From an uncultured Gammaproteobacteria bacterium (GTDB lineage: Bacteria > Pseudomonadota > Gammaproteobacteria > UBA4575), in assembly GCA_951812785.1 (NCBI GenBank), contig OX638335.1:709501-773500 (forward strand): 64,000 bases of DNA, in the 5' to 3' direction. Positions 1-64,000 of this stretch are shown here, in pieces (position 1 is the first letter of the stretch; the number at the start of each line of letters is the position of its first letter). Made by a program: the position numbers and the translations under genes. The notes beneath the pieces were generated by a model. The model saw nothing but the letters and a program-made list of their open reading frames with translations. It made no database searches and had not been told where the DNA came from.

Positions 1-154
1 TGTCGTGATTATTTTACTGACTGCACTAATGCGTTACGTTGATTTAATTGGTGATTATGTTGGCGGGGCAATTTTGTTTGCAGTATTTGCCGCCGTGCTT
101 TTGGGTGCAGCCAAATTTTGGAAGCATAATAATACACAGGCGAGCATTCAATGA
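1..154 (+). CDS. C-terminal end of a membrane protein (DUF4401/DUF2157-like), partial
   Basis: An open frame enters from the left edge and ends at a TGA that overlaps the next start codon (ATGA). The visible 50 residues contain hydrophobic stretches such as GGAILFAVFAAVLLGAA. The next gene is a GDYXXLXY protein, and that family is usually preceded by DUF2157 and DUF4401 membrane proteins. The assignment therefore comes mostly from context. Function unknown. Confidence 0.5.
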   Translation, partial: VVIILLTALMRYVDLIGDYVGGAILFAVFAAVLLGAAKFWKHNNTQASIQ

Positions 155-669
155 AGAAGACTATTGCTATAGGTTTGTTGCTTGCAGCGCTTTTTCAGTT
201 GCTCATATTAGCAGGTATGGTTGGACTTTCAGCGATGCCATTATGGACTGGCAAAGAAATTAAAATTAAAGCTATTCCTGTCGATCCGCGCTCAATGTTT
301 CGAGGTAATTATGCGTACTTAAAGTACAACATGTCTGAAGTTGAGATTGAACATCAAAATAAAAGTTTACGCTATGGTGAAGTGGTATATGTTAGTTTAT
401 ATCAGGCTGAAAGTGGATTAGACGAACTGTCTAAAGTGTCGCTGACTAAACCGCAACAAGGTATTTTTTTGCGTGGGCGAATTCAAGCTCATGGTTTTAA
501 TTCAAATCAACAAACTTATACTGTTAAATATGGTGTTGAAGCTTTCTTTGCGCCAAAAGAAAAAGCACTGACATTAGAGGAAGACTTGAGAGATGGAGGC
601 ATTGCTGTGCTAATGGTATCTAATAGTGGTAAAGCACGGTTGAAAGACATTATTGCATATGCTGAATAA
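151..669 (+). CDS. GDYXXLXY domain-containing protein
   Basis: The protein has 172 residues, with an N-terminal hydrophobic segment (about residues 5-30) that anchors or exports it. The segment is followed by the family signature RGNYAYLKY (about residues 51-59), a variant of the GDYXXLXY motif for which the family is named. The start overlaps the stop of the upstream membrane protein by 4 bases, so the two are probably translationally coupled. The biochemical role of the family is unknown; it normally sits with DUF2157/DUF4401 membrane proteins. Family assignment is firm, function is not. Confidence 0.85.
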   Translation: MKKTIAIGLLLAALFQLLILAGMVGLSAMPLWTGKEIKIKAIPVDPRSMFRGNYAYLKYNMSEVEIEHQNKSLRYGEVVYVSLYQAESGLDELSKVSLTKPQQGIFLRGRIQAHGFNSNQQTYTVKYGVEAFFAPKEKALTLEEDLRDGGIAVLMVSNSGKARLKDIIAYAE

Positions 670-695
670 CTCCATGCTAACCAGTAACAGAAATT

Positions 696-1256
696 TTGAA
701 AGACGCAATAATAATTGAGTCAGTACAGCGTTGGGTAGAACAGTTTATTATTGAGCTAAACCTGTGCCCCTTTGCTAAGCGAGAGGTAGCTAAAAATCGA
801 GTTCGCTATGTGGTGACTGAAGCCACCACTGAAGAGCAACTATTGGTCGCGTTAGAGGCAGAATTGCACTTTCTCGGTGAATCAACATCTATTGAAACGA
901 CCCTATTGATTCATGCGAATGTGTTGCGTGAATTTTATGATTATAATCAGTTCCTAAATATGGCTGACGATTTACTGCAAGAGATGGATCTTGACGGTAT
1001 ATTCCAAATAGCCAGTTTCCATCCGCAATATCAGTTCGGTGGTACTAAGATTTGTGATGCTGAGAATTATACTAATCGATCACCGTATCCAATATTGCAT
1101 TTATTGCGTGAAGATAGCCTTGAAAAAGCGATTGCTGACTATGATGATGTCAGTAAAATTCCTGTTCGTAATATAGAGCTCATGAATGATTTGGGCGAAG
1201 AAAAACTTAAAGCAATGCTTAACTATTGTTTTGTAGAATCTGCCATTTCAAAATGA
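696..1256 (+). CDS. DUF1415 family protein
   Basis: The 186-residue protein opens with the conserved block RWVEQFIIELNLCPFAKRE and carries FQIASFHPQYQFGG further on, both typical of DUF1415. The start is a TTG at 696; no in-frame ATG lies just upstream, so the exact start is uncertain. The stop overlaps the start of the following lipase-like pseudogene (ATGA), suggesting an operon that began with the GDYXXLXY gene. No function is established for this family. Confidence 0.85.
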   Translation: MKDAIIIESVQRWVEQFIIELNLCPFAKREVAKNRVRYVVTEATTEEQLLVALEAELHFLGESTSIETTLLIHANVLREFYDYNQFLNMADDLLQEMDLDGIFQIASFHPQYQFGGTKICDAENYTNRSPYPILHLLREDSLEKAIADYDDVSKIPVRNIELMNDLGEEKLKAMLNYCFVESAISK

Positions 1257-1954
1257 ATTTTTGTCAGAAATTATATTTTATTATCATATTAGTAATTTTT
1301 TCGACAGGCACACATGCTTCTTGCGTGATTCTTCTTCATGGGTTAGCGCGAACAAGCAGTTCAATGGACAAATTGGAAAAGCGTTTAATAGAAGAAAGTT
1401 ATCACGTAGTCAATCTTGGTTACCTATCGAGAGAGGCCACTATTGAGGTGTTGGCCAGGCGGGCCATTAACCCTGCATTGATGCAATGCAAATCTGAGCA
1501 AGAAATTAATTTTGTGACACATTCGATGGGTGGCATATTAGTGCGGCATTATTGATCGCAGCAAGATATTCCCAAGCTTCATCGTGTTGTTATGTTAGGT
1601 CCTCCAAACAAAGGTAGTGAAGTAGTAGATAAAATGGGCAATGTTCCAGGGTTTGATTTTATTAATGGCAAGGCTGGTATGCAATTGGTAACTGATTCTT
1701 CCAGTGTGCCTAATACTTTAGGCGAGGCTGAATTTGATGTGGGGATTATTGCTGGAACCCGAAGTGTTAACTTGATTTTGTCTTATCTCATTCCCGGGCA
1801 GGACGATGGCAAAGTGTCGGTTGAAAGTACTAAGTTAAAAGGGATGAGCGATCATACTGTTATGCCTGTAACGCATACATTTATGATGAATAATAAAAAA
1901 GTAATTGCGCAGACATTGCATTATTTGAAAAATGGGAAATTTAAAAAGGAATAA
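1253..1954 (+). pseudogene. Alpha/beta hydrolase (lipase-like), interrupted by an in-frame TGA
   Basis: Reading in one frame from the ATG at 1253 gives a signal peptide, an oxyanion-hole segment (VILLHGLARTSSSMDKL) and a nucleophile elbow (THSMGG). A TGA follows at 1553-1555, and the same frame then continues with HRVVMLGPPNKGSEVVDK, a block expected directly after the elbow in this lipase family, to a stop at 1954. One substitution (TTA to TGA) would explain the break. It is either a recent pseudogene or a base-call error. The gene overlaps DUF1415 upstream by 4 bases and the DUF2238 gene downstream. Confidence 0.8.
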
Positions 1955-2561
1955 GCTTATTAAGACTTTATGGATTTTGGTATATCTAGCGGTATTGATT
2001 TGGTCAGGTATTCAACCTAAAGATCAGTTCACATGGTTCCTAGAAGTTGTACCTGCCATGATAGGTGCGATTTTATTGCTCGTGACATACCACTCTTTTC
2101 GCTTAACGCCGATGCTCTACTTTTTTATATTGCTGCATTGTATTGTGTTAATGGTAGGTGGGCATTATACCTACGCTGAAGTGCCGTTATTTGATTGGAT
2201 TAGCGACACGTTAGATATGGGTAGGAATAATTACGATAAGTTAGGTCATTTTATGCAAGGTTTTGTCCCTGCGCTATTGGCTAGAGAAATTCTAATAAGA
2301 AAAAATGTGCTTAATAGTGAGGCATGGTTGAAATTATTTGTCGTCAGCATATGTTTAGCGCTTAGTGCATTCTATGAATTAATGGAATGGTGGGTAGCAC
2401 TTGCTACGGGCGGTGATGCTGAATCGTTTTTAGGTACTCAAGGTTATGTCTGGGATACACAGTCCGATATGATGCTAGCGTTGATCGGGGCAATTGCTTG
2501 TTTGTTATTGTTGTCCAAGCGTCATAATTATCAAATACAGGACATTATGTTGACTCGTTGA
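1932..2561 (+). CDS. DUF2238 (YjdF-like) integral membrane protein
   Basis: This 209-residue protein has about six hydrophobic segments. It also has the family's conserved acidic/histidine positions in YDKLGHFMQGFVPALLARE and AFYELMEWW, followed by GYVWDTQSDMMLALIGA near the C-terminus. These patterns match DUF2238/YjdF inner-membrane proteins, whose function is unknown. The start lies inside the end of the broken hydrolase (23-base overlap), so it probably belonged to the same transcript. Confidence 0.85.
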   Translation: MGNLKRNKLIKTLWILVYLAVLIWSGIQPKDQFTWFLEVVPAMIGAILLLVTYHSFRLTPMLYFFILLHCIVLMVGGHYTYAEVPLFDWISDTLDMGRNNYDKLGHFMQGFVPALLAREILIRKNVLNSEAWLKLFVVSICLALSAFYELMEWWVALATGGDAESFLGTQGYVWDTQSDMMLALIGAIACLLLLSKRHNYQIQDIMLTR

Positions 2562-2581
2562 ATTGAGTCGCTGGTGGAATT

Positions 2582-2845
2582 TCACTTGTTAAGCTTGTTG
2601 CGGTTTTTTTCTGCCTCTAGCCATACATCGCTTCCTGTCCATGAGGTGCTTAGGTAAAGTGTTTCCACTTCTTTCCTTGCCCATGGTGTCTTGCGTAAAA
2701 ATTTTAATGATGAGGATAGGCTAGGGTCACTAGTGAAGCATTTTATTTTTTTGCCTAATTTTTCCCAACCATATTTTTTTTCAAGTCGAGTGACAATCTT
2801 TTCTAATGTAAGACCATGAAGAGGGTCTTTAGAAACGCGTGTCAT
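2582..2845 (-). CDS. VF530 family DNA-binding protein
   Basis: The 87-residue protein contains [20 protein letters not shown] near the N-terminus and [19 protein letters not shown] in the middle, the two blocks that define the small VF530 family. A structural study of the family suggested DNA binding; no cellular role is known. Its ATG overlaps the stop of the upstream RRM gene by 4 bases, so the two minus-strand genes form a coupled pair. Confidence 0.85.
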
Positions 2846-3135
2846 TTATTTTTGCTATAAGGGTTTGGTTTTGATGAGTTAGCATCTTCATCAGGCTTTG
2901 TTTCAGCTTTTTTCACACGAAGTTTGCTACCGAGTAAATCCATGCCGTTTAAGTTCTTCGCTGCGGCTTTAGCTTCGCCGGGTTTAGGCATTTCAATAAA
3001 GCCAAATCCTTTTGGCTCGCCTGTTTTTTTATCGAGTATAATAGTACAAGATTGAATGGCGCCGTAAGTGTCAAAAAGTGATCTGAGTTTAGCTTCTGTG
3101 ATACTACGATCAATATTGCGGACGAGTAATTTCAT
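2842..3135 (-). CDS. RNA-binding protein with one RRM domain
   Basis: The 97 residues form a single RNA recognition motif. RNP2 is LLVRNI near residue 3 and RNP1 is KGFGFIEM near residue 42. A basic tail rich in Lys and Ser follows. Proteins of this size and layout are the short bacterial glycine-poor RRM proteins, often linked to cold response. It is the first gene of a two-gene minus-strand unit with the VF530 protein. Confidence 0.88.
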
Positions 3136-3240
3136 AATAGTTAATATAAAGTAATGACTCAGTGAAAGTGCTATTTTTTAGTGTGATAAATCAGTCTACA
3201 TGAGTTAGAAACTAGCGTCATAAATTCTATAAGTTTAACG

Positions 3241-3447
3241 ATGAAACAAAAAATTTTTGCTTATCATCAAGATACTGAATTGGATTGGGTGGCTGAATTA
3301 AAATGCGGACACTATCAGCATGTGCGCCATAATCCTCCATGGACAAATAGACCTTGGGTGCTGACTGAACAAGGCAGGAATTCGAAGTTGGGGGTTGAGC
3401 TTGAGTGTAAAAAGTGTGATGAAGGTGCTATTAAGGATAACCTCTAG
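3241..3447 (+). CDS. DUF3565 family protein
   Basis: The 68-residue protein has the family pattern: AYHQDTELDWVAELKCGHYQ, then HNPPWTNRPWVLTEQGR, and a final CKKC pair. The conserved Cys/His residues suggest metal binding, but this is inference. It is a stand-alone gene divergent from the RRM/VF530 pair. Confidence 0.85.
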   Translation: MKQKIFAYHQDTELDWVAELKCGHYQHVRHNPPWTNRPWVLTEQGRNSKLGVELECKKCDEGAIKDNL

Positions 3448-3524
3448 TAGCGCTTCTAAAGCATCAAATTTGTAGAAGGTTCAAAGTGTGTTACCGCATA
3501 CTCCTTGAGCCAATCAAGATTTAA

Positions 3525-3863
3525 TTAAGTTACGTTCGTATTCGATTTTGCCTGTTCAAAAGAAGTGATAAATTCATCATCATGACTATTGAGCCACTGA
3601 TCAACTTGAGTGAGGATAGAGGTTGATTTTGCACGGAATACTTCTTCAAACACGGCATCAGTAATCAATGCAATTTTCTGTTTGCTGGTGACATTGTTGA
3701 TATGAGCATAAGCCCCACATACGCCTAACATTGATGCAGTAATGTATTTGCTGTTATGTAAAGTGGTTGCCACAGTGCCTAATTCATCTTTCAATGGTTC
3801 AAAGCAATCTGACATAGCGCGTTGCAAAATGCGTTTGCATTTACCTGTGTTGAATCCAAACAT
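3525..3863 (-). CDS. Hypothetical protein, 112 aa
   Basis: A longer reading frame is open, but the start at 3863 (MFGFNTGK) is preferred because it is preceded by a purine-rich AAGAAAG, and the residues upstream of it derive from the neighbouring phosphatase relic on the other strand. The protein is mostly helical with no signal peptide or known motif. A central segment, ITASMLGVCGAYAHIN, looks conserved in style. I do not recognise the family. Confidence 0.55.
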   Translation of the reverse strand: MFGFNTGKCKRILQRAMSDCFEPLKDELGTVATTLHNSKYITASMLGVCGAYAHINNVTSKQKIALITDAVFEEVFRAKSTSILTQVDQWLNSHDDEFITSFEQAKSNTNVT

Positions 3864-3878
3864 ATTATTTTTCTTTCT

Positions 3879-4046
3879 TGGTTGAATAACAAGCCAATTC
3901 CTGTGGTGCCTGTGACAAGTAAAACGCGCGCGGAAGTGTTGGCATTGCGTGAGAAACTCAATAATGTTCACCCATTTATCGTTGAGAATGGGGCTGGGAT
4001 ATTTTTTCCTTTAAATTATTTTAATCATGATAGTTGCTCAATTTAA
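3879..4046 (+). pseudogene. Fragment of mannosyl-3-phosphoglycerate phosphatase-type HAD enzyme
   Basis: The frame encodes PVTSKTRAEVLALREKL followed by HPFIVENGAGIFFP, the signature of the HAD-family phosphatase that dephosphorylates mannosyl- or glucosyl-3-phosphoglycerate. Only about 50 of some 270 residues remain: the catalytic DxD motif at the N-terminus and everything after the IFFP block are gone. The fragment sits just upstream of a glycosyltransferase start, the usual operon order for glycosyl-glycerate osmolyte synthesis. Confidence 0.7.
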
Positions 4047-4074
4047 ATTAATTTAATGAACTGAAGGTTTTATT

Positions 4075-4125
4075 ATGGGTGATTTTCATCAAAGCGGCAT
4101 AGTAACTACGTTGCATAATTTGTAA
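4075..4125 (+). pseudogene. N-terminal stub of a glucosyl/mannosyl-3-phosphoglycerate synthase-like glycosyltransferase, cut by an IS
   Basis: The stub starts MGDFHQSGIVTTLHNL, which resembles the N-terminus of glycosyltransferases that act with the HAD phosphatase above. The insertion sequence begins at 4121 and supplies the stop codon. The remainder of the gene is not found on the far side of the IS, so the insertion was accompanied or followed by deletion or rearrangement. Confidence 0.6.
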
Positions 4126-5275
4126 TAGTTCAGACCCGATCTGACAATTAGCAATCCGCAAGGGTTGCAAAAGCGAGAGTTACCCGTTTTGATAAAGGTG
4201 TTGAAATCTTTAAATCAAATCAAAAAGGCAGGTAACTCTCATGCTTCATACTAACAATCCAATCCTTAAACACAAGGCGTGCTTGCTCAACTTAGCAGAA
4301 GAACTGGGCAACGTATCTAGCGCCTGTCAAGTCATGGGGGTGTCGCGAGACACATTCTATCGTTATCAACAGCGGGTTGAAGAAGGTGGCATTGACTCAC
4401 GGATTGACAAGAGTCGTAGAACAGCCGATGTTAAAAACCGTGTGGATGAACCCACAGCACATGCAGTGGTTACGTCAGCGATTGAACAGCCCGCCGTTGG
4501 GCAACACCGAAGCAGCAATGAACTGGTGTGTTGATCGCTGGTAGCGGTGTGCGTTGCGTTTGGCTGCGCCATCATCGAGAGCACTTCAAGAAACGACTCA
4601 AAGCACTCGAAGAAGAAATTGCCAAGGAGGGCATTATCTTAAGCGATGCACAGATCGCCGCCCTTGAGAAACAGGATGACGAGGCCTGTGGTGAGATTGA
4701 CACGGCACATCCTGGTGACTTAGGCCACCTCAAAGGTGTTGGTCGGCTATACCCGCAAACGTTCGTAGACACCTACAGCAAGATCGCCTTTGCGGCACTC
4801 TACACGACTAAGACGCCGATTACCGCCGCAGACCTACTCTTTGATGAGGTGCTACCGTTTTTTGAAAAGCATGCCTTGCCGATGCTACGTAGTTTAACCG
4901 ACAGAGGCACAGAATCTTGTGGGCGCGTGGAGCATCATGACGATCCGTGATACCTGGCCATTAACGACATTGATCACCGCAAACCCATGGCATCTGTGAG
5001 CGCTTTGATAAAACCATTCTGAATGAGTTTTATCAAATTACCTTCAGGAAAAAACGGTACTCAACCAGGGAGGATTGACAACAAGATTGAGACAACTGGA
5101 TAGAAACTGATCACAATGAACGCACTCATCAAGGCAACATGGGCGGTGGTAGAATACCCATGGACAGGTTAATGGATGGTAAATTGATTTGGGCTGAAAA
5201 GAATTTAGCTCACATCTAAACTGACAGACTCCTATCAATAACCGGTAACGGTACGATCAGGTCTGAGCTACTACA
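4121..5275 (+). mobile_element. IS481-type insertion sequence, copy A (defective)
   Basis: The element starts TGTAATAGTTCAGACC and ends with the inverted form of TGTAGTAGCTCAGACC, giving terminal inverted repeats of about 21 bp with TGT...ACA ends. It is 1155 bp. It lacks a 10-bp stretch in the N-terminal part of the transposase gene and a 24-bp stretch in the middle, but retains 23 bp (the CERF region) that the other two copies have lost. The flanking heptamers CATAATT and TTTAATT match at 5 of 7 positions, a weak hint of a decayed target duplication. Confidence 0.88.
4241..5219 (+). pseudogene. IS481-type transposase, frameshifted (copy A)
   Basis: The first frame gives a helix-turn-helix domain (SSACQVMGVSRDTFYRYQ) and breaks at about 4530, where ten bases present in copy B are missing. 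The second frame carries LYPQTFVDTYSKIAFA, part of the DDE domain, then LTDRGTE. Past 4950 the frame breaks again before the ICERF motif that normally carries the catalytic Glu. A deletion also seems to have removed the residues between the DIDH and ICERF motifs. The product cannot be an active transposase. Confidence 0.85.
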
Positions 5276-5395
5276 TTTAATTCAAATAATGTTTAAATCC
5301 CAGTGGCCAACAAATTGGTATGGCTGCTGGGAAACTGTTAATTCTTTAATTCACAGAGCTTTGATAGTTCTACTAGTTCTGATCGAGTTTTAGCT

Positions 5396-5536
5396 AACAT
5401 TAGACATAGCAATATTCCCATGGCCTGTAATGAAAATCACCGGCATGTCGGGGTTAATTTCATTCAATCTATTTTGTAACTCTAGACCAGAAATCTCAGG
5501 CATTTGAATATCTGTGACTAAACATCCGGTCCATGG
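5396..5536 (-). pseudogene. Fragment of a response-regulator receiver domain
   Basis: Translated on the minus strand, this stretch reads CLVTDIQMPEISGLELQ and then PDMPVIFITGHGNIAMS. It contains the phospho-acceptor Asp region and the Thr switch of a FixJ/NtrC-like receiver domain. Both ends are missing: the upstream side runs into an IS3 relic and the downstream side hits a stop. No kinase or effector domain is nearby. Confidence 0.72.
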
Positions 5537-5606
5537 CGATGATGGTCGTGAATGACGACTAACTCAGCACATTCTCGTTTAAATGCTGGTGTGATCTTCT
5601 TGGCAT
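5536..5606 (-). pseudogene. N-terminal relic of an IS3-family orfA
   Basis: The minus strand has an ATG at 5606 preceded by a purine-rich GGGG stretch. After one frameshift it reads ITPAFKRECAELVVIHD, which resembles the start of IS3-family OrfA proteins. It is joined directly to the receiver-domain relic, so an IS3 end probably once sat in that regulator gene. It is not the same subfamily as the IS3 element at 25.9-27.1 kb. Confidence 0.5.
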
Positions 5607-5842
5607 GGTTAACCCCTTTAGTTGTATTTGAAGAATACTTCTAACTAGGTCTCCAAGGTAAATCTACCGTTACAGCTCAAGGCTACTTGGATTCTGAATA
5701 AATTAGTGGGACTAAAATAATTCCTAAACATTATATTTCTGCACCTCTTGAGAGATGCTGAGGAAATGCTAGTTTTAAGTGCTTAATAATTGCTCAGACA
5801 CGTAGTGAATCTTGCTCAAAGAATTCATGTTATTCTACTGGC

Positions 5843-6112
5843 ATGTTTTCACTTATCACCACTATGTTTTATATGATGTCTGCATATATTGCATTTCTGA
5901 TTGGCTCATCTTCTGAACTTTCTTTATATTTGATTGCTTTAGTGCCGCTGGGCTTTGTGTCAGGCTACTTGCTTGATCGCTTAAATAGCATTAAGAAAAT
6001 TTGGGTAGATAATCGAAAATTAATTATCAATATTACTGTGACCAAATATTTTATGTTTCTATTGGTTTCCGCTATGTTTTGTGTGGCAGGGTTGTTGTTC
6101 GTCAATAGTTGA
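5843..6112 (+). CDS. Small hypothetical membrane protein, 89 aa
   Basis: The product has three hydrophobic segments (about residues 5-22, 26-44 and 68-87) with a basic loop between the second and third. No family is recognised and the ribosome site is weak, so the call rests on the coherent membrane-protein composition. It is isolated between relics and a small Cys-containing protein. Confidence 0.45.
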   Translation: MFSLITTMFYMMSAYIAFLIGSSSELSLYLIALVPLGFVSGYLLDRLNSIKKIWVDNRKLIINITVTKYFMFLLVSAMFCVAGLLFVNS

Positions 6113-6202
6113 CTAGGCGATAATCTGTCATTAACCAGTGTTAGTGAGCTTGTGACCCCCTGAAGAGTAGTCTTAAACCCCAATTAAATTTGTGCTGATC
6201 TG

Positions 6203-6376
6203 ATGAGTAATGTTCTTCCATTTAAAAAGCCTGCGGTTAAAAAACGTGGCTTATGTCAGCATGGGCATCACAAGTGGAGAGCAGTTACAGATAATAAATT
6301 GGACACTAAGCAAGGGAAGCTGGTCACCGTTTATAAATGCTTAAATTGCGGCAAGCAAAAGATAAAGGTACACTAA
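6203..6376 (+). CDS. Small zinc-ribbon-like protein, 57 aa
   Basis: This short gene reads MSNVLPFKKPAVKKRG followed by LCQHGHHKW and, near the end, YKCLNCGKQK. A Cys/His-rich first half and a CxxC in the second half suggest one bound zinc. The N-terminal MSNVLPFKKP-type start occurs in small conserved gammaproteobacterial proteins of unknown function. It has an ATG start and stop and reads plausibly throughout, but no function can be assigned. Confidence 0.65.
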   Translation: MSNVLPFKKPAVKKRGLCQHGHHKWRAVTDNKLDTKQGKLVTVYKCLNCGKQKIKVH

Positions 6377-6643
6377 TTTTAAGTTAATTCGAGGGTGGTT
6401 GCCTGTATTGTATCAATAACCTATTGATTATTTTATGGTTATTTGAGGGCTAAGATTCAAAATGCTTTTCTTCTTGAACCACAATAATACAATACGAGCG
6501 CCTATCTTTGCTTGCTAGTCTAATCTGCCCTGCATTATAATTTGCGGCCCTTTCAGCACATGGGCTGAAACGGCTAAGTAGCGATTTTATAAAGAAATTT
6601 AGCTCGTCATAATTAAATATTTTAAAAGAAACGCGGAATCCAT

Positions 6644-9600
6644 ATGCATAATACTTACCCGCCAGCGCAGGGCCTTTACGATCCAGATTATGAACACGAC
6701 TCATGTGGTGTTGGTTTTGTCGCCGATATTAAAGGGCGAAAATCTCATACCATTATAGAAAATGGTTTAACGATACTTAAAAAGTTAGTTCACCGTGGTG
6801 CGTGTGGTTGCGAAGAAAACACCGGTGATGGTGTTGGCTTGCTTCTGCAAATGCCGCATAAGTTTTTCTCTCGTGTATGTAAAGAAAGTAATATAAATTT
6901 GCCAGAGTTCGGCCAATATGGTGCGGGATTAGTTTTTCTACCTAATGATGCTGCGCAATCAAAGCAGTGCCAACAAACGATAGAAAAAATTATTATTGAT
7001 GAAGGCCAGGTGGTATTAGGTTGGCGCGAAGTGCTGACTGATGATTCTAGTTTAGGTCCCACTGCAAAATTGGGCGAACCTACATTTAAGCAAATATTTA
7101 TTGGTAGACACACAAAAGACGAAGCTGCATTTGAGCGCAAGTTATTTGTTATTAGAAAATTAGCTGAAAATACTATTTGGAATTCAGGACTTTCTGAAAG
7201 TGCTAGTTTTTATATTCCATCGCTTTCTTATCGTACTTTTATTTACAAAGGTATGTTGACGGTGTCTCAGCTGGAGTTGATGTATCCAGATATTTTAGAA
7301 CCTGATTTTGAATCTGCATTGGCACTCGTGCACCAACGTTTTTCAACCAATACATTTCCTGCCTGGAGATTGGCGCATCCGTTTAGATATGTTGCGCACA
7401 ATGGTGAAATCAATACCGCACGTGGCAATGCTAACTGGATGCGAGCACGTGAAGCATTATGTGAATCAGAATTATTTGGCGATGACCTGAGGAAGATTTT
7501 CCCAATTTGTATTGAAGGGGGTAGTGATTCTGCAACTTTCGATAATGTCATGGAATTTTTGCATATGAGCGGAAGGCCGCTTCCGCATGCAATACTAATG
7601 ATGATTCCAGAAGCTTGGAGTGGGCATGAAACCATGTCTGCTGAGCGTAAAGCATTTTATGAGTATCACGCTTGCTTAATGGAGCCGTGGGATGGACCGG
7701 CATCAGTAGCATTTACTGATGGTGATGTGATTGGTGCGGTACTTGATCGTAACGGTTTGCGCCCCTCTCGTTATTACGTGACTAAAGACGACATGGTGGT
7801 GATGGCATCAGAAGTCGGTGTGTTAGATATTCCGCCGGAAAATGTCTTAATTAAAGATCGTTTGCACCCTGGCCGTATTTTCTTAGTAGACACTAAGCAA
7901 GGTCGAATTATTGAGGATGAAGAATTAAAGCAACAGTTCGCTTCTGAACACCCTTATGCAGAATGGTTGGATAAGCATTTAGTGTCTGTTGATAAATTAC
8001 CAAATCCAAAACAAATTCATGGTACTGACAATGAAACATTGTTGCAGCGCCAACAAGCATTTGGGTATACCCATGAAGAACTGCGCGTATTAATGGCGCC
8101 AAAAGCAGCCAAAGGCATGGAGCCGGTAGGTTCAATGGGTTCAGATGCTGCACTTGCAGTATTGTCCAATCGCTCTAGATTATTATATGACTACTTCAAG
8201 CAATTATTTGCGCAAGTCACAAATCCTCCCTTGGACGGCATTCGTGAAGAGCTGGTCACGCAAGTAGCTGTTACTATCGGTGCAGAGAAAAATTTACTTC
8301 AGTCGACAGAAGAGAGCTGTCGACAAATCAAATTATCTTCGCCTGTGTTAACTAACGAAGAACTTGCACGTATTCGTGATGTGGATTTACCTGGCTTGAA
8401 AACTGCGACGGTTGCAATTTTATATCCTGTTGCAGAAGGCGGCAGAGGGTTAGATCAGGCGCTACAAACAGTATGTAAGCAAGTAGATGCAGCTATCGCA
8501 GCAGGCAATACCAATATTATTTTATCGGATCGTGGTGTCGATCAAAACAATGCAGCCATACCTGCGTTGCTGGCAACTGCTGGCGTGCATCATCATTTAA
8601 TTCGTAATGGGTCTCGCACCAGGATTGGATTAATTCTTGAGTCTGGTGAGCCTCGTGAAGTGCATCACTTTGCCGTGCTAATTGGTTATGGCGTAGGTGC
8701 GGTGAATCCATATCTTGCATTTGAATCCTTGGGTGACTTAATTGGTAAAGGTCATATTCCAGAAATGGAACATGACAAAGCAGTTAAAAACTTTATTAAA
8801 GGTGTGAATAAAGCACTGACTAAGATTATGGCGAAGATGGGAATCTCTACGGTGCAATCTTATCGTGGGGCACAAGTATTTGAAGCGATTGGATTGAATA
8901 AAGAGTTCGTTGATAAATATTTCACTTGGACAGCTTCGCGCATCGGCGGGATTGGCTTAGAAGAAGTAGCCGCTGAAGTGAGTGTGCGTCATCACAATGC
9001 TTATCCAGAACGTCCATCGAAAGCGCCTGATTTACAATGGGGGGGGGAGTATCAGTGGCGACGTGATGGTGAATACCATTTATTTAATCCTGAAACAGTA
9101 TTTAAGTTACAACATGCAACACGCACTGGACAATACGAGATATTTAAAGAGTATACAGATAAGGTTGATAACCAGAATGAGAATCTGGCGACTTTACGTG
9201 GGTTGTTTGAGCTGAACTCAGAAAGAAAGCCAATTCCATTAGAAGATGTTGAGCCGATTGAAAACATTATGAAGCGCTTTTCTACTGGGGCAATGTCTTA
9301 TGGCTCAATTAGCCAAGAGGCGCATGAAACATTAGCGATTGCAATGAACCGCATTGGCGGTCGTTCAAACACCGGTGAGGGTGGCGAAGACCCAGATCGT
9401 TTTACAAGAGATGAAAATGGGGATTTGCGTCGCAGTGCTATTAAGCAAGTGGCTTCTGGTCGATTCGGAGTGACTAGCGAATATTTAGTGAATGCAGATG
9501 ATATTCAAATTAAAATGACGCAGGGCGCTAAGCCTGGTGAAGGTGGTCAGCTGCCGGGAACTAAAGTGTATCCGTGGGTGGCTAAAGTACGCCATTCAAC

Positions 9601-11200
9601 GGCAGGTGTAGGTTTAATTTCACCACCACCACATCACGATATTTATTCTATTGAAGATCTTGCTCAGCTCATTTATGACTTGAAGAACGCTAACCCTGAA
9701 GCACGTGTGCATGTGAAGTTGGTGGCTGAAGTAGGCGTGGGGACTGTCGCAGCAGGTGTTGCTAAAGCGCATTCTGATGTCGTTCTAGTGTCTGGTTATG
9801 ATGGCGGCACGGGGGCATCACCAATGAACTCCTTGAAACATGCAGGTTTGCCATGGGAATTAGGGATTGCAGAAACACAGCAGGTGCTAGTGCAAAATGG
9901 TTTGCGTGATCGCATTGTGGTTCAAGCAGATGGCCAATTAAAAACAGGGCGTGATGTGATTATTGCAGCACTACTTGGCGCTGAGGAATATGGTTTCTCT
10001 ACTGCACCTCTGGTTGTTATGGGTTGCATTATGATGCGTGTATGTCATCTGAATACATGTCCAGTCGGTGTGGCAACGCAGAACCCAGAATTGCGCAAAA
10101 AATTCGGTGGTCAACCTGAGTTTGTTGAAAACTTCTTTAAGTTTATTGCGGACGAAGTGCGTGAATATATGGCACAGCTTGGATTTAGAACCATTGATGA
10201 AATGATTGGTCAAGTTGAAGCAATCAATATGAGGAAAGCAGTGGATCACTGGAAAGCGAAAGGTTTAGATTTTTCAATGATACTTCATAAGCCAACACCT
10301 CATGCAGGTACCGATTTGTACTGCATTAACAAGCAAGACCACGGTTTAGAATTATCACTTGATATGACTGCATTAGTACCTCAGTGCAAAGAAGCATTAG
10401 AGGAGCGTAAAGCAGTCGACATTATTCTCCCGGTACAAAACACACATCGTAGCGTCGGTACTATCCTTGGTTATCACATTACCAAGCGTTACGGCGGCGA
10501 AGGTTTACCAGAAGATACTGTGCGGACACATTTTAATGGGTCAGCAGGTATGAGCTTTGGTGCATTTGTCCCTAAAGGAGTCACGATGACATTAGAAGGT
10601 GATGCTAATGATTATCTCGGTAAGGGATTGTCCGGCGCTAAATTAATTGTATTCCCATCTAAACATTCAAGTTTTGTTGCAGAAGAAAATATTATTGTTG
10701 GTAACGTTTGTTTGTATGGTGCGACATCAGGTGAGGTTTATATACGCGGTATTGCCGGTGAACGTTTTGCGGTACGTAACAGTGGTGTTGATACGGTTGT
10801 TGAAGGTGTTGGTGACCACTGTTGTGAGTACATGACTGGTGGTAATGTTGTGGTGATAGGCTCAACAGGTAGAAACTTTGCTGCCGGAATGTCTGGTGGG
10901 GTTGCTTATGTTCTTGATGATAAAGAGACGTTTGATAGTAATTGCAACCAAAGTGATATAGGTATAGAAGAATTGGTTGAAGAGGAAGATATTGATTTGG
11001 TTAAAGGGCTTTTAACTAAACACGTCGAATACACTAAAAGCACAGTAGCTAAAAAGATTTTAGATGACTGGTTAAATTATCAAGGGCAATTCATTAAAGT
11101 AATGCCTAGAGATTATAAACGTGTATTGGAAGCGATGAAGCGTGCAAAAGCAGAGGGAACTTCAGTGGATGAAGCTGTAATGGAGGCTGCACATGGGTAA
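6644..11200 (+). CDS. gltB: Glutamate synthase (NADPH) large subunit
   Basis: GltB makes two glutamates from glutamine and 2-oxoglutarate, using electrons delivered by GltD. The 1518-residue length is normal. The N-terminal type II amidotransferase domain has its nucleophile as Cys21 in EHDSCGVGF, so a 20-residue propeptide must be removed. The FMN/2-oxoglutarate domain contains [19 protein letters not shown] and the 3Fe-4S cysteines in [19 protein letters not shown] (about residues 1128-1145). The C-terminal glycine-rich GXGXG beta-helix domain spans about residues 1250-1500. The end overlaps the gltD start by 8 bases. The gene looks intact. Confidence 0.98.
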
Positions 11201-12650
11201 AGTAACGGGGTTCCTGGAAGTAGAAAGAGGGGCGCAACCTTATCGTCCTGTTGAGAAACGCTTGCTGGATTGGAATCAAGTCATGGCGCCGTGGCAAGCA
11301 GAAACATTGAAAGGTCAAGCGGCGCGTTGCATGGACTGTGGTATCCCATTTTGTCATCAAGGCTGTCCACTGGGGAACTTAATTCCTGATTGGAATGATC
11401 TTGTTTATCGTGAGCAATGGGAAACTGCTATTCAGCGCCTACATGCCACAAACAACTTCCCAGAATTTACCGGAACGCTTTGTCCTGCTCCTTGTGAAGG
11501 GTCATGCGTGTTAGGCATTAACGATAATCCAGTGCATATAAAAGCAATTGAGCTTTCTATTATAGATAAAGCTTGGGAAAACGGTTGGATTCAACCTCAA
11601 ATTGCGGAAGTAAAAACAGGTAAGAAAGTCGCTGTCGTCGGCTCTGGGCCTGCAGGGATGGCGGCGGCACAACAGCTTGCACGTGCAGGACATGATGTCA
11701 CTTTGTTTGAGCGTGATGATCGCATTGGTGGATTAATGCGTTATGGTATTCCTGAATTTAAAATGGAAAAGAAAGTCCTTGATCGACGTATGCAACAAAT
11801 GCAAGCAGAAGGTGTGACCTTTAATACCAATGCGCATGTCGGTGACAATGTCTCCGTTGATGAGTTGAGAAAAGATTTCGATGCATTAATGCTAACAGGT
11901 GGCGCTTGTGATCGGCGCGATCTTCCTGTTGAGGGTCGAGAATTAAAAGGTATTCATCAAGCAATGGAATATTTGCCAATGCAAAATCGCTTATGTGAAG
12001 GTGATAGTAAACCAAGTAATTTTATTGATGCAAAAGATAAAAATGTTGTAATTATCGGTGGTGGTGATACCGGTGCTGATTGTTTAGGGACTGCGAATCG
12101 CCAAGGTGCAAAGACGGTGCATCAGTTAGAGATCATGCCGAAACCTCCTGAGATGCGTGCGCAAGATAACCCATGGCCTGAATGGCCACGTATATTCAGA
12201 ACGGCTTCTGCGCATGAAGAAGGTGTTGATCGAGTTTACTCGGTTTCAACAAAACGTTTTATTGATGATGGGAACGGTAATGTAAAAGAGTTAGAACTGG
12301 TGACTGTTGAAATGAAAAATATTGATGGGCGTATGCAATTTGCTGAAGTAGAGGGTAGTAATCAAATAATACCTTGTGACTTAGTTTTCTTGGCGATGGG
12401 GTTTGTTGGCCCAGAGAAACCTGGCATGTTAGAGCAGTTGGGGCTCAAGTTAGATGCGCGTAGCAACGTCATTGCAGATAAAAATTGGATGACGAATGTT
12501 GACGGTGTATTCACTGCAGGTGATATGCAACGAGGCCAAAGTCTCATTGTCTGGGCGATTGCTGAGGGGCGCTCTGCGGCGAAAGGTGTTGATGAATATT
12601 TAATGGGTGCTAGTGACTTACTATCTCCAGTTGTAGTAGCTCAGACCTGA
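11193..12650 (+). CDS. gltD: Glutamate synthase (NADPH) small subunit
   Basis: GltD oxidises NADPH with FAD and passes electrons to GltB through 4Fe-4S clusters. The N-terminal cluster region is [17 protein letters not shown] (about residue 46 on). The FAD-binding fold follows at [19 protein letters not shown] (about residue 148), and the NADPH site at [11 protein letters not shown] (about residue 286). It overlaps gltB by 8 bases. The last codons and the TGA stop lie inside the left end of IS copy B, which starts at 12632, so the natural C-terminus has been replaced by a few IS-encoded residues (about VVVAQT). The core is complete and the enzyme is probably active. Confidence 0.96.
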
Positions 12651-13773
12651 TCGTACCGTTACCGGTTATTGATAGGAGTCTGTCAGTTTAGATGTGAGCT
12701 AAATTCTTTTCAGCCCAAATCAATTTACCATCCATTAACCTGTCCATGGGTATTCTACCATCGCCCATGTTGCCTTGATGAGTGCGTTCATTGTGATCAG
12801 TTTCTATCCAGTTGTCTTGATCTTTTGGTCAATCCTCCCTGGTTGAGTACCGTTTTTTCCTGAAGGTAATTTGATAAAACTCATTCAGAGATGCCATGGG
12901 TTTGCGGTGATCAATGTCGTTAATGGCCAGGTATCACCGATCGTCATGATGCTCCACGTGCCCACAATATTCTGTGCCTCTGTCCGTTAAACTACGTAGC
13001 ATCGGCAAGGCATGCTTTTCAAAAAACGGTAGCACCTCATCAAAGAGTAGGTCTGCGGCGGTAATCGGCGTCTTAGTCGTGTAGAGTGCCGCAAAGGCGA
13101 TCTTGCTGTAGGTGTCTACGAACGTTTGCGGGTATAGCCGACCAACACCTTTGAGGTGGCCTAAGTCACCAGGATGTGCCGTGTCAATCTCACCACAGGC
13201 CTCGTCATCCTGTTTCTCAAGGGCGGCGATCTGTGCATCGCTTAAGATAATGCCCTCCTTGGCAATTTCTTCTTCGAGTGCTTTGAGTCGTTTCTTGAAG
13301 TGCTCTAGAGTATGGCGCAGCCAAACGGAACGCACACCGCTACCAGCGATAAACACACCTCTCTTACGGAGTTCATTGCTGCTTCGATGTCGCCCAACCG
13401 CGGGCTGTTCAATCGCTGACGTAACCACTGCATGTGCTGTGGGTTCATCCACACGGTTTTTACTATTGGCTGTTCTACGACTCTTGTCAATCCGTGAGTC
13501 AATGCCACCTTCTTCAACCCGCTGTTGATAACGATAGAATGTGTCTCGCGACACCCCCATGACTTGACAGGCGCTAGATACGTTGCCCAGTTCTTCTGCT
13601 AAGTTGAGCAAGCCCGCCTTGTGTTTAATGATTGGATTGTTAGTATGAAGCATGAGAGTTACCTGCCTTTTTGGTTTGATTTAAAGATTTCAACACCTTT
13701 ATCAAAACGGGTAACTCTCGCTTTTGCAACCCTTGTGGATTGCTAATTGTCAGATCGGGTCTGAACTATTACA
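12632..13773 (-). mobile_element. IS481-type insertion sequence, copy B (defective)
   Basis: The element is in inverse orientation to copies A and C. It is 1142 bp, bounded by TGTAGTAGCTCAGACC on the left and the complement of TGTAATAGTTCAGACC on the right. It keeps the ten bases missing in A and C, but lacks the 24-bp stretch retained by C and the 23-bp CERF stretch retained by A. No target duplication is visible (flanks CTCCAGT and TATAATG). It lies between gltD and the tail of an osmC gene, so a deletion or inversion between IS copies probably joined these regions. Confidence 0.88.
12688..13653 (-). pseudogene. IS481-type transposase, C-terminally broken (copy B)
   Basis: This copy has the longest continuous frame: 239 residues covering the helix-turn-helix region, a linker and the first part of the DDE domain (VDTYSKIAFAALYTT, then LTDRGTEYCG). 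It stops at 12934. The remaining C-terminal coding DNA to 12688 is out of frame and lacks the CERF motif with the catalytic Glu. The product is therefore inactive but may still bind the inverted repeats. Confidence 0.83.
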
Positions 13774-13777
13774 TATA

Positions 13778-13861
13778 ATGGAAGTGGCAGATCGCTGCCC
13801 TGTGCATAAAACCTTACTGGGTAAGTTAGAGATAAGCTCGAATTTTGATTTCATAAAGTAG
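13778..13861 (+). pseudogene. C-terminal fragment of an OsmC family protein
   Basis: Just outside IS copy B the frame reads EVADRCPVHKTLLGKLEIS and then stops. The CPVHKTL block with its reactive Cys is the end of OsmC-type peroxiredoxin-like proteins. Only 27 residues remain; everything upstream is absent, evidently lost when the IS became fixed here. Confidence 0.7.
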
Positions 13862-14212
13862 GCGAAAGTCTATGGAATTTGAAGATATTTTGATATGGTA
13901 AATTGCATTATTATGCAAATTAAGAATAGTTTAATAAGCCATTTGAAGGGTAATAGAAGGAGTATTGAAGTGCGCTGAGTATGGCGTACATTTGTTAAGA
14001 GGTTAACGCCTTTCCATCGGCAATAAAAAAAGCAGGTACTGATTTCTCGAAGTCACTTTAGGTGACTTTATGTCTCAGGTGATATCTATCTTTCTTTGAT
14101 GGTTTTGAGAAGCTTATATCCTTTAAGGTAAGTTTTAATGCTATAAAATTCTAGGTATTGTCTTCCAGGTAATTCTGGTTGTTGTATAAACTTGTGTAGA
14201 AGATTGAGTGAC
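13862..14212. other. Non-coding stretch
   Basis: No gene is visible. A small perfect hairpin (AAGTCAC/GTGACTT) sits at 14050-14068 without a following T-run. The stretch is otherwise AT-rich with no recognised element; it presumably includes the promoter of the DUF2970 gene. Confidence 0.5.
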
Positions 14213-14422
14213 ATGGAAGACAATAAATTATCAAATTGGCAGGTAGTCAAGAGTGTGCTTGCTTCATTTGTCGGTATTCAGAGTAGTAAAAATTTAGAGC
14301 GTGATGCTAAAAGTAATAGTATAGAAAAATTTGTCATTGTTGCTTTTATTTTGGCGGTTGCTATTCACGGATTGCTATATTTGCTGGCGCTGTATATTTC
14401 ATGGGTGACGGGTGTCGAATGA
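14213..14422 (+). CDS. DUF2970 family small membrane protein
   Basis: From the ATG at 14213 the 69-residue product has the family layout. A short soluble start leads to QVVKSVLASFVGIQSSKNLE, the conserved 'SVLAAFFGVQ' type block, and one C-terminal hydrophobic segment (about residues 42-63) follows. DUF2970 proteins are inner-membrane proteins of unknown role. An earlier in-frame start is open but is not needed to complete the domain. Confidence 0.8.
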   Translation: MEDNKLSNWQVVKSVLASFVGIQSSKNLERDAKSNSIEKFVIVAFILAVAIHGLLYLLALYISWVTGVE

Positions 14423-14545
14423 GTATTAACTTATTCACTAAATTAAAGTAAGTGCTGCTTAATTTTGAGAACCAGGTTCGTTTCATTAGTTATTTTTGAG
14501 TTCCACTACTCGGACTGTTACAGATAAGATTATTAGTATGGATGC

Positions 14546-14752
14546 ATGGCTTCAGAAACCACTGTATCAACGATTAATCGATATACAAATACCTTTGTTT
14601 TGGTTGGTATCGTAGCCTTGGGAGCAATCGGTATAATTAATATATTTGCTGGCTATTTGAGCCAAGGTTTAGGGTTTGCAGTGATATCTCTCGTGTTGTT
14701 GCGCATATTTGTGTGGATAGAAAAGTCGAAAGCTCGTAGTGCACACAAGTAG
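14546..14752 (+). CDS. Small hypothetical membrane protein, 68 aa
   Basis: Two hydrophobic segments (about residues 16-34 and 40-55) are followed by a basic tail (EKSKARSAHK). No family is recognised. The composition and clean start and stop support a real small membrane protein, but there is no further evidence. Confidence 0.5.
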   Translation: MASETTVSTINRYTNTFVLVGIVALGAIGIINIFAGYLSQGLGFAVISLVLLRIFVWIEKSKARSAHK

Positions 14753-14782
14753 ATGTATGTACTTGGTATATTTTTATATTTG

Positions 14783-15271
14783 TTAATCTTTCCATTCGCT
14801 AAACACATAATCCTTCTCTTGTTGTGATGTATGGCATTGATAGCATGCCTCTTTATAATTATCGCCAACAACAGTGTTGTTAGCGTCGCCAGAACCAAAT
14901 CCTTCGAATCCCCATCCTGATGTCTCCAGAAACCTTTCTGAATCTTTCATCATTACGCCGAGTACTTTTCTGTCTTTTTCAGTAATAGAATTGTCGCTGT
15001 CGGAAATAGCTAATAAATCAAAGATGATGATAGATCCTTCTGGAAAGGTACCAGTTTGATAACCGACCAATGCGGGTTTGTTGGCATAAATGCGATGTAT
15101 GCCGCCGAATGATGAATGAAGTGGATGACCTTCATGTATCACCATGCTTTTGACGTGTGTCCAATGTCTGTAATCACTGGGATATTCAATGTTTGAGTCT
15201 GAATAAGCTGATGCAAATATAAAAAAATTTATGCTAATGGCAGTGAGTAAGTTTTTAGTTAATTGTTTCAT
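14783..15271 (-). CDS. Cytochrome P460 family protein
   Basis: The 162-residue product begins with a signal peptide (about residues 1-24). It continues with YRHWTHVKSMVIHEGHPLH and ANKPALVGYQTGTFPEGSII, both typical of the cytochrome P460 fold, and ends with a single haem c site, CYQCH (about residue 147). P460 proteins are periplasmic haem proteins, some of which oxidise hydroxylamine or detoxify NO; many homologues have no assigned substrate. I cannot confirm the Lys-haem cross-link from sequence alone. Confidence 0.87.
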   Translation of the reverse strand: MKQLTKNLLTAISINFFIFASAYSDSNIEYPSDYRHWTHVKSMVIHEGHPLHSSFGGIHRIYANKPALVGYQTGTFPEGSIIIFDLLAISDSDNSITEKDRKVLGVMMKDSERFLETSGWGFEGFGSGDANNTVVGDNYKEACYQCHTSQQEKDYVFSEWKD

Positions 15272-15343
15272 GGCTGGCTCCTGATATATTCTGTTATCGT
15301 AATGAATTTAGGGATAAAGTAAGGGAAGCAAAGGTTACGAACA

Positions 15344-15372
15344 AGTAAGCACTTTTTAGATAGGTACTTACT
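15344..15372. promoter_or_regulatory. Probable HxlR-family operator
   Basis: An inverted repeat AGTAAGCAC-N11-GTACTTACT matches its own complement at 8 of 9 arm positions. It lies 14 bases before the ATG of the HxlR regulator. The GTAC/CTTACT type arms resemble sites bound by HxlR/YodB-like repressors, so autoregulation and control of the following oxidoreductase is likely. Confidence 0.55.
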
Positions 15373-15386
15373 AAATGGTGTAAATT

Positions 15387-15707
15387 ATGGAAAATCAAGA
15401 TAAAAAAAATAATTCATCAATTACGGTATCACGCATGGTGGAAGACATTGTTGGCTGTAAATGGTCTTTGTCTGTGATAGAAGCAGTTAAAAGTGACATT
15501 GTTCGGCCGGGCGAAATTCAACGTTCTATTGAAGGCATTTCTACCAAGGTGCTTAACGAGCGATTTAATAAAATGTTGCGCTATGGAATTCTGGAAAAAA
15601 CTATCTTCCCCGAAGTGCCACCTAGAGTGGAATATCAGTTAACAGAGTTTGGAAATAAATTCATACTTATTCTTGATCAAATTGACGCATTGCAAAACGA
15701 TATGTAA
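15387..15707 (+). CDS. HxlR family winged-helix transcriptional regulator
   Basis: The 106-residue protein has the HxlR core: GCKWSLSVIEAV, then RPGEIQRSIEGISTKVLNER (recognition helix) and RVEYQLTEFG at the wing. It has one Cys, in GCKWS, the position used by redox- or quinone-sensing members. The gene precedes a zinc-type oxidoreductase by 30 bases, the usual target of such regulators. Redox sensing is inference. Confidence 0.9.
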   Translation: MENQDKKNNSSITVSRMVEDIVGCKWSLSVIEAVKSDIVRPGEIQRSIEGISTKVLNERFNKMLRYGILEKTIFPEVPPRVEYQLTEFGNKFILILDQIDALQNDM

Positions 15708-15737
15708 TGCATTGCTAAATTTTTGGAGTCACTAATC

Positions 15738-16757
15738 ATGAAAGCAGTTGGTTTATATCGATACTTGCCTATACAAGATGAACAATCTTTAATAAATGTT
15801 AAGATCGAAAAACCTGTGGCGACAGGTAAGGATTTACTGGTAGCAGTAAAAGCCATTGCGGTGAATCCAGTTGATACCAAAGTGCGTGCACCTAAAGATC
15901 AAGTGGAAGAGTTGCCGCGTGTATTAGGTTGGGATGCTGCTGGAGAGGTGGTCGCGATAGGTGATCAAGTAGAGCATTACCATATTGGTGACCAAGTTTA
16001 TTATGCAGGCGATATAACCCGTCCAGGGAGTTACAGTGAATATCAGTTGGTGGATGAGCGCATTGTTGGCCATATGCCTGTGTGCTTAGACTATGCTAAA
16101 GCGGCGGCAATACCCTTGACCGGTATTACGGCGTGGGAAGCATTGTTCGATCGACTGAGAATATCGGATAAGGGGGATGATGCTGGTAAAACGATATTAA
16201 TTATCGGTGGTGCGGGTGGTGTCGGGTCTATTGCGATTCAGCTGGCGAGCAAAGTGGCTAAGCTCAATGTAATTGCGACCGCTTCACGTCGCGAGTCACG
16301 TGACTGGTGTATCAAGCTGGGTGCAGATTATGTGATTAATCATCGTCGATCACTTACTGAAGAACTGGCAGAACAAAATTTCAAGCAAGTTGACTATATT
16401 GTTTGCTTAAACAACACGGATCAACATTGGAAAGCGATAGCAGAAATCATTGCGCCACAGGGTGGAATATGTTCGATTGTTGAAACCACATCACCGGTTG
16501 ATTTGAATGCTTTAAAAAGCAAAGCAGCCACATTTTCCTGGGAATTCATGTTTACTCGTTCCATGTATCAAGCGCCAGATATGATTGCACAACAAAAACT
16601 ACTGAATGTGATTGCGAAGCTAATTGATAATGATCAGTTGGTCACAACGGTGAATGAAGTGATCAGACCGATTAATGCAAATAATCTCCGTAAGGCGCAC
16701 GCATTGATAGAGCAGGGCAGTGCGATTGGTAAAATAGTATTAACTGATTGGGAGTGA
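15738..16757 (+). CDS. Zinc-type alcohol dehydrogenase / quinone oxidoreductase family protein
   Basis: This 339-residue MDR enzyme has the catalytic-domain block VKAIAVNPVDTKVRAP and the NADPH-binding block IIGGAGGVGSIAIQLA (about residue 155). The zinc-binding cysteines of classic alcohol dehydrogenases are not seen, so it is more likely a zinc-independent reductase of the ZADH/QOR type acting on enones or quinones. It is paired with an HxlR regulator. A broken second copy lies at 30.8 kb, where the start and the VNPVDTK block are nearly identical. Confidence 0.9.
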   Translation: MKAVGLYRYLPIQDEQSLINVKIEKPVATGKDLLVAVKAIAVNPVDTKVRAPKDQVEELPRVLGWDAAGEVVAIGDQVEHYHIGDQVYYAGDITRPGSYSEYQLVDERIVGHMPVCLDYAKAAAIPLTGITAWEALFDRLRISDKGDDAGKTILIIGGAGGVGSIAIQLASKVAKLNVIATASRRESRDWCIKLGADYVINHRRSLTEELAEQNFKQVDYIVCLNNTDQHWKAIAEIIAPQGGICSIVETTSPVDLNALKSKAATFSWEFMFTRSMYQAPDMIAQQKLLNVIAKLIDNDQLVTTVNEVIRPINANNLRKAHALIEQGSAIGKIVLTDWE

Positions 16758-16787
16758 AAATACTGAGACTGTTTTGTATTTTCCTAA

Positions 16788-17207
16788 TTAATTATCAGCT
16801 GTGCCAAATGCAACAAAGACTTCAGCTTCTGTCATGTTATGTGTATCGTTTGAGAAATTATAATAAGCGGGTTTTTTATCAATAAACACTTGGTGATCGA
16901 AAATAAAGTTTTCATTGTGTTTAAATAGACCAGCAGGTACAAAATATTGATTATTCGCTTTTACTCAATAGAACAAATGTGTTCCACACTAGCTACAAAA
17001 ACCACGTTCAGCCCATTCTGAAGAATTAAATATAGATACTTTGTTTTCACTTTCAAAGGTGACGTCGCTGCCACAATCGATAGTCATAAAAGGCCCGCCC
17101 GCCCATTTTCTGCACATACCGCAATGACATGCACCTACTTTGTTGTTGAGGTTATTTACGGTGATATTGACTGCGCCACATAGGCAGTGACTATTTTCTT
17201 TAGACAT
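16788..17207 (-). pseudogene. GFA (Gfa/CENP-V) family protein with two in-frame stops
   Basis: One frame covers a complete GFA domain: SHCLCGAVNITV, then ACHCGMCRKWAGGPF, WAERGFCS and CGTHLFY, ending in NFSNDTHNMTEAEVFVA. The zinc-ligand cysteines are present, but a TAG follows FCS and a TGA follows LFY, truncating the product after 72 residues. No frameshift is needed to read the whole domain, so the two substitutions are probably recent or are base errors. The true family function is uncertain (glutathione-dependent formaldehyde-activating-like fold). Confidence 0.8.
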
Positions 17208-17270
17208 GTGATCCTTTTGAGTTGTAAAGCGTGCTTAAATTTATTCGCTGTGTATATCAGATTAGTTCAT

Positions 17271-17660
17271 TCACAATATTTGTTGGCAGGTATACATGAT
17301 AATGCTCATAGCAATAATGTAGATTGTTTCTACAACGACCGAGATATTACTTTTATCAGCAAACTTACCATTACTAATAATCAAGCATATCAAGGTAATA
17401 ATGATGAGAATCATCGTGGCTAATGTGCCATGAAATGCATGAATACCAAAAAGCCAAGCGAGACCAAATGCACCCAGTGCCTGTGTCGTCATCGCCAGTG
17501 CAGGGGGTTTGCAATCGCCATCCATTGAAATGCCGGGGACACCATTCGCCCACTTTAAGCCAAAGAATTTGGGGCTAAACCAAAGCCAACCAAGCAAAAA
17601 TGACAACACAAAACTAACAATCACTGCAGTTAAGTTAACGCCGACTAATAATTCTGCCAT
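17271..17660 (-). CDS. DUF1761 family membrane protein
   Basis: The 129-residue protein has four hydrophobic segments and the family start block VSFVLSFLLGWLWFSPKFFG. DUF1761 proteins are small integral membrane proteins of unknown function. The gene is upstream of, and in the same direction as, the GFA pseudogene. Confidence 0.85.
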   Translation of the reverse strand: MAELLVGVNLTAVIVSFVLSFLLGWLWFSPKFFGLKWANGVPGISMDGDCKPPALAMTTQALGAFGLAWLFGIHAFHGTLATMILIIITLICLIISNGKFADKSNISVVVETIYIIAMSIIMYTCQQIL

Positions 17661-17968
17661 TTGTTTATCCTCCGAGATTGGGAGCTAGATTGAATGTGTA
17701 TTTTAGAGCCTTGATTGGTAAATTTGCAATGCGGGCAATAACGTTAGTAATGTAAAAGAACCGTAAAGCTAATAAATCACGGAAGAGTTTTAAATTGATG
17801 ATAGCGCTAGTCGCGCATTATGCTGTCCCTCTAATGTAGGTGTTATATAATATTTATGCTGTTGGTGAGCCTTGAATTGGTAAACAAATCATCAATGAGT
17901 TCTGTTATTTGTCTTTCAATATTACTAAGGATAAAGATTTTCCGTTTTGGATATCTTTAAGTATTTTT

Positions 17969-18355
17969 ATGTCTTCAGATTGTATTTTTTGTCGTCGGCT
18001 TGATTTAATACATCAAGGTGAATTGGGTTTCATTAGCCAGGATAAATATCCGGCGTCTCCAGGGCATATGTTAATTATCCCTAATCGGCACGTACCAAAT
18101 TATTTTGATTGCACTAAAAAGGAAATTGCAGAGTTATGGGCCTTGGTGCATTTAGCTAAGGAAATGGTGGAGAAAAACCATCAGCCTGATTCTTATAATA
18201 TAGGTATTAATGTGAGTAAGGCGGCGGGTCAATCAGTCCCGCATACACATATCCATCTGATTCCTAGATATGAAGGGGATGTAGAAGATCCTAGAGGTGG
18301 TGTGAGAGGGGTGTTGCCGAAAAATAGAACTTATACTAGAACGCCTGCTGAATAA
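17969..18355 (+). CDS. HIT family nucleotide hydrolase/transferase
   Basis: From the ATG at 17969 the product starts MSSDCIFCRRLD and contains the histidine triad HTHIHLIPR (about residue 97), with PASPGHMLIIPNRHVPNYF before it. This matches HIT proteins that hydrolyse dinucleoside polyphosphates or adenylylated substrates. The start at 17969 is preferred over an upstream in-frame one because family members begin at this CxxC-like segment. The gene ends 8 bases before a strong hairpin. Confidence 0.92.
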   Translation: MSSDCIFCRRLDLIHQGELGFISQDKYPASPGHMLIIPNRHVPNYFDCTKKEIAELWALVHLAKEMVEKNHQPDSYNIGINVSKAAGQSVPHTHIHLIPRYEGDVEDPRGGVRGVLPKNRTYTRTPAE

Positions 18356-18362
18356 GTAGAGC

Positions 18363-18398
18363 AATAGCCGTGTGAGCAAGAATACTTACACGGCTATT
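18363..18398. terminator. Bidirectional hairpin terminator
   Basis: AATAGCCGTGT and ACACGGCTATT form a perfect 11-bp stem around a 14-base loop, between the convergent HIT gene and the small minus-strand gene. T-runs are short, so termination strength is uncertain. Confidence 0.75.
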
Positions 18399-18405
18399 TG
18401 AAAGC

Positions 18406-18567
18406 TTATGGGCGTTTTGGTGTTTTGTACTCTACTTCTTTCTGGAACGGAGTCCAGGTAGTGTTATAACCAACGTAGCCCTTTTCATCTGCTTGTTTTT
18501 GAGTCGTTTTTAGAAAACGAGATTCACCTTCTGGGACTTTCGATCTGGTTTTTTTTGCATCGCTCAT
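18406..18567 (-). CDS. Small hypothetical protein, 53 aa
   Basis: The minus strand reads MSDAKKTRSKVPEGESRFLK, then GYVGYNTTWTPFQKEVEYKTP, and stops. The product is soluble, basic and without Cys. A well-placed hairpin after its stop and a good reading frame support a real gene. I do not recognise the family. Confidence 0.55.
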   Translation of the reverse strand: MSDAKKTRSKVPEGESRFLKTTQKQADEKGYVGYNTTWTPFQKEVEYKTPKRP

Positions 18568-18805
18568 AAAGCACCTTTTTGCGTAAAAATAGGGATAATT
18601 CGAGCCAAGGATTGTAACAAAAATGCACCATGGGATGACACAATCTCCTTATGCATAGCAAAAATATATCTATAACGAAGTGGTATTAGGTGTAATTTGG
18701 ACAGAGCAAGTACACCTTGGGTGGGAGTATCGGTTAATATTTAACCTTTTTGTGCGAGTATTCCCGACGATATAGCAATAGCCAGAATATAAAGTTAACT
18801 AATCA

Positions 18806-19792
18806 ATGGAATTCGTCGTTTACCGCCAATGGGAACAACTGCCTGATAATGCCAATATGCTCTTTGCTGAAGTAGAGAAGCGCTCATTATTTTTTTCACG
18901 TACTCGGCTTGAGAGCCTAACGCAGCATGCATTGACCGAGCATCAATCCATATTACTGTTATGTGTCGTAGAGGATGAGACTATTTTAGCTATCTTGCCA
19001 TTATTGAAAAGCCCACAAGATGGCCTGCGTTCCTTAAGTAATCATTTCACTACTTTATTTTCAGTTCTGGTCTCGGAGCATGATTCACGTGATGACATCA
19101 TGAGCTGTTTAGCGCAGGGGTTATCTAAAATGGACGAAAATGCTATTCAACTCGAACCCATTGATGCCAATGATGACAATTTGATGAGTTTGTATCAACG
19201 CATGGAAGCATGCGGATTCACTCGCCAAAGCTACTTTCGCTTTTACAATTGGAGTCACCCAGTGAACGGTCAATCATTCGGTGAATATATGAATGAACGG
19301 CCCGCCAATATTCATAATATGATTAAGCGCAAGCATCGTAAACTTGAACGAGAGCACCTTTATCAAATTCGGCTATATGACAAAGAAAATATTGATCGTG
19401 CATTGGAAGATTATCAAATGGTGTATCAGGCGAGCTGGAAAGCGAATGAATTTTTTACTGATTTCACACCGAGTATTGTGAAGAAATTCGCGAGACTAGG
19501 ATGGTTGCGACTTGCTGTTTTATATAACGAAGAAAATCCGGTAGCAGCTCAGATATGGTTTGTCGTTCATGGCAAAGCAAGCATATACAGGCTCGCCTAT
19601 GATGAGCGTTGGAAAATTTATTCGCCTGAGTCTATTTTGACTCATTACTTAATGCGTTATGTGATTGATACTGACAAAGTCTCAGAGATTGACTTTCTGA
19701 CGGGTAATGAACGTTACAAGCAAGACTGGATGACAGTGCAAAAAGAACGTATGGGTATATATTTAGTGAAAAGTCCAATGAAAGAACACTAG
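18806..19792 (+). CDS. FemAB-like GNAT acetyltransferase
   Basis: The 328-residue protein has a two-lobed GNAT arrangement. Its C-terminal half contains MIKRKHRKLERE, YQASWKANEFF, then AAQIWFVVHGKASIYRLAYD and EIDFLTGNERYKQDWM, all typical of the BioF2/CelD (FemAB-like) group. Such enzymes transfer acyl or amino-acyl groups in cell-surface or exopolysaccharide synthesis, but no pathway genes adjoin it, so the substrate is unknown. Confidence 0.82.
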   Translation: MEFVVYRQWEQLPDNANMLFAEVEKRSLFFSRTRLESLTQHALTEHQSILLLCVVEDETILAILPLLKSPQDGLRSLSNHFTTLFSVLVSEHDSRDDIMSCLAQGLSKMDENAIQLEPIDANDDNLMSLYQRMEACGFTRQSYFRFYNWSHPVNGQSFGEYMNERPANIHNMIKRKHRKLEREHLYQIRLYDKENIDRALEDYQMVYQASWKANEFFTDFTPSIVKKFARLGWLRLAVLYNEENPVAAQIWFVVHGKASIYRLAYDERWKIYSPESILTHYLMRYVIDTDKVSEIDFLTGNERYKQDWMTVQKERMGIYLVKSPMKEH

Positions 19793-19971
19793 TTTTATCG
19801 AATGATTAAGTTGTTTAAGAATAAATACCAGAGTTAAGATCACAACTTTAAGTAGGGCATTTAATATTCGTTTATTTATCCAGGAGTGGATTACTAGGCA
19901 TGCTAGAGTTTGAATTGGTTGAATCAAAATATCTGAAAAATTTATCTAGCTATCACTCATAATTAATTTCA

Positions 19972-20862
19972 ATGTCTGTTGTTAAACACTATCCATTTAA
20001 TGGGTCAAAAAATCGTTTACGACTTGGTTTGTCTGCAATTCCTGCTTCTGAATGGATTTATTATGAGGATGATTTTTCAAAAAGAATATCAGAAAAGAAA
20101 AGCTTAATTCTGCAACAAAAAAACCGTGTTATTCAATGCATGGGTAATAGTGAAGCTGCACAAAATGAGCTTTTAGATAGTGTACTTTTATATATTGCCA
20201 AATATAAAAGTGATTTATTTGCCATTAGTGAAGGTACAGTTATCAGTCATGCCGATAATAGTGAATATGAATTGTCAATGTATAAGCATGCGCCATTAGA
20301 ACTTATCAGTTATTTAGTGCCTGATGATTTTTGCTTGTTAGAAAAATACAGTGATGATTATTGCCTTACCGCAGCCTCTGTATGTAGCCCCACTTATTGG
20401 GAGTTGTCGGAAAAAATGGGCAAACCATTAAAGGATGTACATGCGCCCATTCCAAATCTAGAGGACAAAATTGGCAGAATGATTAGGCATTTTTTTGCCA
20501 ATTTGAAAGTTGATGATTATTTCCAGCGGTCTAATTGGTTTTTAACAGTAAATCCAGATCTGTCGCTTTTTTTAAACAATTATAATCTGGGCAATCATAT
20601 TGAAGGTCTAAATATAAATAATATTGAGGAAAAATTATTTCTGAGAACTGAAAGACAATCATTTAGAAAATTAAAAAACACAGAAAATATTGCATTTGGA
20701 ATTAAGATATATGTATCCCCGATTAGCATCATAAAAAAACATAAAGCAATTGCAGAAGATTTAATTGTCGCCATAAATATAATGACTAAAGATCAGAAGC
20801 AATTACTCGGGATTGATTTATATGAAAATATACTTAAGGAATATTTAAATAGTGTCATATAA
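19972..20862 (+). CDS. Haem-dependent oxidative N-demethylase family protein (DUF3445)
   Basis: The 296-residue protein has HYPFNGSKNRLRLGLSAIP at the start and AASVCSPTYWELSEKMGKPL in the middle. It ends with TERQSFRKLKNTENIAFGIK and IYVSPISI. These are the conserved blocks of DUF3445, which includes a dimethylamine-type haem-dependent demethylase. It stands alone rather than in an amine-use cluster, so its substrate is open. A much shorter ORF upstream (about 20 codons from 19900, with an AGGAG before it) may be a leader or chance. Confidence 0.82.
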   Translation: MSVVKHYPFNGSKNRLRLGLSAIPASEWIYYEDDFSKRISEKKSLILQQKNRVIQCMGNSEAAQNELLDSVLLYIAKYKSDLFAISEGTVISHADNSEYELSMYKHAPLELISYLVPDDFCLLEKYSDDYCLTAASVCSPTYWELSEKMGKPLKDVHAPIPNLEDKIGRMIRHFFANLKVDDYFQRSNWFLTVNPDLSLFLNNYNLGNHIEGLNINNIEEKLFLRTERQSFRKLKNTENIAFGIKIYVSPISIIKKHKAIAEDLIVAINIMTKDQKQLLGIDLYENILKEYLNSVI

Positions 20863-20938
20863 AATTCTTGGTTGATGTAATGAGTGATCTCAGCCGTTAA
20901 GCTGAAAGCGTTCGATAATGGCTAGGCTAATTAGAATC

Positions 20939-21182
20939 ATGAAAACATTCTTATATATTATTTGGTTTAATGATAGGGATTATTGCTGCGTGAATTTTAA
21001 CGCTGATTATTTTATATGTGGTGCCAATTATATATAGTGGATTAGGGCAAGATGCGATGTCACAAGGGATTATGGGGAGATTGATATTGGTTGTTGCAGC
21101 GCCAGTGCTTGGAATAGTTGGCGGTCTCATTGGGTACAGGAAGTCTAAGAATAGTGATCCAACGTCTGTATGTAAGAAATGA
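20939..21182 (+). pseudogene. Small membrane protein gene with a frameshift and a nonsense codon
   Basis: The frame from the ATG at 20939 starts MKTFLYII. After a one-base shift it continues GLMIGIIAA, stop, ILTLIILYVVPIIYSG, and then GRLILVVAAPVLGIVGGLIG with a basic tail. Reading through one TGA (probably a former Trp codon) restores a two- or three-helix membrane protein of about 80 residues. Two separate lesions argue for true decay rather than a single sequencing error. Confidence 0.55.
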
Positions 21183-21232
21183 TTGAATACTTGAATGATC
21201 GCTTTTGAGTTATCAATTGCCGCAAACGAGGC

Positions 21233-21865
21233 TCAATCCCCAAAAGGATTATCAGACAACATTAAAATAATGTAAGGAGCATAGGTTAATACTGCGCCTT
21301 GGCTGGTTTCCAGTTTGTCAAAAATAGTCGCTACGTCAACGAGTTTTGAGTGATCTTGTGGTGCTTGTTGTAGTGACTCTAATGCAGAGATAAAAGGTTT
21401 GATGTCTTCATTGTCAACATAGGTTTTCAGCATGTTAATGGAATGTTTGATGCTGGCCACATCAACTTTTTTAGCGCTGCTGATATCCGCAGGGGAATGC
21501 TCGCTAAACTCAGGGGGTTCCTGGAAAGAATTGTTATTTAACTCAGCAGACTTAGTGACAACATTAATCCCAGAAATAGAATTGTATTCTTCTAACGCCT
21601 TTTCCTTAACCTTATTAACGAAATCATTAAATTCAGCCACGTTGGGCTTAGATAAAGCCAACGACACTAATGGTTCGCCATTGACACGGCTGACGAATTC
21701 CAAATGTGTTTTAGTAATGACCGGCTCTGGGTTGAGCACTGCTAATGTGACGCTAAGCATTTCTTCTTTGTAGCGTGACTTGATGCGAATGTTAATTTGG
21801 TCGTCGTCTACCTCAAATTCATGAGTAGGTTTAAGTAGATAATTTTGCGTAAGTTTGATGCTCAT
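21233..21865 (-). CDS. Hypothetical protein, paralogue of the next upstream gene, with an added C-terminal domain
   Basis: The first 100 residues align with the 103-residue neighbour: both read KLTQ-x(2)-LL near the start, then AVLNPEPVITKTHLEFVSRV here and AILNPEPVISKTHLHFHSRV there. The last 100 residues are unique and helical. No signal peptide, Cys cluster or enzyme motif is seen. The two genes arose by duplication and probably act together; the family is not recognised. Confidence 0.7.
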   Translation of the reverse strand: MSIKLTQNYLLKPTHEFEVDDDQINIRIKSRYKEEMLSVTLAVLNPEPVITKTHLEFVSRVNGEPLVSLALSKPNVAEFNDFVNKVKEKALEEYNSISGINVVTKSAELNNNSFQEPPEFSEHSPADISSAKKVDVASIKHSINMLKTYVDNEDIKPFISALESLQQAPQDHSKLVDVATIFDKLETSQGAVLTYAPYIILMLSDNPFGD

Positions 21866-21911
21866 GTTATTTAAAGATTGATTACTTATCAGGAAATGCC
21901 AACGATATGTG

Positions 21912-22223
21912 TTATTTTTTCAGCCCAGAAAATACATCAAATTCTGCTTTTGCTTCTTTTTTGACGGCATCAACAAAGGCATTGAATTTTTCTGCGTTAG
22001 GCTTGTTTAAGTAAAGAGATATTAATGGGCCGCACTTCACACGGCTATGGAAGTGCAGATGTGTTTTACTAATAACAGGTTCCGGGTTGAGAATAGCCAA
22101 ATCGATATCCAATTCTTTTTTACCTTTCAGTAAGCTATTGATTTTAACTTTAATGACATCGTCTCTCAGCTCAAACTCTTGAGTGCCGTGCAGTAAATGT
22201 TTTTGAGTGAGCTTGTGCGTCAT
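21912..22223 (-). CDS. Hypothetical protein, 103 aa, single-domain paralogue
   Basis: This short protein equals the N-terminal domain of the downstream gene (shared ILNPEPVISKTHLHF and a shared LxKPNAxxFNxFVDxVK pattern near residues 75-95). The gene lies 46 bases upstream of its paralogue and 5 bases downstream of the YciI gene, so the three form a minus-strand operon. Function unknown. Confidence 0.72.
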   Translation of the reverse strand: MTHKLTQKHLLHGTQEFELRDDVIKVKINSLLKGKKELDIDLAILNPEPVISKTHLHFHSRVKCGPLISLYLNKPNAEKFNAFVDAVKKEAKAEFDVFSGLKK

Positions 22224-22228
22224 AGTGA

Positions 22229-22555
22229 TTAATGTTGAGTTTCGGTCATATCAATCATTTCAGAGACTTCCAATGTGCCATTGATTTCTCGAAATGGACA
22301 TGACTTTGTTGCGTCAAGTGCAGCTTGCATGGATTCAAATCTCAGTATACTCATCCCCGACATTAGTGTAGTCGTTCCTGGTTCGGTTTTGCCGTCGGGA
22401 TGAACTGTATGCGTATCTTTGAATGGTATTGCAGGGCTAATCACTGCATCGCCTAAATTGGCTAGCCATTGTTGATACTTCTCGAAGTGTTTTTTCCCCT
22501 CTTCAGGGTTGGTGGGGTAATCACCCCCAAGATAAACGAACATAAATTGTGGCAT
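22229..22555 (-). CDS. YciI family protein
   Basis: The 108-residue protein starts MPQFMFVYLGGDYP and has SPAIPFKDTHTV and the C-terminal SCPFREINGTLEVSEM. These fit the YciI-like (YCII/DGPF) fold, a dimeric ferredoxin-like alpha/beta domain. A few members are dehalogenases, but most have no known reaction. It is the first gene of the operon with the paralogous pair. Confidence 0.82.
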   Translation of the reverse strand: MPQFMFVYLGGDYPTNPEEGKKHFEKYQQWLANLGDAVISPAIPFKDTHTVHPDGKTEPGTTTLMSGMSILRFESMQAALDATKSCPFREINGTLEVSEMIDMTETQH

Positions 22556-22637
22556 TAAAATATCCTCTTGTGTCTAATTTTGCATAATACAACGTTCCTG
22601 TTATTGCAGTATTGGCTTTTAGGTTTTTAATGAATAA

Positions 22638-23372
22638 TTAGAGATAGTGAATTCCATCTCTACGCTTATGTATTGCTGGTTGCCCTTCGGTTGCGCTACG
22701 TAATCTGGCTTCGACCCGTATCGCATCTATTAATGCCTGATCTGCGATTTCCGGATAAAGTTTGTAAAAGCGCTCTACCTCCAGCGCATATTTACGCGCA
22801 TTGATTTCCAGCTGAGTTCGTTGCTCCAGCTTTAGCCCATGAAGCATTAATAATCGAGGAGACTGACGCTGCAAATAACGTTGGCATAGTTCGGTATTTT
22901 CACTGTCTTGCCAGCCCTCTTTTAACAGTAAAGAAGGGAAAAATTCATCTGATGAGCTATGTCGAGCAAACCATTATGCTTTTGCATAAAAACCAGCGTG
23001 TTCGGCAACTAAGCGCTCTAGTTGATAATTAATGGGTGCATACTCGCGAGATATTTCCTCTTCAGATCGGTCTATTGGCATGACAGCCGCAGGTAATGCT
23101 ATCCATTCTGCACGTTCTGGGAACGTTTTCTTTTGGCTCTCTTCAGTACAAGAATAGATTAATGCTAATGGTGACTAGTCTTTACCATCAAGTAACCAGT
23201 ACTCAAATACATCTGTCGCCGGAAAGGGTAATTTGGCATCGAACAAGTATTCTATTAATTCCATTATGCGCTCATCAACACTTTCATCTGTGCTTTGGTT
23301 GATGTCTGGTTTCTTTTCTTGATTATGTAATGAAGCCAATGTCTTTTGACGAATATCACTGTCTTTGATCAT
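22638..23372 (-). pseudogene. Hypothetical gene of about 245 codons with two in-frame stops
   Basis: A single frame runs from MIKDSDIRQKT at 23372 to GIHYL at 22638 with only two interruptions: a TAG after LLDGKD (23175) and a TAA after FYAKA (about 22978). Between the stops the coding quality is good, for example RAEWIALPAAVMPIDRSEEE. The protein is Glu/Arg-rich and soluble; the family is not recognised. Two isolated nonsense codons without frameshift mark early decay. Confidence 0.6.
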
Positions 23373-23560
23373 CGCGACTCGAAAGTAACATTTAACATTT
23401 TGCTCGCTGATGCTTGAATCTGATGAATTATTTGCTGAATGTAAAATTGTATTTCCCAGGTTTGGCTGTCGAGTGTAATTGCACGAGTGCGATCAGATTC
23501 AACAATTTGCATTTGCCCCGAATAAGGAGGCATTAAGCGTTGGGAGTAGGCCTTAATCAA
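23369..23560 (-). CDS. Hypothetical protein, 63 aa, possibly a decayed gene start
   Basis: The only start available is a TTG at 23560; the frame stays open a few codons further upstream to a TAA. The product ends with the 4-base ATGA overlap of the pseudogene above, so the two were co-translated. No motif is recognised. Given the damage next to it, this may be a remnant with a lost start. Confidence 0.4.
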   Translation of the reverse strand: MIKAYSQRLMPPYSGQMQIVESDRTRAITLDSQTWEIQFYIQQIIHQIQASASKMLNVTFESR

Positions 23561-23689
23561 TGGGATACACGTTGGTGCTAGTTGCGATTAAATGGTTTCT
23601 AATAATAACCCTTATGATACAGTGCAGGAGGTCATGATCTTTTTTGTGGGTATATTTTTCCTGTACAAAGACAGGTCATTCAAAGCACA

Positions 23690-24799
23690 TTACACTTGAA
23701 GTAATTTGGCTAATTTCTCTGACTCATCTCTTCGTTCTTCAGCCAGTTGTTGATAACGAGTCAATTCCACATCGGCAAACAATTCAGCAATCTTGTCAAA
23801 TTCAGTGGCAGCATTGAGTGCCATGTCGACATAGTCTGACTCAGCGGCCAGGGCATGCATCGCTGAAGCGCGATTAGCACTGACCATGGCCCACATCATA
23901 GGGACATCATCCTTGACTAATGCTTTTAAGGTGGCATCATAAATGGGAATAGATTCTTCAAGGGATTGAATGTCTTCTTCGTGTTTGCCTAGTGCTTGTA
24001 GTGCCACAGCCAGATTGTTTTGTGTAATTGCCCAGCCATAAGCTGATTTGTCTGGAGTGCGTTCTGCCATGGCATTACGCATAACCACAACACATTGCTC
24101 CAGTGTTCGTGCACCTTTACGATGTGTGCCCAGCAAGCAAAGTACATTACCAACACTACATAATGCTGTTGCCCAGTCATCTGGATGTTGTTCTCTCTTT
24201 AAGCCGGTTGATGCTTGTTTGAATATATCGGCCGCCTGTTTTAAAAACCCTGTGTCGTCTTCTAATTGCCCAAGTGTTTGCATCACAACACCTAAGCTAT
24301 ATTGAGTACTTGCCCAGTCGTAGGGCATGTCTTCAAGGGTGCGCACTTCTAATGCGAGTTCATAAGACATGGCTGCTTGTTCAAGAAAGTGCGAGCTACC
24401 ACTGCGCTGCCCAATGAAACCCATGATGTCGCCAATATTATGATGAATCGCAGACCATCTGGCGGGGTCATCTTCTCTTTCAACCATCATCTGCAAACCC
24501 TGAAACAGTTCAATGGCTTGCTGAAAAACATGTGCTCCGCCTAATCTTAGTTCTCTAACATCAGCGGTATCCACTAGTGTTTTTTGTGAGTTGGCCCATT
24601 CAATCAGTGTTTCTTTATTTGGAGATAACTCAAAGAAAGTATCACCATAACGATCAATGGCTTGAGTGAGTGCTTTACACACGGGTGAATCGCTATCTAA
24701 TAGGCTAATAATGTGGTCAGCTTTGTTTTGGAATCGCCATACCATTGGCACATCCAACCCTGGGGTTAACAGCGTTTCAGCATATAAATTGTGAGGCAA
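23690..24799 (-). CDS. Tetratricopeptide repeat protein, 369 aa
   Basis: Helical repeats of about 45 residues recur through the middle, each with a conserved Trp-Ala and N-x-(G/A) pattern (DWASTQYSLGVVMQTLGQLE, then DDWATALCSVGNVLCLLG and YGWAITQNNLAVALQALGK). These are TPR-like repeats for protein binding. No signal peptide or catalytic domain is present, so it is a cytoplasmic scaffold of unknown partners. Confidence 0.82.
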   Translation of the reverse strand: MPHNLYAETLLTPGLDVPMVWRFQNKADHIISLLDSDSPVCKALTQAIDRYGDTFFELSPNKETLIEWANSQKTLVDTADVRELRLGGAHVFQQAIELFQGLQMMVEREDDPARWSAIHHNIGDIMGFIGQRSGSSHFLEQAAMSYELALEVRTLEDMPYDWASTQYSLGVVMQTLGQLEDDTGFLKQAADIFKQASTGLKREQHPDDWATALCSVGNVLCLLGTHRKGARTLEQCVVVMRNAMAERTPDKSAYGWAITQNNLAVALQALGKHEEDIQSLEESIPIYDATLKALVKDDVPMMWAMVSANRASAMHALAAESDYVDMALNAATEFDKIAELFADVELTRYQQLAEERRDESEKLAKLLQV

Positions 24800-24813
24800 G
24801 ATGTTACTCCGTC

Positions 24814-24871
24814 TTTATTAGGGTCAGGCTCGAATTCATGGTTAATTAAATTCGAGCCTGACCCTAATAAA
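24814..24871. repeat. Perfect 23-bp inverted repeat (REP-like palindrome)
   Basis: TTTATTAGGGTCAGGCTCG... at 24814-24836 is exactly mirrored at 24849-24871 around a 12-base spacer. It lies between the TPR gene and the SlyD-like gene. The length and the GGGTCAGGCTCG core are unlike a simple terminator and resemble extragenic palindromes mobilised by REP-associated transposases. Confidence 0.7.
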
Positions 24872-24903
24872 CTCTAAAATCTGATAGTAATAAACTATCA
24901 GCA

Positions 24904-25449
24904 CTAAAATTTATTAATAGGCTCTACGCGTTGGTTTGTCCCTACAATCTCACTGATATCTGGATCAGCATTAACAGGGCCGCCTACTTCAATCTCTTCT
25001 TCTGTTGCATCGCGCACAGTGAGAATTTCGAGTTTAAAAATAACTTCTCGACCACACAGAGGGTTATTACCATCAATGGTCACTGATTTTTCATCGACTC
25101 TTGTCACAAGGAAACTCTTGGTTTGGCCTTGATCGTTTTCCATTAAAATATTCATGCCCACTTCACGATATTCTTCGGGGACATTTTCGATGTTGTCTGT
25201 GAACACGAGTGACTCATCGCGAGGGCCATAGAGTTTGTTGCAGTCAATTGGTGCATCAATGAAGTCACCAACCGCTTTGCCGGTTAATGCGGCAGTCACC
25301 TGTGGCGCGAAAGCTTCAGTGACACCATGAATATAACCAATGGGATATTCGACCGAAGTCAGTACGGCTTCGGTTTTTGAATCAATAATTTTATATATCA
25401 ACTCAACTAGTTTTCCGTCGAAGATCACTTCTTTGGTTGCTTCATTCAT
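24904..25449 (-). CDS. SlyD-like FKBP-type peptidyl-prolyl isomerase
   Basis: The 181-residue protein has the SlyD pattern: an N-terminal FKBP half (YPIGYIHGVTEAFAPQV, AALTGKAVGD) around an insert-in-flap region, then TIDGNNPLCGREVIFKLEIL, the variant of the VDGNHPLAG motif. The metal-binding His tail of E. coli SlyD is absent. It probably acts as a folding helper. It lies two genes downstream of aprMBA in the same direction but is separated by an IS3 element. Confidence 0.83.
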   Translation of the reverse strand: MNEATKEVIFDGKLVELIYKIIDSKTEAVLTSVEYPIGYIHGVTEAFAPQVTAALTGKAVGDFIDAPIDCNKLYGPRDESLVFTDNIENVPEEYREVGMNILMENDQGQTKSFLVTRVDEKSVTIDGNNPLCGREVIFKLEILTVRDATEEEIEVGGPVNADPDISEIVGTNQRVEPINKF

Positions 25450-25482
25450 GTGTCTATTCCTGGCTTAAGTTCATTCAGACAA

Positions 25483-25839
25483 TTAAAAAATTGCAGCAGC
25501 AAAAATTTTAATTTCTTCACGTTCGTAGCCAAGTACAAAACGTCCGAGCCATTCGCCTTCTTTCTTGGTGCTTCTGACACGATATAAAATAGTGATGTGC
25601 TCACCGCGGCGAATAATGCCAAGGAAATCGTAGTCAGGAGATAGGTTTCTTGTCAGCTCGCTTTTAGCAAATTGTTTACCCACTTCAACTTCATTCAGAC
25701 CAATCAGTAAGTCATAAGAGAAGTTGCGAATGAATTTTCCATATTCACCTTCGTTGGAGTATTTGATGAGGTCGTCCCACATCGGGTTAGCGATGGCGAG
25801 GATTTCTTCATCTGTTTTATCGATAATATTCATAAGCAT
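25483..25839 (-). CDS. Hypothetical protein, about 118 aa
   Basis: The start at 25839 or 25833 (MNIIDKTDEEIL) is chosen because the longer open frame enters the REP-like and IS3 boundary. The product contains MWDDLIKYSNEGEYGKFIRN and GEHITILYRVRSTKKEGEWL, suggesting an NTF2/cystatin-like alpha+beta fold, which is inference. It is 33 bases upstream of the SlyD-like gene and probably co-transcribed. Confidence 0.6.
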   Translation of the reverse strand: MLMNIIDKTDEEILAIANPMWDDLIKYSNEGEYGKFIRNFSYDLLIGLNEVEVGKQFAKSELTRNLSPDYDFLGIIRRGEHITILYRVRSTKKEGEWLGRFVLGYEREEIKIFAAAIF

Positions 25840-25893
25840 TCTAAGCCTAAAAGGGGTCAATATAAGGCAGTCCAGGTTAAGCGGACAGATTAG

Positions 25894-26724
25894 TTAAGCA
25901 TACGCATGATTATTTTCATATTCAAACGGTGTTTGATAATTCAACGTTTGATGAATGCGTTTACGATTATAAAAACATTCGATGTATTCAAAGATATCAC
26001 TTTTTGCTTGTTCTCTTGTCGTGTAATTTCTCCCATGAATGAGTTCATTCTTTAATGTGCTAAAAAATGTTTCTGACACCGCATTATCATAGCAATCTCC
26101 CTTGCGACTCATACTCGGGATAATATGGTGTTGTTGCATCAATGCACGATATTGATCAGCCGCATAGAGTCGGCCGCGATCAGTATGATGAATGAGACCA
26201 GCACCAGGTTGCCGTTGTATGATCGCCATCTGTAGTGCATTCAGCACAAGCGGTTGATTGTTGCGACGCGACATCGACCAACCAATGATTTTACGTGAAT
26301 ACATGTCGAGCAGAATGGCGAGATATAACCATCCCTGCCGTGTCGGCACACAGGTGACATCACCTGCCCAGACTTGATTTAGCTGTGCTGCTGTAAACAT
26401 CCGCTTAACATGATCTGGTGCAATCCAATGACGGTGCTTAGAACGTGTTGTGATGTTAAAATGCTTGCTGCGTTTAGTTTCGATTTGATGTTGCCTGCGT
26501 AATCTGGCCACGCGATGTTTCCCGCATTGAATACCTTGAGTGTGCAAGGCCTTCCAAGTTTTCACGTAACCATAGGCATGTTTGGACTGAACATGGATCT
26601 TCTGAATCTTCGCTAAGAGCACTTGATCTTCCTGAGCACGTAGACTTTCATTACGATCACGCCAGTCGTAATAGCCACTGCTACCCACATTCAGCACACG
26701 GCACATCGCACTAATACTAAACAC
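25894..26724 (-). CDS. IS3-family transposase OrfB (DDE integrase)
   Basis: The 276-residue product has the rve-type catalytic core: VWAGDVTCVPTRQGWLYLA (first Asp), HHTDRGRLYAADQYRALM (second Asp) and DNAVSETFFSTLKNE (Glu). This is the DDE triad with D(35)E spacing. In IS3 elements OrfB is made as an OrfA-OrfB fusion by -1 frameshifting. An A-rich slippery run (CTAAAAAAG) is present near 26792, but orfA is already shifted before it, so the fusion is probably not made here. Confidence 0.92.
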   Translation of the reverse strand: MFSISAMCRVLNVGSSGYYDWRDRNESLRAQEDQVLLAKIQKIHVQSKHAYGYVKTWKALHTQGIQCGKHRVARLRRQHQIETKRSKHFNITTRSKHRHWIAPDHVKRMFTAAQLNQVWAGDVTCVPTRQGWLYLAILLDMYSRKIIGWSMSRRNNQPLVLNALQMAIIQRQPGAGLIHHTDRGRLYAADQYRALMQQHHIIPSMSRKGDCYDNAVSETFFSTLKNELIHGRNYTTREQAKSDIFEYIECFYNRKRIHQTLNYQTPFEYENNHAYA

Positions 26725-26791
26725 AAAGCGATGAGTTTGAATAAAGCCATATTTTACTCGAGTTCCTTGGCAAAGAACTGTGCGGCCTTTT

Positions 26792-27037
26792 TTAGAATGT
26801 CGCGTTCCTCACACGCTTAAGTGCGCGCCGCAGCTGGACAACTTCACTTTCTTCACGGCGCCCTGAACCTGGAAAAGCATCCACACCATGCTTGTTGACT
26901 TCTTCTTGCCATTTATAGAGCTGGTTGCGACGAACGCCTAAATGAATGGCCAATTCAGCAGTGGTTTGATCACTTTGCTCAAGAAGCCGTACCGCTTCTC
27001 GTTTAAACTCTCGGGTATACGTTTGACGTTTTGACAT
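26792..27037 (-). CDS. IS3-family OrfA, frameshifted near its end
   Basis: The frame begins MSKRQTYTREFKREAVRLLE and contains the helix-turn-helix ELAIHLGVRRNQLYKWQEE. It ends early as KRVRNATF. In another frame the DNA continues EERDILKKAAQFFAKELE, the expected OrfA leucine-zipper end, so a small deletion (about four bases) broke the gene at roughly 26810. Confidence 0.85.
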   Translation of the reverse strand: MSKRQTYTREFKREAVRLLEQSDQTTAELAIHLGVRRNQLYKWQEEVNKHGVDAFPGSGRREESEVVQLRRALKRVRNATF

Positions 27038-27143
27038 AGATCACCTCTAAAAGTATTGTCTCTTTTTTGAACTGTCCGTTAAACCCAGGCTGCCTTAATG
27101 CCCTTTAAATTAAATTTATAAAATTAATCACTAAGGAAATTTT

Positions 27144-27164
27144 TAAAGGGTACTGACCCCTTTT
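27144..27164. repeat. REP-like palindrome remnant beside the IS3 element
   Basis: AAAGGGTACTGACCCCTTTT forms a short hairpin (AAAGGG/CCCTTT) that shares the GGGGTCA core with the left IS3 flank at 25849-25858 and with the larger palindrome at 24.8 kb. Confidence 0.35.
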
Positions 27165-27176
27165 AGATCATTAACT

Positions 27177-27211
27177 AAAAAAGACCAACAGTTTTGCTGT
27201 TGGTCTTTTTT
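27177..27211. terminator. Rho-independent terminator, distal to aprA
   Basis: AAAAAAGACCAACAG and its complement CTGTTGGTCTTTTTT form a 15-bp stem with a loop of about five bases and a T-run on either strand. It ends the minus-strand apr operon and also works for plus-strand transcription. Confidence 0.88.
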
Positions 27212-27229
27212 AAATAAAGCTGTGAAGTA

Positions 27230-27259
27230 CAAGAGGCGTTCAATAATGAACGCCTCTTG
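27230..27259. terminator. Hairpin directly after aprA
   Basis: CAAGAGGCGTTC and GAACGCCTCTTG form a perfect 12-bp stem with a 6-base loop, 26 bases beyond the aprA stop. There is no T-run, so it may stabilise the transcript end while the next hairpin terminates. Confidence 0.65.
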
Positions 27260-27285
27260 AGACTACTTATTGTTCCCAAGACTAC

Positions 27286-29166
27286 TTACGCAACCTTTTC
27301 CTCTGCATCACCTACTAGATGATAGCAAGGCGCTTTTTCCATGGTGTACTCACCCGTTTTTGGATCACGACGTGAAACGGTTAGTACGTGCCAATTCTGG
27401 TCATCCAGCTTCATGGTATCCCCACGGTAGTAGTAACCAGGCCAGCGAGTTTCCTTGCGGAATAAAGTATGTTGCAACACTGCCTCAGAAGAGAGTTGAC
27501 GATGCTTCAGTTCCCATGCACGTAGTAGTTCATGGATGTCTGATGCAGCAACTTTCTCTAAATCTTCCTCAAGCATTTTCATTTTCTTAAGGCCGATATT
27601 GAGCAGTTTATCATTAGTCATGTAGCTGACGGTTACACCACCTGCATACTCGTCCATTAACTTTTGCAAGCGATCAAGACCCTGACGTGGGTTGATGTAA
27701 TTAGGGTTAACACTACCCGCAGTGATTTCATTGCGGTAAATCTTGTAATGCTCCATCGGTTTAAAGATTTGCTCACCACGCTTATCAATCTGCTGTTGAG
27801 AAACCTGGATACCTTGTGCCTTACCATCATCGATGTATTTGCAAGCAGCCTTAGCAGCCAGGCGACCTTCTGTGAATGAACCTGAAGAGAATGCGTGTGG
27901 TGTACCACCGGCAGCATCACCTGCGCCGAATAGACCTTCAATAGTCGTCATGCGGTTATAACCCCAGAAATATTCTTCAGGTGCGATATCTTCTGGACCT
28001 GATACCCATGCACCGCAACCGGTCGCATGTGAGCCCATCACATAAGGTTCTGACGTGGTTAACTCAGGATTCTCGTACTTAGGATCGACGTCTGTAGACG
28101 CCCAAAGTACTGCCTGACCAACTGTCATGCCCAAGAAGTTGTGCCAACCAATCTCTTCAAGATGAGGGTCTTGGAATGCTTCCATGGTCACCATGTGAAT
28201 CGGACCACGACCTGCATTGACTTCGTTAATGAACGCATGGTTACGCAGGCACGTTGGAATAGGCTTATGAGATAAATGCTGGCCTTCTGTATCTAGGTAT
28301 TCTTTACCGACCATCTTAGATAATTCAGGGAACCACTTTGATTCGTACTCTTCACCAATACCGTTCTGTGTATATGTCTTAAGGTGAAGGAAATAGGCAC
28401 CGACAGGACCGTAACCGTCTTTAAAACGCGCTAACACAATGCGATTTTCCATCTGTGTCATTTTCGCGCCAGCCTCAATTAACAAACCGTAGGCTGAGCC
28501 AGACGACCATGGTGCATACCAAACACGACCTGCACCTTCACCCACAGAGCGCGGCTTAAAGATGTTGGATGCGCCACCAGCAGCACAAACAACTGTCTTA
28601 GATTTGAATACGTGGTAGTCGCCAGTACGTACGTTCAAACCAACCGCACCCGCAACACGATTTTCTTTGGATTCGTCCATTAACAAGTGAGTCACACAAA
28701 TTCGGTTAAACACCTTATCTGCAGATTTCTTTGCCGCTTCAGAAACGATAGGCTTGTAAGATTCGCCGTGAATCATGATCTGCCATCGACCTTCACGCTG
28801 GTAGGCACCGGTTTTAGGATCACGCATTAATGGCAGACCCCATTCTTCGAATTGGTGAACCGCAGAGTCTACGTGTCTTGCCATATCAAATAGCAAATCT
28901 TCGCGAACCATACCCATTAAATCCATACGTGCATAACGCACGTGATCTTCAGGATTGTTTTCACCGAAACGGGTTCCCATGTATGTGTTGATCGCGTAAA
29001 GCCCCTGTGCAACCGCACCTGAGCGATCCATGTTTGCTTTTTCAGCAATGACAATTTTCTTGTCTTTGCCCCAGTATCTAGACTCAAAAGCAGCCCCTGT
29101 GCCGGCCATGCCAGCACCTGTGATCAAAACATCAATGTCATCTTCTACAACAGTCTTGTAACCCAT
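27286..29166 (-). CDS. aprA: Adenylylsulfate (APS) reductase, alpha subunit
   Basis: AprA is the FAD subunit of dissimilatory APS reductase. In sulfur oxidisers it runs in reverse, joining sulfite to AMP to give APS in the cytoplasm. The 626-residue length is normal. The FAD-binding motif is VLITGAGMAGTGAAFESRYW (about residue 13), and GRWQIMIHGESYKPI and MGSHATGCGAW are also family-specific. The start overlaps the aprB stop, so translation is coupled. Two hairpins follow the stop. The gene looks intact and its composition matches its neighbours. Confidence 0.97.
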   Translation of the reverse strand: MGYKTVVEDDIDVLITGAGMAGTGAAFESRYWGKDKKIVIAEKANMDRSGAVAQGLYAINTYMGTRFGENNPEDHVRYARMDLMGMVREDLLFDMARHVDSAVHQFEEWGLPLMRDPKTGAYQREGRWQIMIHGESYKPIVSEAAKKSADKVFNRICVTHLLMDESKENRVAGAVGLNVRTGDYHVFKSKTVVCAAGGASNIFKPRSVGEGAGRVWYAPWSSGSAYGLLIEAGAKMTQMENRIVLARFKDGYGPVGAYFLHLKTYTQNGIGEEYESKWFPELSKMVGKEYLDTEGQHLSHKPIPTCLRNHAFINEVNAGRGPIHMVTMEAFQDPHLEEIGWHNFLGMTVGQAVLWASTDVDPKYENPELTTSEPYVMGSHATGCGAWVSGPEDIAPEEYFWGYNRMTTIEGLFGAGDAAGGTPHAFSSGSFTEGRLAAKAACKYIDDGKAQGIQVSQQQIDKRGEQIFKPMEHYKIYRNEITAGSVNPNYINPRQGLDRLQKLMDEYAGGVTVSYMTNDKLLNIGLKKMKMLEEDLEKVAASDIHELLRAWELKHRQLSSEAVLQHTLFRKETRWPGYYYRGDTMKLDDQNWHVLTVSRRDPKTGEYTMEKAPCYHLVGDAEEKVA

Positions 29167-29648
29167 TAGTAGTAAACTCCTTCTTTCATCTTCAGGCCGT
29201 TAGACTCAAGTGTATGTAAACCACCTTCATCTAAGCGAATGTATTTCGGCTCATTGAAAAGTAATTGGCTATCCGTCATATCCTTACTAGGAGCAGACTC
29301 TTCTGATAGATTTGGAATAGCTGTTCCCCAGGGTTTAGTGGTAATCGGCGCGAGTAGATTCATGTCTTTCTTGCCGTTGCGGAATTTGATACGCCAGGCA
29401 ATCACACCTTTTTCTTCATCACGGATCACTCGCACTGAGTGACCTAGTGGGGCGAAGTCGGCATATCCACGTACGTCGATAGCATTATGTGGGCAAGCCT
29501 TAACGCAGGAGTAACATTCCCAGCACATGTTTGGCTCAATGTTGTAAGCACGTCGGGTAGTCGTGTCGATATGCATGATGTCTGAAGGGCAGATATCAAC
29601 GCAATGTCCACAACCATCGCAACGAGTCATATATACAAAAGTAGGCAT
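29166..29648 (-). CDS. aprB: APS reductase, beta (iron-sulfur) subunit
   Basis: This 160-residue protein carries two 4Fe-4S clusters: CDGCGHCVDICP (about residues 10-21) and CWECYSCVKACP (about residues 42-53). A long C-terminal tail wraps the alpha subunit. It passes electrons between AprA and the membrane partner. It sits between aprM and aprA with a 1-base overlap to aprA. Confidence 0.97.
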   Translation of the reverse strand: MPTFVYMTRCDGCGHCVDICPSDIMHIDTTTRRAYNIEPNMCWECYSCVKACPHNAIDVRGYADFAPLGHSVRVIRDEEKGVIAWRIKFRNGKKDMNLLAPITTKPWGTAIPNLSEESAPSKDMTDSQLLFNEPKYIRLDEGGLHTLESNGLKMKEGVYY

Positions 29649-29675
29649 AATATATCTCTCTTAATAATTTAAAAA

Positions 29676-30527
29676 TTAATAATGGCTTGGGGCTTCACGT
29701 TTGATACCTTGCCCCATGTTAGGTGGATTAGTGCCCATATACTCTGGGATATCCGGGAATTTTGACTGAATGGCAGGGTCTGAAAGCTCGCCAACTTCAG
29801 GCAGATTTTCATATGAACCGTCAGCTTTGGTAGTACGCTTTTGGAAAGCAGCAGCAGGCTTAAAGAACATATGTGCAAATTTGGACCAAAATACGGTGCT
29901 GAACAATGTCGTGCTAGATGTTATGAACAAGACAAAGAAAATCACGTTGAGTAATCCGCCGCTGGCAGGTGTGCCTGACCATAACAATGCGAAAGAGCCA
30001 GTAGTGAGCAAAGAGACAATGAAAATGTCACCTCGACCGTTGAAGTTGTACCATTTTACGCCTTCAGACGCGACATCAACACGGATGAAGAACCAGAACC
30101 AGTAACCGCCTAGGCACAGCATGATCGCTCCAATATGCCACATTGCTGTCAATGTAGTAGGTGCTGTCGTTCCTTGAGACGTGTAACCGAAAATTAACCA
30201 TGCTGTCGTGGCAACAAAGATAACGAAACCATACATTGTTAATAGGTGAGATAAGCGACGGCGTGTACTCTGGAATTCGCCTGAGGTTAATACCTCATTA
30301 GCGACAGTAGCAACGGCCATGGATACTTTTTCACCGCCACTGACAGCACGTTTTGCATTCTTTTTAGCTTTTTCAGCATTTTCAAAGAAGTACTGCGCAC
30401 TCTTTTTATGCATCATATCAAGGATCGTGCCGACGATAACGAAGATAAACATAAGAATGACGTAGCCTTGCATGATCTCGGGGGAGATATATGCTGAAAG
30501 TACAGCAAAAGGATTGGTTTCGAACAT
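29676..30527 (-). CDS. aprM: APS reductase membrane subunit AprM
   Basis: The 283-residue protein has about five hydrophobic segments (for example GYVILMFIFVIVGTILDMM and LLTMYGFVIFVATTAWLIF). Histidines near helices (HLLTMYGF, MWHIGAIML) could bind haem. A long polar C-terminal tail follows. Its position directly upstream of aprB and aprA matches the aprMBA order known in one lineage of sulfur-oxidising bacteria, where AprM takes electrons to the quinone pool in place of QmoABC. The assignment is from context and topology; no qmo genes are present in the window. Confidence 0.85.
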   Translation of the reverse strand: MFETNPFAVLSAYISPEIMQGYVILMFIFVIVGTILDMMHKKSAQYFFENAEKAKKNAKRAVSGGEKVSMAVATVANEVLTSGEFQSTRRRLSHLLTMYGFVIFVATTAWLIFGYTSQGTTAPTTLTAMWHIGAIMLCLGGYWFWFFIRVDVASEGVKWYNFNGRGDIFIVSLLTTGSFALLWSGTPASGGLLNVIFFVLFITSSTTLFSTVFWSKFAHMFFKPAAAFQKRTTKADGSYENLPEVGELSDPAIQSKFPDIPEYMGTNPPNMGQGIKREAPSHY

Positions 30528-30835
30528 TATTTTGTGCCTCCTGACAATAATGTTATTTATTTTTTTGAGCGGAGAGTTTGATGGCTCACCAGAAACAATA
30601 CAACATAAATAAAATTATAGCGGTTTCAGGTAAATTTATGGAGCATACTAATTATTTTATACGTTCGGAATACGATATCCGAACTTAGCCTATATCTAAG
30701 GTGTTGCGAAAACCATAAATAGCTAATAATTAGAGGATTCTAATATTATTTGGAGGTTTATTCTAGACCTCTTCGGGCTGGTTAATGAAATATTCTCGCA
30801 AGCAACATATCCAATTAAATTGTTAGGTGTTAACA
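30528..30835. other. Intergenic region upstream of aprM, with a palindrome
   Basis: No gene is seen. It should hold the apr promoter reading left and the start of the broken oxidoreductase reading right. GTTCGGAATAC / GATATCCGAAC at 30663-30684 is a near-perfect 22-bp dyad that could be an operator. The rest is AT-rich without a recognised motif. Confidence 0.45.
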
Positions 30836-31109
30836 ATGAAAGCTATCGGTTTATACAAATATTTACCAATTGAAGACGATCAATCTCTAGCTTGATGTTG
30901 ATGTTGATGTTGATGTTGATGTTGATGTTGATAAACCAGTCGCAATAGGGAAGGATTTATTGGTTGCGGTGAAAGCGATGACAGTGAACCCTGTCGATAC
31001 CAAAATACGCGCATCCAAAAACCAAGTAGAAAAATTTCCGCGTATTCTTGGCTGGGATGCTGTGGGTGATGTGGTCGCAGTTGGCGATAAGGTTGAACAT
31101 TTTTACTAA
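30836..31109 (+). pseudogene. Broken duplicate of the zinc-type oxidoreductase, with a hexanucleotide repeat
   Basis: The start MKAIGLYKYLPIEDDQSL matches the intact gene at 15738. A run of TTGATG units follows where the intact gene encodes INVKIE, and the frame is shifted by one base there. After the shift it reads KPVAIGKDLLVAVKAM, VNPVDTKIRASK and ILGWDAVGDVVAVGDKVEHFY, then stops. Only the first quarter of the enzyme remains, and the NADPH domain is gone. Confidence 0.85.
30892..30933 (+). repeat. Tandem hexanucleotide repeat (TTGATG), about 7 units
   Basis: Six perfect TTGATG units plus a final TTGATA lie in the oxidoreductase pseudogene and would encode alternating Asp-Val. A unit of six cannot change the reading frame, so this is slippage rather than a phase switch. 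Confidence 0.9.
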
Positions 31110-31130
31110 TTGTTGTTACGCTAAACAACA

Positions 31131-31683
31131 ATGAATTTAATTTCAGCCTATTTGGGGAAAATGCGTGGAGGGAAGCAGGTACCTGCTCGCGCACCGTGGC
31201 ATGAAGTATTTTGGTCTGCGCCAGGTGCTTTTATTGGGATTTATTTAATCTACTATATTGGCCACTATCAACCACTTCATTTTGTTGATTCGCTATTTCT
31301 TGTTGGTTCGTTTGGAGCGAGTGCTGTACTTCTGTATGGCATACCTAATAGCCCTTATTCTCAGCCGCGCAACCTGGTAGGGGGGCATATTGTATCAGCG
31401 ATAATTGGAATAATTTGTGCGTTGCTGCTAAATGCTCAGTCAGAGATCGCGGCAGCTTCTGCTGTATCATTAGCACTAATATTTATGCACTTAACAAGAA
31501 CCGTGCATCCTCCAGGTGGAGCAACGGCACTCATTGCTGTTATTGGTAGCGACCAGATTCATGAAATGGGATATTATGTACGTATTAACGCCCATTGGCA
31601 CGGGTGCTGTGATAATGTTGGTCGTTGCGCTACTAATTAATAATTTTTCCTCGTATCGGCGCTATCCCCAATATTGGTTCTAA
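31131..31683 (+). pseudogene. HPP family membrane protein, frameshifted near the C-terminus
   Basis: The frame from 31131 gives four hydrophobic segments and the family blocks GSFGASAVLLYGIPNSP, SQPRNLVGGHIVSAIIG and RTVHPPGGATALIAVIG. At about 31579 one extra base shifts the frame. The other frame then continues YVLTPIGTGAVIMLVVALLI and ends RRYPQYWF at 31683, the normal end of the family. The C-terminal membrane segment is therefore lost unless this is a sequence error. HPP proteins have been linked to nitrite transport; here the role is open. Confidence 0.82.
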
Positions 31684-31775
31684 TTGTTTATTGGCGCCAC
31701 CCTGGTTTTCATTATTGCCAGGGAAGTAGTTGTGCTATAAAACGCTATTGATGTAACAATGCTGGTTGATAATTT

Positions 31776-33134
31776 ATGCCTGAAGGAGTCCTTAAAATAA
31801 ATGACCTGTTGACTGGCGAGGCTATTGAAAAAGCGACTGACCGTGTCGCAGGTTTGCTTGATAAGGAAATATTTAGCTATCAATCACTTGTCGAGTTGGG
31901 GGTTGTAGCGACTGGATTTTTTGCTGCTCTATACATATCTAGAAAGCTGTGTGCATATATTTTGGACTGGGAAGCTAGTTATCAATTCCGCTCTAAAAAA
32001 TATTTATTTGCAACACTGAGAAGATTGATCTTCCCGTTACTATTGTGTGCATGGATGGGATTCTTCGCGGTTATCTGCATTGTTATAAAGCAACCGTGGC
32101 CGTTGATATCCATCGCAATGAGTCTGACCATTGCATGGTTTGTTATTCGGCTTGGCTCGTCTTTTATTGATAACCCGTTAATCAGTCGTTTCGTAAGTGC
32201 AGTTATTTGGGTAATTGCAGCACTAAATATTCTTGGGTACTTGTCTCCAGTTGTTGAATTCCTGGATAAAACAAAAATTAATATAGGGCAAGCCAGCATT
32301 TCTTTGTATGCAATTGTTTCCTCGCTATTTTCAATCGCCATATTTTTATGGATAGCATTCGCGCTAATTAAGCTGGTAGATAATGTGCTTAAAAGCAGTA
32401 GTAACATTACGCCATCTGCGCGGGCGCTTCTTTCTAAAACATTTAAATTTGTATTAGTTGCAGCGGCATTTATTTTTGGCTTAAGTGCGGTTGGGATAGA
32501 CCTGACTGCATTTGCTGTACTCGGTGGTGCAATCGGCGTGGGGATTGGGTTTGGATTACAGAAAATTTTCTCTAACTTGATCTCCGGTTTTATTTTGTTA
32601 CTGGATAAATCAATAAAGCCTGGTGATACGATTAATGTAGAAGGAAGCTATGGGCGTGTTGATACTTTAAGTGCACGCTATGTGTCTGTAATAACGCGCG
32701 ATGGAATTGAACATCTTGTACCAAATGAAGAGATGATTATCAATCGGGTGGAGAATTGGTCATACAGCCATGAAAATGTACGCCTAAGAATCCCTGTCGG
32801 CGTCCACTATAAAACAGATGTTAATAAGGCGATTGAACTTTGCCTTGAGGCAGCAGCAGAGGTTGATCGAGTTTTGAAGGTTCCCAAACCGGCATGTTTA
32901 TTAAAAGGCTTTGGTGATAGCTCTGTAGATCTTGAGATTAGAATATGGCTGCGAGATCCTATGAACGGTTGTTCGAATGTAAAGAGTCAGGTGTTGTTGA
33001 TTTTATGGAATAAATTTCATCAACATAATATTGAAATTCCTTATCCGCAGAGAGACCTGCATTTAAAGTCTATATCTGAAGAGTCTATTTCAGTACTTAA
33101 GCCCACCAATAAAGCAAGTATAAAAAAGATTTAA
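31776..33134 (+). CDS. MscS family mechanosensitive channel
   Basis: The 452-residue protein has several N-terminal membrane segments, then the pore helix and beta domain typical of MscS: FAVLGGAIGVGIGFGLQKIF (about residue 248) followed by SGFILLLDKSIKPGDTINVE and VPNEEMIINRVENWSYS. The C-terminal alpha/beta cage domain is complete. It lets solutes out on osmotic downshock. This is a large MscS relative, not the short E. coli MscS type. Confidence 0.92.
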   Translation: MPEGVLKINDLLTGEAIEKATDRVAGLLDKEIFSYQSLVELGVVATGFFAALYISRKLCAYILDWEASYQFRSKKYLFATLRRLIFPLLLCAWMGFFAVICIVIKQPWPLISIAMSLTIAWFVIRLGSSFIDNPLISRFVSAVIWVIAALNILGYLSPVVEFLDKTKINIGQASISLYAIVSSLFSIAIFLWIAFALIKLVDNVLKSSSNITPSARALLSKTFKFVLVAAAFIFGLSAVGIDLTAFAVLGGAIGVGIGFGLQKIFSNLISGFILLLDKSIKPGDTINVEGSYGRVDTLSARYVSVITRDGIEHLVPNEEMIINRVENWSYSHENVRLRIPVGVHYKTDVNKAIELCLEAAAEVDRVLKVPKPACLLKGFGDSSVDLEIRIWLRDPMNGCSNVKSQVLLILWNKFHQHNIEIPYPQRDLHLKSISEESISVLKPTNKASIKKI

Positions 33135-33269
33135 GCAGCGTTAGTGAACGAATGCGCTAACAGTAAGAGAAGTATATAAAAAGAGGGTTTTAATTGGTAT
33201 CTATTTGAGATATAAAGATTAATATTGCTAAAGTTGATTATGTGTTGGGGATTTGGAGGCTTCTGTAAA

Positions 33270-34382
33270 ATGAATAAGTTGCACAGTAAATTCGAAGAAA
33301 TATTGAGTCATACTGATATCGATATATCAGGTTCTCGTCCCTGGGACCTTAAAATACACAACAATAATTTTATTGATCGTATTTTCTCTGAAGGGTCACT
33401 TGCTTTAGGTGAAGGTTACATGGACGGGTGGTGGGATGCGCATAGTGTGGATCAATTTATTTGTAAGATCTTGAGAAGCAATGTTAGTGAAAAGATAACT
33501 CCATATAAGATTCTTATGCTTGCGTTGCAGGCTAAGCTAACCAATTTACAGAATTTTGCCCGTTCTAGGCAGGTGGCTCATAATCATTATGATTTAGATA
33601 ATCGACTATTTGAGATTATGCTCGATAGTAGAATGACATATACCTGTGGCTATTGGAAACAAACTAATGATTTGGAAATAGCTCAAGAGAAAAAGCTGGA
33701 TTTAGTATGTAGAAAAATTCAGCTCAAAGAAGGCCAACATGTGTTGGATATAGGATGTGGCTGGGGGAGTTTTGCAAAGTTCGCAGCAGAAAATTATGGA
33801 GCTAAAGTTACTGGTATTACAATATCAAGTGAACAAGTAGCCTATGCAAGAGAAGGCTGTAAAAATTTACCTATTGAAATTTTAGAGAATGACTATCGCT
33901 TGGTAGAAGATAAGTTTGACCACATAGTTTCATTGGGAATGTTTGAGCATGTTGGGAGTAAAAATTATCGTACTTTTTTCCAGCAAGCTAATAAATGCCT
34001 GAAGGATGATGGGTTTTTACTACTCCATACAATAGGCGGTTTAGAATCTAATCTAACCCCTGACCCCTGGATACATAAATATATCTTTCCTAATGGACAG
34101 ATACCATCACTAAAGGAGGTTGCGTCTGCCTCTGAAAAGCTGTTTTTAGTTGAAGACATGCATAACTTTGGTGCTTACTACGATAAAACTTTAATGGCTT
34201 GGTTTAATAATTTCCATACTGGCTGGGATGAATTGAAAGCGCGCTATGATGAACGATTTTATCGCATGTGGAAGTTTTACTTACAGGCTTGTGCGGGCGC
34301 TTTTCGTGCGCGTGACCTTCAGCTTTGGCAGTTTGTATTTTCAAAAGCTGGTGTGCGTGGTGTTTACCATAGAGTTAGCTAA
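33270..34382 (+). CDS. cfa: Cyclopropane-fatty-acyl-phospholipid synthase
   Basis: Cfa adds a methylene from S-adenosylmethionine to unsaturated acyl chains in membrane lipids. The ATG at 33270 (MNKLHSKFEE) is preferred because a GGAGG lies about ten bases upstream. The N-terminal lipid-binding domain has SLALGEGYMDGWWD, and the SAM site is VLDIGCGWGSFAKFAAENYG (about residue 153). HNHYDLDNRLFEIMLD and QLWQFVFSK also fit. The 370-residue length is typical. It stands alone as a single gene. Confidence 0.95.
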   Translation: MNKLHSKFEEILSHTDIDISGSRPWDLKIHNNNFIDRIFSEGSLALGEGYMDGWWDAHSVDQFICKILRSNVSEKITPYKILMLALQAKLTNLQNFARSRQVAHNHYDLDNRLFEIMLDSRMTYTCGYWKQTNDLEIAQEKKLDLVCRKIQLKEGQHVLDIGCGWGSFAKFAAENYGAKVTGITISSEQVAYAREGCKNLPIEILENDYRLVEDKFDHIVSLGMFEHVGSKNYRTFFQQANKCLKDDGFLLLHTIGGLESNLTPDPWIHKYIFPNGQIPSLKEVASASEKLFLVEDMHNFGAYYDKTLMAWFNNFHTGWDELKARYDERFYRMWKFYLQACAGAFRARDLQLWQFVFSKAGVRGVYHRVS

Positions 34383-34609
34383 ACTTAATAGCAATTAGCT
34401 AACTGTAAATTGTTTGCCTGTTTTCGATACTGATTGGCAAATTATTCTCCGGCGATTGGGTGCTAACTGGAGTGTACAATGGTAATTATCCGCTTTATAT
34501 AGGTTTTTTATTAGTATTGACCGTTCTTAACCGATAGCCTGAAGGGCCGGTATTCTTGAAAATTAGTGGATTGGTTTTTACTGATTTACGCTCAATAGTA
34601 TTGCTAGAT

Positions 34610-35278
34610 TTAATCGTTATTATTTCTTTGAAAAATATGCATGCCAACTAATCTTGCAATTAATACCACTAAATAGATTTGTCCAAAAAAACCTTTGATG
34701 ATGGTGGTTAACTTAGCAGGCGGTGTGTTTGGAACAATATCACCATAACCGACAGTTAGAAGTGTTATGAAGCTGAAGTAAATTCTATTTAGTCCATCAT
34801 CTTCGCTAGAGAAGGAAACGATCTGTTCGTTAAGTGAAGAAAGAAACGAGCCTGGTTGCAAGGTGTCGATAAGTCCATATATTGAAGCAAATGCAAAGCC
34901 TAATAGTAAATAGGCGCATAAAGATTCTGCAATTGTATCAATGGTAACTGTATCATTTGAGAAGATATTTTTAAGGATAAGCGCGATTGCAAATGTTAGA
35001 GCCGAGAATGAGAATAAATGTGCAAAAATGAGAATGTTTAGATTGATGCTGTTAGCAAGATTAGCCCAAGAGAATAGTAAGGCGGCACACGCAAATGCGA
35101 TATAGCTGAAAATAACTTTACGGTTATTGCCTAGCACAAATACCATGATGAAGATTAATAGAGTGAAGGTAATATGCGAACTTATTCTTCCAAATAATGG
35201 CGCAAATAAAATATTTGTGACTAAAGCTAATAGAAGTAAGCTAAATCTCCAATTGGAGATAAAATCAGTCACGCTCAA
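34610..35278 (-). CDS. Ion channel protein with a K+ selectivity filter
   Basis: The 222-residue protein has about six hydrophobic segments. The last two flank a pore loop with FITLLTVGYGDIVPNTP (about residue 172 on), the K+ filter TVGYGD. No cytoplasmic RCK domain follows. The layout, N-terminal helices plus a 2TM pore, is that of bacterial ion-channel (Ion_trans_2) proteins. Confidence 0.9.
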   Translation of the reverse strand: MSVTDFISNWRFSLLLLALVTNILFAPLFGRISSHITFTLLIFIMVFVLGNNRKVIFSYIAFACAALLFSWANLANSINLNILIFAHLFSFSALTFAIALILKNIFSNDTVTIDTIAESLCAYLLLGFAFASIYGLIDTLQPGSFLSSLNEQIVSFSSEDDGLNRIYFSFITLLTVGYGDIVPNTPPAKLTTIIKGFFGQIYLVVLIARLVGMHIFQRNNND

Positions 35279-35314
35279 TCATCTTAAAAAGCGTGACGAT
35301 TATTATGGTAACGA

Positions 35315-36094
35315 CTACTGAGTCGGCTCAATATACTGGCTTTGAGGATATTCAGGTTCATATTTACGTGAAGATTTTTCTTTAACGGTGGCAATTATAT
35401 CTGACTCGTTAGAGATGGGCTGACGTTCTTCGTGGCTGCTGTCAGCCGTTACTTTTTTGTCAGTGTTTTTTGGTTTGCTGTCATTGCTAGTTTCTGTTTT
35501 TACTTCTGTCGTCGCTTGCTTGTCATTCTGATTGTTTTGCGGCTTCTTGTTTGAACGGCGTTTATTTTGTTTGCTGCCCTGATTGACCTGCTTGGGTGCA
35601 TAGGTAAACCAATCTGCTTCATTAATACGATAATGGTGATCGCATTCCTCTTTAATAATGTGTGCAGTGGTTGCATCAACTGAAGCAATTTCTACGCGCA
35701 CACCTTCAGATTTCAAATGTCTTACAAGTTCAATATAGTCAGAATCTCCAGACATAATTACAATGGTATCTACCTTGCTAGCTAGCTGCATGGCGCTAAT
35801 AGATAAAGGAATATCTGCGGATTTGTGGCAAGGGCGTACTGAGCCGTGGAAAAATTCGTGTAGACGATCTTTTAGCTTTTGCGAGATTTGCTTGCCTTCG
35901 CGGAAGTAGATAAGTCGATTGAGTCCGCGATTGCCTAATAACTTGGGGATTAATTTGTCAAAGTTGAGCATGGTATTCGCGTCTTTAGTCTGATCGTGAA
36001 TACTTCTTTCAATATTGTTTCCATCAATGAGAATAGCCACAGTCTGGCTGATACTGATATCTTCAGGTTTTTGTTCGATTTTTTGTTCGGCCAT
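35315..36094 (-). CDS. NYN domain protein (LabA/DUF88-like)
   Basis: The first 160 residues form a NYN (PIN-like) nuclease domain with acidic motifs AILIDGNNIE (about residue 20) and IVIMSGDSDYIELVRHLKS (about residue 113). The C-terminal 90 residues are a low-complexity tail of Lys, Asn, Gln and Ser. NYN proteins are predicted RNases; the tail may bind RNA (inference). It is 36 bases upstream of the K+ channel gene on the same strand. Confidence 0.88.
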   Translation of the reverse strand: MAEQKIEQKPEDISISQTVAILIDGNNIERSIHDQTKDANTMLNFDKLIPKLLGNRGLNRLIYFREGKQISQKLKDRLHEFFHGSVRPCHKSADIPLSISAMQLASKVDTIVIMSGDSDYIELVRHLKSEGVRVEIASVDATTAHIIKEECDHHYRINEADWFTYAPKQVNQGSKQNKRRSNKKPQNNQNDKQATTEVKTETSNDSKPKNTDKKVTADSSHEERQPISNESDIIATVKEKSSRKYEPEYPQSQYIEPTQ

Positions 36095-36323
36095 AAAATA
36101 GTCCTTTAAGGGCTGAATATAGATTCAGCCGATAATAGTTGTAGGTGTGTAGATGGATATAAAAACAAAGGCGGGTATACATAAATGAGCCGCGCCGTTT
36201 GTAGGGTGTTTATTTATAGATATAAACAACTGAGCCTATTATAGGGCGTTCTCTTTGCAAGGTAAAATAATATTTAAAGTTGCCCGGCTAACCACACATG
36301 TATGGCTGACTAGGCGCAGAATT

Positions 36324-37103
36324 TTAGCTAATGCAAATTTTATTAACTACATGTGCGCTGGCGATCATGCCAAATGAAGCGGTTACAGCCGATAAAGAGC
36401 CAAAGCCGTTGGCGCAATTTAATCCACTCAAATTGCTACATTCGGACTTATTAGTGCTGATTTCTCGATTGTCTGTGGGATAACGACATTGTTCAGTGGA
36501 AAATACGCATGGGATATCAAACCGGCGCTGTAAATTTCGTGGAAAACCATGTTGAGTGCGTAATTGCTTGCGTGTTTTAGCGAGTAAAGAATCACCTTCT
36601 GAGCGACTAAGGTCGGTTACTTGAATGCGTGTCGGATCTATTCTTCCTCCGGCGCCGCCAATGGTGATTAAGCTATTTTTATTGCTTCTATAGTAGTGGA
36701 TTAGTGAGGCTTTAATGCGAAATTGATCGATACAGTCAACAATGTAATTAAACGAAGTATTTAATAATTGCGGGATGTTGTCGCTAGATAAATGATCATC
36801 AATTAAATTGACTTTGCAGTCTGGGTTAATCGATTGAATGCGTTTTTGCATGGCAATGATTTTTGATTGGCCAAGCGTTTCCGATAACGCATGTATTTGT
36901 CGGTTGATATTAGATTCTGCAATATGGTCTAAATCTATTAAAGTTAATTCACCAACGCCACTACGTGCTAAAGACTCTGCAACCCAAGAGCCCACGCCGC
37001 CAATGCCGATTACGCAGATATGGCTGCTTGTGATTTTTTGGTATGCTTGTTGACCATACAGCCGTTCAATTCCAATAAATCGTCTGGAAGTTTGTCTACT
37101 CAT
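36324..37103 (-). CDS. tcdA: tRNA threonylcarbamoyladenosine dehydratase
   Basis: TcdA uses ATP to convert t6A37 in tRNA to its cyclic form ct6A. The E1-like fold is clear: RRFIGIERLYGQQAYQKI at the start, the nucleotide-binding VIGIGGVGSWVAESLARSG (about residue 31), LTLIDLDHIAESNINRQIHA, and a C-terminal FGSLSAVTASFGMIASAHVV. The 259-residue length is normal. It is divergent from tatD. Confidence 0.94.
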   Translation of the reverse strand: MSRQTSRRFIGIERLYGQQAYQKITSSHICVIGIGGVGSWVAESLARSGVGELTLIDLDHIAESNINRQIHALSETLGQSKIIAMQKRIQSINPDCKVNLIDDHLSSDNIPQLLNTSFNYIVDCIDQFRIKASLIHYYRSNKNSLITIGGAGGRIDPTRIQVTDLSRSEGDSLLAKTRKQLRTQHGFPRNLQRRFDIPCVFSTEQCRYPTDNREISTNKSECSNLSGLNCANGFGSLSAVTASFGMIASAHVVNKICIS

Positions 37104-37153
37104 TGTGTGTTTATAATTGAATAAAATTATGCTCAGGGCAACGACTTATTTTT

Positions 37154-37921
37154 ATGAAATTAATAGATACTCATTGCCATCTTGATTTTGATGTATTCGA
37201 TCATGATCGTAATGACGTGCTCAAGCGTTCGCGCGAAAATGGTTTGTGTGGATTTGTTATCCCAGCAGTCCAGCAAAGCACCTGGGGCTCGTTGATATCC
37301 CTTTGTGAACAATCAGATGATATGCATTACGCCTTGGGCTTGCACCCTATATTTATTGACAAGCATGAATTGAATCATGTCGGAAGTTTGCGCGACTGCG
37401 TGGCAAATAATCAGCCCATTGCAATTGGCGAGATTGGATTGGATTTTTACGATAAGTCCTTGCAAGCTGAAAAACAGATAGTGCTATTTGAACAACAGCT
37501 GCAATTAGCTTGTGATGTGGGTTTGCCAGTTATTTTGCATGTTCGTAAAGCACATGAAGAAGTGCTGGGGTGTCTCAAGAAGTTTCCTGTCATTGGTGGA
37601 ATTGTGCATGCGTTCAACGGCAGTCTGCAACAGGCTGAACGTTACCAACAAAGCAACTTTAAATTTGGCTTCGGTGGTATGTTGACCTACGAGCGGTCAT
37701 CCAAGCTTAGAAAGTTAGCAACTGAGTTGTCAATCGAATCCATCGTGTTAGAAACAGACTCGCCTGATATGACGGTTGAGCAGTATCAAGGGCAGAGGAA
37801 TAGCCCCGAGTATTTGCCGCATTGTTTGAAATCTTTAGCCGAAGTGAAGGCGATGTCTATGCAGCAAGTCGCACTGCAAACGTCGCTAAATGCTTGCGCA
37901 GCATTAAATTTACACATCTAA
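37154..37921 (+). CDS. TatD family metal-dependent DNase
   Basis: The 255-residue TIM-barrel hydrolase has all metal ligands in place: DTHCHLDFD (residues 5-13), GEIGLDFYD (Glu), VILHVRKAH (His), GIVHAFNGS (His) and VLETDSPDM (Asp). These enzymes are Mg2+-dependent 3'-5' DNases used in repair. The length and motifs fit TatD; which of the paralogues (TatD, YcfH, YjjV) is meant is not certain. YjjV-like is likely because of the short length. Confidence 0.93.
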   Translation: MKLIDTHCHLDFDVFDHDRNDVLKRSRENGLCGFVIPAVQQSTWGSLISLCEQSDDMHYALGLHPIFIDKHELNHVGSLRDCVANNQPIAIGEIGLDFYDKSLQAEKQIVLFEQQLQLACDVGLPVILHVRKAHEEVLGCLKKFPVIGGIVHAFNGSLQQAERYQQSNFKFGFGGMLTYERSSKLRKLATELSIESIVLETDSPDMTVEQYQGQRNSPEYLPHCLKSLAEVKAMSMQQVALQTSLNACAALNLHI

Positions 37922-37927
37922 GTTGAT

Positions 37928-38422
37928 ATGGCTTATCCGCATTATAATCGTTTTACTCAAATGCAGAGAAAGGTGGCGAGCAAGAGTGATTCATTGCCGC
38001 CAATAAGATTTACAAAATTAACAGAGCTGCAACAATTAGTGGCAGAGTTACAGGAACAATTATCACTTGAGAATTTGGAGTTTGTTGAGAGGTCTAGCCA
38101 GCATTTGATTGATGCCATATGTTCACAGCTCAAATTTGCTAGTACGCGCGTACACGTACTGGAAAGGAGACCGCATGATGACTATAGCGAGCTTCATGGT
38201 TTGTATGAGCCAGTAGATGAAACGCGAGCGCGTGCAAGAATTTATGTATGGATGCGCACGGCAAAAAGACAGCAAGTGGTCGCATTTAAAGCTTATTTGC
38301 GAACTGTGATTCATGAGTTATGTCATCATTTAGATTATGAGTATTACCGACTTGATGATTCTCTGCATACAAAAGGCTTCTTTCAACGTGAAGCGACGAT
38401 TGTGAAACAATTGATTGGATGA
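37928..38422 (+). CDS. Putative small zinc metallopeptidase-like protein
   Basis: The 164-residue protein contains TVIHELCHHLDYEYY (about residue 134 on), an HExxHH...E zinc site, and a preceding VYVWMRTAKRQQVVAFKAYL-type helix. Its N-terminal half is helical and charged. Nothing else identifies the family. It follows tatD by 6 bases and precedes msrA by 6, so the three form an operon. Peptidase activity is inferred from the motif only. Confidence 0.7.
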   Translation: MAYPHYNRFTQMQRKVASKSDSLPPIRFTKLTELQQLVAELQEQLSLENLEFVERSSQHLIDAICSQLKFASTRVHVLERRPHDDYSELHGLYEPVDETRARARIYVWMRTAKRQQVVAFKAYLRTVIHELCHHLDYEYYRLDDSLHTKGFFQREATIVKQLIG

Positions 38423-38428
38423 AAATGT

Positions 38429-39058
38429 ATGACCATATTAAATAGCAAAGAAAGAATGCCGACAGAGCAAGAAGCGCTGCGTGGTAGAGATACTCCTATG
38501 CTAATCTCACCGATGCATTACGTGAATGGGAATCTTATTCAGCCACCATTGCCTGATAACATTGAGAAAATCATTTTTGGCTTGGGGTGTTTTTGGGGGA
38601 CTGAGAGAACGTTTTGGCAAGTAGATGGCGTTTATTCTACAGCAGTAGGATATGCCGCAGGTTTTACACCAAATGCCACTTATGAGGAAGTATGTACAGG
38701 GCTGACGGGCCATAATGAAGTAGTATTGGTAATGTTTGATCCCACCAAGATTAGCTTTGAGAAATTGCTGGCGCTATTTTGGGAGTCACATAACCCTACG
38801 CAAGGTATGCGTCAAGGTAACGATAAAGGCACCCAGTATCGATCGGGCATATATGCTTATAGTACACAGCAACTAGGAGCCGCAGAAAAGTCAAAACAAT
38901 TTTATGCAACCAAGTTGAGTGAAGCAGGATATGGGCATATCACTACAGAAATTATGCTTGCCCCTGAGTTTTATTATGCTGAAGATTTCCACCAGCAATA
39001 TTTAGCTAAGAACCCCAGAGGTTACTGTGGTCTTGAAAGGATAGGAATTAAATTTTGA
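38429..39058 (+). CDS. msrA: Peptide methionine sulfoxide reductase A
   Basis: MsrA reduces the S-form of methionine sulfoxide in oxidised proteins. The catalytic Cys lies in [17 protein letters not shown] (about residue 53), and [30 protein letters not shown] and [13 protein letters not shown] follow in order. The 209 residues include the short N-terminal extension seen in the E. coli-like form. Resolving Cys near the C-terminus is in YCGLE. Confidence 0.96.
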
Positions 39059-39405
39059 AACACTAAATATTTTGCTGGGTGAACCGGGTGAATGATATAA
39101 GAAAAATCAGGTGTGCAAGATAAATAAATGATAGTCTTTAGTGCTAAGGCTTGATAAGTGTTCGACTATTTTAGTTTTTCAATTCTAGAGAATCTATTAT
39201 CTTTAGAAAAATATCTCGAACTCACCGTAGACGTTGTTGAGAGTTAGGAATTGTTTGGGTGCATTTAGCGGAAACTGAACTGTGTACTATCTTTTGCAGT
39301 GCAAATAACATTATGCGCTTGAGCTCAATATAATCGCGAAAATTCTTGTGTGTTAATTGTTAAAGTAACCACTATAGAGTCCATGTTATAGCTTGAGAAA
39401 ACCTT
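39059..39405. other. Non-coding stretch before pdxH
   Basis: No gene, hairpin or repeat is recognised. It probably contains the pdxH promoter, but I cannot place it with confidence. Confidence 0.5.
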
Positions 39406-40059
39406 GTGGATAATAAAGATAATATTTCAGAACAAAGAAAAGATTATAAAGCAAGAAAGTTGACTATGTCAGAGCTTAAGGAAAATCCAATTGAACAATT
39501 TAAATTGTGGCTGGATCAAGCGGTGAATACAGGTATGCCTGAACCGACCGCGATGAATCTTGCGACATATTCTCCACATGATGGCTTGTCTTCGCGCATG
39601 GTATTGCTTAAGAGTGTGTGTGAACGTGGGTTTGTTTTTTACACTAACTACGATAGCCGTAAAGCTCAAGACATTGCTCACTATTCAAATGTTGCGTTGT
39701 GTTTTTGGTGGGGGATGCTAGAACGTCAAGTACGTATAGAGGGAAAAGTGGAAAGAGTGAGTGATCAAGAAAACGACAATTACTTTGCTTCTCGTCCACG
39801 CGGTAGCCAGATTGGCGCAATTGCCTCAAAGCAAAGCTCTGTAATGAATACCTATAAAGAATTGCGAGAGCAGGTAGGCGCCGTAGAGGAGCAATATAAA
39901 GATTTAGTGGTAATACCCCGACCAGGCTTTTGGGGAGGCTATCGTGTGATGTCAACAGCAATTGAATTCTGGCAGGGTAGACCAAGTCGCTTACATGACC
40001 GATTGAAATACAATAAGGAAACTAACGGAGACTGGACTATAGAAAGGCTGTCTCCGTAA
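39406..40059 (+). CDS. pdxH: Pyridoxamine 5'-phosphate oxidase
   Basis: PdxH uses FMN and O2 to make pyridoxal phosphate from pyridoxine or pyridoxamine phosphate. The start is GTG at 39406. The protein has 217 residues, close to the E. coli enzyme. Motifs are GLSSRMVLLKSV, GFVFYTNYDSRKAQDI, CFWWGMLERQVRIEGKVE and SRPRGSQIGAIASKQS. The C-terminal PSRLHDRLKY and WTIERLSP end is complete. An IS copy begins 11 bases after the stop without touching the gene. Confidence 0.96.
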   Translation: MDNKDNISEQRKDYKARKLTMSELKENPIEQFKLWLDQAVNTGMPEPTAMNLATYSPHDGLSSRMVLLKSVCERGFVFYTNYDSRKAQDIAHYSNVALCFWWGMLERQVRIEGKVERVSDQENDNYFASRPRGSQIGAIASKQSSVMNTYKELREQVGAVEEQYKDLVVIPRPGFWGGYRVMSTAIEFWQGRPSRLHDRLKYNKETNGDWTIERLSP

Positions 40060-40069
40060 GTAGATTAGC

Positions 40070-41225
40070 TGTAATAGTTCAGACCCGATCTGACAATTAG
40101 CAATCCACAAGGGTTGCAAAAGCGAGAGTTACCCGTTTTGATAAAGGTGTTGAAATCTTTAAATCAAACCAAAATTGCAGGTAACTCTCATGCTTCATAC
40201 TAACAATCCAATCCTTAAACACAAGGCGGGCTTGCTCAACTTAGCAGAAGAACTGGGCAACGTATCTAGCGCCTGTCAAGTCATGGGGGTGTCGCGAGAC
40301 ACATTCTATCGTTATCAACAGCGGGTTGAAGAAGGTGGCATTGACTCACGGATTGACAAGAGTCGTAGAACAGCCGATGTTAAAAACCGTGTGGATGAAC
40401 CCACAGCACATGCAGGGGTGACGTCAGCGATTGAACAGCCCGCGGTTGGGCAACATCGAAGCAGCAATGAACTGGTGTGTTGATCGCTGGTAGCGGTGTG
40501 CGTTGCGTTTGGCTGCGCCATCATCGAGAGCACTTCAAGAAACGACTCAAAGCACTCGAAGAAGAAATTGCCAAGGAGGGCATTATCTTAAGCGATGCAC
40601 AGATCGCCGCCCTTGAGAAACAGGATGACGAGGCCTGTGGTGAGATTGACACGGCACATCCTGGTGACTTAGGCAGCCAGGATACGTTTTACCTAGGCCA
40701 CCTCAAAGGTGTTGGTCGGCTATACCCGCAAACGTTCGTAGACACCTACAGCAAGATCGCCTTTGCGGCACTCTACACGACTAAGACGCCGATTACCGCC
40801 GCAGACCTACTCTTTGATGAGGTGCTACCGTTTTTTGAAAAGCATGCCTTGCCGATGCTACGTAGTTTAACCGACAGAGGCACAGAATCTTGTGGGCGCG
40901 TGGAGCATCATGACGATCGGTGATACCTGGCCATTAACGACATTGATCACCGCAAACCCATGGCATCTCTGAATGAGTTTTATCAAATTACCTTCAGGAA
41001 AAAACGGTACTCAACCAGGGAGGATTGACAACAAGATCAAGACAACTGGATAGAAACTGATCACAATGAACGCACTCATCAAGGCAACATGGGCGGTGGT
41101 AGCACACCCATGGACAGGTTAATGGATGGTAAATTGATTTGGGCTGAAAAGAATTTAGCTCACATCTAAACTGACAGACTCCTATCAATAACCGGTAACG
41201 GTACGATCAGGTCTGAGCTACTACA
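40070..41225 (+). mobile_element. IS481-type insertion sequence, copy C (defective)
   Basis: 1156 bp with the same inverted ends as copies A and B. It keeps the 24-bp stretch that A and B lack, and misses the 10-bp stretch (as in A) and the 23-bp stretch (as in B). The flanks GATTAGC and GATTAAC match at 6 of 7 positions, a plausible 7-bp target duplication with one later change. It landed in the space between pdxH and a small gene without breaking either. Confidence 0.9.
40190..41169 (+). pseudogene. IS481-type transposase, frameshifted (copy C)
   Basis: The helix-turn-helix part (SSACQVMGVSRDTFYRYQ) breaks at about 40480 where ten bases are missing, as in copy A. The second frame holds SQDTFYLGHLKGVGRLYP and VDTYSKIAFAALYTT, including the first catalytic region intact, then LTDRGTES. 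The frame ends at 40923, and the later CERF segment with the catalytic Glu is deleted. Confidence 0.85.
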
Positions 41226-41227
41226 GA

Positions 41228-41443
41228 TTAACTATAAAGAATATGCCATTCAGGCGCTGGCTTCACTTTATGTGGCCAATAAGTTTTTTCCGCATCGCTT
41301 GCGATTAATTCCTCGCATTTTTTACATGCTTCGCCGTAGGTCATTTGCTCGTCGAACTTACCAGTTTGAAAGTCATACTTATGTTTCCAGGCAATGATAT
41401 AGCCTGTGTCTTCATCGCGTTTGATGAGGTTTTCATTCGTCAT
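41228..41443 (-). CDS. Hypothetical protein, 71 aa
   Basis: The small acidic protein reads MTNENLIKRDEDTGYIIAWK and later YGEACKKCEELIASD. Its stop lies 2 bases from the end of IS copy C, so the insertion just spared it. One CxxC is present. The family is not recognised. Confidence 0.55.
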   Translation of the reverse strand: MTNENLIKRDEDTGYIIAWKHKYDFQTGKFDEQMTYGEACKKCEELIASDAEKTYWPHKVKPAPEWHILYS

Positions 41444-41673
41444 TGAGGTTCCCTTTCGTTCCTTGGACTTCTGCGAATTATAGTTATATTAGTGTTCGCT
41501 AAAAAAGATGGGTCATTTTAGACATCTAACGGCTCTTGTCTAGTATAAATTTCTCAAATGGCATGCTTTATCTAAATTAGCGAAAATCAATAAATTCTAT
41601 ATAAAACAATAGGTTGTCTCATTGTTTGTGGTTAAGGAAAAATTTATCACCGTTAAAAAGATGAAAAAAACAG

Positions 41674-43740
41674 CTATTTGCGCAACTTTAGTACAAACGC
41701 GTACATTAATGCGACCTCTTTGAGGCTATCAAATCGTCCTGATGCGCCGGCATGGCCCGCATCCATATTTGTTTTCAATAAGACGATATTGTTGTCTATT
41801 TTAGATGCTCGCAGTTTTGCGGCCCATTTAGCAGGTTCCCAATAAGTCACTCGAGGATCAATCAGGCCAGCGGTAATTAAAAGGTGCGGATACTCCTGAG
41901 CGAGCACATTGTCATACGGGGAATAACTTTTAATATAGGCGTAATCATCTGATTGAGTAATGGGGTTTCCCCATTCTGGCCACTCAGGAGGTGTTAGGGG
42001 TAGGCTGTCATCGCACATGGTATTAAGCACATCGACAAAAGGGACATCTGCAATGGCAGAATGAAATAGATCGGGTTGTAAATTGATGACTGCACCGATC
42101 AGCATACCGCCTGCTGAGCCACCATGGGCAGTAATATTTCCCCAGGAAGTGTAATTTGTTTCAGCTAAATGTTTTCCTGCTGCAATAAAATCTGTAAAGG
42201 TGTTTTTCTTATTGCTGAGCTTTCCATTGGTGTACCAATCATAACCGAGTTCCATGCCTCCTCGAATATGAGCAATGGCATAGACATAACCACGATTAAC
42301 TAAACTAAATCGGGTGGTGGAAAAACTTGCGGGCATGCTGCTGCCATAAGAGCCGTAACCATAAAGTAATAATGGCGCGCTGCCATCAATACATGTGTCG
42401 TGCTTGTACAGTAGTGAGATGGGAATACATGTACCGTCTTGAGCGCGGGCAAAGATTCGTTTGGTGATATAGTTTTCAGGGTTGTGGCCAGAAGGTACTT
42501 CTTGTTGCTTGCGTAATTCTCGTGTGCGTTGCTGCATGTCGAAATCAAACACCTGGCTAGGTGTAGTCATAGATGTGTATGAGAAACGCAGAGTGGTGGT
42601 GTCAAACTCCAGGCCTGGATCAATGCCTAATTCATAAGCTTCTTCATCAAATTCAATGGCGTATTCGTGTGCATCGGAGTCTAGCGGAGCAACTACAATT
42701 TTCGGTAATCCCTGGATACGCTCATAGCGCACCAGATAGTCTCGGAACATATAGATACCTCTTAATAATGTTCCCTTGGTTGGCAGATAATAATTTTTCC
42801 AATGTTGGCGTTGAGTGTTTTCTAGTGGCGAGCACATTATTTTGTAATCAGCGCATCCATCTGCATTGGTAGTGATGTACCAGGAATCACTATGATCAGT
42901 AATAGAGTATTCAATATCTGTGCAGCGGGCTTGGAATAGAATCGCGGCTTGTTTGGGTTGGTGAGCGTCTAAATAATGAATTTCGCTAGTGGTGTGGTCG
43001 TGTACCGAAATTAAAATAAAGCGATTAGACTCGGTGCGATTCAAGCCAACAAAAAATCCTGAGTCTGTTTCTTGATAAACCAGTTCGTCTTGTTGTGGAG
43101 AAGCATTTAAGCGGTGGCGAAATACTTTATCAGGGCGGTGATTTGAATCTAGTGTGGTGTAGAAAAATGTTTCACTATCCATTGCCCATACAAAGTTGCC
43201 TTGGATGTTGTCGATAGCTTCAGCTAAATATTTACCGCTTTCTAAGTCTAATATATAGAGGGTGTAAAATTCTGAGCCTTTGGTGTCTACACAATAGGCC
43301 AGGTAGCGATGGTTAGGGCTGTGTTCGCATTCCCCTATGTCAAAATAATCATGCTGTTTAGAAAGCTCATTGGCATCAAGCAAAATTTCTTCTTCATCTG
43401 GCTGCTGATAGCGGCAATATAGTGAATGCTCAGCGCCAGTAGTGTAGCGGTCATAATAGTGGTAAATGCCATCTTTACAAGGGACAGAAGAATCATCTTC
43501 TTTGATGCGTGCTTTCATTTCCCCAAATAGTGAGGCTTGTAACTGTTCAGTGTCTTGCATCCAGTCTTGAGTGAATGCATTCTCTTGCTCTAGGTAATCG
43601 CGGATATCTTCACGTAATAAAGAAGGGTCGCGCATTACTTGTTGCCAATTTGGATCGCGTATCCATGCGTATTGGTCGTTTCTTGTGTCACCATGCATAG
43701 TGACTTTGTGAGATATTTTTTGCGCTATCGGTGCTTTCAT
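41674..43740 (-). CDS. ptrB: Oligopeptidase B (S9 family serine peptidase)
   Basis: The 688-residue protein has a seven-bladed propeller domain followed by an alpha/beta hydrolase domain. PtrB cuts short peptides after Lys or Arg in the cytoplasm. The start block is APIAQKISHKVTMHGDTRND, and YAWIRDPNWQQVMRDP follows. The catalytic Ser is in AHGGSAGGMLIGAV (about residue 540), with Asp in TAGLIDPRVTYWEP and His in MDAGHAGASGRFDSL. Length and motifs are complete. It is divergent from the methyltransferase gene, with only 20 bases between starts. Confidence 0.95.
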   Translation of the reverse strand: MKAPIAQKISHKVTMHGDTRNDQYAWIRDPNWQQVMRDPSLLREDIRDYLEQENAFTQDWMQDTEQLQASLFGEMKARIKEDDSSVPCKDGIYHYYDRYTTGAEHSLYCRYQQPDEEEILLDANELSKQHDYFDIGECEHSPNHRYLAYCVDTKGSEFYTLYILDLESGKYLAEAIDNIQGNFVWAMDSETFFYTTLDSNHRPDKVFRHRLNASPQQDELVYQETDSGFFVGLNRTESNRFILISVHDHTTSEIHYLDAHQPKQAAILFQARCTDIEYSITDHSDSWYITTNADGCADYKIMCSPLENTQRQHWKNYYLPTKGTLLRGIYMFRDYLVRYERIQGLPKIVVAPLDSDAHEYAIEFDEEAYELGIDPGLEFDTTTLRFSYTSMTTPSQVFDFDMQQRTRELRKQQEVPSGHNPENYITKRIFARAQDGTCIPISLLYKHDTCIDGSAPLLLYGYGSYGSSMPASFSTTRFSLVNRGYVYAIAHIRGGMELGYDWYTNGKLSNKKNTFTDFIAAGKHLAETNYTSWGNITAHGGSAGGMLIGAVINLQPDLFHSAIADVPFVDVLNTMCDDSLPLTPPEWPEWGNPITQSDDYAYIKSYSPYDNVLAQEYPHLLITAGLIDPRVTYWEPAKWAAKLRASKIDNNIVLLKTNMDAGHAGASGRFDSLKEVALMYAFVLKLRK

Positions 43741-43760
43741 TTGCTGTATATTTTTACGTT

Positions 43761-44423
43761 ATGAGTGTTACTAAATCGCCATTAATAGTGAGTAGTCAAA
43801 CTGCGCCAAATAAGAATCTGGCTAAGTTGGTGCAGAAGTATCAGAATTCTGAGTGGCAAGATTCTATACCTAAGCAAGCGCTAAATGCATTTCAAATGGC
43901 CAATGAATTTGTATCTTCAAATAAAGTGATATTGGATAGTGGCTGTGGAACCGGAGAGAGCAGTTATCATTTGGCGGAAAAATTCCCTGAATATAAAGTA
44001 ATAGGTGTCGACAAATCGACTGAGAGATTGCAACGAAGTCATGTTTATGGCGATCGGCCAGTTAATTTGTTATTTGTTCAGTGTGATTGTGTGCATCTTT
44101 GGGGGCTAATTAAAGAAGCTATGTGGAATATTGAGCGCCATTATTTGTTTTATCTCAACCCCCGGCCAAAGCCTGGGCATTTACAGCGCCGCTGGCATGG
44201 GCATCCGGTATTTCCCACGATAATTGCATTAGGTGGTGTGTTGACTATGCGCACTAATTGGAAAGTGTATGCGCAAGAATTCATGCAAGCATTAGAGATT
44301 AGTTGTTCTGCTGAGGTGATGATGAATGAATTGGTACTTGAAATCGATAATGCGTTTACACCATTTGAACGAAAATATAGGCAAAGCGGGCATCAATTAT
44401 ATGAAGTAGTCATTACCTTGTGA
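43761..44423 (+). CDS. TrmB-like SAM-dependent methyltransferase
   Basis: The start ATG at 43761 gives a 220-residue protein with SAM motif ILDSGCGTGESSYHLAEKFP (about residue 57) and GVDKSTERLQRS. RHYLFYLNPRPKPGHLQRRW matches the 'YxLYPNPxPKxxH' block of tRNA (guanine-N7) methyltransferases. It lacks the canonical TrmB N-terminal RxxRxxPxQ block, so it may be a paralogue with another target. The call to the superfamily is firm, to TrmB itself it is not. Confidence 0.8.
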   Translation: MSVTKSPLIVSSQTAPNKNLAKLVQKYQNSEWQDSIPKQALNAFQMANEFVSSNKVILDSGCGTGESSYHLAEKFPEYKVIGVDKSTERLQRSHVYGDRPVNLLFVQCDCVHLWGLIKEAMWNIERHYLFYLNPRPKPGHLQRRWHGHPVFPTIIALGGVLTMRTNWKVYAQEFMQALEISCSAEVMMNELVLEIDNAFTPFERKYRQSGHQLYEVVITL

Positions 44424-44433
44424 GGTTGTGTCT

Positions 44434-44459
44434 TCCCCGTTACTCCGTTTGCACGGGGA
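44434..44459. terminator. Hairpin between convergent genes
   Basis: TCCCCGT and ACGGGGA form a 7-bp stem around a 12-base loop just after the methyltransferase stop and before the stop of the minus-strand gene at 44502. No long T-run follows. Confidence 0.5.
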
Positions 44460-44501
44460 TGAAAGGGTGTGGGTGGTGAAGGTGTTTAATTGATTGGTAG
44501 A

Positions 44502-44849
44502 TTAACCTTCCGCATCTAACTCTGTCTGCCATTGTGCACGAATCACATTATTAGTAGCAATACTTGCCCCTTTGGGGCCACTGTGACTAATTTGTGCGGC
44601 TTGCGGGCCTAATGCGTATTGGTAGTATTGGATAGCTGCTGCGGCAAATTGTTTGCAAGTGAAGGGGAGTTCGCTGCGCACTTCAAACTCACCATCTTCT
44701 TTGATGAGTTCAATGTCTGCTGTCAAATGGGAATGGAATTGCTGATTAAATTCCACATCAAATAGCACTCTAGTGAGTTGTTTGGGAGGGGTGCTGGCAT
44801 CGACAACATCAGGGAATATTCCATGAAAAACAAATTTGGCTTTACTCAT
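44502..44849 (-). CDS. Hypothetical protein, 115 aa
   Basis: The product reads MSKAKFVFHGIFPDVVDAST, then VLFDVEFNQQFHSHLTADI and ALGPQAAQISHSGPKGASIA. It is soluble with no known motif. The style suggests a beta-rich cytoplasmic protein. Family not recognised; the clean start and good composition support a real gene. Confidence 0.6.
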   Translation of the reverse strand: MSKAKFVFHGIFPDVVDASTPPKQLTRVLFDVEFNQQFHSHLTADIELIKEDGEFEVRSELPFTCKQFAAAAIQYYQYALGPQAAQISHSGPKGASIATNNVIRAQWQTELDAEG

Positions 44850-44912
44850 TGTATATTGTCCATCAAGCCCGCATATTGTTTAGTATATAAAACTCTCACG
44901 AAAGTGTTAGCA

Positions 44913-45134
44913 ATGGAATACAGATTAGATACAAATGTCGCTAAATTTGAGATACATCAAGAACCTCACGGCTTGTGGGATTTATGGGTGGATGGAATGC
45001 CAACATTGACGTTTCAATCTCCTGAAGAGGCTGCGCGTTCTGTCTACAATAAGCGTACTGGGTATGTCATATGGGATCAATTAGAGGAGCATAATGCCCC
45101 CGAGAATATTGATGGCTGGACTAAACACGAGTAG
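44913..45134 (+). CDS. Hypothetical protein, 73 aa
   Basis: The ATG at 44913 is preferred over the longer open frame because that frame enters the divergent gene. The protein reads LWDLWVDGMPTLTFQSPEEA and later GYVIWDQLEEHNAPEN. It is acidic and soluble, with no known domain. It lies 8 bases upstream of greB and may be co-transcribed with it. Confidence 0.6.
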   Translation: MEYRLDTNVAKFEIHQEPHGLWDLWVDGMPTLTFQSPEEAARSVYNKRTGYVIWDQLEEHNAPENIDGWTKHE

Positions 45135-45142
45135 AAAATATT

Positions 45143-45639
45143 ATGGGTCGATACCGCCCTCCTGCGCCTGCTAAATCCAAATACATCACAGTCGCAGGTA
45201 AAGACCGGCTTCAAAAAGAACATGATTATTTGTGGAAGGTAAAGCGTCCAAAGGTGACGCGCTCAGTGCAAGAGGCTGCTGCTCAAGGAGATCGTTCTGA
45301 AATGCTGAATATATCTATGGAAAAAAGCAGCTGCGTGAAATTGATTATCGCGTACGGTATTTACAAAAACGTTTAGGCGATATTACGGCTGTTGATAGCG
45401 CTCCTAGCGACCCCGAGTGTGTCTATTTTGGTGCTTGGGTGACGCTAGAAAATGAGCAGGGTGAGCAGTTGGAATACCGTATTGTTGGTCCGGATGAGTT
45501 TGATGATGCGTCAGAATATATCAGCATGGACTCTCCGCTTGCGCGTGCGTTAATGAAAAAGCGCGTAGATGATGAGGTTTCTGTAAGTTTGCCCAGCGGA
45601 ACTCAGGTCTATTGTATAATAGCCATTAGATATGCATAA
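45143..45639 (+). pseudogene. greB: Transcription elongation factor GreB, one-base frameshift
   Basis: GreB rescues backtracked RNA polymerase by stimulating transcript cleavage. The first frame reads RLQKEHDYLWKVKRPKVTRS and [12 protein letters not shown], part of the coiled-coil arm whose acidic tip is essential. There GAAAATGCTGAA has become GAAATGCTGAA at about 45300, losing one A. The other frame then continues [20 protein letters not shown] to the normal C-terminal domain and [10 protein letters not shown]. Adding one A restores a full 165-residue GreB. A homopolymer error is as likely as a true lesion. Confidence 0.9.
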
Positions 45640-45661
45640 AACCATGTAGAGAGCGTAGATA

Positions 45662-46141
45662 ATGAAACCGAATGTGATTGCTGTTTTGTTAATAACAACG
45701 AGTGTGTTAACTATCGAGGTGCAAGCACAGCAACTTTATAAGTGGGTTGATGCTCAAGGCGTTACGCATTATTCAGAAGCATTGCCGAGTCAGAATGTTG
45801 ATCATGCCGCATTTGAGTTTACTAAAGATTACCAAGTGACTAATCCGCAAGATGATTATTACTCGATCCAAAGTCAATTAAAGCGATTGCAACAACGACG
45901 TTCTCAGCAGCGTGTTGAAAAGCAATAAGCCGAGGAAGCAAGAGCGGCCAAGCAACAAACACCCGAAATTATTTATCTGCAGGCTAATGAGCCGGAGTCT
46001 AACTATTATTTGCCTGGGTATTATCCAAAGCAAGCCTATTATCAGAATCATCAAAAAACCTACATAGAAAAGCCTCGGTCTGGTATTTCTCAAAAAGTAA
46101 AAGTGAATCGTTCTGGCGCGGTATTTTCAGCATCCCGCTAA
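45662..46141 (+). pseudogene. DUF4124 domain protein with an in-frame TAA
   Basis: A signal peptide (about residues 1-22) is followed by QQLYKWVDAQGVTHYSEALP, the DUF4124 signature, and a Gln/Arg-rich helix ending in VEKQ. A TAA stops the frame at 45926. The same frame continues AEEARAAKQQTPEIIYLQAN and NYYLPGYYPKQAYYQNHQK to a stop at 46141. One base change (CAA to TAA) is enough. The N-terminal domain may still be made. It is a periplasmic protein of unknown role. Confidence 0.7.
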
Positions 46142-46248
46142 AGTAGTCATTATATAGCATCTAAACTTCATGCAAGTGTGGGTTTAGTTAGCCCATTGTT
46201 TTTGCTAATGTACACCGCCTCTCGTTTATACAACTCAGGATACGCTGC

Positions 46249-47457
46249 ATGACTCAGGTGGTTTTACATCTCGGTGAACAATATATAGAAGAAGATCTTG
46301 AGTATTATTTTTCGGATGAACGCGATAAGAATAATCAAGTGCGTCCAGATAGACATATCTACAGCATGACTCCTTTTAGTGAGCATATCGAAATGGATTT
46401 CGCCGATGGTAAAGTCGGCAATTTTTTCTACCCAGTTTTGCCTGAGGCACTCGATCGTATTTATATTGGTATTAGCGTGTCGCTGTTTGCTAATCACTGG
46501 GGTGCTTCTTTTATATTGGAATTGCTTAAACATCTTAAGCCCGGCGGTTCCATTATCGTGCCGGTGTATCCAGAAGGGCAAGCAGCAGAGAAGGATTTTT
46601 GGTCACGCAGTTTTCTAGAAAATACATTCTTAAGTCGTGAGCGCTGGACTGGGTTTAGCAACATTAGCGCAGAGAACGATGGTGTCATGTCAATTCGTGT
46701 AGGCAGAAAATGGCCAGCACCCATGCCAAGTAGTATTGAGTGGTTTTTTAAGGAACGTAGCAATTTATTATTAGCCAGTGTGCAGTCGGATTTTAATGGA
46801 GGTGATATAGCAACGCATCTAAAGCAAGCATTTGTCCCGTTATGCGCAATGATATGGAAGCAATACAGTGTAAGTGCGGTCACTGAGCGAATTATTACGC
46901 AGTATGTTGGGAAAAAGCAGGCTACCTCTCTTGCCCATGTCGGGCAGGATTACGGGATGTTGGCGAACGATGTCATTTTATCTTCGTTGGTGAACGTGCA
47001 AAGTGGAGTGACATGGCATGTTGGCGAGCGTGATAGTCATCTAAGCGATAGTATTTCTCGCTATTTTTCGGCGCATACGCATGCTCAACATCAGATGAAT
47101 TACGCCAACATTATTGATGTTGTATTTAGCGATTCTTATGATGTTGTCGTGGTTGGTGAGTTGTACTCAAATATCGAGGCTGAACAGTATAGACGGTTGT
47201 TGCAAAACGCCTGGGCTCATTTGGCAATAAATGGCGCGTTAATAGTGCATGAAGATTTGTCAGGTAATAATGCACAAGTAGTTGATTTAGATAGCATTAT
47301 GACGCAGTTTGGGGAGGTGTGTTACCATTCTTTAATTGCAGCACGTAGCATCGAGCCGGAGGTTGAAATTAGCCAATATTCATTGGCGGTTGAAGAAAAT
47401 TTACGTCAGGAAAAGACCAGCAAAGACCATGTCTTTAGAGTGTTGCACAAAACTTAG
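46249..47457 (+). CDS. Hypothetical protein with two methyltransferase-like halves, 402 aa
   Basis: Two segments look like the late strands of class I methyltransferases: LLKHLKPGGSIIVPVYPEG (about residue 95) and NAWAHLAINGALIVHEDLSG (about residue 325). Neither half shows a glycine-rich SAM motif I, so binding may be lost. The protein is soluble. The arrangement suggests an old domain duplication or a structural protein built on that fold; I do not recognise the family. Confidence 0.6.
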   Translation: MTQVVLHLGEQYIEEDLEYYFSDERDKNNQVRPDRHIYSMTPFSEHIEMDFADGKVGNFFYPVLPEALDRIYIGISVSLFANHWGASFILELLKHLKPGGSIIVPVYPEGQAAEKDFWSRSFLENTFLSRERWTGFSNISAENDGVMSIRVGRKWPAPMPSSIEWFFKERSNLLLASVQSDFNGGDIATHLKQAFVPLCAMIWKQYSVSAVTERIITQYVGKKQATSLAHVGQDYGMLANDVILSSLVNVQSGVTWHVGERDSHLSDSISRYFSAHTHAQHQMNYANIIDVVFSDSYDVVVVGELYSNIEAEQYRRLLQNAWAHLAINGALIVHEDLSGNNAQVVDLDSIMTQFGEVCYHSLIAARSIEPEVEISQYSLAVEENLRQEKTSKDHVFRVLHKT

Positions 47458-47653
47458 TTGGCATTAGAATCATATTCGTGCCCATATGTAGCTTTTCCAA
47501 ATCTATTTAACCTTAATTATTTGTTTGCGGAGTGGTTCACTAAGTCACTAGGCTATTCCATAGTGTAAAGTGACGAGATAGGTAATCGTTTGAAAGACTG
47601 CGCAATTTTCAATCAAACAAGGGCGTATAGTGCACTTAGGTTGGGTAAATGAG

Positions 47654-49379
47654 ATGAAATTACGAGATATGAACTGGTCAGCATTTAGCTTAATCAGTAT
47701 GTTACTTATAGTGACTGCGTCAACATTAATTACTACAAATGCTGATGCAACGTCTCTTACTAAGCAGCGCCAGCAGTATGCGGATGCGCGCCATGCGCTA
47801 GCAACAGGTAGGCTGCAAGATTTTGAATACCTGGCAGCTCAATTAAAAGACTATGCTTTGTATCCTTACTTACAGTACGAAGAATTGCGCCGTAGAATTT
47901 CTAGTGCGCCAGAAAAAGATATTCGTGCTTTCCTAGATAACTATTCCTACTATTCCTGTCGCCAGCCGAATTAGGAAGGCCTGGTTGAGTGAGTTGATGA
48001 AGCGTGGCCAACATAGCAAGTTTGAGCAATATTATGAGGGTGGTAATAATGTTGCTCATAATTGCTTTGATCTACAGGCGCGTATGAAGGTTGGGAATGC
48101 GCCAAGGTCAATCGAAGAAATTAAAGCATTCTGGCTGGTGGGCAATTCTCAGCCTAAGCAATGCGATCCTTTATTTTCCTGGCTTGAAAAACAAGGCTAT
48201 ATGGATGATGAACTGATTTGGCAACGTATTGATCTGGCGATGGCAAAACGTGATATTAAGTTGGCGAAATACTTGGCAGGTAAGTTATCTACACAACAAG
48301 TTCACTGGTTCGCACTATTAAATAGTGTTCACCATGATCCTCAAAAGATATTAACCGATCCAGATCTGAAACAAGATCATCCGCTAGCGAGAAAAGTGAT
48401 TGCATATGGTGCCCGGCGTTGGGCGAGAAAAGATGTTTCGGCTGCAACAAATGCATGGCAGCAGGTGACTAGTAAATATCAATTTACTGATGAGCAGCGA
48501 ATTCAAACGCAAGCAGATATAGCCTTAACTGCCTCGCTACGACATCATTTTTTAGCAGCAGAGCTGATGAATCAGCTGCCTGCTGACATTGAAAATGTAG
48601 AAGTACAGCAATGGCGTGCACGGGCAGCGATGCGCACCAATGATTGGCCAGCAGTGTTGCGTAGCATTGTGCTAATGGATGTGGACTCTAAACAAGCATT
48701 AGAATGGAAGTATTGGCGCGCACGCGCACTTGAGGAGATGGGTATCCATGCAGATGCAAAACACACCTATCAAAAAATTGCACAGGAACGAGATTATTAT
48801 GGCTTCTTGGCGGCTGATCGTGTGCAGCAACCATATGTAATGAATGATGATCCATTACAATTCACCAATTTTGAAATTGGTAGACTATTAGAGTATCCAC
48901 CGTTAATCTGTGCGCGCGAATTGCTGGAAGCAGGCCAGACATGGCATGCTCATAATGAATGGAAATATCTCACTGTAGAATTTGATAAGAAAAAACTTCA
49001 AATAGCAGCATATATTGCACATCAATGGGATTGGTATCACACCGCTATCTTTACTGTAGCAAGAGCGAAGCACCATGATGATTTGCAGTTGCGTTTCCCT
49101 CAGCCTTATGACAACATTTTTAATAAGAACGCAAAAAAATTCTCGTTAACGCCTGAGTATGTTTATGGAGTGATGCGACAAGAGAGTGCAATGAATAGTA
49201 GTGCAAAATCTCACGCGGGCGCGAGAGGGCTGATGCAGCTAATGCCGGCAACAGCTCCCTATAACGAAACACGTAAATATGTGAGACGAGTAATGGCATA
49301 TGCCACGGTGTATGAGTGGAAGATGGCGCAAAAAATTATGCGATTACAATCACGTATGCCGCCAGTTCTTGCAAAATAA
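47654..49379 (+). pseudogene. Soluble lytic murein transglycosylase (Slt70-like), frameshifted and internally deleted
   Basis: The gene begins with a signal peptide (about residues 5-35) and a superhelical U-domain (ALYPYLQYEELRRR). A frameshift falls at about 47945-47970, next to a duplicated ACTATTCCT. The next frame carries the U-domain and the catalytic Glu in VYGVMRQESAMNSSAKSHAG. After GLMQLMPATA it jumps straight to PYNETRKYVRRVMAYATVY, the extreme end of the family, so about 70-80 residues of the SLT domain are missing. The product cannot be a normal lytic transglycosylase. Confidence 0.85.
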
Positions 49380-49383
49380 GCAC

Positions 49384-49984
49384 TTGACTCAAGACGCCGA
49401 AAAAATATTAGATTTTTGGTTTGGTCGGTTGACCAGTGCGACAGATCTGGCGCAAGATAAATCAGCAATGTGGTTTGTTAATGGTGCTGATTATGATGAT
49501 GTGATTCGTGAAAATTTTCTGTCAGTTCATAATCAAGCCTGTGCGGGCCAGTTAGATGCGTGGCGCCAGTCGCCTAGAACTTTATTAGCGCTGATTATAT
49601 TGCTGGACTAGTTTTCTCGTCATATATATAGAAATAAATAGTCCTCAATCATATGAGCAAGATGAGGAAACAGTCGCAATTGTTAAACGAGGGATAGATG
49701 ACCGGTTAGATCAGTCATTATATTTTATCGAGCGAAAATTCTTCTATATGCCTTAATGCATGCGGAGGACATCGTTACCCAAGAACTTGCGATATCAATG
49801 TTTACTAAGCTTTGCGATGATGTTCCTGATGGATTGAAACAAGTATTTTTGAAATCACTGAGCTTTGCTCACAGTCATTACTATGTAATTTCGCCGTTTC
49901 CCTGAATTAAATCAAATCTTAAATCGTGAAAGCACTCCCTCTGAAATTGAGTTTCTCGCCACAGGTAAATATCGGTTTCTGTAA
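49384..49984 (+). pseudogene. DUF924 family protein, multiply broken
   Basis: Pieces in three frames reconstruct the family: AEKILDFWFG, LALIILLD-stop-FSRHIYRN, QSLYFIERKFFYMP, LMHAEDIVTQELAISMF and FPELNQILNRESTPSEIEFL. At least one nonsense codon (CAG to TAG) and several frameshifts are needed. This is old decay, not a base-call error. It starts 5 bases after the broken slt gene. Confidence 0.82.
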
Positions 49985-50122
49985 CAACTAAAGATCCTCC
50001 TCCTGTTGATCTGAAACTCAACTGAAAAGTGAATTGATGGCACGTTGATATCAGCTAACTAGTAATAGAGTTGTCGTTAATCGTTTTGAATGTGAATCTT
50101 GGAGATCAGTTGCGTATCTCTT

Positions 50123-50141
50123 AATGTTATAGTATAACATT
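50123..50141. promoter_or_regulatory. Zur box (zinc-uptake repressor operator)
   Basis: AATGTTATAGTATAACATT is a perfect 19-bp palindrome with a central G. It matches the gammaproteobacterial Zur operator pattern (ATGTTATA-N-TATAACAT) and lies 28 bases before the small Cys/His protein and the TonB receptor. It implies induction of both when zinc is scarce. Confidence 0.85.
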
Positions 50142-50168
50142 ACACGATTGATAGTAACATACGCTTAA

Positions 50169-50444
50169 ATGAATAAATCTGCTTATCTTAATAGTACCTT
50201 AGCCACATTCTTCGCTTTGATGATGTGGTTTAGTGTGACGCACGCATATGAGCATGACAACGAGCATCATGTTTCTGAAGATTGTGAGATTTGTTTTATA
50301 CTGGTTCATTCAGCAGATGATGGTTGGGTCGATTCAAATGATCAATGCGACCCCGTTATCTATCGATACCAACTTTCCTTTAGTTGTAAAACCCTTTTTA
50401 GTTCAGCACTAACACATAATCAAGCAAGAGCTCCTCCTGTTTAA
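50169..50444 (+). CDS. Small exported Cys/His-rich protein, Zur-controlled
   Basis: The 91-residue product has a signal peptide or anchor (about residues 8-27) followed by a metal-binding-like segment with AYEHDNEHHVSEDCEICFIL. The C-E-I-C pair resembles DUF2946-like proteins found beside metal receptors. The rest is polar. It lies between the Zur box and the TonB receptor gene, so a role in periplasmic zinc handling is likely, but this is inference. Confidence 0.7.
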   Translation: MNKSAYLNSTLATFFALMMWFSVTHAYEHDNEHHVSEDCEICFILVHSADDGWVDSNDQCDPVIYRYQLSFSCKTLFSSALTHNQARAPPV

Positions 50445-50518
50445 TTAATTGATCCGTAAATTAATTAATCTTAAATGGCGATACCCCGCTGGTATGCCCC
50501 TAAAATAAAGGAGTGAGT

Positions 50519-52525
50519 ATGATTAAGCGTGCTTTTGTCGTGCTGCAGTTATCTATTGTGACACCGTATGTGCAAGCAGCTGAAGAGTTACCGCCGATAG
50601 TGATTCAATCAACAGTGTTTGAGAAGCAATCTACCGATGATTTTGCACAATCTACAACGATTATTAGCGATAAAAAGTTGGAACAGAAAAAGGCAGCTAC
50701 GATAGGCGAGACTGTTAGCTCTGAGCTAGGGATTACCTCAACATACTTTGCACCTGGGGCAAGTCGTCCAATTATTCGTGGTCTGGGTAGCGATCGTGTA
50801 CGTGTGCTGGAAAATGGTGTTGATTCATTGGATGTGTCGAGTGTTAGTGAGGATCATACCGTTTCAATTGAACCCTATTTAGCGAACCAGATTGAAATAT
50901 TACGTGGTCCTGCGACACTGCGTTATGGGCCAGGTGCCGTTGGGGGTCTGGTGAATGTCATCAATAAGCGTTTACCTCAAACACTTGAGACGAATGAGCT
51001 GGAAATAGATATCCATACTGAGCATGCGACAGCATCAAATAGTAATACGGCAGCGATTGATCTGAATGGTGTGTATAAATCCTTTGCTTGGCATCTAGAT
51101 GGCTTAACTCGCAACACTAATGATTATGAGATAAATGGTTTTGCCAATGAGTCAAGTTCGAGTGATAGAGGGACTCTGAAAAATAGTGATGTAGACACTG
51201 ATAATATTGGATTGGGTGGCTCTTACATTACTGATAAAGGCATGGTTGGGTTTGCATTTAGTAAGCTGGATTCTAACTATGGTATTCCCGCGGCTGAAGA
51301 GGGAGATATTAGAATAGATTTGAAACAATATCGTTATGACAGCCAGATCGAGCTATATCAACCCGTCACAGACGTTGATTCAATTGCATTGCGTTCAAGT
51401 TTTAATAATTACCGTCATTTTGAAATTGAAGAAAGTGGAGAGGTTGCCACGACGTTTGATAATGAAGCGTTCGAAAGCCGATTAGAAATCTTAATGAGCA
51501 ATAATCAAGGCTGGAAAAATGCGTTTGGATTGCAATACAACGATAAAGAATTTTCTGCGGTAGGTGAAGAAGCATTTATTCAACCGGTTGACGAGAAAAA
51601 ATATGGTGTGTTTGCAATTAGCAATTATGAAACAGATGTATGGAATCTAGAAGTAGGTGGTCGATTCGATCGGGATGAATACAAACCTGATATAGCCAAC
51701 GATGAAGAATTTTCTGTGTTTTCATTATCCATGGGTGCTGTTCGAACTTTACCTGATGATCTAAAGCTGAGTGTTTACGCAGCTCGCTCAGAACGTGCAC
51801 CACAAGAAGTGGCTTTGTATGCAGAAGGTCCACATTTGGCGACACTCACTTTCGAAACTGGCAATGAAGATATTAAGGAGGAAACTTCCTACAGTCTAGA
51901 GCTTGGATTGGGCCAGGATAAAGAGAATTACAGTTGGCAAATTAATAGCTTTTACAACCAAATAGAGGACTTTATATATTTGGCCATGGTAGATGAAAAT
52001 AATGATGGTGTTGCCGATAGGTCGGATGAGGAGGGTGTATTTGAATTAGACGGCGAGTTGCTGACTGGGAGCTACGCCAATGAAGATGCAAAGTTTTATG
52101 GTATTGAAGCAGAAGCTACTCGACGGATGTTTGAGAGTGAAATGCTTGCTGTGAATGGGCGAGTATTTGGGGATTATGTGCGTGCTAAATTTAGAGATAG
52201 CGATATGGGTAATGTGCCCCGAATCACGCCAGCAAGATTAGGAGTGGGTTTAGATGCAGACTATGATCAATGGAGTGTGAATGTGGATTTGACGTATGTA
52301 ACAGAACAAACAAAAACAGCACAGCTTGAAACAAGTACCAATGGATTTACGATGTTAAATGCCGGCCTTGAAAAAACATTTTATATGCAGAATGCAGGTG
52401 TGAATTTATTTGTAAAAGGCAAAAATTTGTTGGATAAAGGCGCTAGGCAACATGCTTCTGTTCAGAAAGATCGTATCACCCTTCCTGGACGTTCATTTGT
52501 ATTTGGCTTGTCATTGAGCTATTAA
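50519..52525 (+). CDS. TonB-dependent receptor, ZnuD-like (probable zinc receptor)
   Basis: The ATG at 50519 is preferred because AAAGGAG lies six bases upstream. A signal peptide (about residues 1-20) is followed by a TonB box region (LPPIVIQST) and the plug with SRPIIRGLGSDRVRVLENG, SIEPYLANQIEILRGPATL and YGPGAVGGLVNVI. The barrel closes with the terminal aromatic FGLSLSY. The plug segment DHTVSIEPYLANQIEI is of ZnuD type. Together with the Zur box this makes zinc the likely substrate; it imports through the outer membrane using TonB energy. Confidence 0.9.
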   Translation: MIKRAFVVLQLSIVTPYVQAAEELPPIVIQSTVFEKQSTDDFAQSTTIISDKKLEQKKAATIGETVSSELGITSTYFAPGASRPIIRGLGSDRVRVLENGVDSLDVSSVSEDHTVSIEPYLANQIEILRGPATLRYGPGAVGGLVNVINKRLPQTLETNELEIDIHTEHATASNSNTAAIDLNGVYKSFAWHLDGLTRNTNDYEINGFANESSSSDRGTLKNSDVDTDNIGLGGSYITDKGMVGFAFSKLDSNYGIPAAEEGDIRIDLKQYRYDSQIELYQPVTDVDSIALRSSFNNYRHFEIEESGEVATTFDNEAFESRLEILMSNNQGWKNAFGLQYNDKEFSAVGEEAFIQPVDEKKYGVFAISNYETDVWNLEVGGRFDRDEYKPDIANDEEFSVFSLSMGAVRTLPDDLKLSVYAARSERAPQEVALYAEGPHLATLTFETGNEDIKEETSYSLELGLGQDKENYSWQINSFYNQIEDFIYLAMVDENNDGVADRSDEEGVFELDGELLTGSYANEDAKFYGIEAEATRRMFESEMLAVNGRVFGDYVRAKFRDSDMGNVPRITPARLGVGLDADYDQWSVNVDLTYVTEQTKTAQLETSTNGFTMLNAGLEKTFYMQNAGVNLFVKGKNLLDKGARQHASVQKDRITLPGRSFVFGLSLSY

Positions 52526-52530
52526 GCACA

Positions 52531-52773
52531 TCATGGGCTTAATTGTTGTTGAATTTGATGCAATGTGAACCGGTCTATCCAGTCACAGGATAGATCGGGT
52601 TCTAAGTAACCGCAGTGACCACCATGGTCAGTGATTGTGATGTCCAAGTGTGGATGTTTGTTAAGCTTGTTTTGGTCTTGCCAAGGAATAATGGGATCGT
52701 CTTTTAGTTAACCATGAAAATTGATACACGGCGCCAACTCCGTATAAAAATATTTATCCCGCCTATAGGCCAT
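52531..52773 (-). pseudogene. C-terminal fragment of a YheT-like alpha/beta hydrolase
   Basis: The minus-strand frame reads YRRDKYFYTELAPCINFHG, a stop, then LKDDPIIPWQDQNKL and ITITDHGGHCGYLEPD. These are the last strand-Asp (DDPIIP) and catalytic His (HGGHCGYLE) blocks of YheT-type hydrolases. One in-frame stop is present, and the N-terminal two thirds are absent. It partly overlaps in homology with the end of the next hydrolase, so it comes from a separate gene copy. Confidence 0.65.
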
Positions 52774-52901
52774 GTTAAACTTATTTAATAATCATTAAAT
52801 AACACTAAATCGAAATGCAATTAATTGATTATAAAGAAGCTTTTATTATTAAAGAGAATAACTCAAGAACGATATACGGCATTTAGTCCGTACATTAACT
52901 G

Positions 52902-53514
52902 TTAGGCAGACAATACGGATGGAGCAATGAAGATAATAAAATATGCCAGGCTTCTTACAGCCCTTATAATTTCAACAAATTCCTTTGGTAGTAGTGATAG
53001 CTCCTACGTAGATGGAAGCAAGCCATTTCTTGTCATAAAAGATGTAAATCGACAAGCTGAGGCATGGGGTACTTGCTCAGCAGCATATGATGTAATTGCC
53101 ATGCTCCTTAACGAATCTAATCCAGCACAAGCAAAGCATTATAAAGAGCTCGGAAACGGTGCTTCAATGGCTGTTTTTATATCTCATGTTGTTGACGGAT
53201 TTACCGAAGCTACTAATCAAGACCAGCTTAATTCCCTCTGGAATTACTCAAAAATCTTGGCTGATTCCATTCCCGAGACAAAAAAAACAATGATTTTAGC
53301 TGATGCTGAATCACTCGGGGAATCCGGTGCTGATGAGTTCCTTACAAAGCTTGTAGTGACATTGAAGGTTTGCATAGCAAACCTTGAGAGCCAACAAATA
53401 TACATTGATATAGTGCGGGATTTTGCTAAAAGTGGCCTAATTACCATACCTAACAAGTAAAGGCAGCATCGCCCTTCGGGCTGGACGCGCTAACGCGCGC
53501 CGCTGCTTTAGGCG
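52902..53514 (+). mobile_element. Solitary integron gene cassette
   Basis: The left boundary is G|TTAGGC at 52901-52907 and the right boundary is within GTTATAA at 53514. If cut out between G and TT at both ends and circularised, the attC would have R' = GTTAGGC, an exact match to the GTTRRRY core consensus, opposite R'' = ACCTAAC. The gene starts 25 bases inside the cassette and its stop lies within attC, the standard compact cassette layout. No integrase gene or further cassettes are in the window, so it probably sits at a secondary site after the hydrolase stop. Confidence 0.85.
52927..53460 (+). CDS. Cassette-borne hypothetical exported protein, 177 aa
   Basis: The product starts with a signal peptide (MKIIKYARLLTALIISTNS) and is then helical and soluble, with two cysteines (WGTCSAAYDVIAMLLNES and LKVCIANLESQQIYIDIV). 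No domain is recognised. Cassette genes of this kind are often unique. The stop codon lies inside the attC site. Role unknown. Confidence 0.8.
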   Translation: MKIIKYARLLTALIISTNSFGSSDSSYVDGSKPFLVIKDVNRQAEAWGTCSAAYDVIAMLLNESNPAQAKHYKELGNGASMAVFISHVVDGFTEATNQDQLNSLWNYSKILADSIPETKKTMILADAESLGESGADEFLTKLVVTLKVCIANLESQQIYIDIVRDFAKSGLITIPNK

Positions 53515-53520
53515 TTATAA
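53448..53520 (+). other. attC recombination site of the integron cassette
   Basis: R'' ACCTAAC (53448-53454), L'' AAGGCAGC (53460-53467), an inner stem (GCCCTTCGGGC and GCGC...GCGC arms), L' GCTGCTT (53502-53508) and R' GTTATAA (53514-53520) occur in the order expected. L'' and L' pair except for one extra G in L'', the extrahelical base that tells IntI which strand to use. The R' core deviates from consensus because its last six bases come from the flanking DNA. Confidence 0.85.
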
Positions 53521-54459
53521 GTCATGAATGAACCATACTATATGATCGGGAAGTGGCACATATGTAGAGAGTGCAAAAGCAAGTACGACATGAGCAGATG
53601 ATTGAAGTGTGCTAAGACGGTCACCTGCAATCGAATAGCCGTGTAAATAAGCATTTAAATCTTTGAATCCATCATAATGTGTCGCTAGTACTTCAGTGGC
53701 TTGTCTTAGCGTATTGCATTGGTCGAAAGTTTTTTTTGTGTACAGGTGAGGAAATGCTTGCGCTTTTTGGTAGAAGGCAGTTTTCCAGCGTTGCATAAAA
53801 TAATTTCGATACACAAGCAGGGAATTCTCAAGCGCTTCCAAAGTATTGTTTGGGTCTATTACCGGACAAAAAGAAATTGTGTTGTTTAAGTCTAACTGTT
53901 CATGTGTGGTGAAAGCATTAACTCTTAAAGCGAAATTGGCTCCTAGTGAGAATCCGATTAGTGAAAGCGTTTGATTGAATTCGTTTTGGATGTAAATACA
54001 TGCGTTAATGACTTCCTGAATACGACAAGAATGAAATATTCCCTCGTTCAGGTGATGTGAATTTCTGTGATCACGCAAGTTCAGTCGGACAACAGTAAAG
54101 CCTTGTTTAAATAAAAAATCACCCAGTGTAATCAAATAGAGTGAGTCAGAGCAGCCTAGCCAGCCATGTAAAAGAACGACTAAGGGTGAATTGGGATTCT
54201 TTTGGTAGTTGATTATTGCGGATAAGTGAATGCCATCGCCAGCTAAAGGGTTAAGTTCAATTGAGCTTACTAAGTTGATTATTGCGGATAAGTGAATGCC
54301 ATCGCCAGCAGGAATAATTTTTTGTTTAGCTTGTTTGCGAAAAGATTTACTTTTACGGTGTGCAACTAACTTTCTTGCCGGCGAACCCGCGACAATGCTA
54401 TTGGCGTGGCCGTTACGAAATATGCCTTTCCCAATATATGGCTGCATGATTATTTGCAA
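53515..54459 (-). CDS. YheT-like alpha/beta hydrolase
   Basis: The 314-residue product has the YheT layout: GHANSIVAG near the start, LVVLLHGWLGCSDSLYLITL (oxyanion hole), VRLNLRDHRNSHHLNEG and the nucleophile elbow SLIGFSLGANFALR (about residue 170). The C-terminus lacks a clear strand-Asp and catalytic His block (it ends STYVPLPDHIVWFIHDL), so the enzyme may be truncated and inactive. Residues 50-85 carry a duplication (AGDGIHLSAIIN twice). The integron cassette is inserted right after its stop. Confidence 0.8.
   Translation of the reverse strand: MQIIMQPYIGKGIFRNGHANSIVAGSPARKLVAHRKSKSFRKQAKQKIIPAGDGIHLSAIINLVSSIELNPLAGDGIHLSAIINYQKNPNSPLVVLLHGWLGCSDSLYLITLGDFLFKQGFTVVRLNLRDHRNSHHLNEGIFHSCRIQEVINACIYIQNEFNQTLSLIGFSLGANFALRVNAFTTHEQLDLNNTISFCPVIDPNNTLEALENSLLVYRNYFMQRWKTAFYQKAQAFPHLYTKKTFDQCNTLRQATEVLATHYDGFKDLNAYLHGYSIAGDRLSTLQSSAHVVLAFALSTYVPLPDHIVWFIHDL
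54207..54309. repeat. Direct repeat of 37 bp inside the YheT-like gene
   Basis: AGTTGATTATTGCGGATAAG... at 54207-54243 recurs exactly at 54273-54309, a period of 66 bp (22 codons). The frame is kept, so the protein gained 22 residues. Confidence 0.92.
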
Positions 54460-54472
54460 TCAATACATCTGT

Positions 54473-55747
54473 TTATTGCGCCTTGTGTAGAGCTTGTTTT
54501 AAGTCAGCCATAATGTCATTGATGTGTTCTATGCCAATTGATAAGCGCACTAAGTCTTCACTCACACCTGCTGTTTTCATTTCTTCAGGTGACAGTTGCC
54601 TATGCGTTGTACTGGCGGGGTGGCAGGCTAATGACTTCGCATCGCCAATATTGACTAAACGTACAATTAAATTGAGTGCGTCGATAAACTTAGCCCCCGC
54701 AGCGGCGCCACCTTTAATGCCAAAACTTAATATTGCAGATGCCCGTCCACCCATGTATTTGTCAGCTAATGGTTTATCTGGATGGTTATCTAGACCGGCA
54801 TAACGCACCCAGCTTACTTGATCATGATCCTGTAAAAATTTTGCGACAGTCATTGCGTTTTCACAATGCCTGTCCATGCGCACAGCAAGTGTTTCAATGC
54901 CTTGTAGTATCTGGAAACTATTAAAAGGTGATATGACTGAACCCATATTGCGTAATGGTACGACACGGACGCGACCAATAAATGCAGCATCGCCCATTGC
55001 TTCGGTATATACCACGCCATGGTAGGAAGGATCGGGTTCGTTCAGCATGGGAAAGCGTTTAGCGTGTTTTGCCCAGGGAAACTTTCCGGAGTCTACGATA
55101 ATGCCTCCAATTGAAGTGCCATGCCCGCCCATATATTTTGTTAAAGCATGTATGACAATATCTGCACCATGTTCGAAAGGTCTACATAGATAAGGTGAAG
55201 GCACAGTGTTGTCTACGATGAGTGGTACTCCGTGGCTGTGTGCCATGTCTGCGACAGCGCTAATATCTAAAACATTGCCTGCAGGATTACCGATAGTTTC
55301 AGCAAATACGGCTTTCGTGTTGTCATCAATTAATGCCTCCATGCCGGTAACATCGTGTTGATCAGCAAAGCGCACTTCAATGCCTAAACGCGGTAATGTA
55401 TGTGCAAATAAATTGTATGTGCCACCGTATAAAGAAGATGCAGAGACAATGTTGTCACCTTGCTGGGCTATCGCAAAAACTGCATAGGTGATGGCAGACA
55501 TGCCTGAGGATAATGCAAGTGCTCCCACGCCTCCTTCCATTTCAGTCACACGTTTCTCTAATACTGAAGAAGTAGGATTCATGATGCGCGTATAAATATT
55601 GCCTTCGACTTTCAAGTCAAATAGGTCTGCGCCATGCTGGGTATCATCAAATGAATATGAAGTGGTTTGATAAATGGGAACAGCAACTGCTTTAGTGGTT
55701 GGTTCTGGTGAATAACCACCATGGATAGCAATAGTTTCGATTTTCAT
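54473..55747 (-). CDS. metY: O-acetylhomoserine sulfhydrylase
   Basis: MetY is a PLP enzyme that makes homocysteine (or the cysteine analogue) from O-acetylhomoserine and sulfide. The 424-residue length is typical. The start is IETIAIHGGYSPEPTTKA, followed by VPIYQTTSYSFDDTQHGADL. The PLP lysine is in HALTKYMGGHGTSIGG (about residue 207), and the end block LVRLSIGIEHINDIMADL is complete. In a sulfide-using organism it also gives direct assimilation of sulfide. It stands alone on the minus strand. Confidence 0.95.
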   Translation of the reverse strand: MKIETIAIHGGYSPEPTTKAVAVPIYQTTSYSFDDTQHGADLFDLKVEGNIYTRIMNPTSSVLEKRVTEMEGGVGALALSSGMSAITYAVFAIAQQGDNIVSASSLYGGTYNLFAHTLPRLGIEVRFADQHDVTGMEALIDDNTKAVFAETIGNPAGNVLDISAVADMAHSHGVPLIVDNTVPSPYLCRPFEHGADIVIHALTKYMGGHGTSIGGIIVDSGKFPWAKHAKRFPMLNEPDPSYHGVVYTEAMGDAAFIGRVRVVPLRNMGSVISPFNSFQILQGIETLAVRMDRHCENAMTVAKFLQDHDQVSWVRYAGLDNHPDKPLADKYMGGRASAILSFGIKGGAAAGAKFIDALNLIVRLVNIGDAKSLACHPASTTHRQLSPEEMKTAGVSEDLVRLSIGIEHINDIMADLKQALHKAQ

Positions 55748-55843
55748 AGTTTTATTGGTGGTGTGAAAATAAATTTTAAATGTCTAGCGGGTCATGGGTT
55801 AAATTTTAGCAGTGTTTGCCATTGCCGGGATAGCAATTCATAG

Positions 55844-56326
55844 TCATGAGCGTAATTGCCAAGTAGGTTGAAATTGATTATCGATAATTGTATGGGCAAT
55901 TAGCCATTGACTGGCATCGTCGCTATCAGCATAGAACCAGCAAGCAGCTGAGCCTAAACGGAAGTTATAGCCCCAAGTATTCATATCATGCAAATGGATG
56001 GCTTTATTGAAACCTGGGATATGGTCCGATAATACTAACTGGGGAAAGCAGCAAGCATTCTCAATTAACGCAGATCCTCCTGCATCATGGGAATCAATAG
56101 TGCGTTGCTCGGGAGGCATACAAATAAAATGACAGGCTTCATGGAGCAAAGAATGAACCGGCGTATCGTCGCGAACATAAAGTGTTGATTGATAACGCCC
56201 GGCTTCAGGAGCTCCCCAAAAGCTATAGGGGATATCGTTGCTGATGCCTACTTTTTCTAGATTTAATCGATAACGGTCAAAAAGCGGGCGCAAAGCGGAA
56301 ATTTGGATGTTTTTTAAACTATACAT
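55844..56326 (-). CDS. Conserved hypothetical protein with an HExxH-like site, 160 aa
   Basis: The product contains VHSLLHEACHFICMPPEQR (about residue 58), an HExxH zinc motif, followed by SHDAGGSALIENACCFPQL and HLHDMNTWGYNFRLGSAACW. The ordered His/Glu/Cys pattern suggests a metal site. No named family is recognised. It is unrelated in the rest of its sequence to the HELCHH protein at 37.9 kb. Confidence 0.7.
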   Translation of the reverse strand: MYSLKNIQISALRPLFDRYRLNLEKVGISNDIPYSFWGAPEAGRYQSTLYVRDDTPVHSLLHEACHFICMPPEQRTIDSHDAGGSALIENACCFPQLVLSDHIPGFNKAIHLHDMNTWGYNFRLGSAACWFYADSDDASQWLIAHTIIDNQFQPTWQLRS

Positions 56327-56429
56327 TTCACCATTTGGTCGCTCATGGAGCGAGTAACTGTCAAATTGACCGATATCAAATAGTGTAGCGAAATGTATTG
56401 AAGTAGCATACGATTTTGTTCATTTAAGG

Positions 56430-56435
56430 TATACT
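56430..56435 (+). promoter_or_regulatory. Possible -10 box for the cytochrome c genes
   Basis: TATACT lies 55 bases before the first cytochrome start, in AAGGTATACTAGTGCCCG. A convincing -35 box at the right spacing is not seen, so the call is tentative. Confidence 0.35.
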
Positions 56436-56489
56436 AGTGCCCGCCCAATGGGCACCACTGTATGGATATTTAAATAGGAAAAATCACTA

Positions 56490-56807
56490 ATGATTTCACA
56501 ACTACGACGAATTACTTTATTCAGCTTGTTGGTAATTAGTTCACACACATTTGCTGCAGGTGATGTAGCGCGCGGGGAAGTGAGAGGAGAAACCTGTCTC
56601 GGCTGTCACGGTGTAGCTAGCTATACCAATGTTTACCCGACTTATAAGGTGCCAAAATTAGGTGGCCAACATGCTGATTACTTGGCAGCAGCGCTTAAAG
56701 GCTATCGTTCGGGAGAGCGTTCTCACAAAACGATGCGTGCTCAAGCGGCAAGCTTAAGTGATCAAGATATCGAAGATATCGCCGCTTATTTGGCATCGCT
56801 TAAATAA
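56490..56807 (+). CDS. Periplasmic monohaem cytochrome c (c553/c4-like)
   Basis: The 105-residue protein has a signal peptide (about residues 1-22) and one haem c site in ETCLGCHGV (about residue 36). A Met ligand is likely in SHKTMRAQAASL. YKVPKLGGQHADYLAAALKG is typical of class I c553/c4 half-domains. It transfers electrons in the periplasm and forms a tandem pair with the next gene. Confidence 0.9.
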   Translation: MISQLRRITLFSLLVISSHTFAAGDVARGEVRGETCLGCHGVASYTNVYPTYKVPKLGGQHADYLAAALKGYRSGERSHKTMRAQAASLSDQDIEDIAAYLASLK

Positions 56808-56847
56808 TAGCCACCTACCGTTATAGATTTAGTTAAAAGGAAATTAG

Positions 56848-57186
56848 ATGAAACGCTTGATGCTTATGTTAGCAGTACAAGTTGTATTTGCAGCAAGTGC
56901 TATCGCCGGTGGTAATGCTGCGGCTGGGAAAGAAAAGTCACAAGCTTGTGTGGCTTGTCACGGTGAGTCTGGAATGAGTGCCGTGGCTACATTCCCTAAT
57001 ATCGCGGGGCAGTATGAAGATTACATCTATGTTGCGCTCACAAGTTACAAGTCAGGATCACGAAATAATGCCATTATGAGCGGCATTGTTGCCGCGCTTA
57101 ATGAGCAAGATATGAAAGATTTAGCGGCTTATTATGCAAGTCAGGATGGCCTAGAAAGTATCGATCTTTCAGCTGGCACTAATTAA
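56848..57186 (+). CDS. Periplasmic monohaem cytochrome c (c553-like), second of the pair
   Basis: The 112-residue protein has a signal peptide (about residues 1-20), haem site QACVACHGESG (about residue 34), FPNIAGQYEDYIYVALTSYK and a likely Met ligand in NAIMSGIVA. It resembles the first cytochrome at the domain level and may be the other half of a split c4-type dihaem. The spacing is 40 bases and an RBS (AAAAGGAAA) precedes it. Confidence 0.9.
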   Translation: MKRLMLMLAVQVVFAASAIAGGNAAAGKEKSQACVACHGESGMSAVATFPNIAGQYEDYIYVALTSYKSGSRNNAIMSGIVAALNEQDMKDLAAYYASQDGLESIDLSAGTN

Positions 57187-57246
57187 ACGCTAGGCGCACT
57201 GAGTGGATTTCCACTGAATGCGTTCTTTTCGAGTGTTTACTTCTGG

Positions 57247-57489
57247 TTAAGATTTATTCTGTTCCCATTCTTCTGGGGTATAAGCTTTAATGGTTAATGC
57301 ATGCAGTTCGCCGCTGGCGATTTGTGCATCGACTGTCTTATAGACTAATTGGTGTTCTTTCAGCATGCTAAGGCCTTCAAATGCTGTGCTGATAACAGTG
57401 GCTTCATATTTGCCGCCATCACCTGTCACAATCGCTTCCGCGTTAGCAATACCGCCTTCAATTAATTTTTTTATTTCTGATGTTTCCAT
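57247..57489 (-). CDS. ibaG: BolA family protein IbaG
   Basis: The 80-residue protein matches the short IbaG/YrbA form: ETSEIKKLIEGGIANAEAIV, DGGKYEATVISTAFEGLSML and KEHQLVYKTV, ending HALTIKAYTPEEWEQ. BolA proteins work with monothiol glutaredoxins in iron-sulfur trafficking. It is convergent with the cytochrome pair. Confidence 0.92.
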   Translation of the reverse strand: METSEIKKLIEGGIANAEAIVTGDGGKYEATVISTAFEGLSMLKEHQLVYKTVDAQIASGELHALTIKAYTPEEWEQNKS

Positions 57490-57588
57490 AACGATTAATA
57501 ATGAGTGATTATCCGTGGCTAATCATTTATCCAAGTGTAGCGTACTGAACAAATTTATTTGCTATCTCCGACAGGGAATAATAGTTAA

Positions 57589-58695
57589 TTATTGCGGTTC
57601 TGATGCAACCATAGTTGCTAACTCATCACCAATTTGAGATTTTCTCCAGCCGGATTCAACTTTGCTTTGCTGACCAAGCACTAAGTTAACAAGTGATTTT
57701 CGATTGGCTAATAGTGAAGCGGAGGTATTAATCTGCTCAGCGCGATTGCGCGTGAATTCCATCAGCTTTTTGATTAATGTTCTTTGTTCTTTGCTGAGTC
57801 TGTTATTGGCAGGCTCTTGTAAATTGTCGGCAATATCTGCGGGAATAGCTTGCTGTAAAATGTCGACGATATTGCTTGAGTGGCGCATTGATTTAGGTGA
57901 GTGCTGTTTAAGGCATCGGCAGATGGATTCGCTGCTAAAGTCTTTTAATTGGCACGTTTCAAGAATTGCTGAGTCAGGCAATATCCACCTTCTTGGCAGG
58001 TTTTTTGTTTGAGCAGCTTGCTCGCGCCAATAGGCAATTTTGCACACATAGTAAAATTGTTTCGCGCTTAATTTACCAATACCTTTGACTTGTTTCCAGG
58101 CTTGATCGGGTTGCACAAAGTAATTGGACGCTAGCAATAAATGCTCACATTCTTCTGTTAACCATGGTGTTCTACTAGCTACTGCTAAATCTGTTTCTAA
58201 CTTTTTATATAGTGGGCCAAGATGAATCACGTCATCTAGTGCATAATCAATTTGTGCATCTGAGAGAGGGCGTCTCTTCCAATCGGTGCGGCTTTCTGTT
58301 TTTGCCAAATGCACAGATAATCTTTGAGAGACTAACTCAGCGCAGCTGATTTGTTCACCTAGGCCTAATATACTGGCGGCTACTTGAGTATCGAATAGTG
58401 GTTGTGGAATGAGTTGATACTTGGCATACAGTACTTCTAAGTCCTGGCGGCAAGAATGAAAAATTTTCAGTTGCGAATTTTGTCGAAGCAAGTCCAGTAA
58501 CGGATCAATATGGTCTAAGCTAAGAACATCGATACATGCGTTGACTTCATCTGTGGCGATTTGAATCAAGCATAGGATTGGGTAATAAGTCGATTCACGC
58601 ATGAATTCTGTATCCATGGCTAGCCAGGATGATGATGAAATTCGTTCTACAAATGATTCTAGCTCAGCAATGGTAGTGATAACGTTGGGGAACAT
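57589..58695 (-). CDS. rnd: Ribonuclease D
   Basis: RNase D trims the 3' ends of tRNA and other small RNAs. The DEDD residues are in WLAMDTEFMRES (about residue 24), FHSCRQDLEVLYA and YALDDVIHLGPLY. The HRDC helices follow (WKQVKGIGKLSAKQFYYVCK), then a longer C-terminal helical tail. The start at 58695 (MFPNVITT) is preferred; a longer reading frame would overlap the divergent chaN start. Length 368 aa is close to E. coli. Confidence 0.93.
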   Translation of the reverse strand: MFPNVITTIAELESFVERISSSSWLAMDTEFMRESTYYPILCLIQIATDEVNACIDVLSLDHIDPLLDLLRQNSQLKIFHSCRQDLEVLYAKYQLIPQPLFDTQVAASILGLGEQISCAELVSQRLSVHLAKTESRTDWKRRPLSDAQIDYALDDVIHLGPLYKKLETDLAVASRTPWLTEECEHLLLASNYFVQPDQAWKQVKGIGKLSAKQFYYVCKIAYWREQAAQTKNLPRRWILPDSAILETCQLKDFSSESICRCLKQHSPKSMRHSSNIVDILQQAIPADIADNLQEPANNRLSKEQRTLIKKLMEFTRNRAEQINTSASLLANRKSLVNLVLGQQSKVESGWRKSQIGDELATMVASEPQ

Positions 58696-58725
58696 TTTGA
58701 TTGATAACTTTTTAAGTGGTGATGA

Positions 58726-59685
58726 ATGAGGCAAAGTTTGCTGAGTAATTATATCTGGCTTTTGCTTTTGAGCGGTCTACAGGTTTCTCAAGCGCATGCT
58801 GATTGGCAGTCACTATACTATCGAGATCACCTACTTGTAGGAAAAATTTTCTCAACACAAGAGAAAGTTTGGATATCACCACAGCAATTGGATAGCAAAA
58901 TTCGCGATGAGCAAATAATACTGTTGGGCGAAACCCATTCAAATCCTGATCACCATATCAAGCAAGCTGAAATCATAGAAAATTGGCTTGCTACTGGGCG
59001 AGCTGTTGCATTAGCATTTGAAATGCTGGCATACGATGATTGGGAACAGTCATTATATTCTGAATATTCATTAGGGGCACTGCGTCAAAAGCTTGAGCAG
59101 GTGTCTAGTCAATGGGATTGGGAAATATATCAACCGATACTAGAGATTCAAATTAAATATCAGTTACCTATAGTGGGTGCGAATCTTACTCGAATACAAT
59201 TGGATCAATATTCCTCTGGTGAAAAATGTCAGGTGACACGACAAGAGGACTCATTAGATGTTTGTGATTCGATTAATGAACAACAGCAAACGGTGATTAA
59301 GCAACTAATTTTCGATGCTCACTGCGGCTATTTGCCTGTGGAATACACAAAGCCTTTAATGCGAACTCAGGTGGCTAAAGATGCATCGTTTGCGCTATCT
59401 GTATCTAATATGGGCAAAACTCATAAAGTTGCTCTCATTGCGGGCGCAGTTCATGTTCGCAAAGATATCGGTGCGCCTGTACACTTGCAACGCTTAGGTA
59501 AACAATCTGTCAGTATTGCTTTTGTGAATGTTGATCCTGATAAATTGACAGTGGAAGAATATATTGGGCCTACAGATTTGGGTCGTCAATTTGATTACAT
59601 CTATTTTACTCCTAGCGAACGTAATCAAGACCCATGTGTTGAGTTTGCCGAGCAATTAAAAAAACTGAAAAAGTTAACTAAATAG
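58726..59685 (+). CDS. ChaN family haem-binding protein
   Basis: The 319-residue product has a signal sequence (about residues 7-25) without an obvious lipobox Cys, so it may be soluble rather than a lipoprotein. The ChaN/DUF399 blocks are IILLGETHSNPDHHIKQAEI (about residue 64) and VALIAGAVHVRKDIGAPVHL near residue 250; the His residues would bind haem. Role in iron or haem uptake is known for some members. It starts divergently to rnd and precedes the dynamin-like gene by 10 bases. Confidence 0.88.
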   Translation: MRQSLLSNYIWLLLLSGLQVSQAHADWQSLYYRDHLLVGKIFSTQEKVWISPQQLDSKIRDEQIILLGETHSNPDHHIKQAEIIENWLATGRAVALAFEMLAYDDWEQSLYSEYSLGALRQKLEQVSSQWDWEIYQPILEIQIKYQLPIVGANLTRIQLDQYSSGEKCQVTRQEDSLDVCDSINEQQQTVIKQLIFDAHCGYLPVEYTKPLMRTQVAKDASFALSVSNMGKTHKVALIAGAVHVRKDIGAPVHLQRLGKQSVSIAFVNVDPDKLTVEEYIGPTDLGRQFDYIYFTPSERNQDPCVEFAEQLKKLKKLTK

Positions 59686-59695
59686 TCACACTGCC

Positions 59696-61123
59696 ATGCA
59701 AGATAAAACTACAACTGATCGAGTAAAAAGCCTGCAAAAACACTTAGAACAAGAGAACCCATTATTGGTGTCTGTTGTTGATAAATTTGTGGAATTAGAT
59801 GAAGTGGGTCTGGGGCTGGGAGTATTAAATGCGCGTGATTCCTACACGACAGAAATTTCATGGTGGCCACTGATCTCAATATTGGGCACATTCTCGGCAG
59901 GCAAATCGAGTTTTATTAATCAGTATGTGGGTGACACAATCCAGAAAACAGGCAACCAAGCAGTCGATGATAAATTTACTGTGCTTTGCTTCAGTAATGA
60001 TAACTCAGTACGTGTGTTGCCAGGCATAGCGTTGGATGCGGATCCACGCTTTCCGTTTTATCAAATGAGTGAGGCAATTGATAAGGTAGCAGAAGGTGAA
60101 GGCTCAAGAATTGATACTTATTTGCAATTGAAAACCTGCCCTACCGATGTTATGCGAGGAAAAATCTTAATTGATTCGCCAGGGTTTGATGCAGACTCCC
60201 AACGTGATTCTACATTACGGATTACGGATCATATTATTAATCTGTCTGACTTAGTGTTGGTGTTCTTCGATGCAAGACATCCAGAACCTGGTGCAATGAG
60301 AGATACACTAGAGCACTTGGTTGCTGGTACGGTGCGTCGTAAAGATGCCAACAAAATAATGTTCATCCTGAATCAAATTGATACCACCGCTGCAGAAGAT
60401 AACTTGGAAGACGTGGTGGCCGCATGGCAACGAGCTATTGCTCAAGGAGGTTTGGTGAGTGGTAGTTTTCATACCTTGTATAACGAAGAGGCTGCTGTAA
60501 AAATTGAAGATGCAGGTTTAGAGGAAAGGTATAAAAGAAAACGTGATGCAGATTTGCATGAAATCACAAAACGTATTGCACAAGTGAGTGTTGAGCGTGC
60601 TTATAGAATTATCGGTGCGCTAGAGAATTTTTCTAATCGTATTGAAAAAGAAATTATTCCTGAATTGCAAACAGCCGTTAGCGTGTGGAAAAAACGTGTA
60701 CTGATTGCAGATGCTATTGTGTTAATTCCGTTATTTATTTTATTCTTGTCGTACACGATTTCTCATGGTTACTGGCAAGGGTTTAACTTTGCTATTCCAG
60801 GCATGTCGGAAGATGGCTACGGTGGGATCATATCTAACGTATTGTTAGCAGCGGTTGTAGTAGTATTTGTATTAGTGCATTTTATTATCAGGGGCACTAT
60901 CGCAAGATGGTATGCGCGTGGCTTAGCAGAAGATGGCTACTACGGAAATTTGCGAGCAGCGTTTCTCAAGAATACACGTTGGTTTAAAAGTGTATTGTTT
61001 GGGCGTATAACTGGTTGGGATCAAAAAGCGGTAGAGAAAATTAGCGAGCTACGTGATTCTGCTGATGGTTTCGTTCAGAAGCTTAACGATCAATATACAA
61101 ATCCATCAGGTAAGTCTTCATAA
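59696..61123 (+). CDS. Dynamin-like GTPase with membrane segments
   Basis: The 475-residue protein has a large GTPase domain: G1 LGTFSAGKSSFINQY (about residue 63), G3 LIDSPGFD (about residue 159) and G4 ILNQIDTT (about residue 224). Helical stalk regions follow, then two hydrophobic segments (about residues 340-358 and 385-402) that anchor it in the inner membrane. It belongs to the dynamin/EHD-like family of membrane-remodelling GTPases. The start is 10 bases after chaN, so they probably share a transcript. The cellular task is unknown. Confidence 0.85.
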   Translation: MQDKTTTDRVKSLQKHLEQENPLLVSVVDKFVELDEVGLGLGVLNARDSYTTEISWWPLISILGTFSAGKSSFINQYVGDTIQKTGNQAVDDKFTVLCFSNDNSVRVLPGIALDADPRFPFYQMSEAIDKVAEGEGSRIDTYLQLKTCPTDVMRGKILIDSPGFDADSQRDSTLRITDHIINLSDLVLVFFDARHPEPGAMRDTLEHLVAGTVRRKDANKIMFILNQIDTTAAEDNLEDVVAAWQRAIAQGGLVSGSFHTLYNEEAAVKIEDAGLEERYKRKRDADLHEITKRIAQVSVERAYRIIGALENFSNRIEKEIIPELQTAVSVWKKRVLIADAIVLIPLFILFLSYTISHGYWQGFNFAIPGMSEDGYGGIISNVLLAAVVVVFVLVHFIIRGTIARWYARGLAEDGYYGNLRAAFLKNTRWFKSVLFGRITGWDQKAVEKISELRDSADGFVQKLNDQYTNPSGKSS

Positions 61124-61273
61124 GTGCTCTCATTCCCGTCCTTATTAGAGACTGCTTCTCGGTTATGGCTTGCGCGTCACTCTGCCTCCTGTATGCATTT
61201 GGTCGTGCATTTCTAGCGAAGATGGGAATCTAGCCCAGGCTATAATTTTTTGATGGCTGGTAAATGACCGCTA

Positions 61274-62183
61274 TTGAGTATTCAGTTGAAAACTATTTCA
61301 GATAAAAACTTATCGTTAGGTTTTGCGTTGGCTGGGTTTGGCACGCTGTTGTTTTCGTTAAAGTCGATTTTTATCAAATTCCTCTATGCCGAAAATATGG
61401 ATGCCGATGAAGTGTTGGTGTTGCGTATGGTAATGTCGTTGCCTATTTATGTGGTTGTGTTGATCTGGTTGTTACGCAGAAAGTCTTCTGAGTCAACGTT
61501 AAATATATCGACAATAACGAAGATATTCATGCTCGGATTTTTTGGTTATTACCTGGCTTCGTTATTAGATTTGATGAGTTTAGAGTTGATTAGTGCGCAG
61601 CTTGAACGCTTGGGGTTATTTACTTATCCATTTATGGTGGCAGTGCTTGGATATTTTTTCTTTAGTGAAAAAATAATGCGACGAACAATCTTCTCTTTAA
61701 TCATTACCTATGTGGGCTTGTATGTGGTAATGGGGCATGAATTAAGACTGACAGGTGATGGCGTGATTGAGGGAACGTTCATGGTGTTAGGTTCGGCATT
61801 GAGCTTTGCATTCTATGTGTTATTTAGTAAGCGTTATATTAAGCAGTTAGGACCTCAATTGTTCACTTGCATTGCGATGATTTCATCTTGCTTGTTTGGT
61901 TTGCTCCATAAGTGTGATTGTGCTGGAGATAGCTGATTTTTCTATTAACCAGTCCGCATGGTTTTGGTTGCTGATGCTGAGTACTGTTATTCCCAGCTTC
62001 ATGATGGTAGAAGCACTAGATAGAATTGGGGCAACGCAAACAGGAATTGTCGGAATGCTCGGGCCAGTAGTTACTATCGTGTTAGCGATTTATTTGTTAG
62101 ACGAAGCGTTTAGTGTGTGGTTGGTATTGGGGGTTGCGTTGATGATGATAGGTGTTGTTAATTTGATAAGGTGCAAGAATTAA
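61274..62183 (+). pseudogene. EamA/DMT family transporter, frameshifted in the second half
   Basis: The first frame, from a TTG at 61274, encodes LGFALAGFGTLLFSLKSIFI and about seven helices up to ISSCLFGLLHK at about 61908. The other frame continues VIVLEIADFSINQSAWFW, then LDRIGATQTGIVGMLGPVVT and the last helices, ending at 62183. Together they form the normal two-EamA, ten-helix transporter of about 300 residues. One frameshift is enough. Substrate unknown. Confidence 0.85.
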
Positions 62184-62393
62184 ACTTAGTAGCTTGCTAT
62201 GTCATCTCCGGCTTGAGCGGAGATTTGTGAGTAACTCATGTGTTTTTGTCTGCTGTTGGATTGCCGCCTTCACTGGAAAATACTCCTCGTTTTTGGCTCA
62301 TATGTTATTCTCCTTTCTGCATCCATACGGCCGTGCATTTCTAGTATTTTCGCCATCTCTGACGGTTGCGTGGGAATGACAGTGGAAGATTTA
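62184..62393. other. Intergenic repeat-like region between EamA and mreD
   Basis: A hairpin ATCTCCG-GCTTGAG-CGGAGAT sits at 62204-62224 (7-bp stem). Downstream, GTGCATTTCTAGTATTTTC and GTGGGAATGAC resemble segments at 61131-61235 before the EamA gene (GTGCATTTCTAGCGAAGATGG). It looks like a dispersed intergenic repeat. No gene is seen. Confidence 0.5.
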
Positions 62394-62879
62394 TTAATCT
62401 AAATCAGTTGTCCTACGTATTGCACGCATCACAATATAAATCCATGGCCAAACTAGTGCGCTGGTTAACGCCGGTGACCAGTACGTCCATGATTTTGGAT
62501 CTTGTCCTAAAACGCCGTACACCCAAAGTGAAACGCTCATGTGTGGCAATAGAATCATCGCAATAAATAACGCTTGTTGATGTAATGGATAAATACGTAC
62601 GCGTTGATGAAATCGAATGCTGATGAATGCGGTAAGTGCAAAACCTAATGCATGTTGCGCTAGTAATGCACCACGTAATACATCAACAACTAAGCCTAGT
62701 CCCCATGCGGAGCCCACACCAATCCATCTTGGTGTAGTTATGCTCCAGTAGATGATTAATAATAAAATCCATTCGGGGCGAAAAGGCTTTGCCCATGCTG
62801 GAATGGGAACAATAGTTAGCAGTGTGGCAATAATAAACGAGCTAATCAATATATAATATGTTTGTGTGGTTCTACGCAT
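62394..62879 (-). CDS. mreD: Rod shape-determining protein MreD
   Basis: The 161-residue membrane protein has five hydrophobic segments and the family blocks FRPEWILLLIIYWSITTP and VGSAWGLGLVVDVLRGALLA. It follows mreC by 1 base in the order mreB-mreC-mreD on the minus strand. MreD is part of the elongasome that directs cell-wall growth in rod-shaped cells. Confidence 0.95.
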   Translation of the reverse strand: MRRTTQTYYILISSFIIATLLTIVPIPAWAKPFRPEWILLLIIYWSITTPRWIGVGSAWGLGLVVDVLRGALLAQHALGFALTAFISIRFHQRVRIYPLHQQALFIAMILLPHMSVSLWVYGVLGQDPKSWTYWSPALTSALVWPWIYIVMRAIRRTTDLD

Positions 62880-62880
62880 A

Positions 62881-63795
62881 TTATGGTAGTTTTTGTTTGG
62901 CTGTAGGCTCAGGATTGCTGGTGCGATCCAAACTACTATTGTTTTCTTCCGGGTTTGACTCTTCGTCTTTGGGGGAGTTTGTCCACAAAAGTAATACTTC
63001 GCGTATGGTGTCTAAGTCGGCTAAAGGGCGTGCTTCTACGTACAGAAATGCTTCACCAGGTCGATTGTTGATGGTCGTAACTTCTGCAATAGGGTAGTTG
63101 GGTGGGTAACGACCATCTAAGCCGGAAGTATGTAGTAAGTCGCCGATGCGAATATCAGCTGATGAAGAAACGTTTTTTAATTCAACGCGGTCTGTTTTTC
63201 CACTGCCAACAAGTAGTGCGCGTAAGTTTGTTCGATTGCTTTCTGCAAGCAATGCATGATTGGGGTCAGAAATTAGTAATGCTGTCGAATGCATAGGATA
63301 GACTTCAACGACTTGTCCAATAATGCCTTTTGCTGCAATAAGTGGCTGACCATCAAATACGCCTTGACGTTTACCCTTGTTAATGGTGATTAACTGTTTA
63401 AATGGGTGTAGGTCAACTGACAAAATTTCTGCAATCAACACTTGCTCATTAGATGTTTGAATGGGTGAACTTAGTAGTTGTCTCAGTCGTGCATTCTCTT
63501 GCTCTAGTAGCGCTAAGCGTTGCAGCTTTGTTTGATTAAAAAGTGCTTGCTCGCGTAATTTCTTATTATTAGAAAGTAAGTCAGTGCGTGTGGCAAGAGT
63601 CTCGCTGAATATTTCACTGATGGCAGAAGGGAAATGTGCCAAGTATTGTAGTGGGTATGTGACCGTTGCGAGTGAAGAACGAACTACCTGCAAATGCTGG
63701 TAACGATGATCCACTGTCATCATGATGACGGAGAGGATCACCAGAAGCAGCAGTTTAGAAGACGCGGATGCGTCAAGGGTAAATAGAGGTTTTAT
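62881..63795 (-). CDS. mreC: Rod shape-determining protein MreC
   Basis: MreC is a bitopic protein of the elongasome. A coiled coil (LLSNNKKLREQALFNQTKLQ) and beta-rich periplasmic domain with VDLHPFKQLITINKGKRQGV and LLISDPNHALLAESNRTNLR follow an N-terminal anchor. Homology suggests a start at KPLFT..., 18 codons upstream of the first GTG at 63741, but the codon there is ATA (63795-63793) with GGAGGA just upstream. Either ATA is used or an ATG was misread. It has a Pro/Glu-rich C-terminal tail and precedes mreD. Confidence 0.92.
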   Translation of the reverse strand: MKPLFTLDASASSKLLLLVILSVIMMTVDHRYQHLQVVRSSLATVTYPLQYLAHFPSAISEIFSETLATRTDLLSNNKKLREQALFNQTKLQRLALLEQENARLRQLLSSPIQTSNEQVLIAEILSVDLHPFKQLITINKGKRQGVFDGQPLIAAKGIIGQVVEVYPMHSTALLISDPNHALLAESNRTNLRALLVGSGKTDRVELKNVSSSADIRIGDLLHTSGLDGRYPPNYPIAEVTTINNRPGEAFLYVEARPLADLDTIREVLLLWTNSPKDEESNPEENNSSLDRTSNPEPTAKQKLP

Positions 63796-63834
63796 AGTGA
63801 TCCTCCGTACATCAAATAAGAATGGCTAACTGCT

Positions 63835-64000
<166 letters not shown>

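Follow-up and report, generated by a model that had tools for sequence, protein, structure and literature searches.

A 91-codon open reading frame that lies between a Zur-type operator and the gene of a ZnuD-like TonB-dependent receptor most probably encodes a CruR-type leader peptide acting in cis, which would place a second, post-transcriptional metal switch on a Zur-controlled ZnuD operon. The locus is contained in a 64-kb window, the whole stretch of DNA analysed here, which comprises positions 709501-773500 of a 2.16-Mb single-contig genome. The earlier note on this DNA had taken the small protein for an unstudied partner of the receptor. It carries instead the motifs and the spacing of the CruR-type RAPP arrest leaders and is for that reason likelier to regulate in cis than to take part in uptake. 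That it is an arrest leader of this kind we consider very probable from its sequence; the arrest itself, the metal and the direction of the response are inferred rather than read from the letters. Leaders of this kind are already known and have been published for copper.

Operator, receptor and zinc genes

Operator, leader and receptor gene follow one another in a single direction (Table 1). The palindrome, TAATGTTATA-G-TATAACATTA, had been described in the earlier note as a perfect 19-bp Zur site and in fact extends by one more base on each side. It is the sole match in the window to the 23-bp E. coli-type Zur consensus (up to three mismatches), at least one match to which occurred in 4 of 100 shuffles, and it has the same form as the Caulobacter Zur site GATGTTATATCATAACAAT ahead of znuK (PMC4176598). 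Genome-wide its 17-bp core is matched at 13 places when up to three mismatches are allowed, once exactly and 12 times with three mismatches; this is no excess over the 18 places of a reversed-pattern control. A weak promoter recognized by eye (TTGCGT-17-TATAAC, 50110-50138) would overlap the operator; a sigma-70 scan gave no promoter at the Zur box, and by eye no Shine-Dalgarno sequence is evident before the leader. Upstream of the Zur box, a lytic-transglycosylase-like gene (47630-49379, named by eye) is apparently broken into two frames and is followed by apparent gene remnants that extend to the box.

Table 1. Features of the leader-receptor locus in window coordinates
Feature	Position	Strand	Basis or remark
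Zur-type operator, perfect palindrome	50122..50142	.	21 bp, centred on G50132
Leader ORF, 91 codons and stop, predicted CruR-like metal-sensing arrest peptide	50169..50444	+	Family HMM match
Predicted metal-sensing segment H25-AYE-H29 ... C39-E-I-C42	50241..50294	+	H25, C39 and C42 invariant in 44-row alignment
RAPP arrest motif R87-P90	50427..50438	+	One residue ahead of the stop; 44 residues past CXXC
Stall-site codons GCTCCTCCTG, pairing with the receptor Shine-Dalgarno region	50430..50439	+	Pairing prediction
Receptor-gene Shine-Dalgarno GGAG, predicted to be hidden in the absence of a ribosome stalled upstream	50510..50513	+	Pairing prediction
ZnuD-like TonB-dependent receptor, 668 aa, with stop	50519..52525	+	Profile and structure-sequence matches

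The receptor matches both the plug and the barrel domain of TonB-dependent receptors, and among named receptors its best match is ZnuD (NF038289), as the earlier note had proposed. We call it ZnuD-like only, because with 413.9 bits it misses the NF038289 cut-off of 950. It is homologous to ZnuD of Neisseria meningitidis (PDB 4RDR, E 1.1e-62), whose residues D90, H100, E340 and H499 are treated as one site in the simulation section of the ZnuD paper (PMC4557270). By our reading of the alignment the buried zinc ligands H100, E340 and H499 align with H113, E302 and H439 of the window receptor, which are invariant among eight aligned receptors, and D90 is without a placed counterpart. Unlike neisserial ZnuD, the window receptor lacks a His/Asp-rich loop and stays below the NCBIfam cut-off for ZnuD; an acidic, His-containing loop insert is present in the receptors of loci L020-L022 and absent from that of the window.

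A genome without Zur would have spoken against the earlier note, which had predicted Zur-controlled zinc acquisition. Three Fur-family genes are present, one of them a Zur gene (C1:201947-202303; NF008646, E 3.8e-38, its 130.9 bits lying below the cut-off of 167) and another, at C1:7088, Irr-like. The Zur gene and the three kept zinc ligands of ZnuD support that prediction at the level of sequence. At zur of the window genome (L003) no Zur box with up to three mismatches was found, though most relatives have one. The genome yielded no match to ZnuA, an ABC-3 permease or a ZIP transporter; among the 19 genomes of the order a ZnuD-like receptor (at least 40% identity) occurs in 10 and ZnuA in 6, never both together (Fisher p 0.003, relatedness ignored). 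Outside the window a MerC-family gene follows zur (G000:C1:201535-202303). Genes of this family are present in 13 of the 19 genomes, frequently as part of the zur operon, next to ZnuD or downstream of a Zur-type box of their own, and MerC may be a candidate inner-membrane zinc importer in the window genome.

The leader and its family

The reading frame (50169-50441 without its stop codon) encodes, as the earlier note had described, a 91-residue Cys/His protein with a His-rich segment (H25, H29, H33 and H34) and the motif C39-E-I-C42; a hydrophobic N-terminal stretch is apparent by eye. The protein has no Pfam or NCBIfam match, PF11162 included, and is therefore named CruR-like here and kept out of that family; a DUF2946 search of its own genome returned only a stop-ridden chance match. 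The zinc chaperone treated in PMC10563805 is a COG0523 protein and belongs to a different family.

CruR of Bordetella pertussis (Bp2923, DUF2946) heads the cruR-bfrG(crtA)-bp2921 operon. Like CruR, the window leader is the first reading frame of a (here putative) operon with a TonB-dependent receptor and combines a CXXC with a C-terminal RAPP at a spacing of 44 residues, as compared to 45 in CruR and to the rule given in the CruR paper of within one or two residues of 45 (PMC9426467). CruR has a predicted export signal, to which the N-terminal hydrophobic stretch of the window leader may be likened. In CruR the RAPP motif is needed for downstream expression and the CXXC for the copper response (PMC9426467); during arrest in vitro the third and fourth RAPP codons occupy the P and A sites (PMC12992588), and structures of RAPP arrest have been published (PMC10951233). 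The two differ in that CruR is linked to copper, a copper receptor downstream, a 162-nt gap and Rho-dependent termination, the latter being proposed to occur once the arrest is relieved (PMC9426467), whereas the window leader has a Zur-type operator, a ZnuD-like receptor, a predicted Shine-Dalgarno latch, no match to PF11162 and a gap of 74 nt, in which a terminator scan found no terminator-like site on the + strand.

When searched for by sequence only, the small protein gave no close homologue in plasmids, and in the 19 genomes of the order it matched nothing but itself; its homologues were found through gene order and motifs instead. A scan of genome contigs with the receptor alone as query likewise gave nothing, and it was the receptor alignment as query that gave the loci, 80 named ones with a ZnuD-like receptor. 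An upstream reading frame counted as a match if it had a His followed by CXXC and, close to its end, by PP or PA, any distance of 10-120 residues being allowed. Raw matches in 44 of the 80 loci were reduced by dropping the spurious L081, together with a second overlapping frame in L068, so that a CruR-like reading frame precedes the receptor in 43 loci, a lower bound because some loci (e.g. L095) have little upstream sequence. The remainder of the loci served as control and contained 31 matches, mostly unrelated frames, in 1.83 million strand-bases. The earlier note had suggested looking for the pair next to znuD-like genes of other genomes, where it does recur.

In an alignment of these 43 leaders and that of the window (44 rows), H25, C39, C42, P89 and P90 are invariant and R87 is conserved at 90% or more. 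The distance between CXXC and RxPP, which the search did not demand, is 43-46 residues in 43 of 43 leaders (mean 44.3; L071, having no RxPP, was left out). The C-terminal motif reads RAPP in 31 of 43, RGPP in 8, RDPP in 2, and HAPP and RPPP in one each. DUF2946 is matched at E up to 1 by 20 of the 44 members (best 8.2e-7), the window member not being among them. A family HMM built without the window sequence places the window leader first among the 210 reading frames of the window (E 7.9e-11), and without its two nearest relatives as well it still recovers the leader with E 8.4e-9.

In 7 of the 44 loci (window, L036, L037, L048, L049, L063 and L099) a mismatch-free Zur core is present in the 260 nt that precede the leader, about 0.01 being expected, and in L048, L049 and L063 a Zur-like gene is divergent from the leader across the Zur box. 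The other 37 leaders have no perfect core of the window type upstream and belong mostly to betaproteobacteria, whose Zur sites may differ. Among the leaders of the wider DUF2946 sample, 20 that are not linked to ZnuD have no perfect core upstream, one of them (L122) having a core with one mismatch. In the order of the window genome a Zur box (up to one mismatch) is present at six loci, and three of these (L016, L017 and L019) are without leader, from which it follows that the leader is dispensable for Zur control.

Two particular forms of the locus were also encountered. A leader that ends in HAPP rather than RAPP lies beneath a perfect Zur box (L036:5556-5864 and L018:3569-3880); because CruR function needs the Arg, this copy may be decaying or tuned. 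In a Nitrosospira group (L038-L045, L047, L051, L057 and L069) a Fur-family gene of another branch precedes the leader and the ZnuD-like gene in the same direction, and the gaps between leader and receptor are long (122-441 nt) and without Shine-Dalgarno pairing in the loci tested. These leaders are possibly under Rho-type control.

Stall-site codons and the receptor ribosome-binding site

The RAPP codons GCU CCU CCU of the window leader are predicted to pair with the Shine-Dalgarno sequence of the receptor gene (z -2.8 for the 116-nt stretch), which for this locus alone is suggestive only, as 8% of synonymous recodings reach the observed pairing. We therefore turn to the family, in which 39 of the 44 loci were tested, L040, L044, L057 and L069 being excluded because their gaps are long or their starts uncertain, and L071 because it has no RxPP; receptor starts were picked partly by their Shine-Dalgarno sequence, in the same way for data and null. 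Over the 39 loci the pairing is 0.40, as compared to 0.16 with the stall-site stretch shuffled and 0.17 with synonymous recoding. In the 30 loci with gaps of up to 102 nt (49-102 nt) it reaches 0.49 as opposed to 0.19 for synonymous recoding (Wilcoxon p 1e-6, relatedness not removed), and when loci are grouped by lineage the excess is positive in 17 of 20 groups. A set of 34 control gene pairs displays no excess (0.10 vs 0.08). Almost no pairing is seen in L073, L079, L093, L102, L110 and L112. As 14 other leaders of the DUF2946 type also show excess pairing (0.38 vs 0.21, p 0.025), the latch may be general.

Since the stall-site codons are predicted to pair with the ribosome-binding site of the receptor, a stalled ribosome would free that site. 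Under the model that we favour, Zur would be off the operator at low zinc and the leader would be translated; RAPP would then bring about an arrest in which codons three and four of the motif would occupy the P and A sites and the CXXC, some 47 residues away from the peptidyl-transferase centre, would have just cleared the exit tunnel. The stalled ribosome would cover the anti-Shine-Dalgarno codons, and the receptor would be translated. With enough zinc, Zur would sit on the operator, and on residual transcripts the His/CXXC segment of the leader would bind metal, so that the arrest would be released and the leader finished, upon which the Shine-Dalgarno sequence would be hidden again or Rho would terminate transcription as proposed for CruR. 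That the latch itself operates we hold to be an evenly balanced matter.

Individual elements of this model have precedents. CutF of Rhodobacter capsulatus (cutFOG) is likewise an exported nascent metal sensor with a Pro-rich C-terminus, and a stem-loop shields the downstream Shine-Dalgarno sequence. It differs in that it contains CXXXC, that copper strengthens rather than relieves the stall and that the downstream gene encodes a multicopper oxidase; as a nascent copper sensor that is exported and controls a shielded Shine-Dalgarno sequence, it is thus a precedent of opposite sign (PMC9973294). Some CutF-like proteins have been suggested by the same authors to bind nickel or cobalt (PMC9973294). 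ApdA, ApdP and SecM share with the window leader an arrest motif, RAPP or RAGP, close to the C-terminus, and in SecM, as in our model, stalling opens a structure ahead of the next gene. These three however monitor protein export, and the available parts of the sources describe no metal-binding motif for them.

Rival readings, the metal and what a zinc leader would mean

Could the small protein be an exported periplasmic zinc chaperone or scavenger, which passes zinc from ZnuD to an inner-membrane importer? Its N-terminal hydrophobic stretch, His-rich segment and CXXC as well as its conservation beside ZnuD would suit such a role, and as the genome is without ZnuA, another periplasmic zinc carrier would be useful. 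A free protein, however, needs neither a fixed distance of 43-46 residues to a C-terminal RxPP nor codon-level pairing with the ribosome-binding site of the next gene. Moreover, proteomes reportedly avoid RAPP strongly, whereas small leader proteins frequently have it near their ends (PMC12992588), and earlier proteomics did not detect CruR as a protein (PMC9426467). We rank this reading low and regard it as improbable. A leader that acts through Rho-dependent termination in the gap is less easily set aside: this mechanism is supported for CruR in B. pertussis (PMC9426467), the long-gap Nitrosospira loci lack the pairing, and the pairing elsewhere could be a by-product of C-rich Ala-Pro-Pro codons, RAPP codons being inherently part-complementary to GGAG, so that even recodings reach 0.19 as compared to the 0.10 observed in control pairs. 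But the real codons pair above synonymous ones in 17 of the 20 lineage groups, and in 30 of the 39 tested loci the gap measures 49-102 nt and falls short of the 162 nt found in CruR. Hence we consider Rho-dependent termination with incidental pairing possible, though rather unlikely.

As to the metal, the published relatives sense copper, and we nonetheless lean towards zinc for the window leader. If the leader sensed copper or another metal, copper would repress a zinc receptor, for instance limiting mismetallation. The relatives that have been studied respond to copper (PMC9426467), and the same kind of leader reading frame is found ahead of copper receptors: in a DUF2946 sample of 369 genomes of the class, 29 with a match, three receptors that were examined behind leaders match TonB-copper (L115, L120 and L131). 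Here, however, a Zur-type operator precedes the leader, and the receptor retains ZnuD zinc ligands, and an HMM of the ZnuD-linked leaders scores the three copper-linked ones poorly (E 0.62, 1.3e-4 and 1.7e-3, respectively). The His residues speak less clearly, in that H-x3-H precedes CXXC in 37 of 43 ZnuD-linked leaders but several copper-linked leaders are His-rich too. Altogether, we think it unlikely that copper or another metal than zinc is the signal, more so than that Rho explains the mechanism. The same HMM scores strongly a set of leaders ahead of an unnamed outer-membrane barrel of 411-468 aa (L123, L124, L125, L129, L135, L137, L142 and L143), which are much like the ZnuD-linked ones. 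The barrel shows no clear family among the Pfam and NCBIfam profiles scanned and no perfect Zur core upstream; it is possibly another zinc-uptake protein.

Taken with the operator and the pairing, the CruR-type leader leads us to propose, tentatively and with slightly less assurance than an even judgement would carry, that a zinc-sensing branch of RAPP arrest leaders heads ZnuD operons across beta- and gammaproteobacteria and forms, together with Zur, a two-layer lock in which the arrest codons are the anti-Shine-Dalgarno sequence. One short stretch would therefore encode both a ribosome brake and the RNA latch that a ribosome so held would open. No zinc-linked arrest leader was found in the open-licence papers searched: as far as their available parts go, the main text of the CruR paper (PMC9426467) does not mention zinc, Zur or ZnuD, a second paper (PMC12992588) neither zinc nor ZnuD, and the CutF paper (PMC9973294) no zinc. 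ZnuD leaders may, however, be included in the TonB-related class of the source tables of the RAPP survey.

Zinc uptake is usually described as being controlled by Zur alone. According to the CruR authors, no riboswitch has been described for copper or zinc (PMC9426467), so that a protein-based zinc leader would fill a gap. If our reading is true, a nascent peptide that reads zinc adds a post-transcriptional layer to the control of a receptor family important in zinc starvation, and would represent a nascent-chain sensor of zinc whose translational mechanism is unlike that proposed for CruR. In related genomes Zur boxes of the same kind occur with and without the leader, a patchy distribution that would offer a natural test of what this second layer contributes, and a testable function would be gained for a family of small proteins that would otherwise pass as hypothetical.
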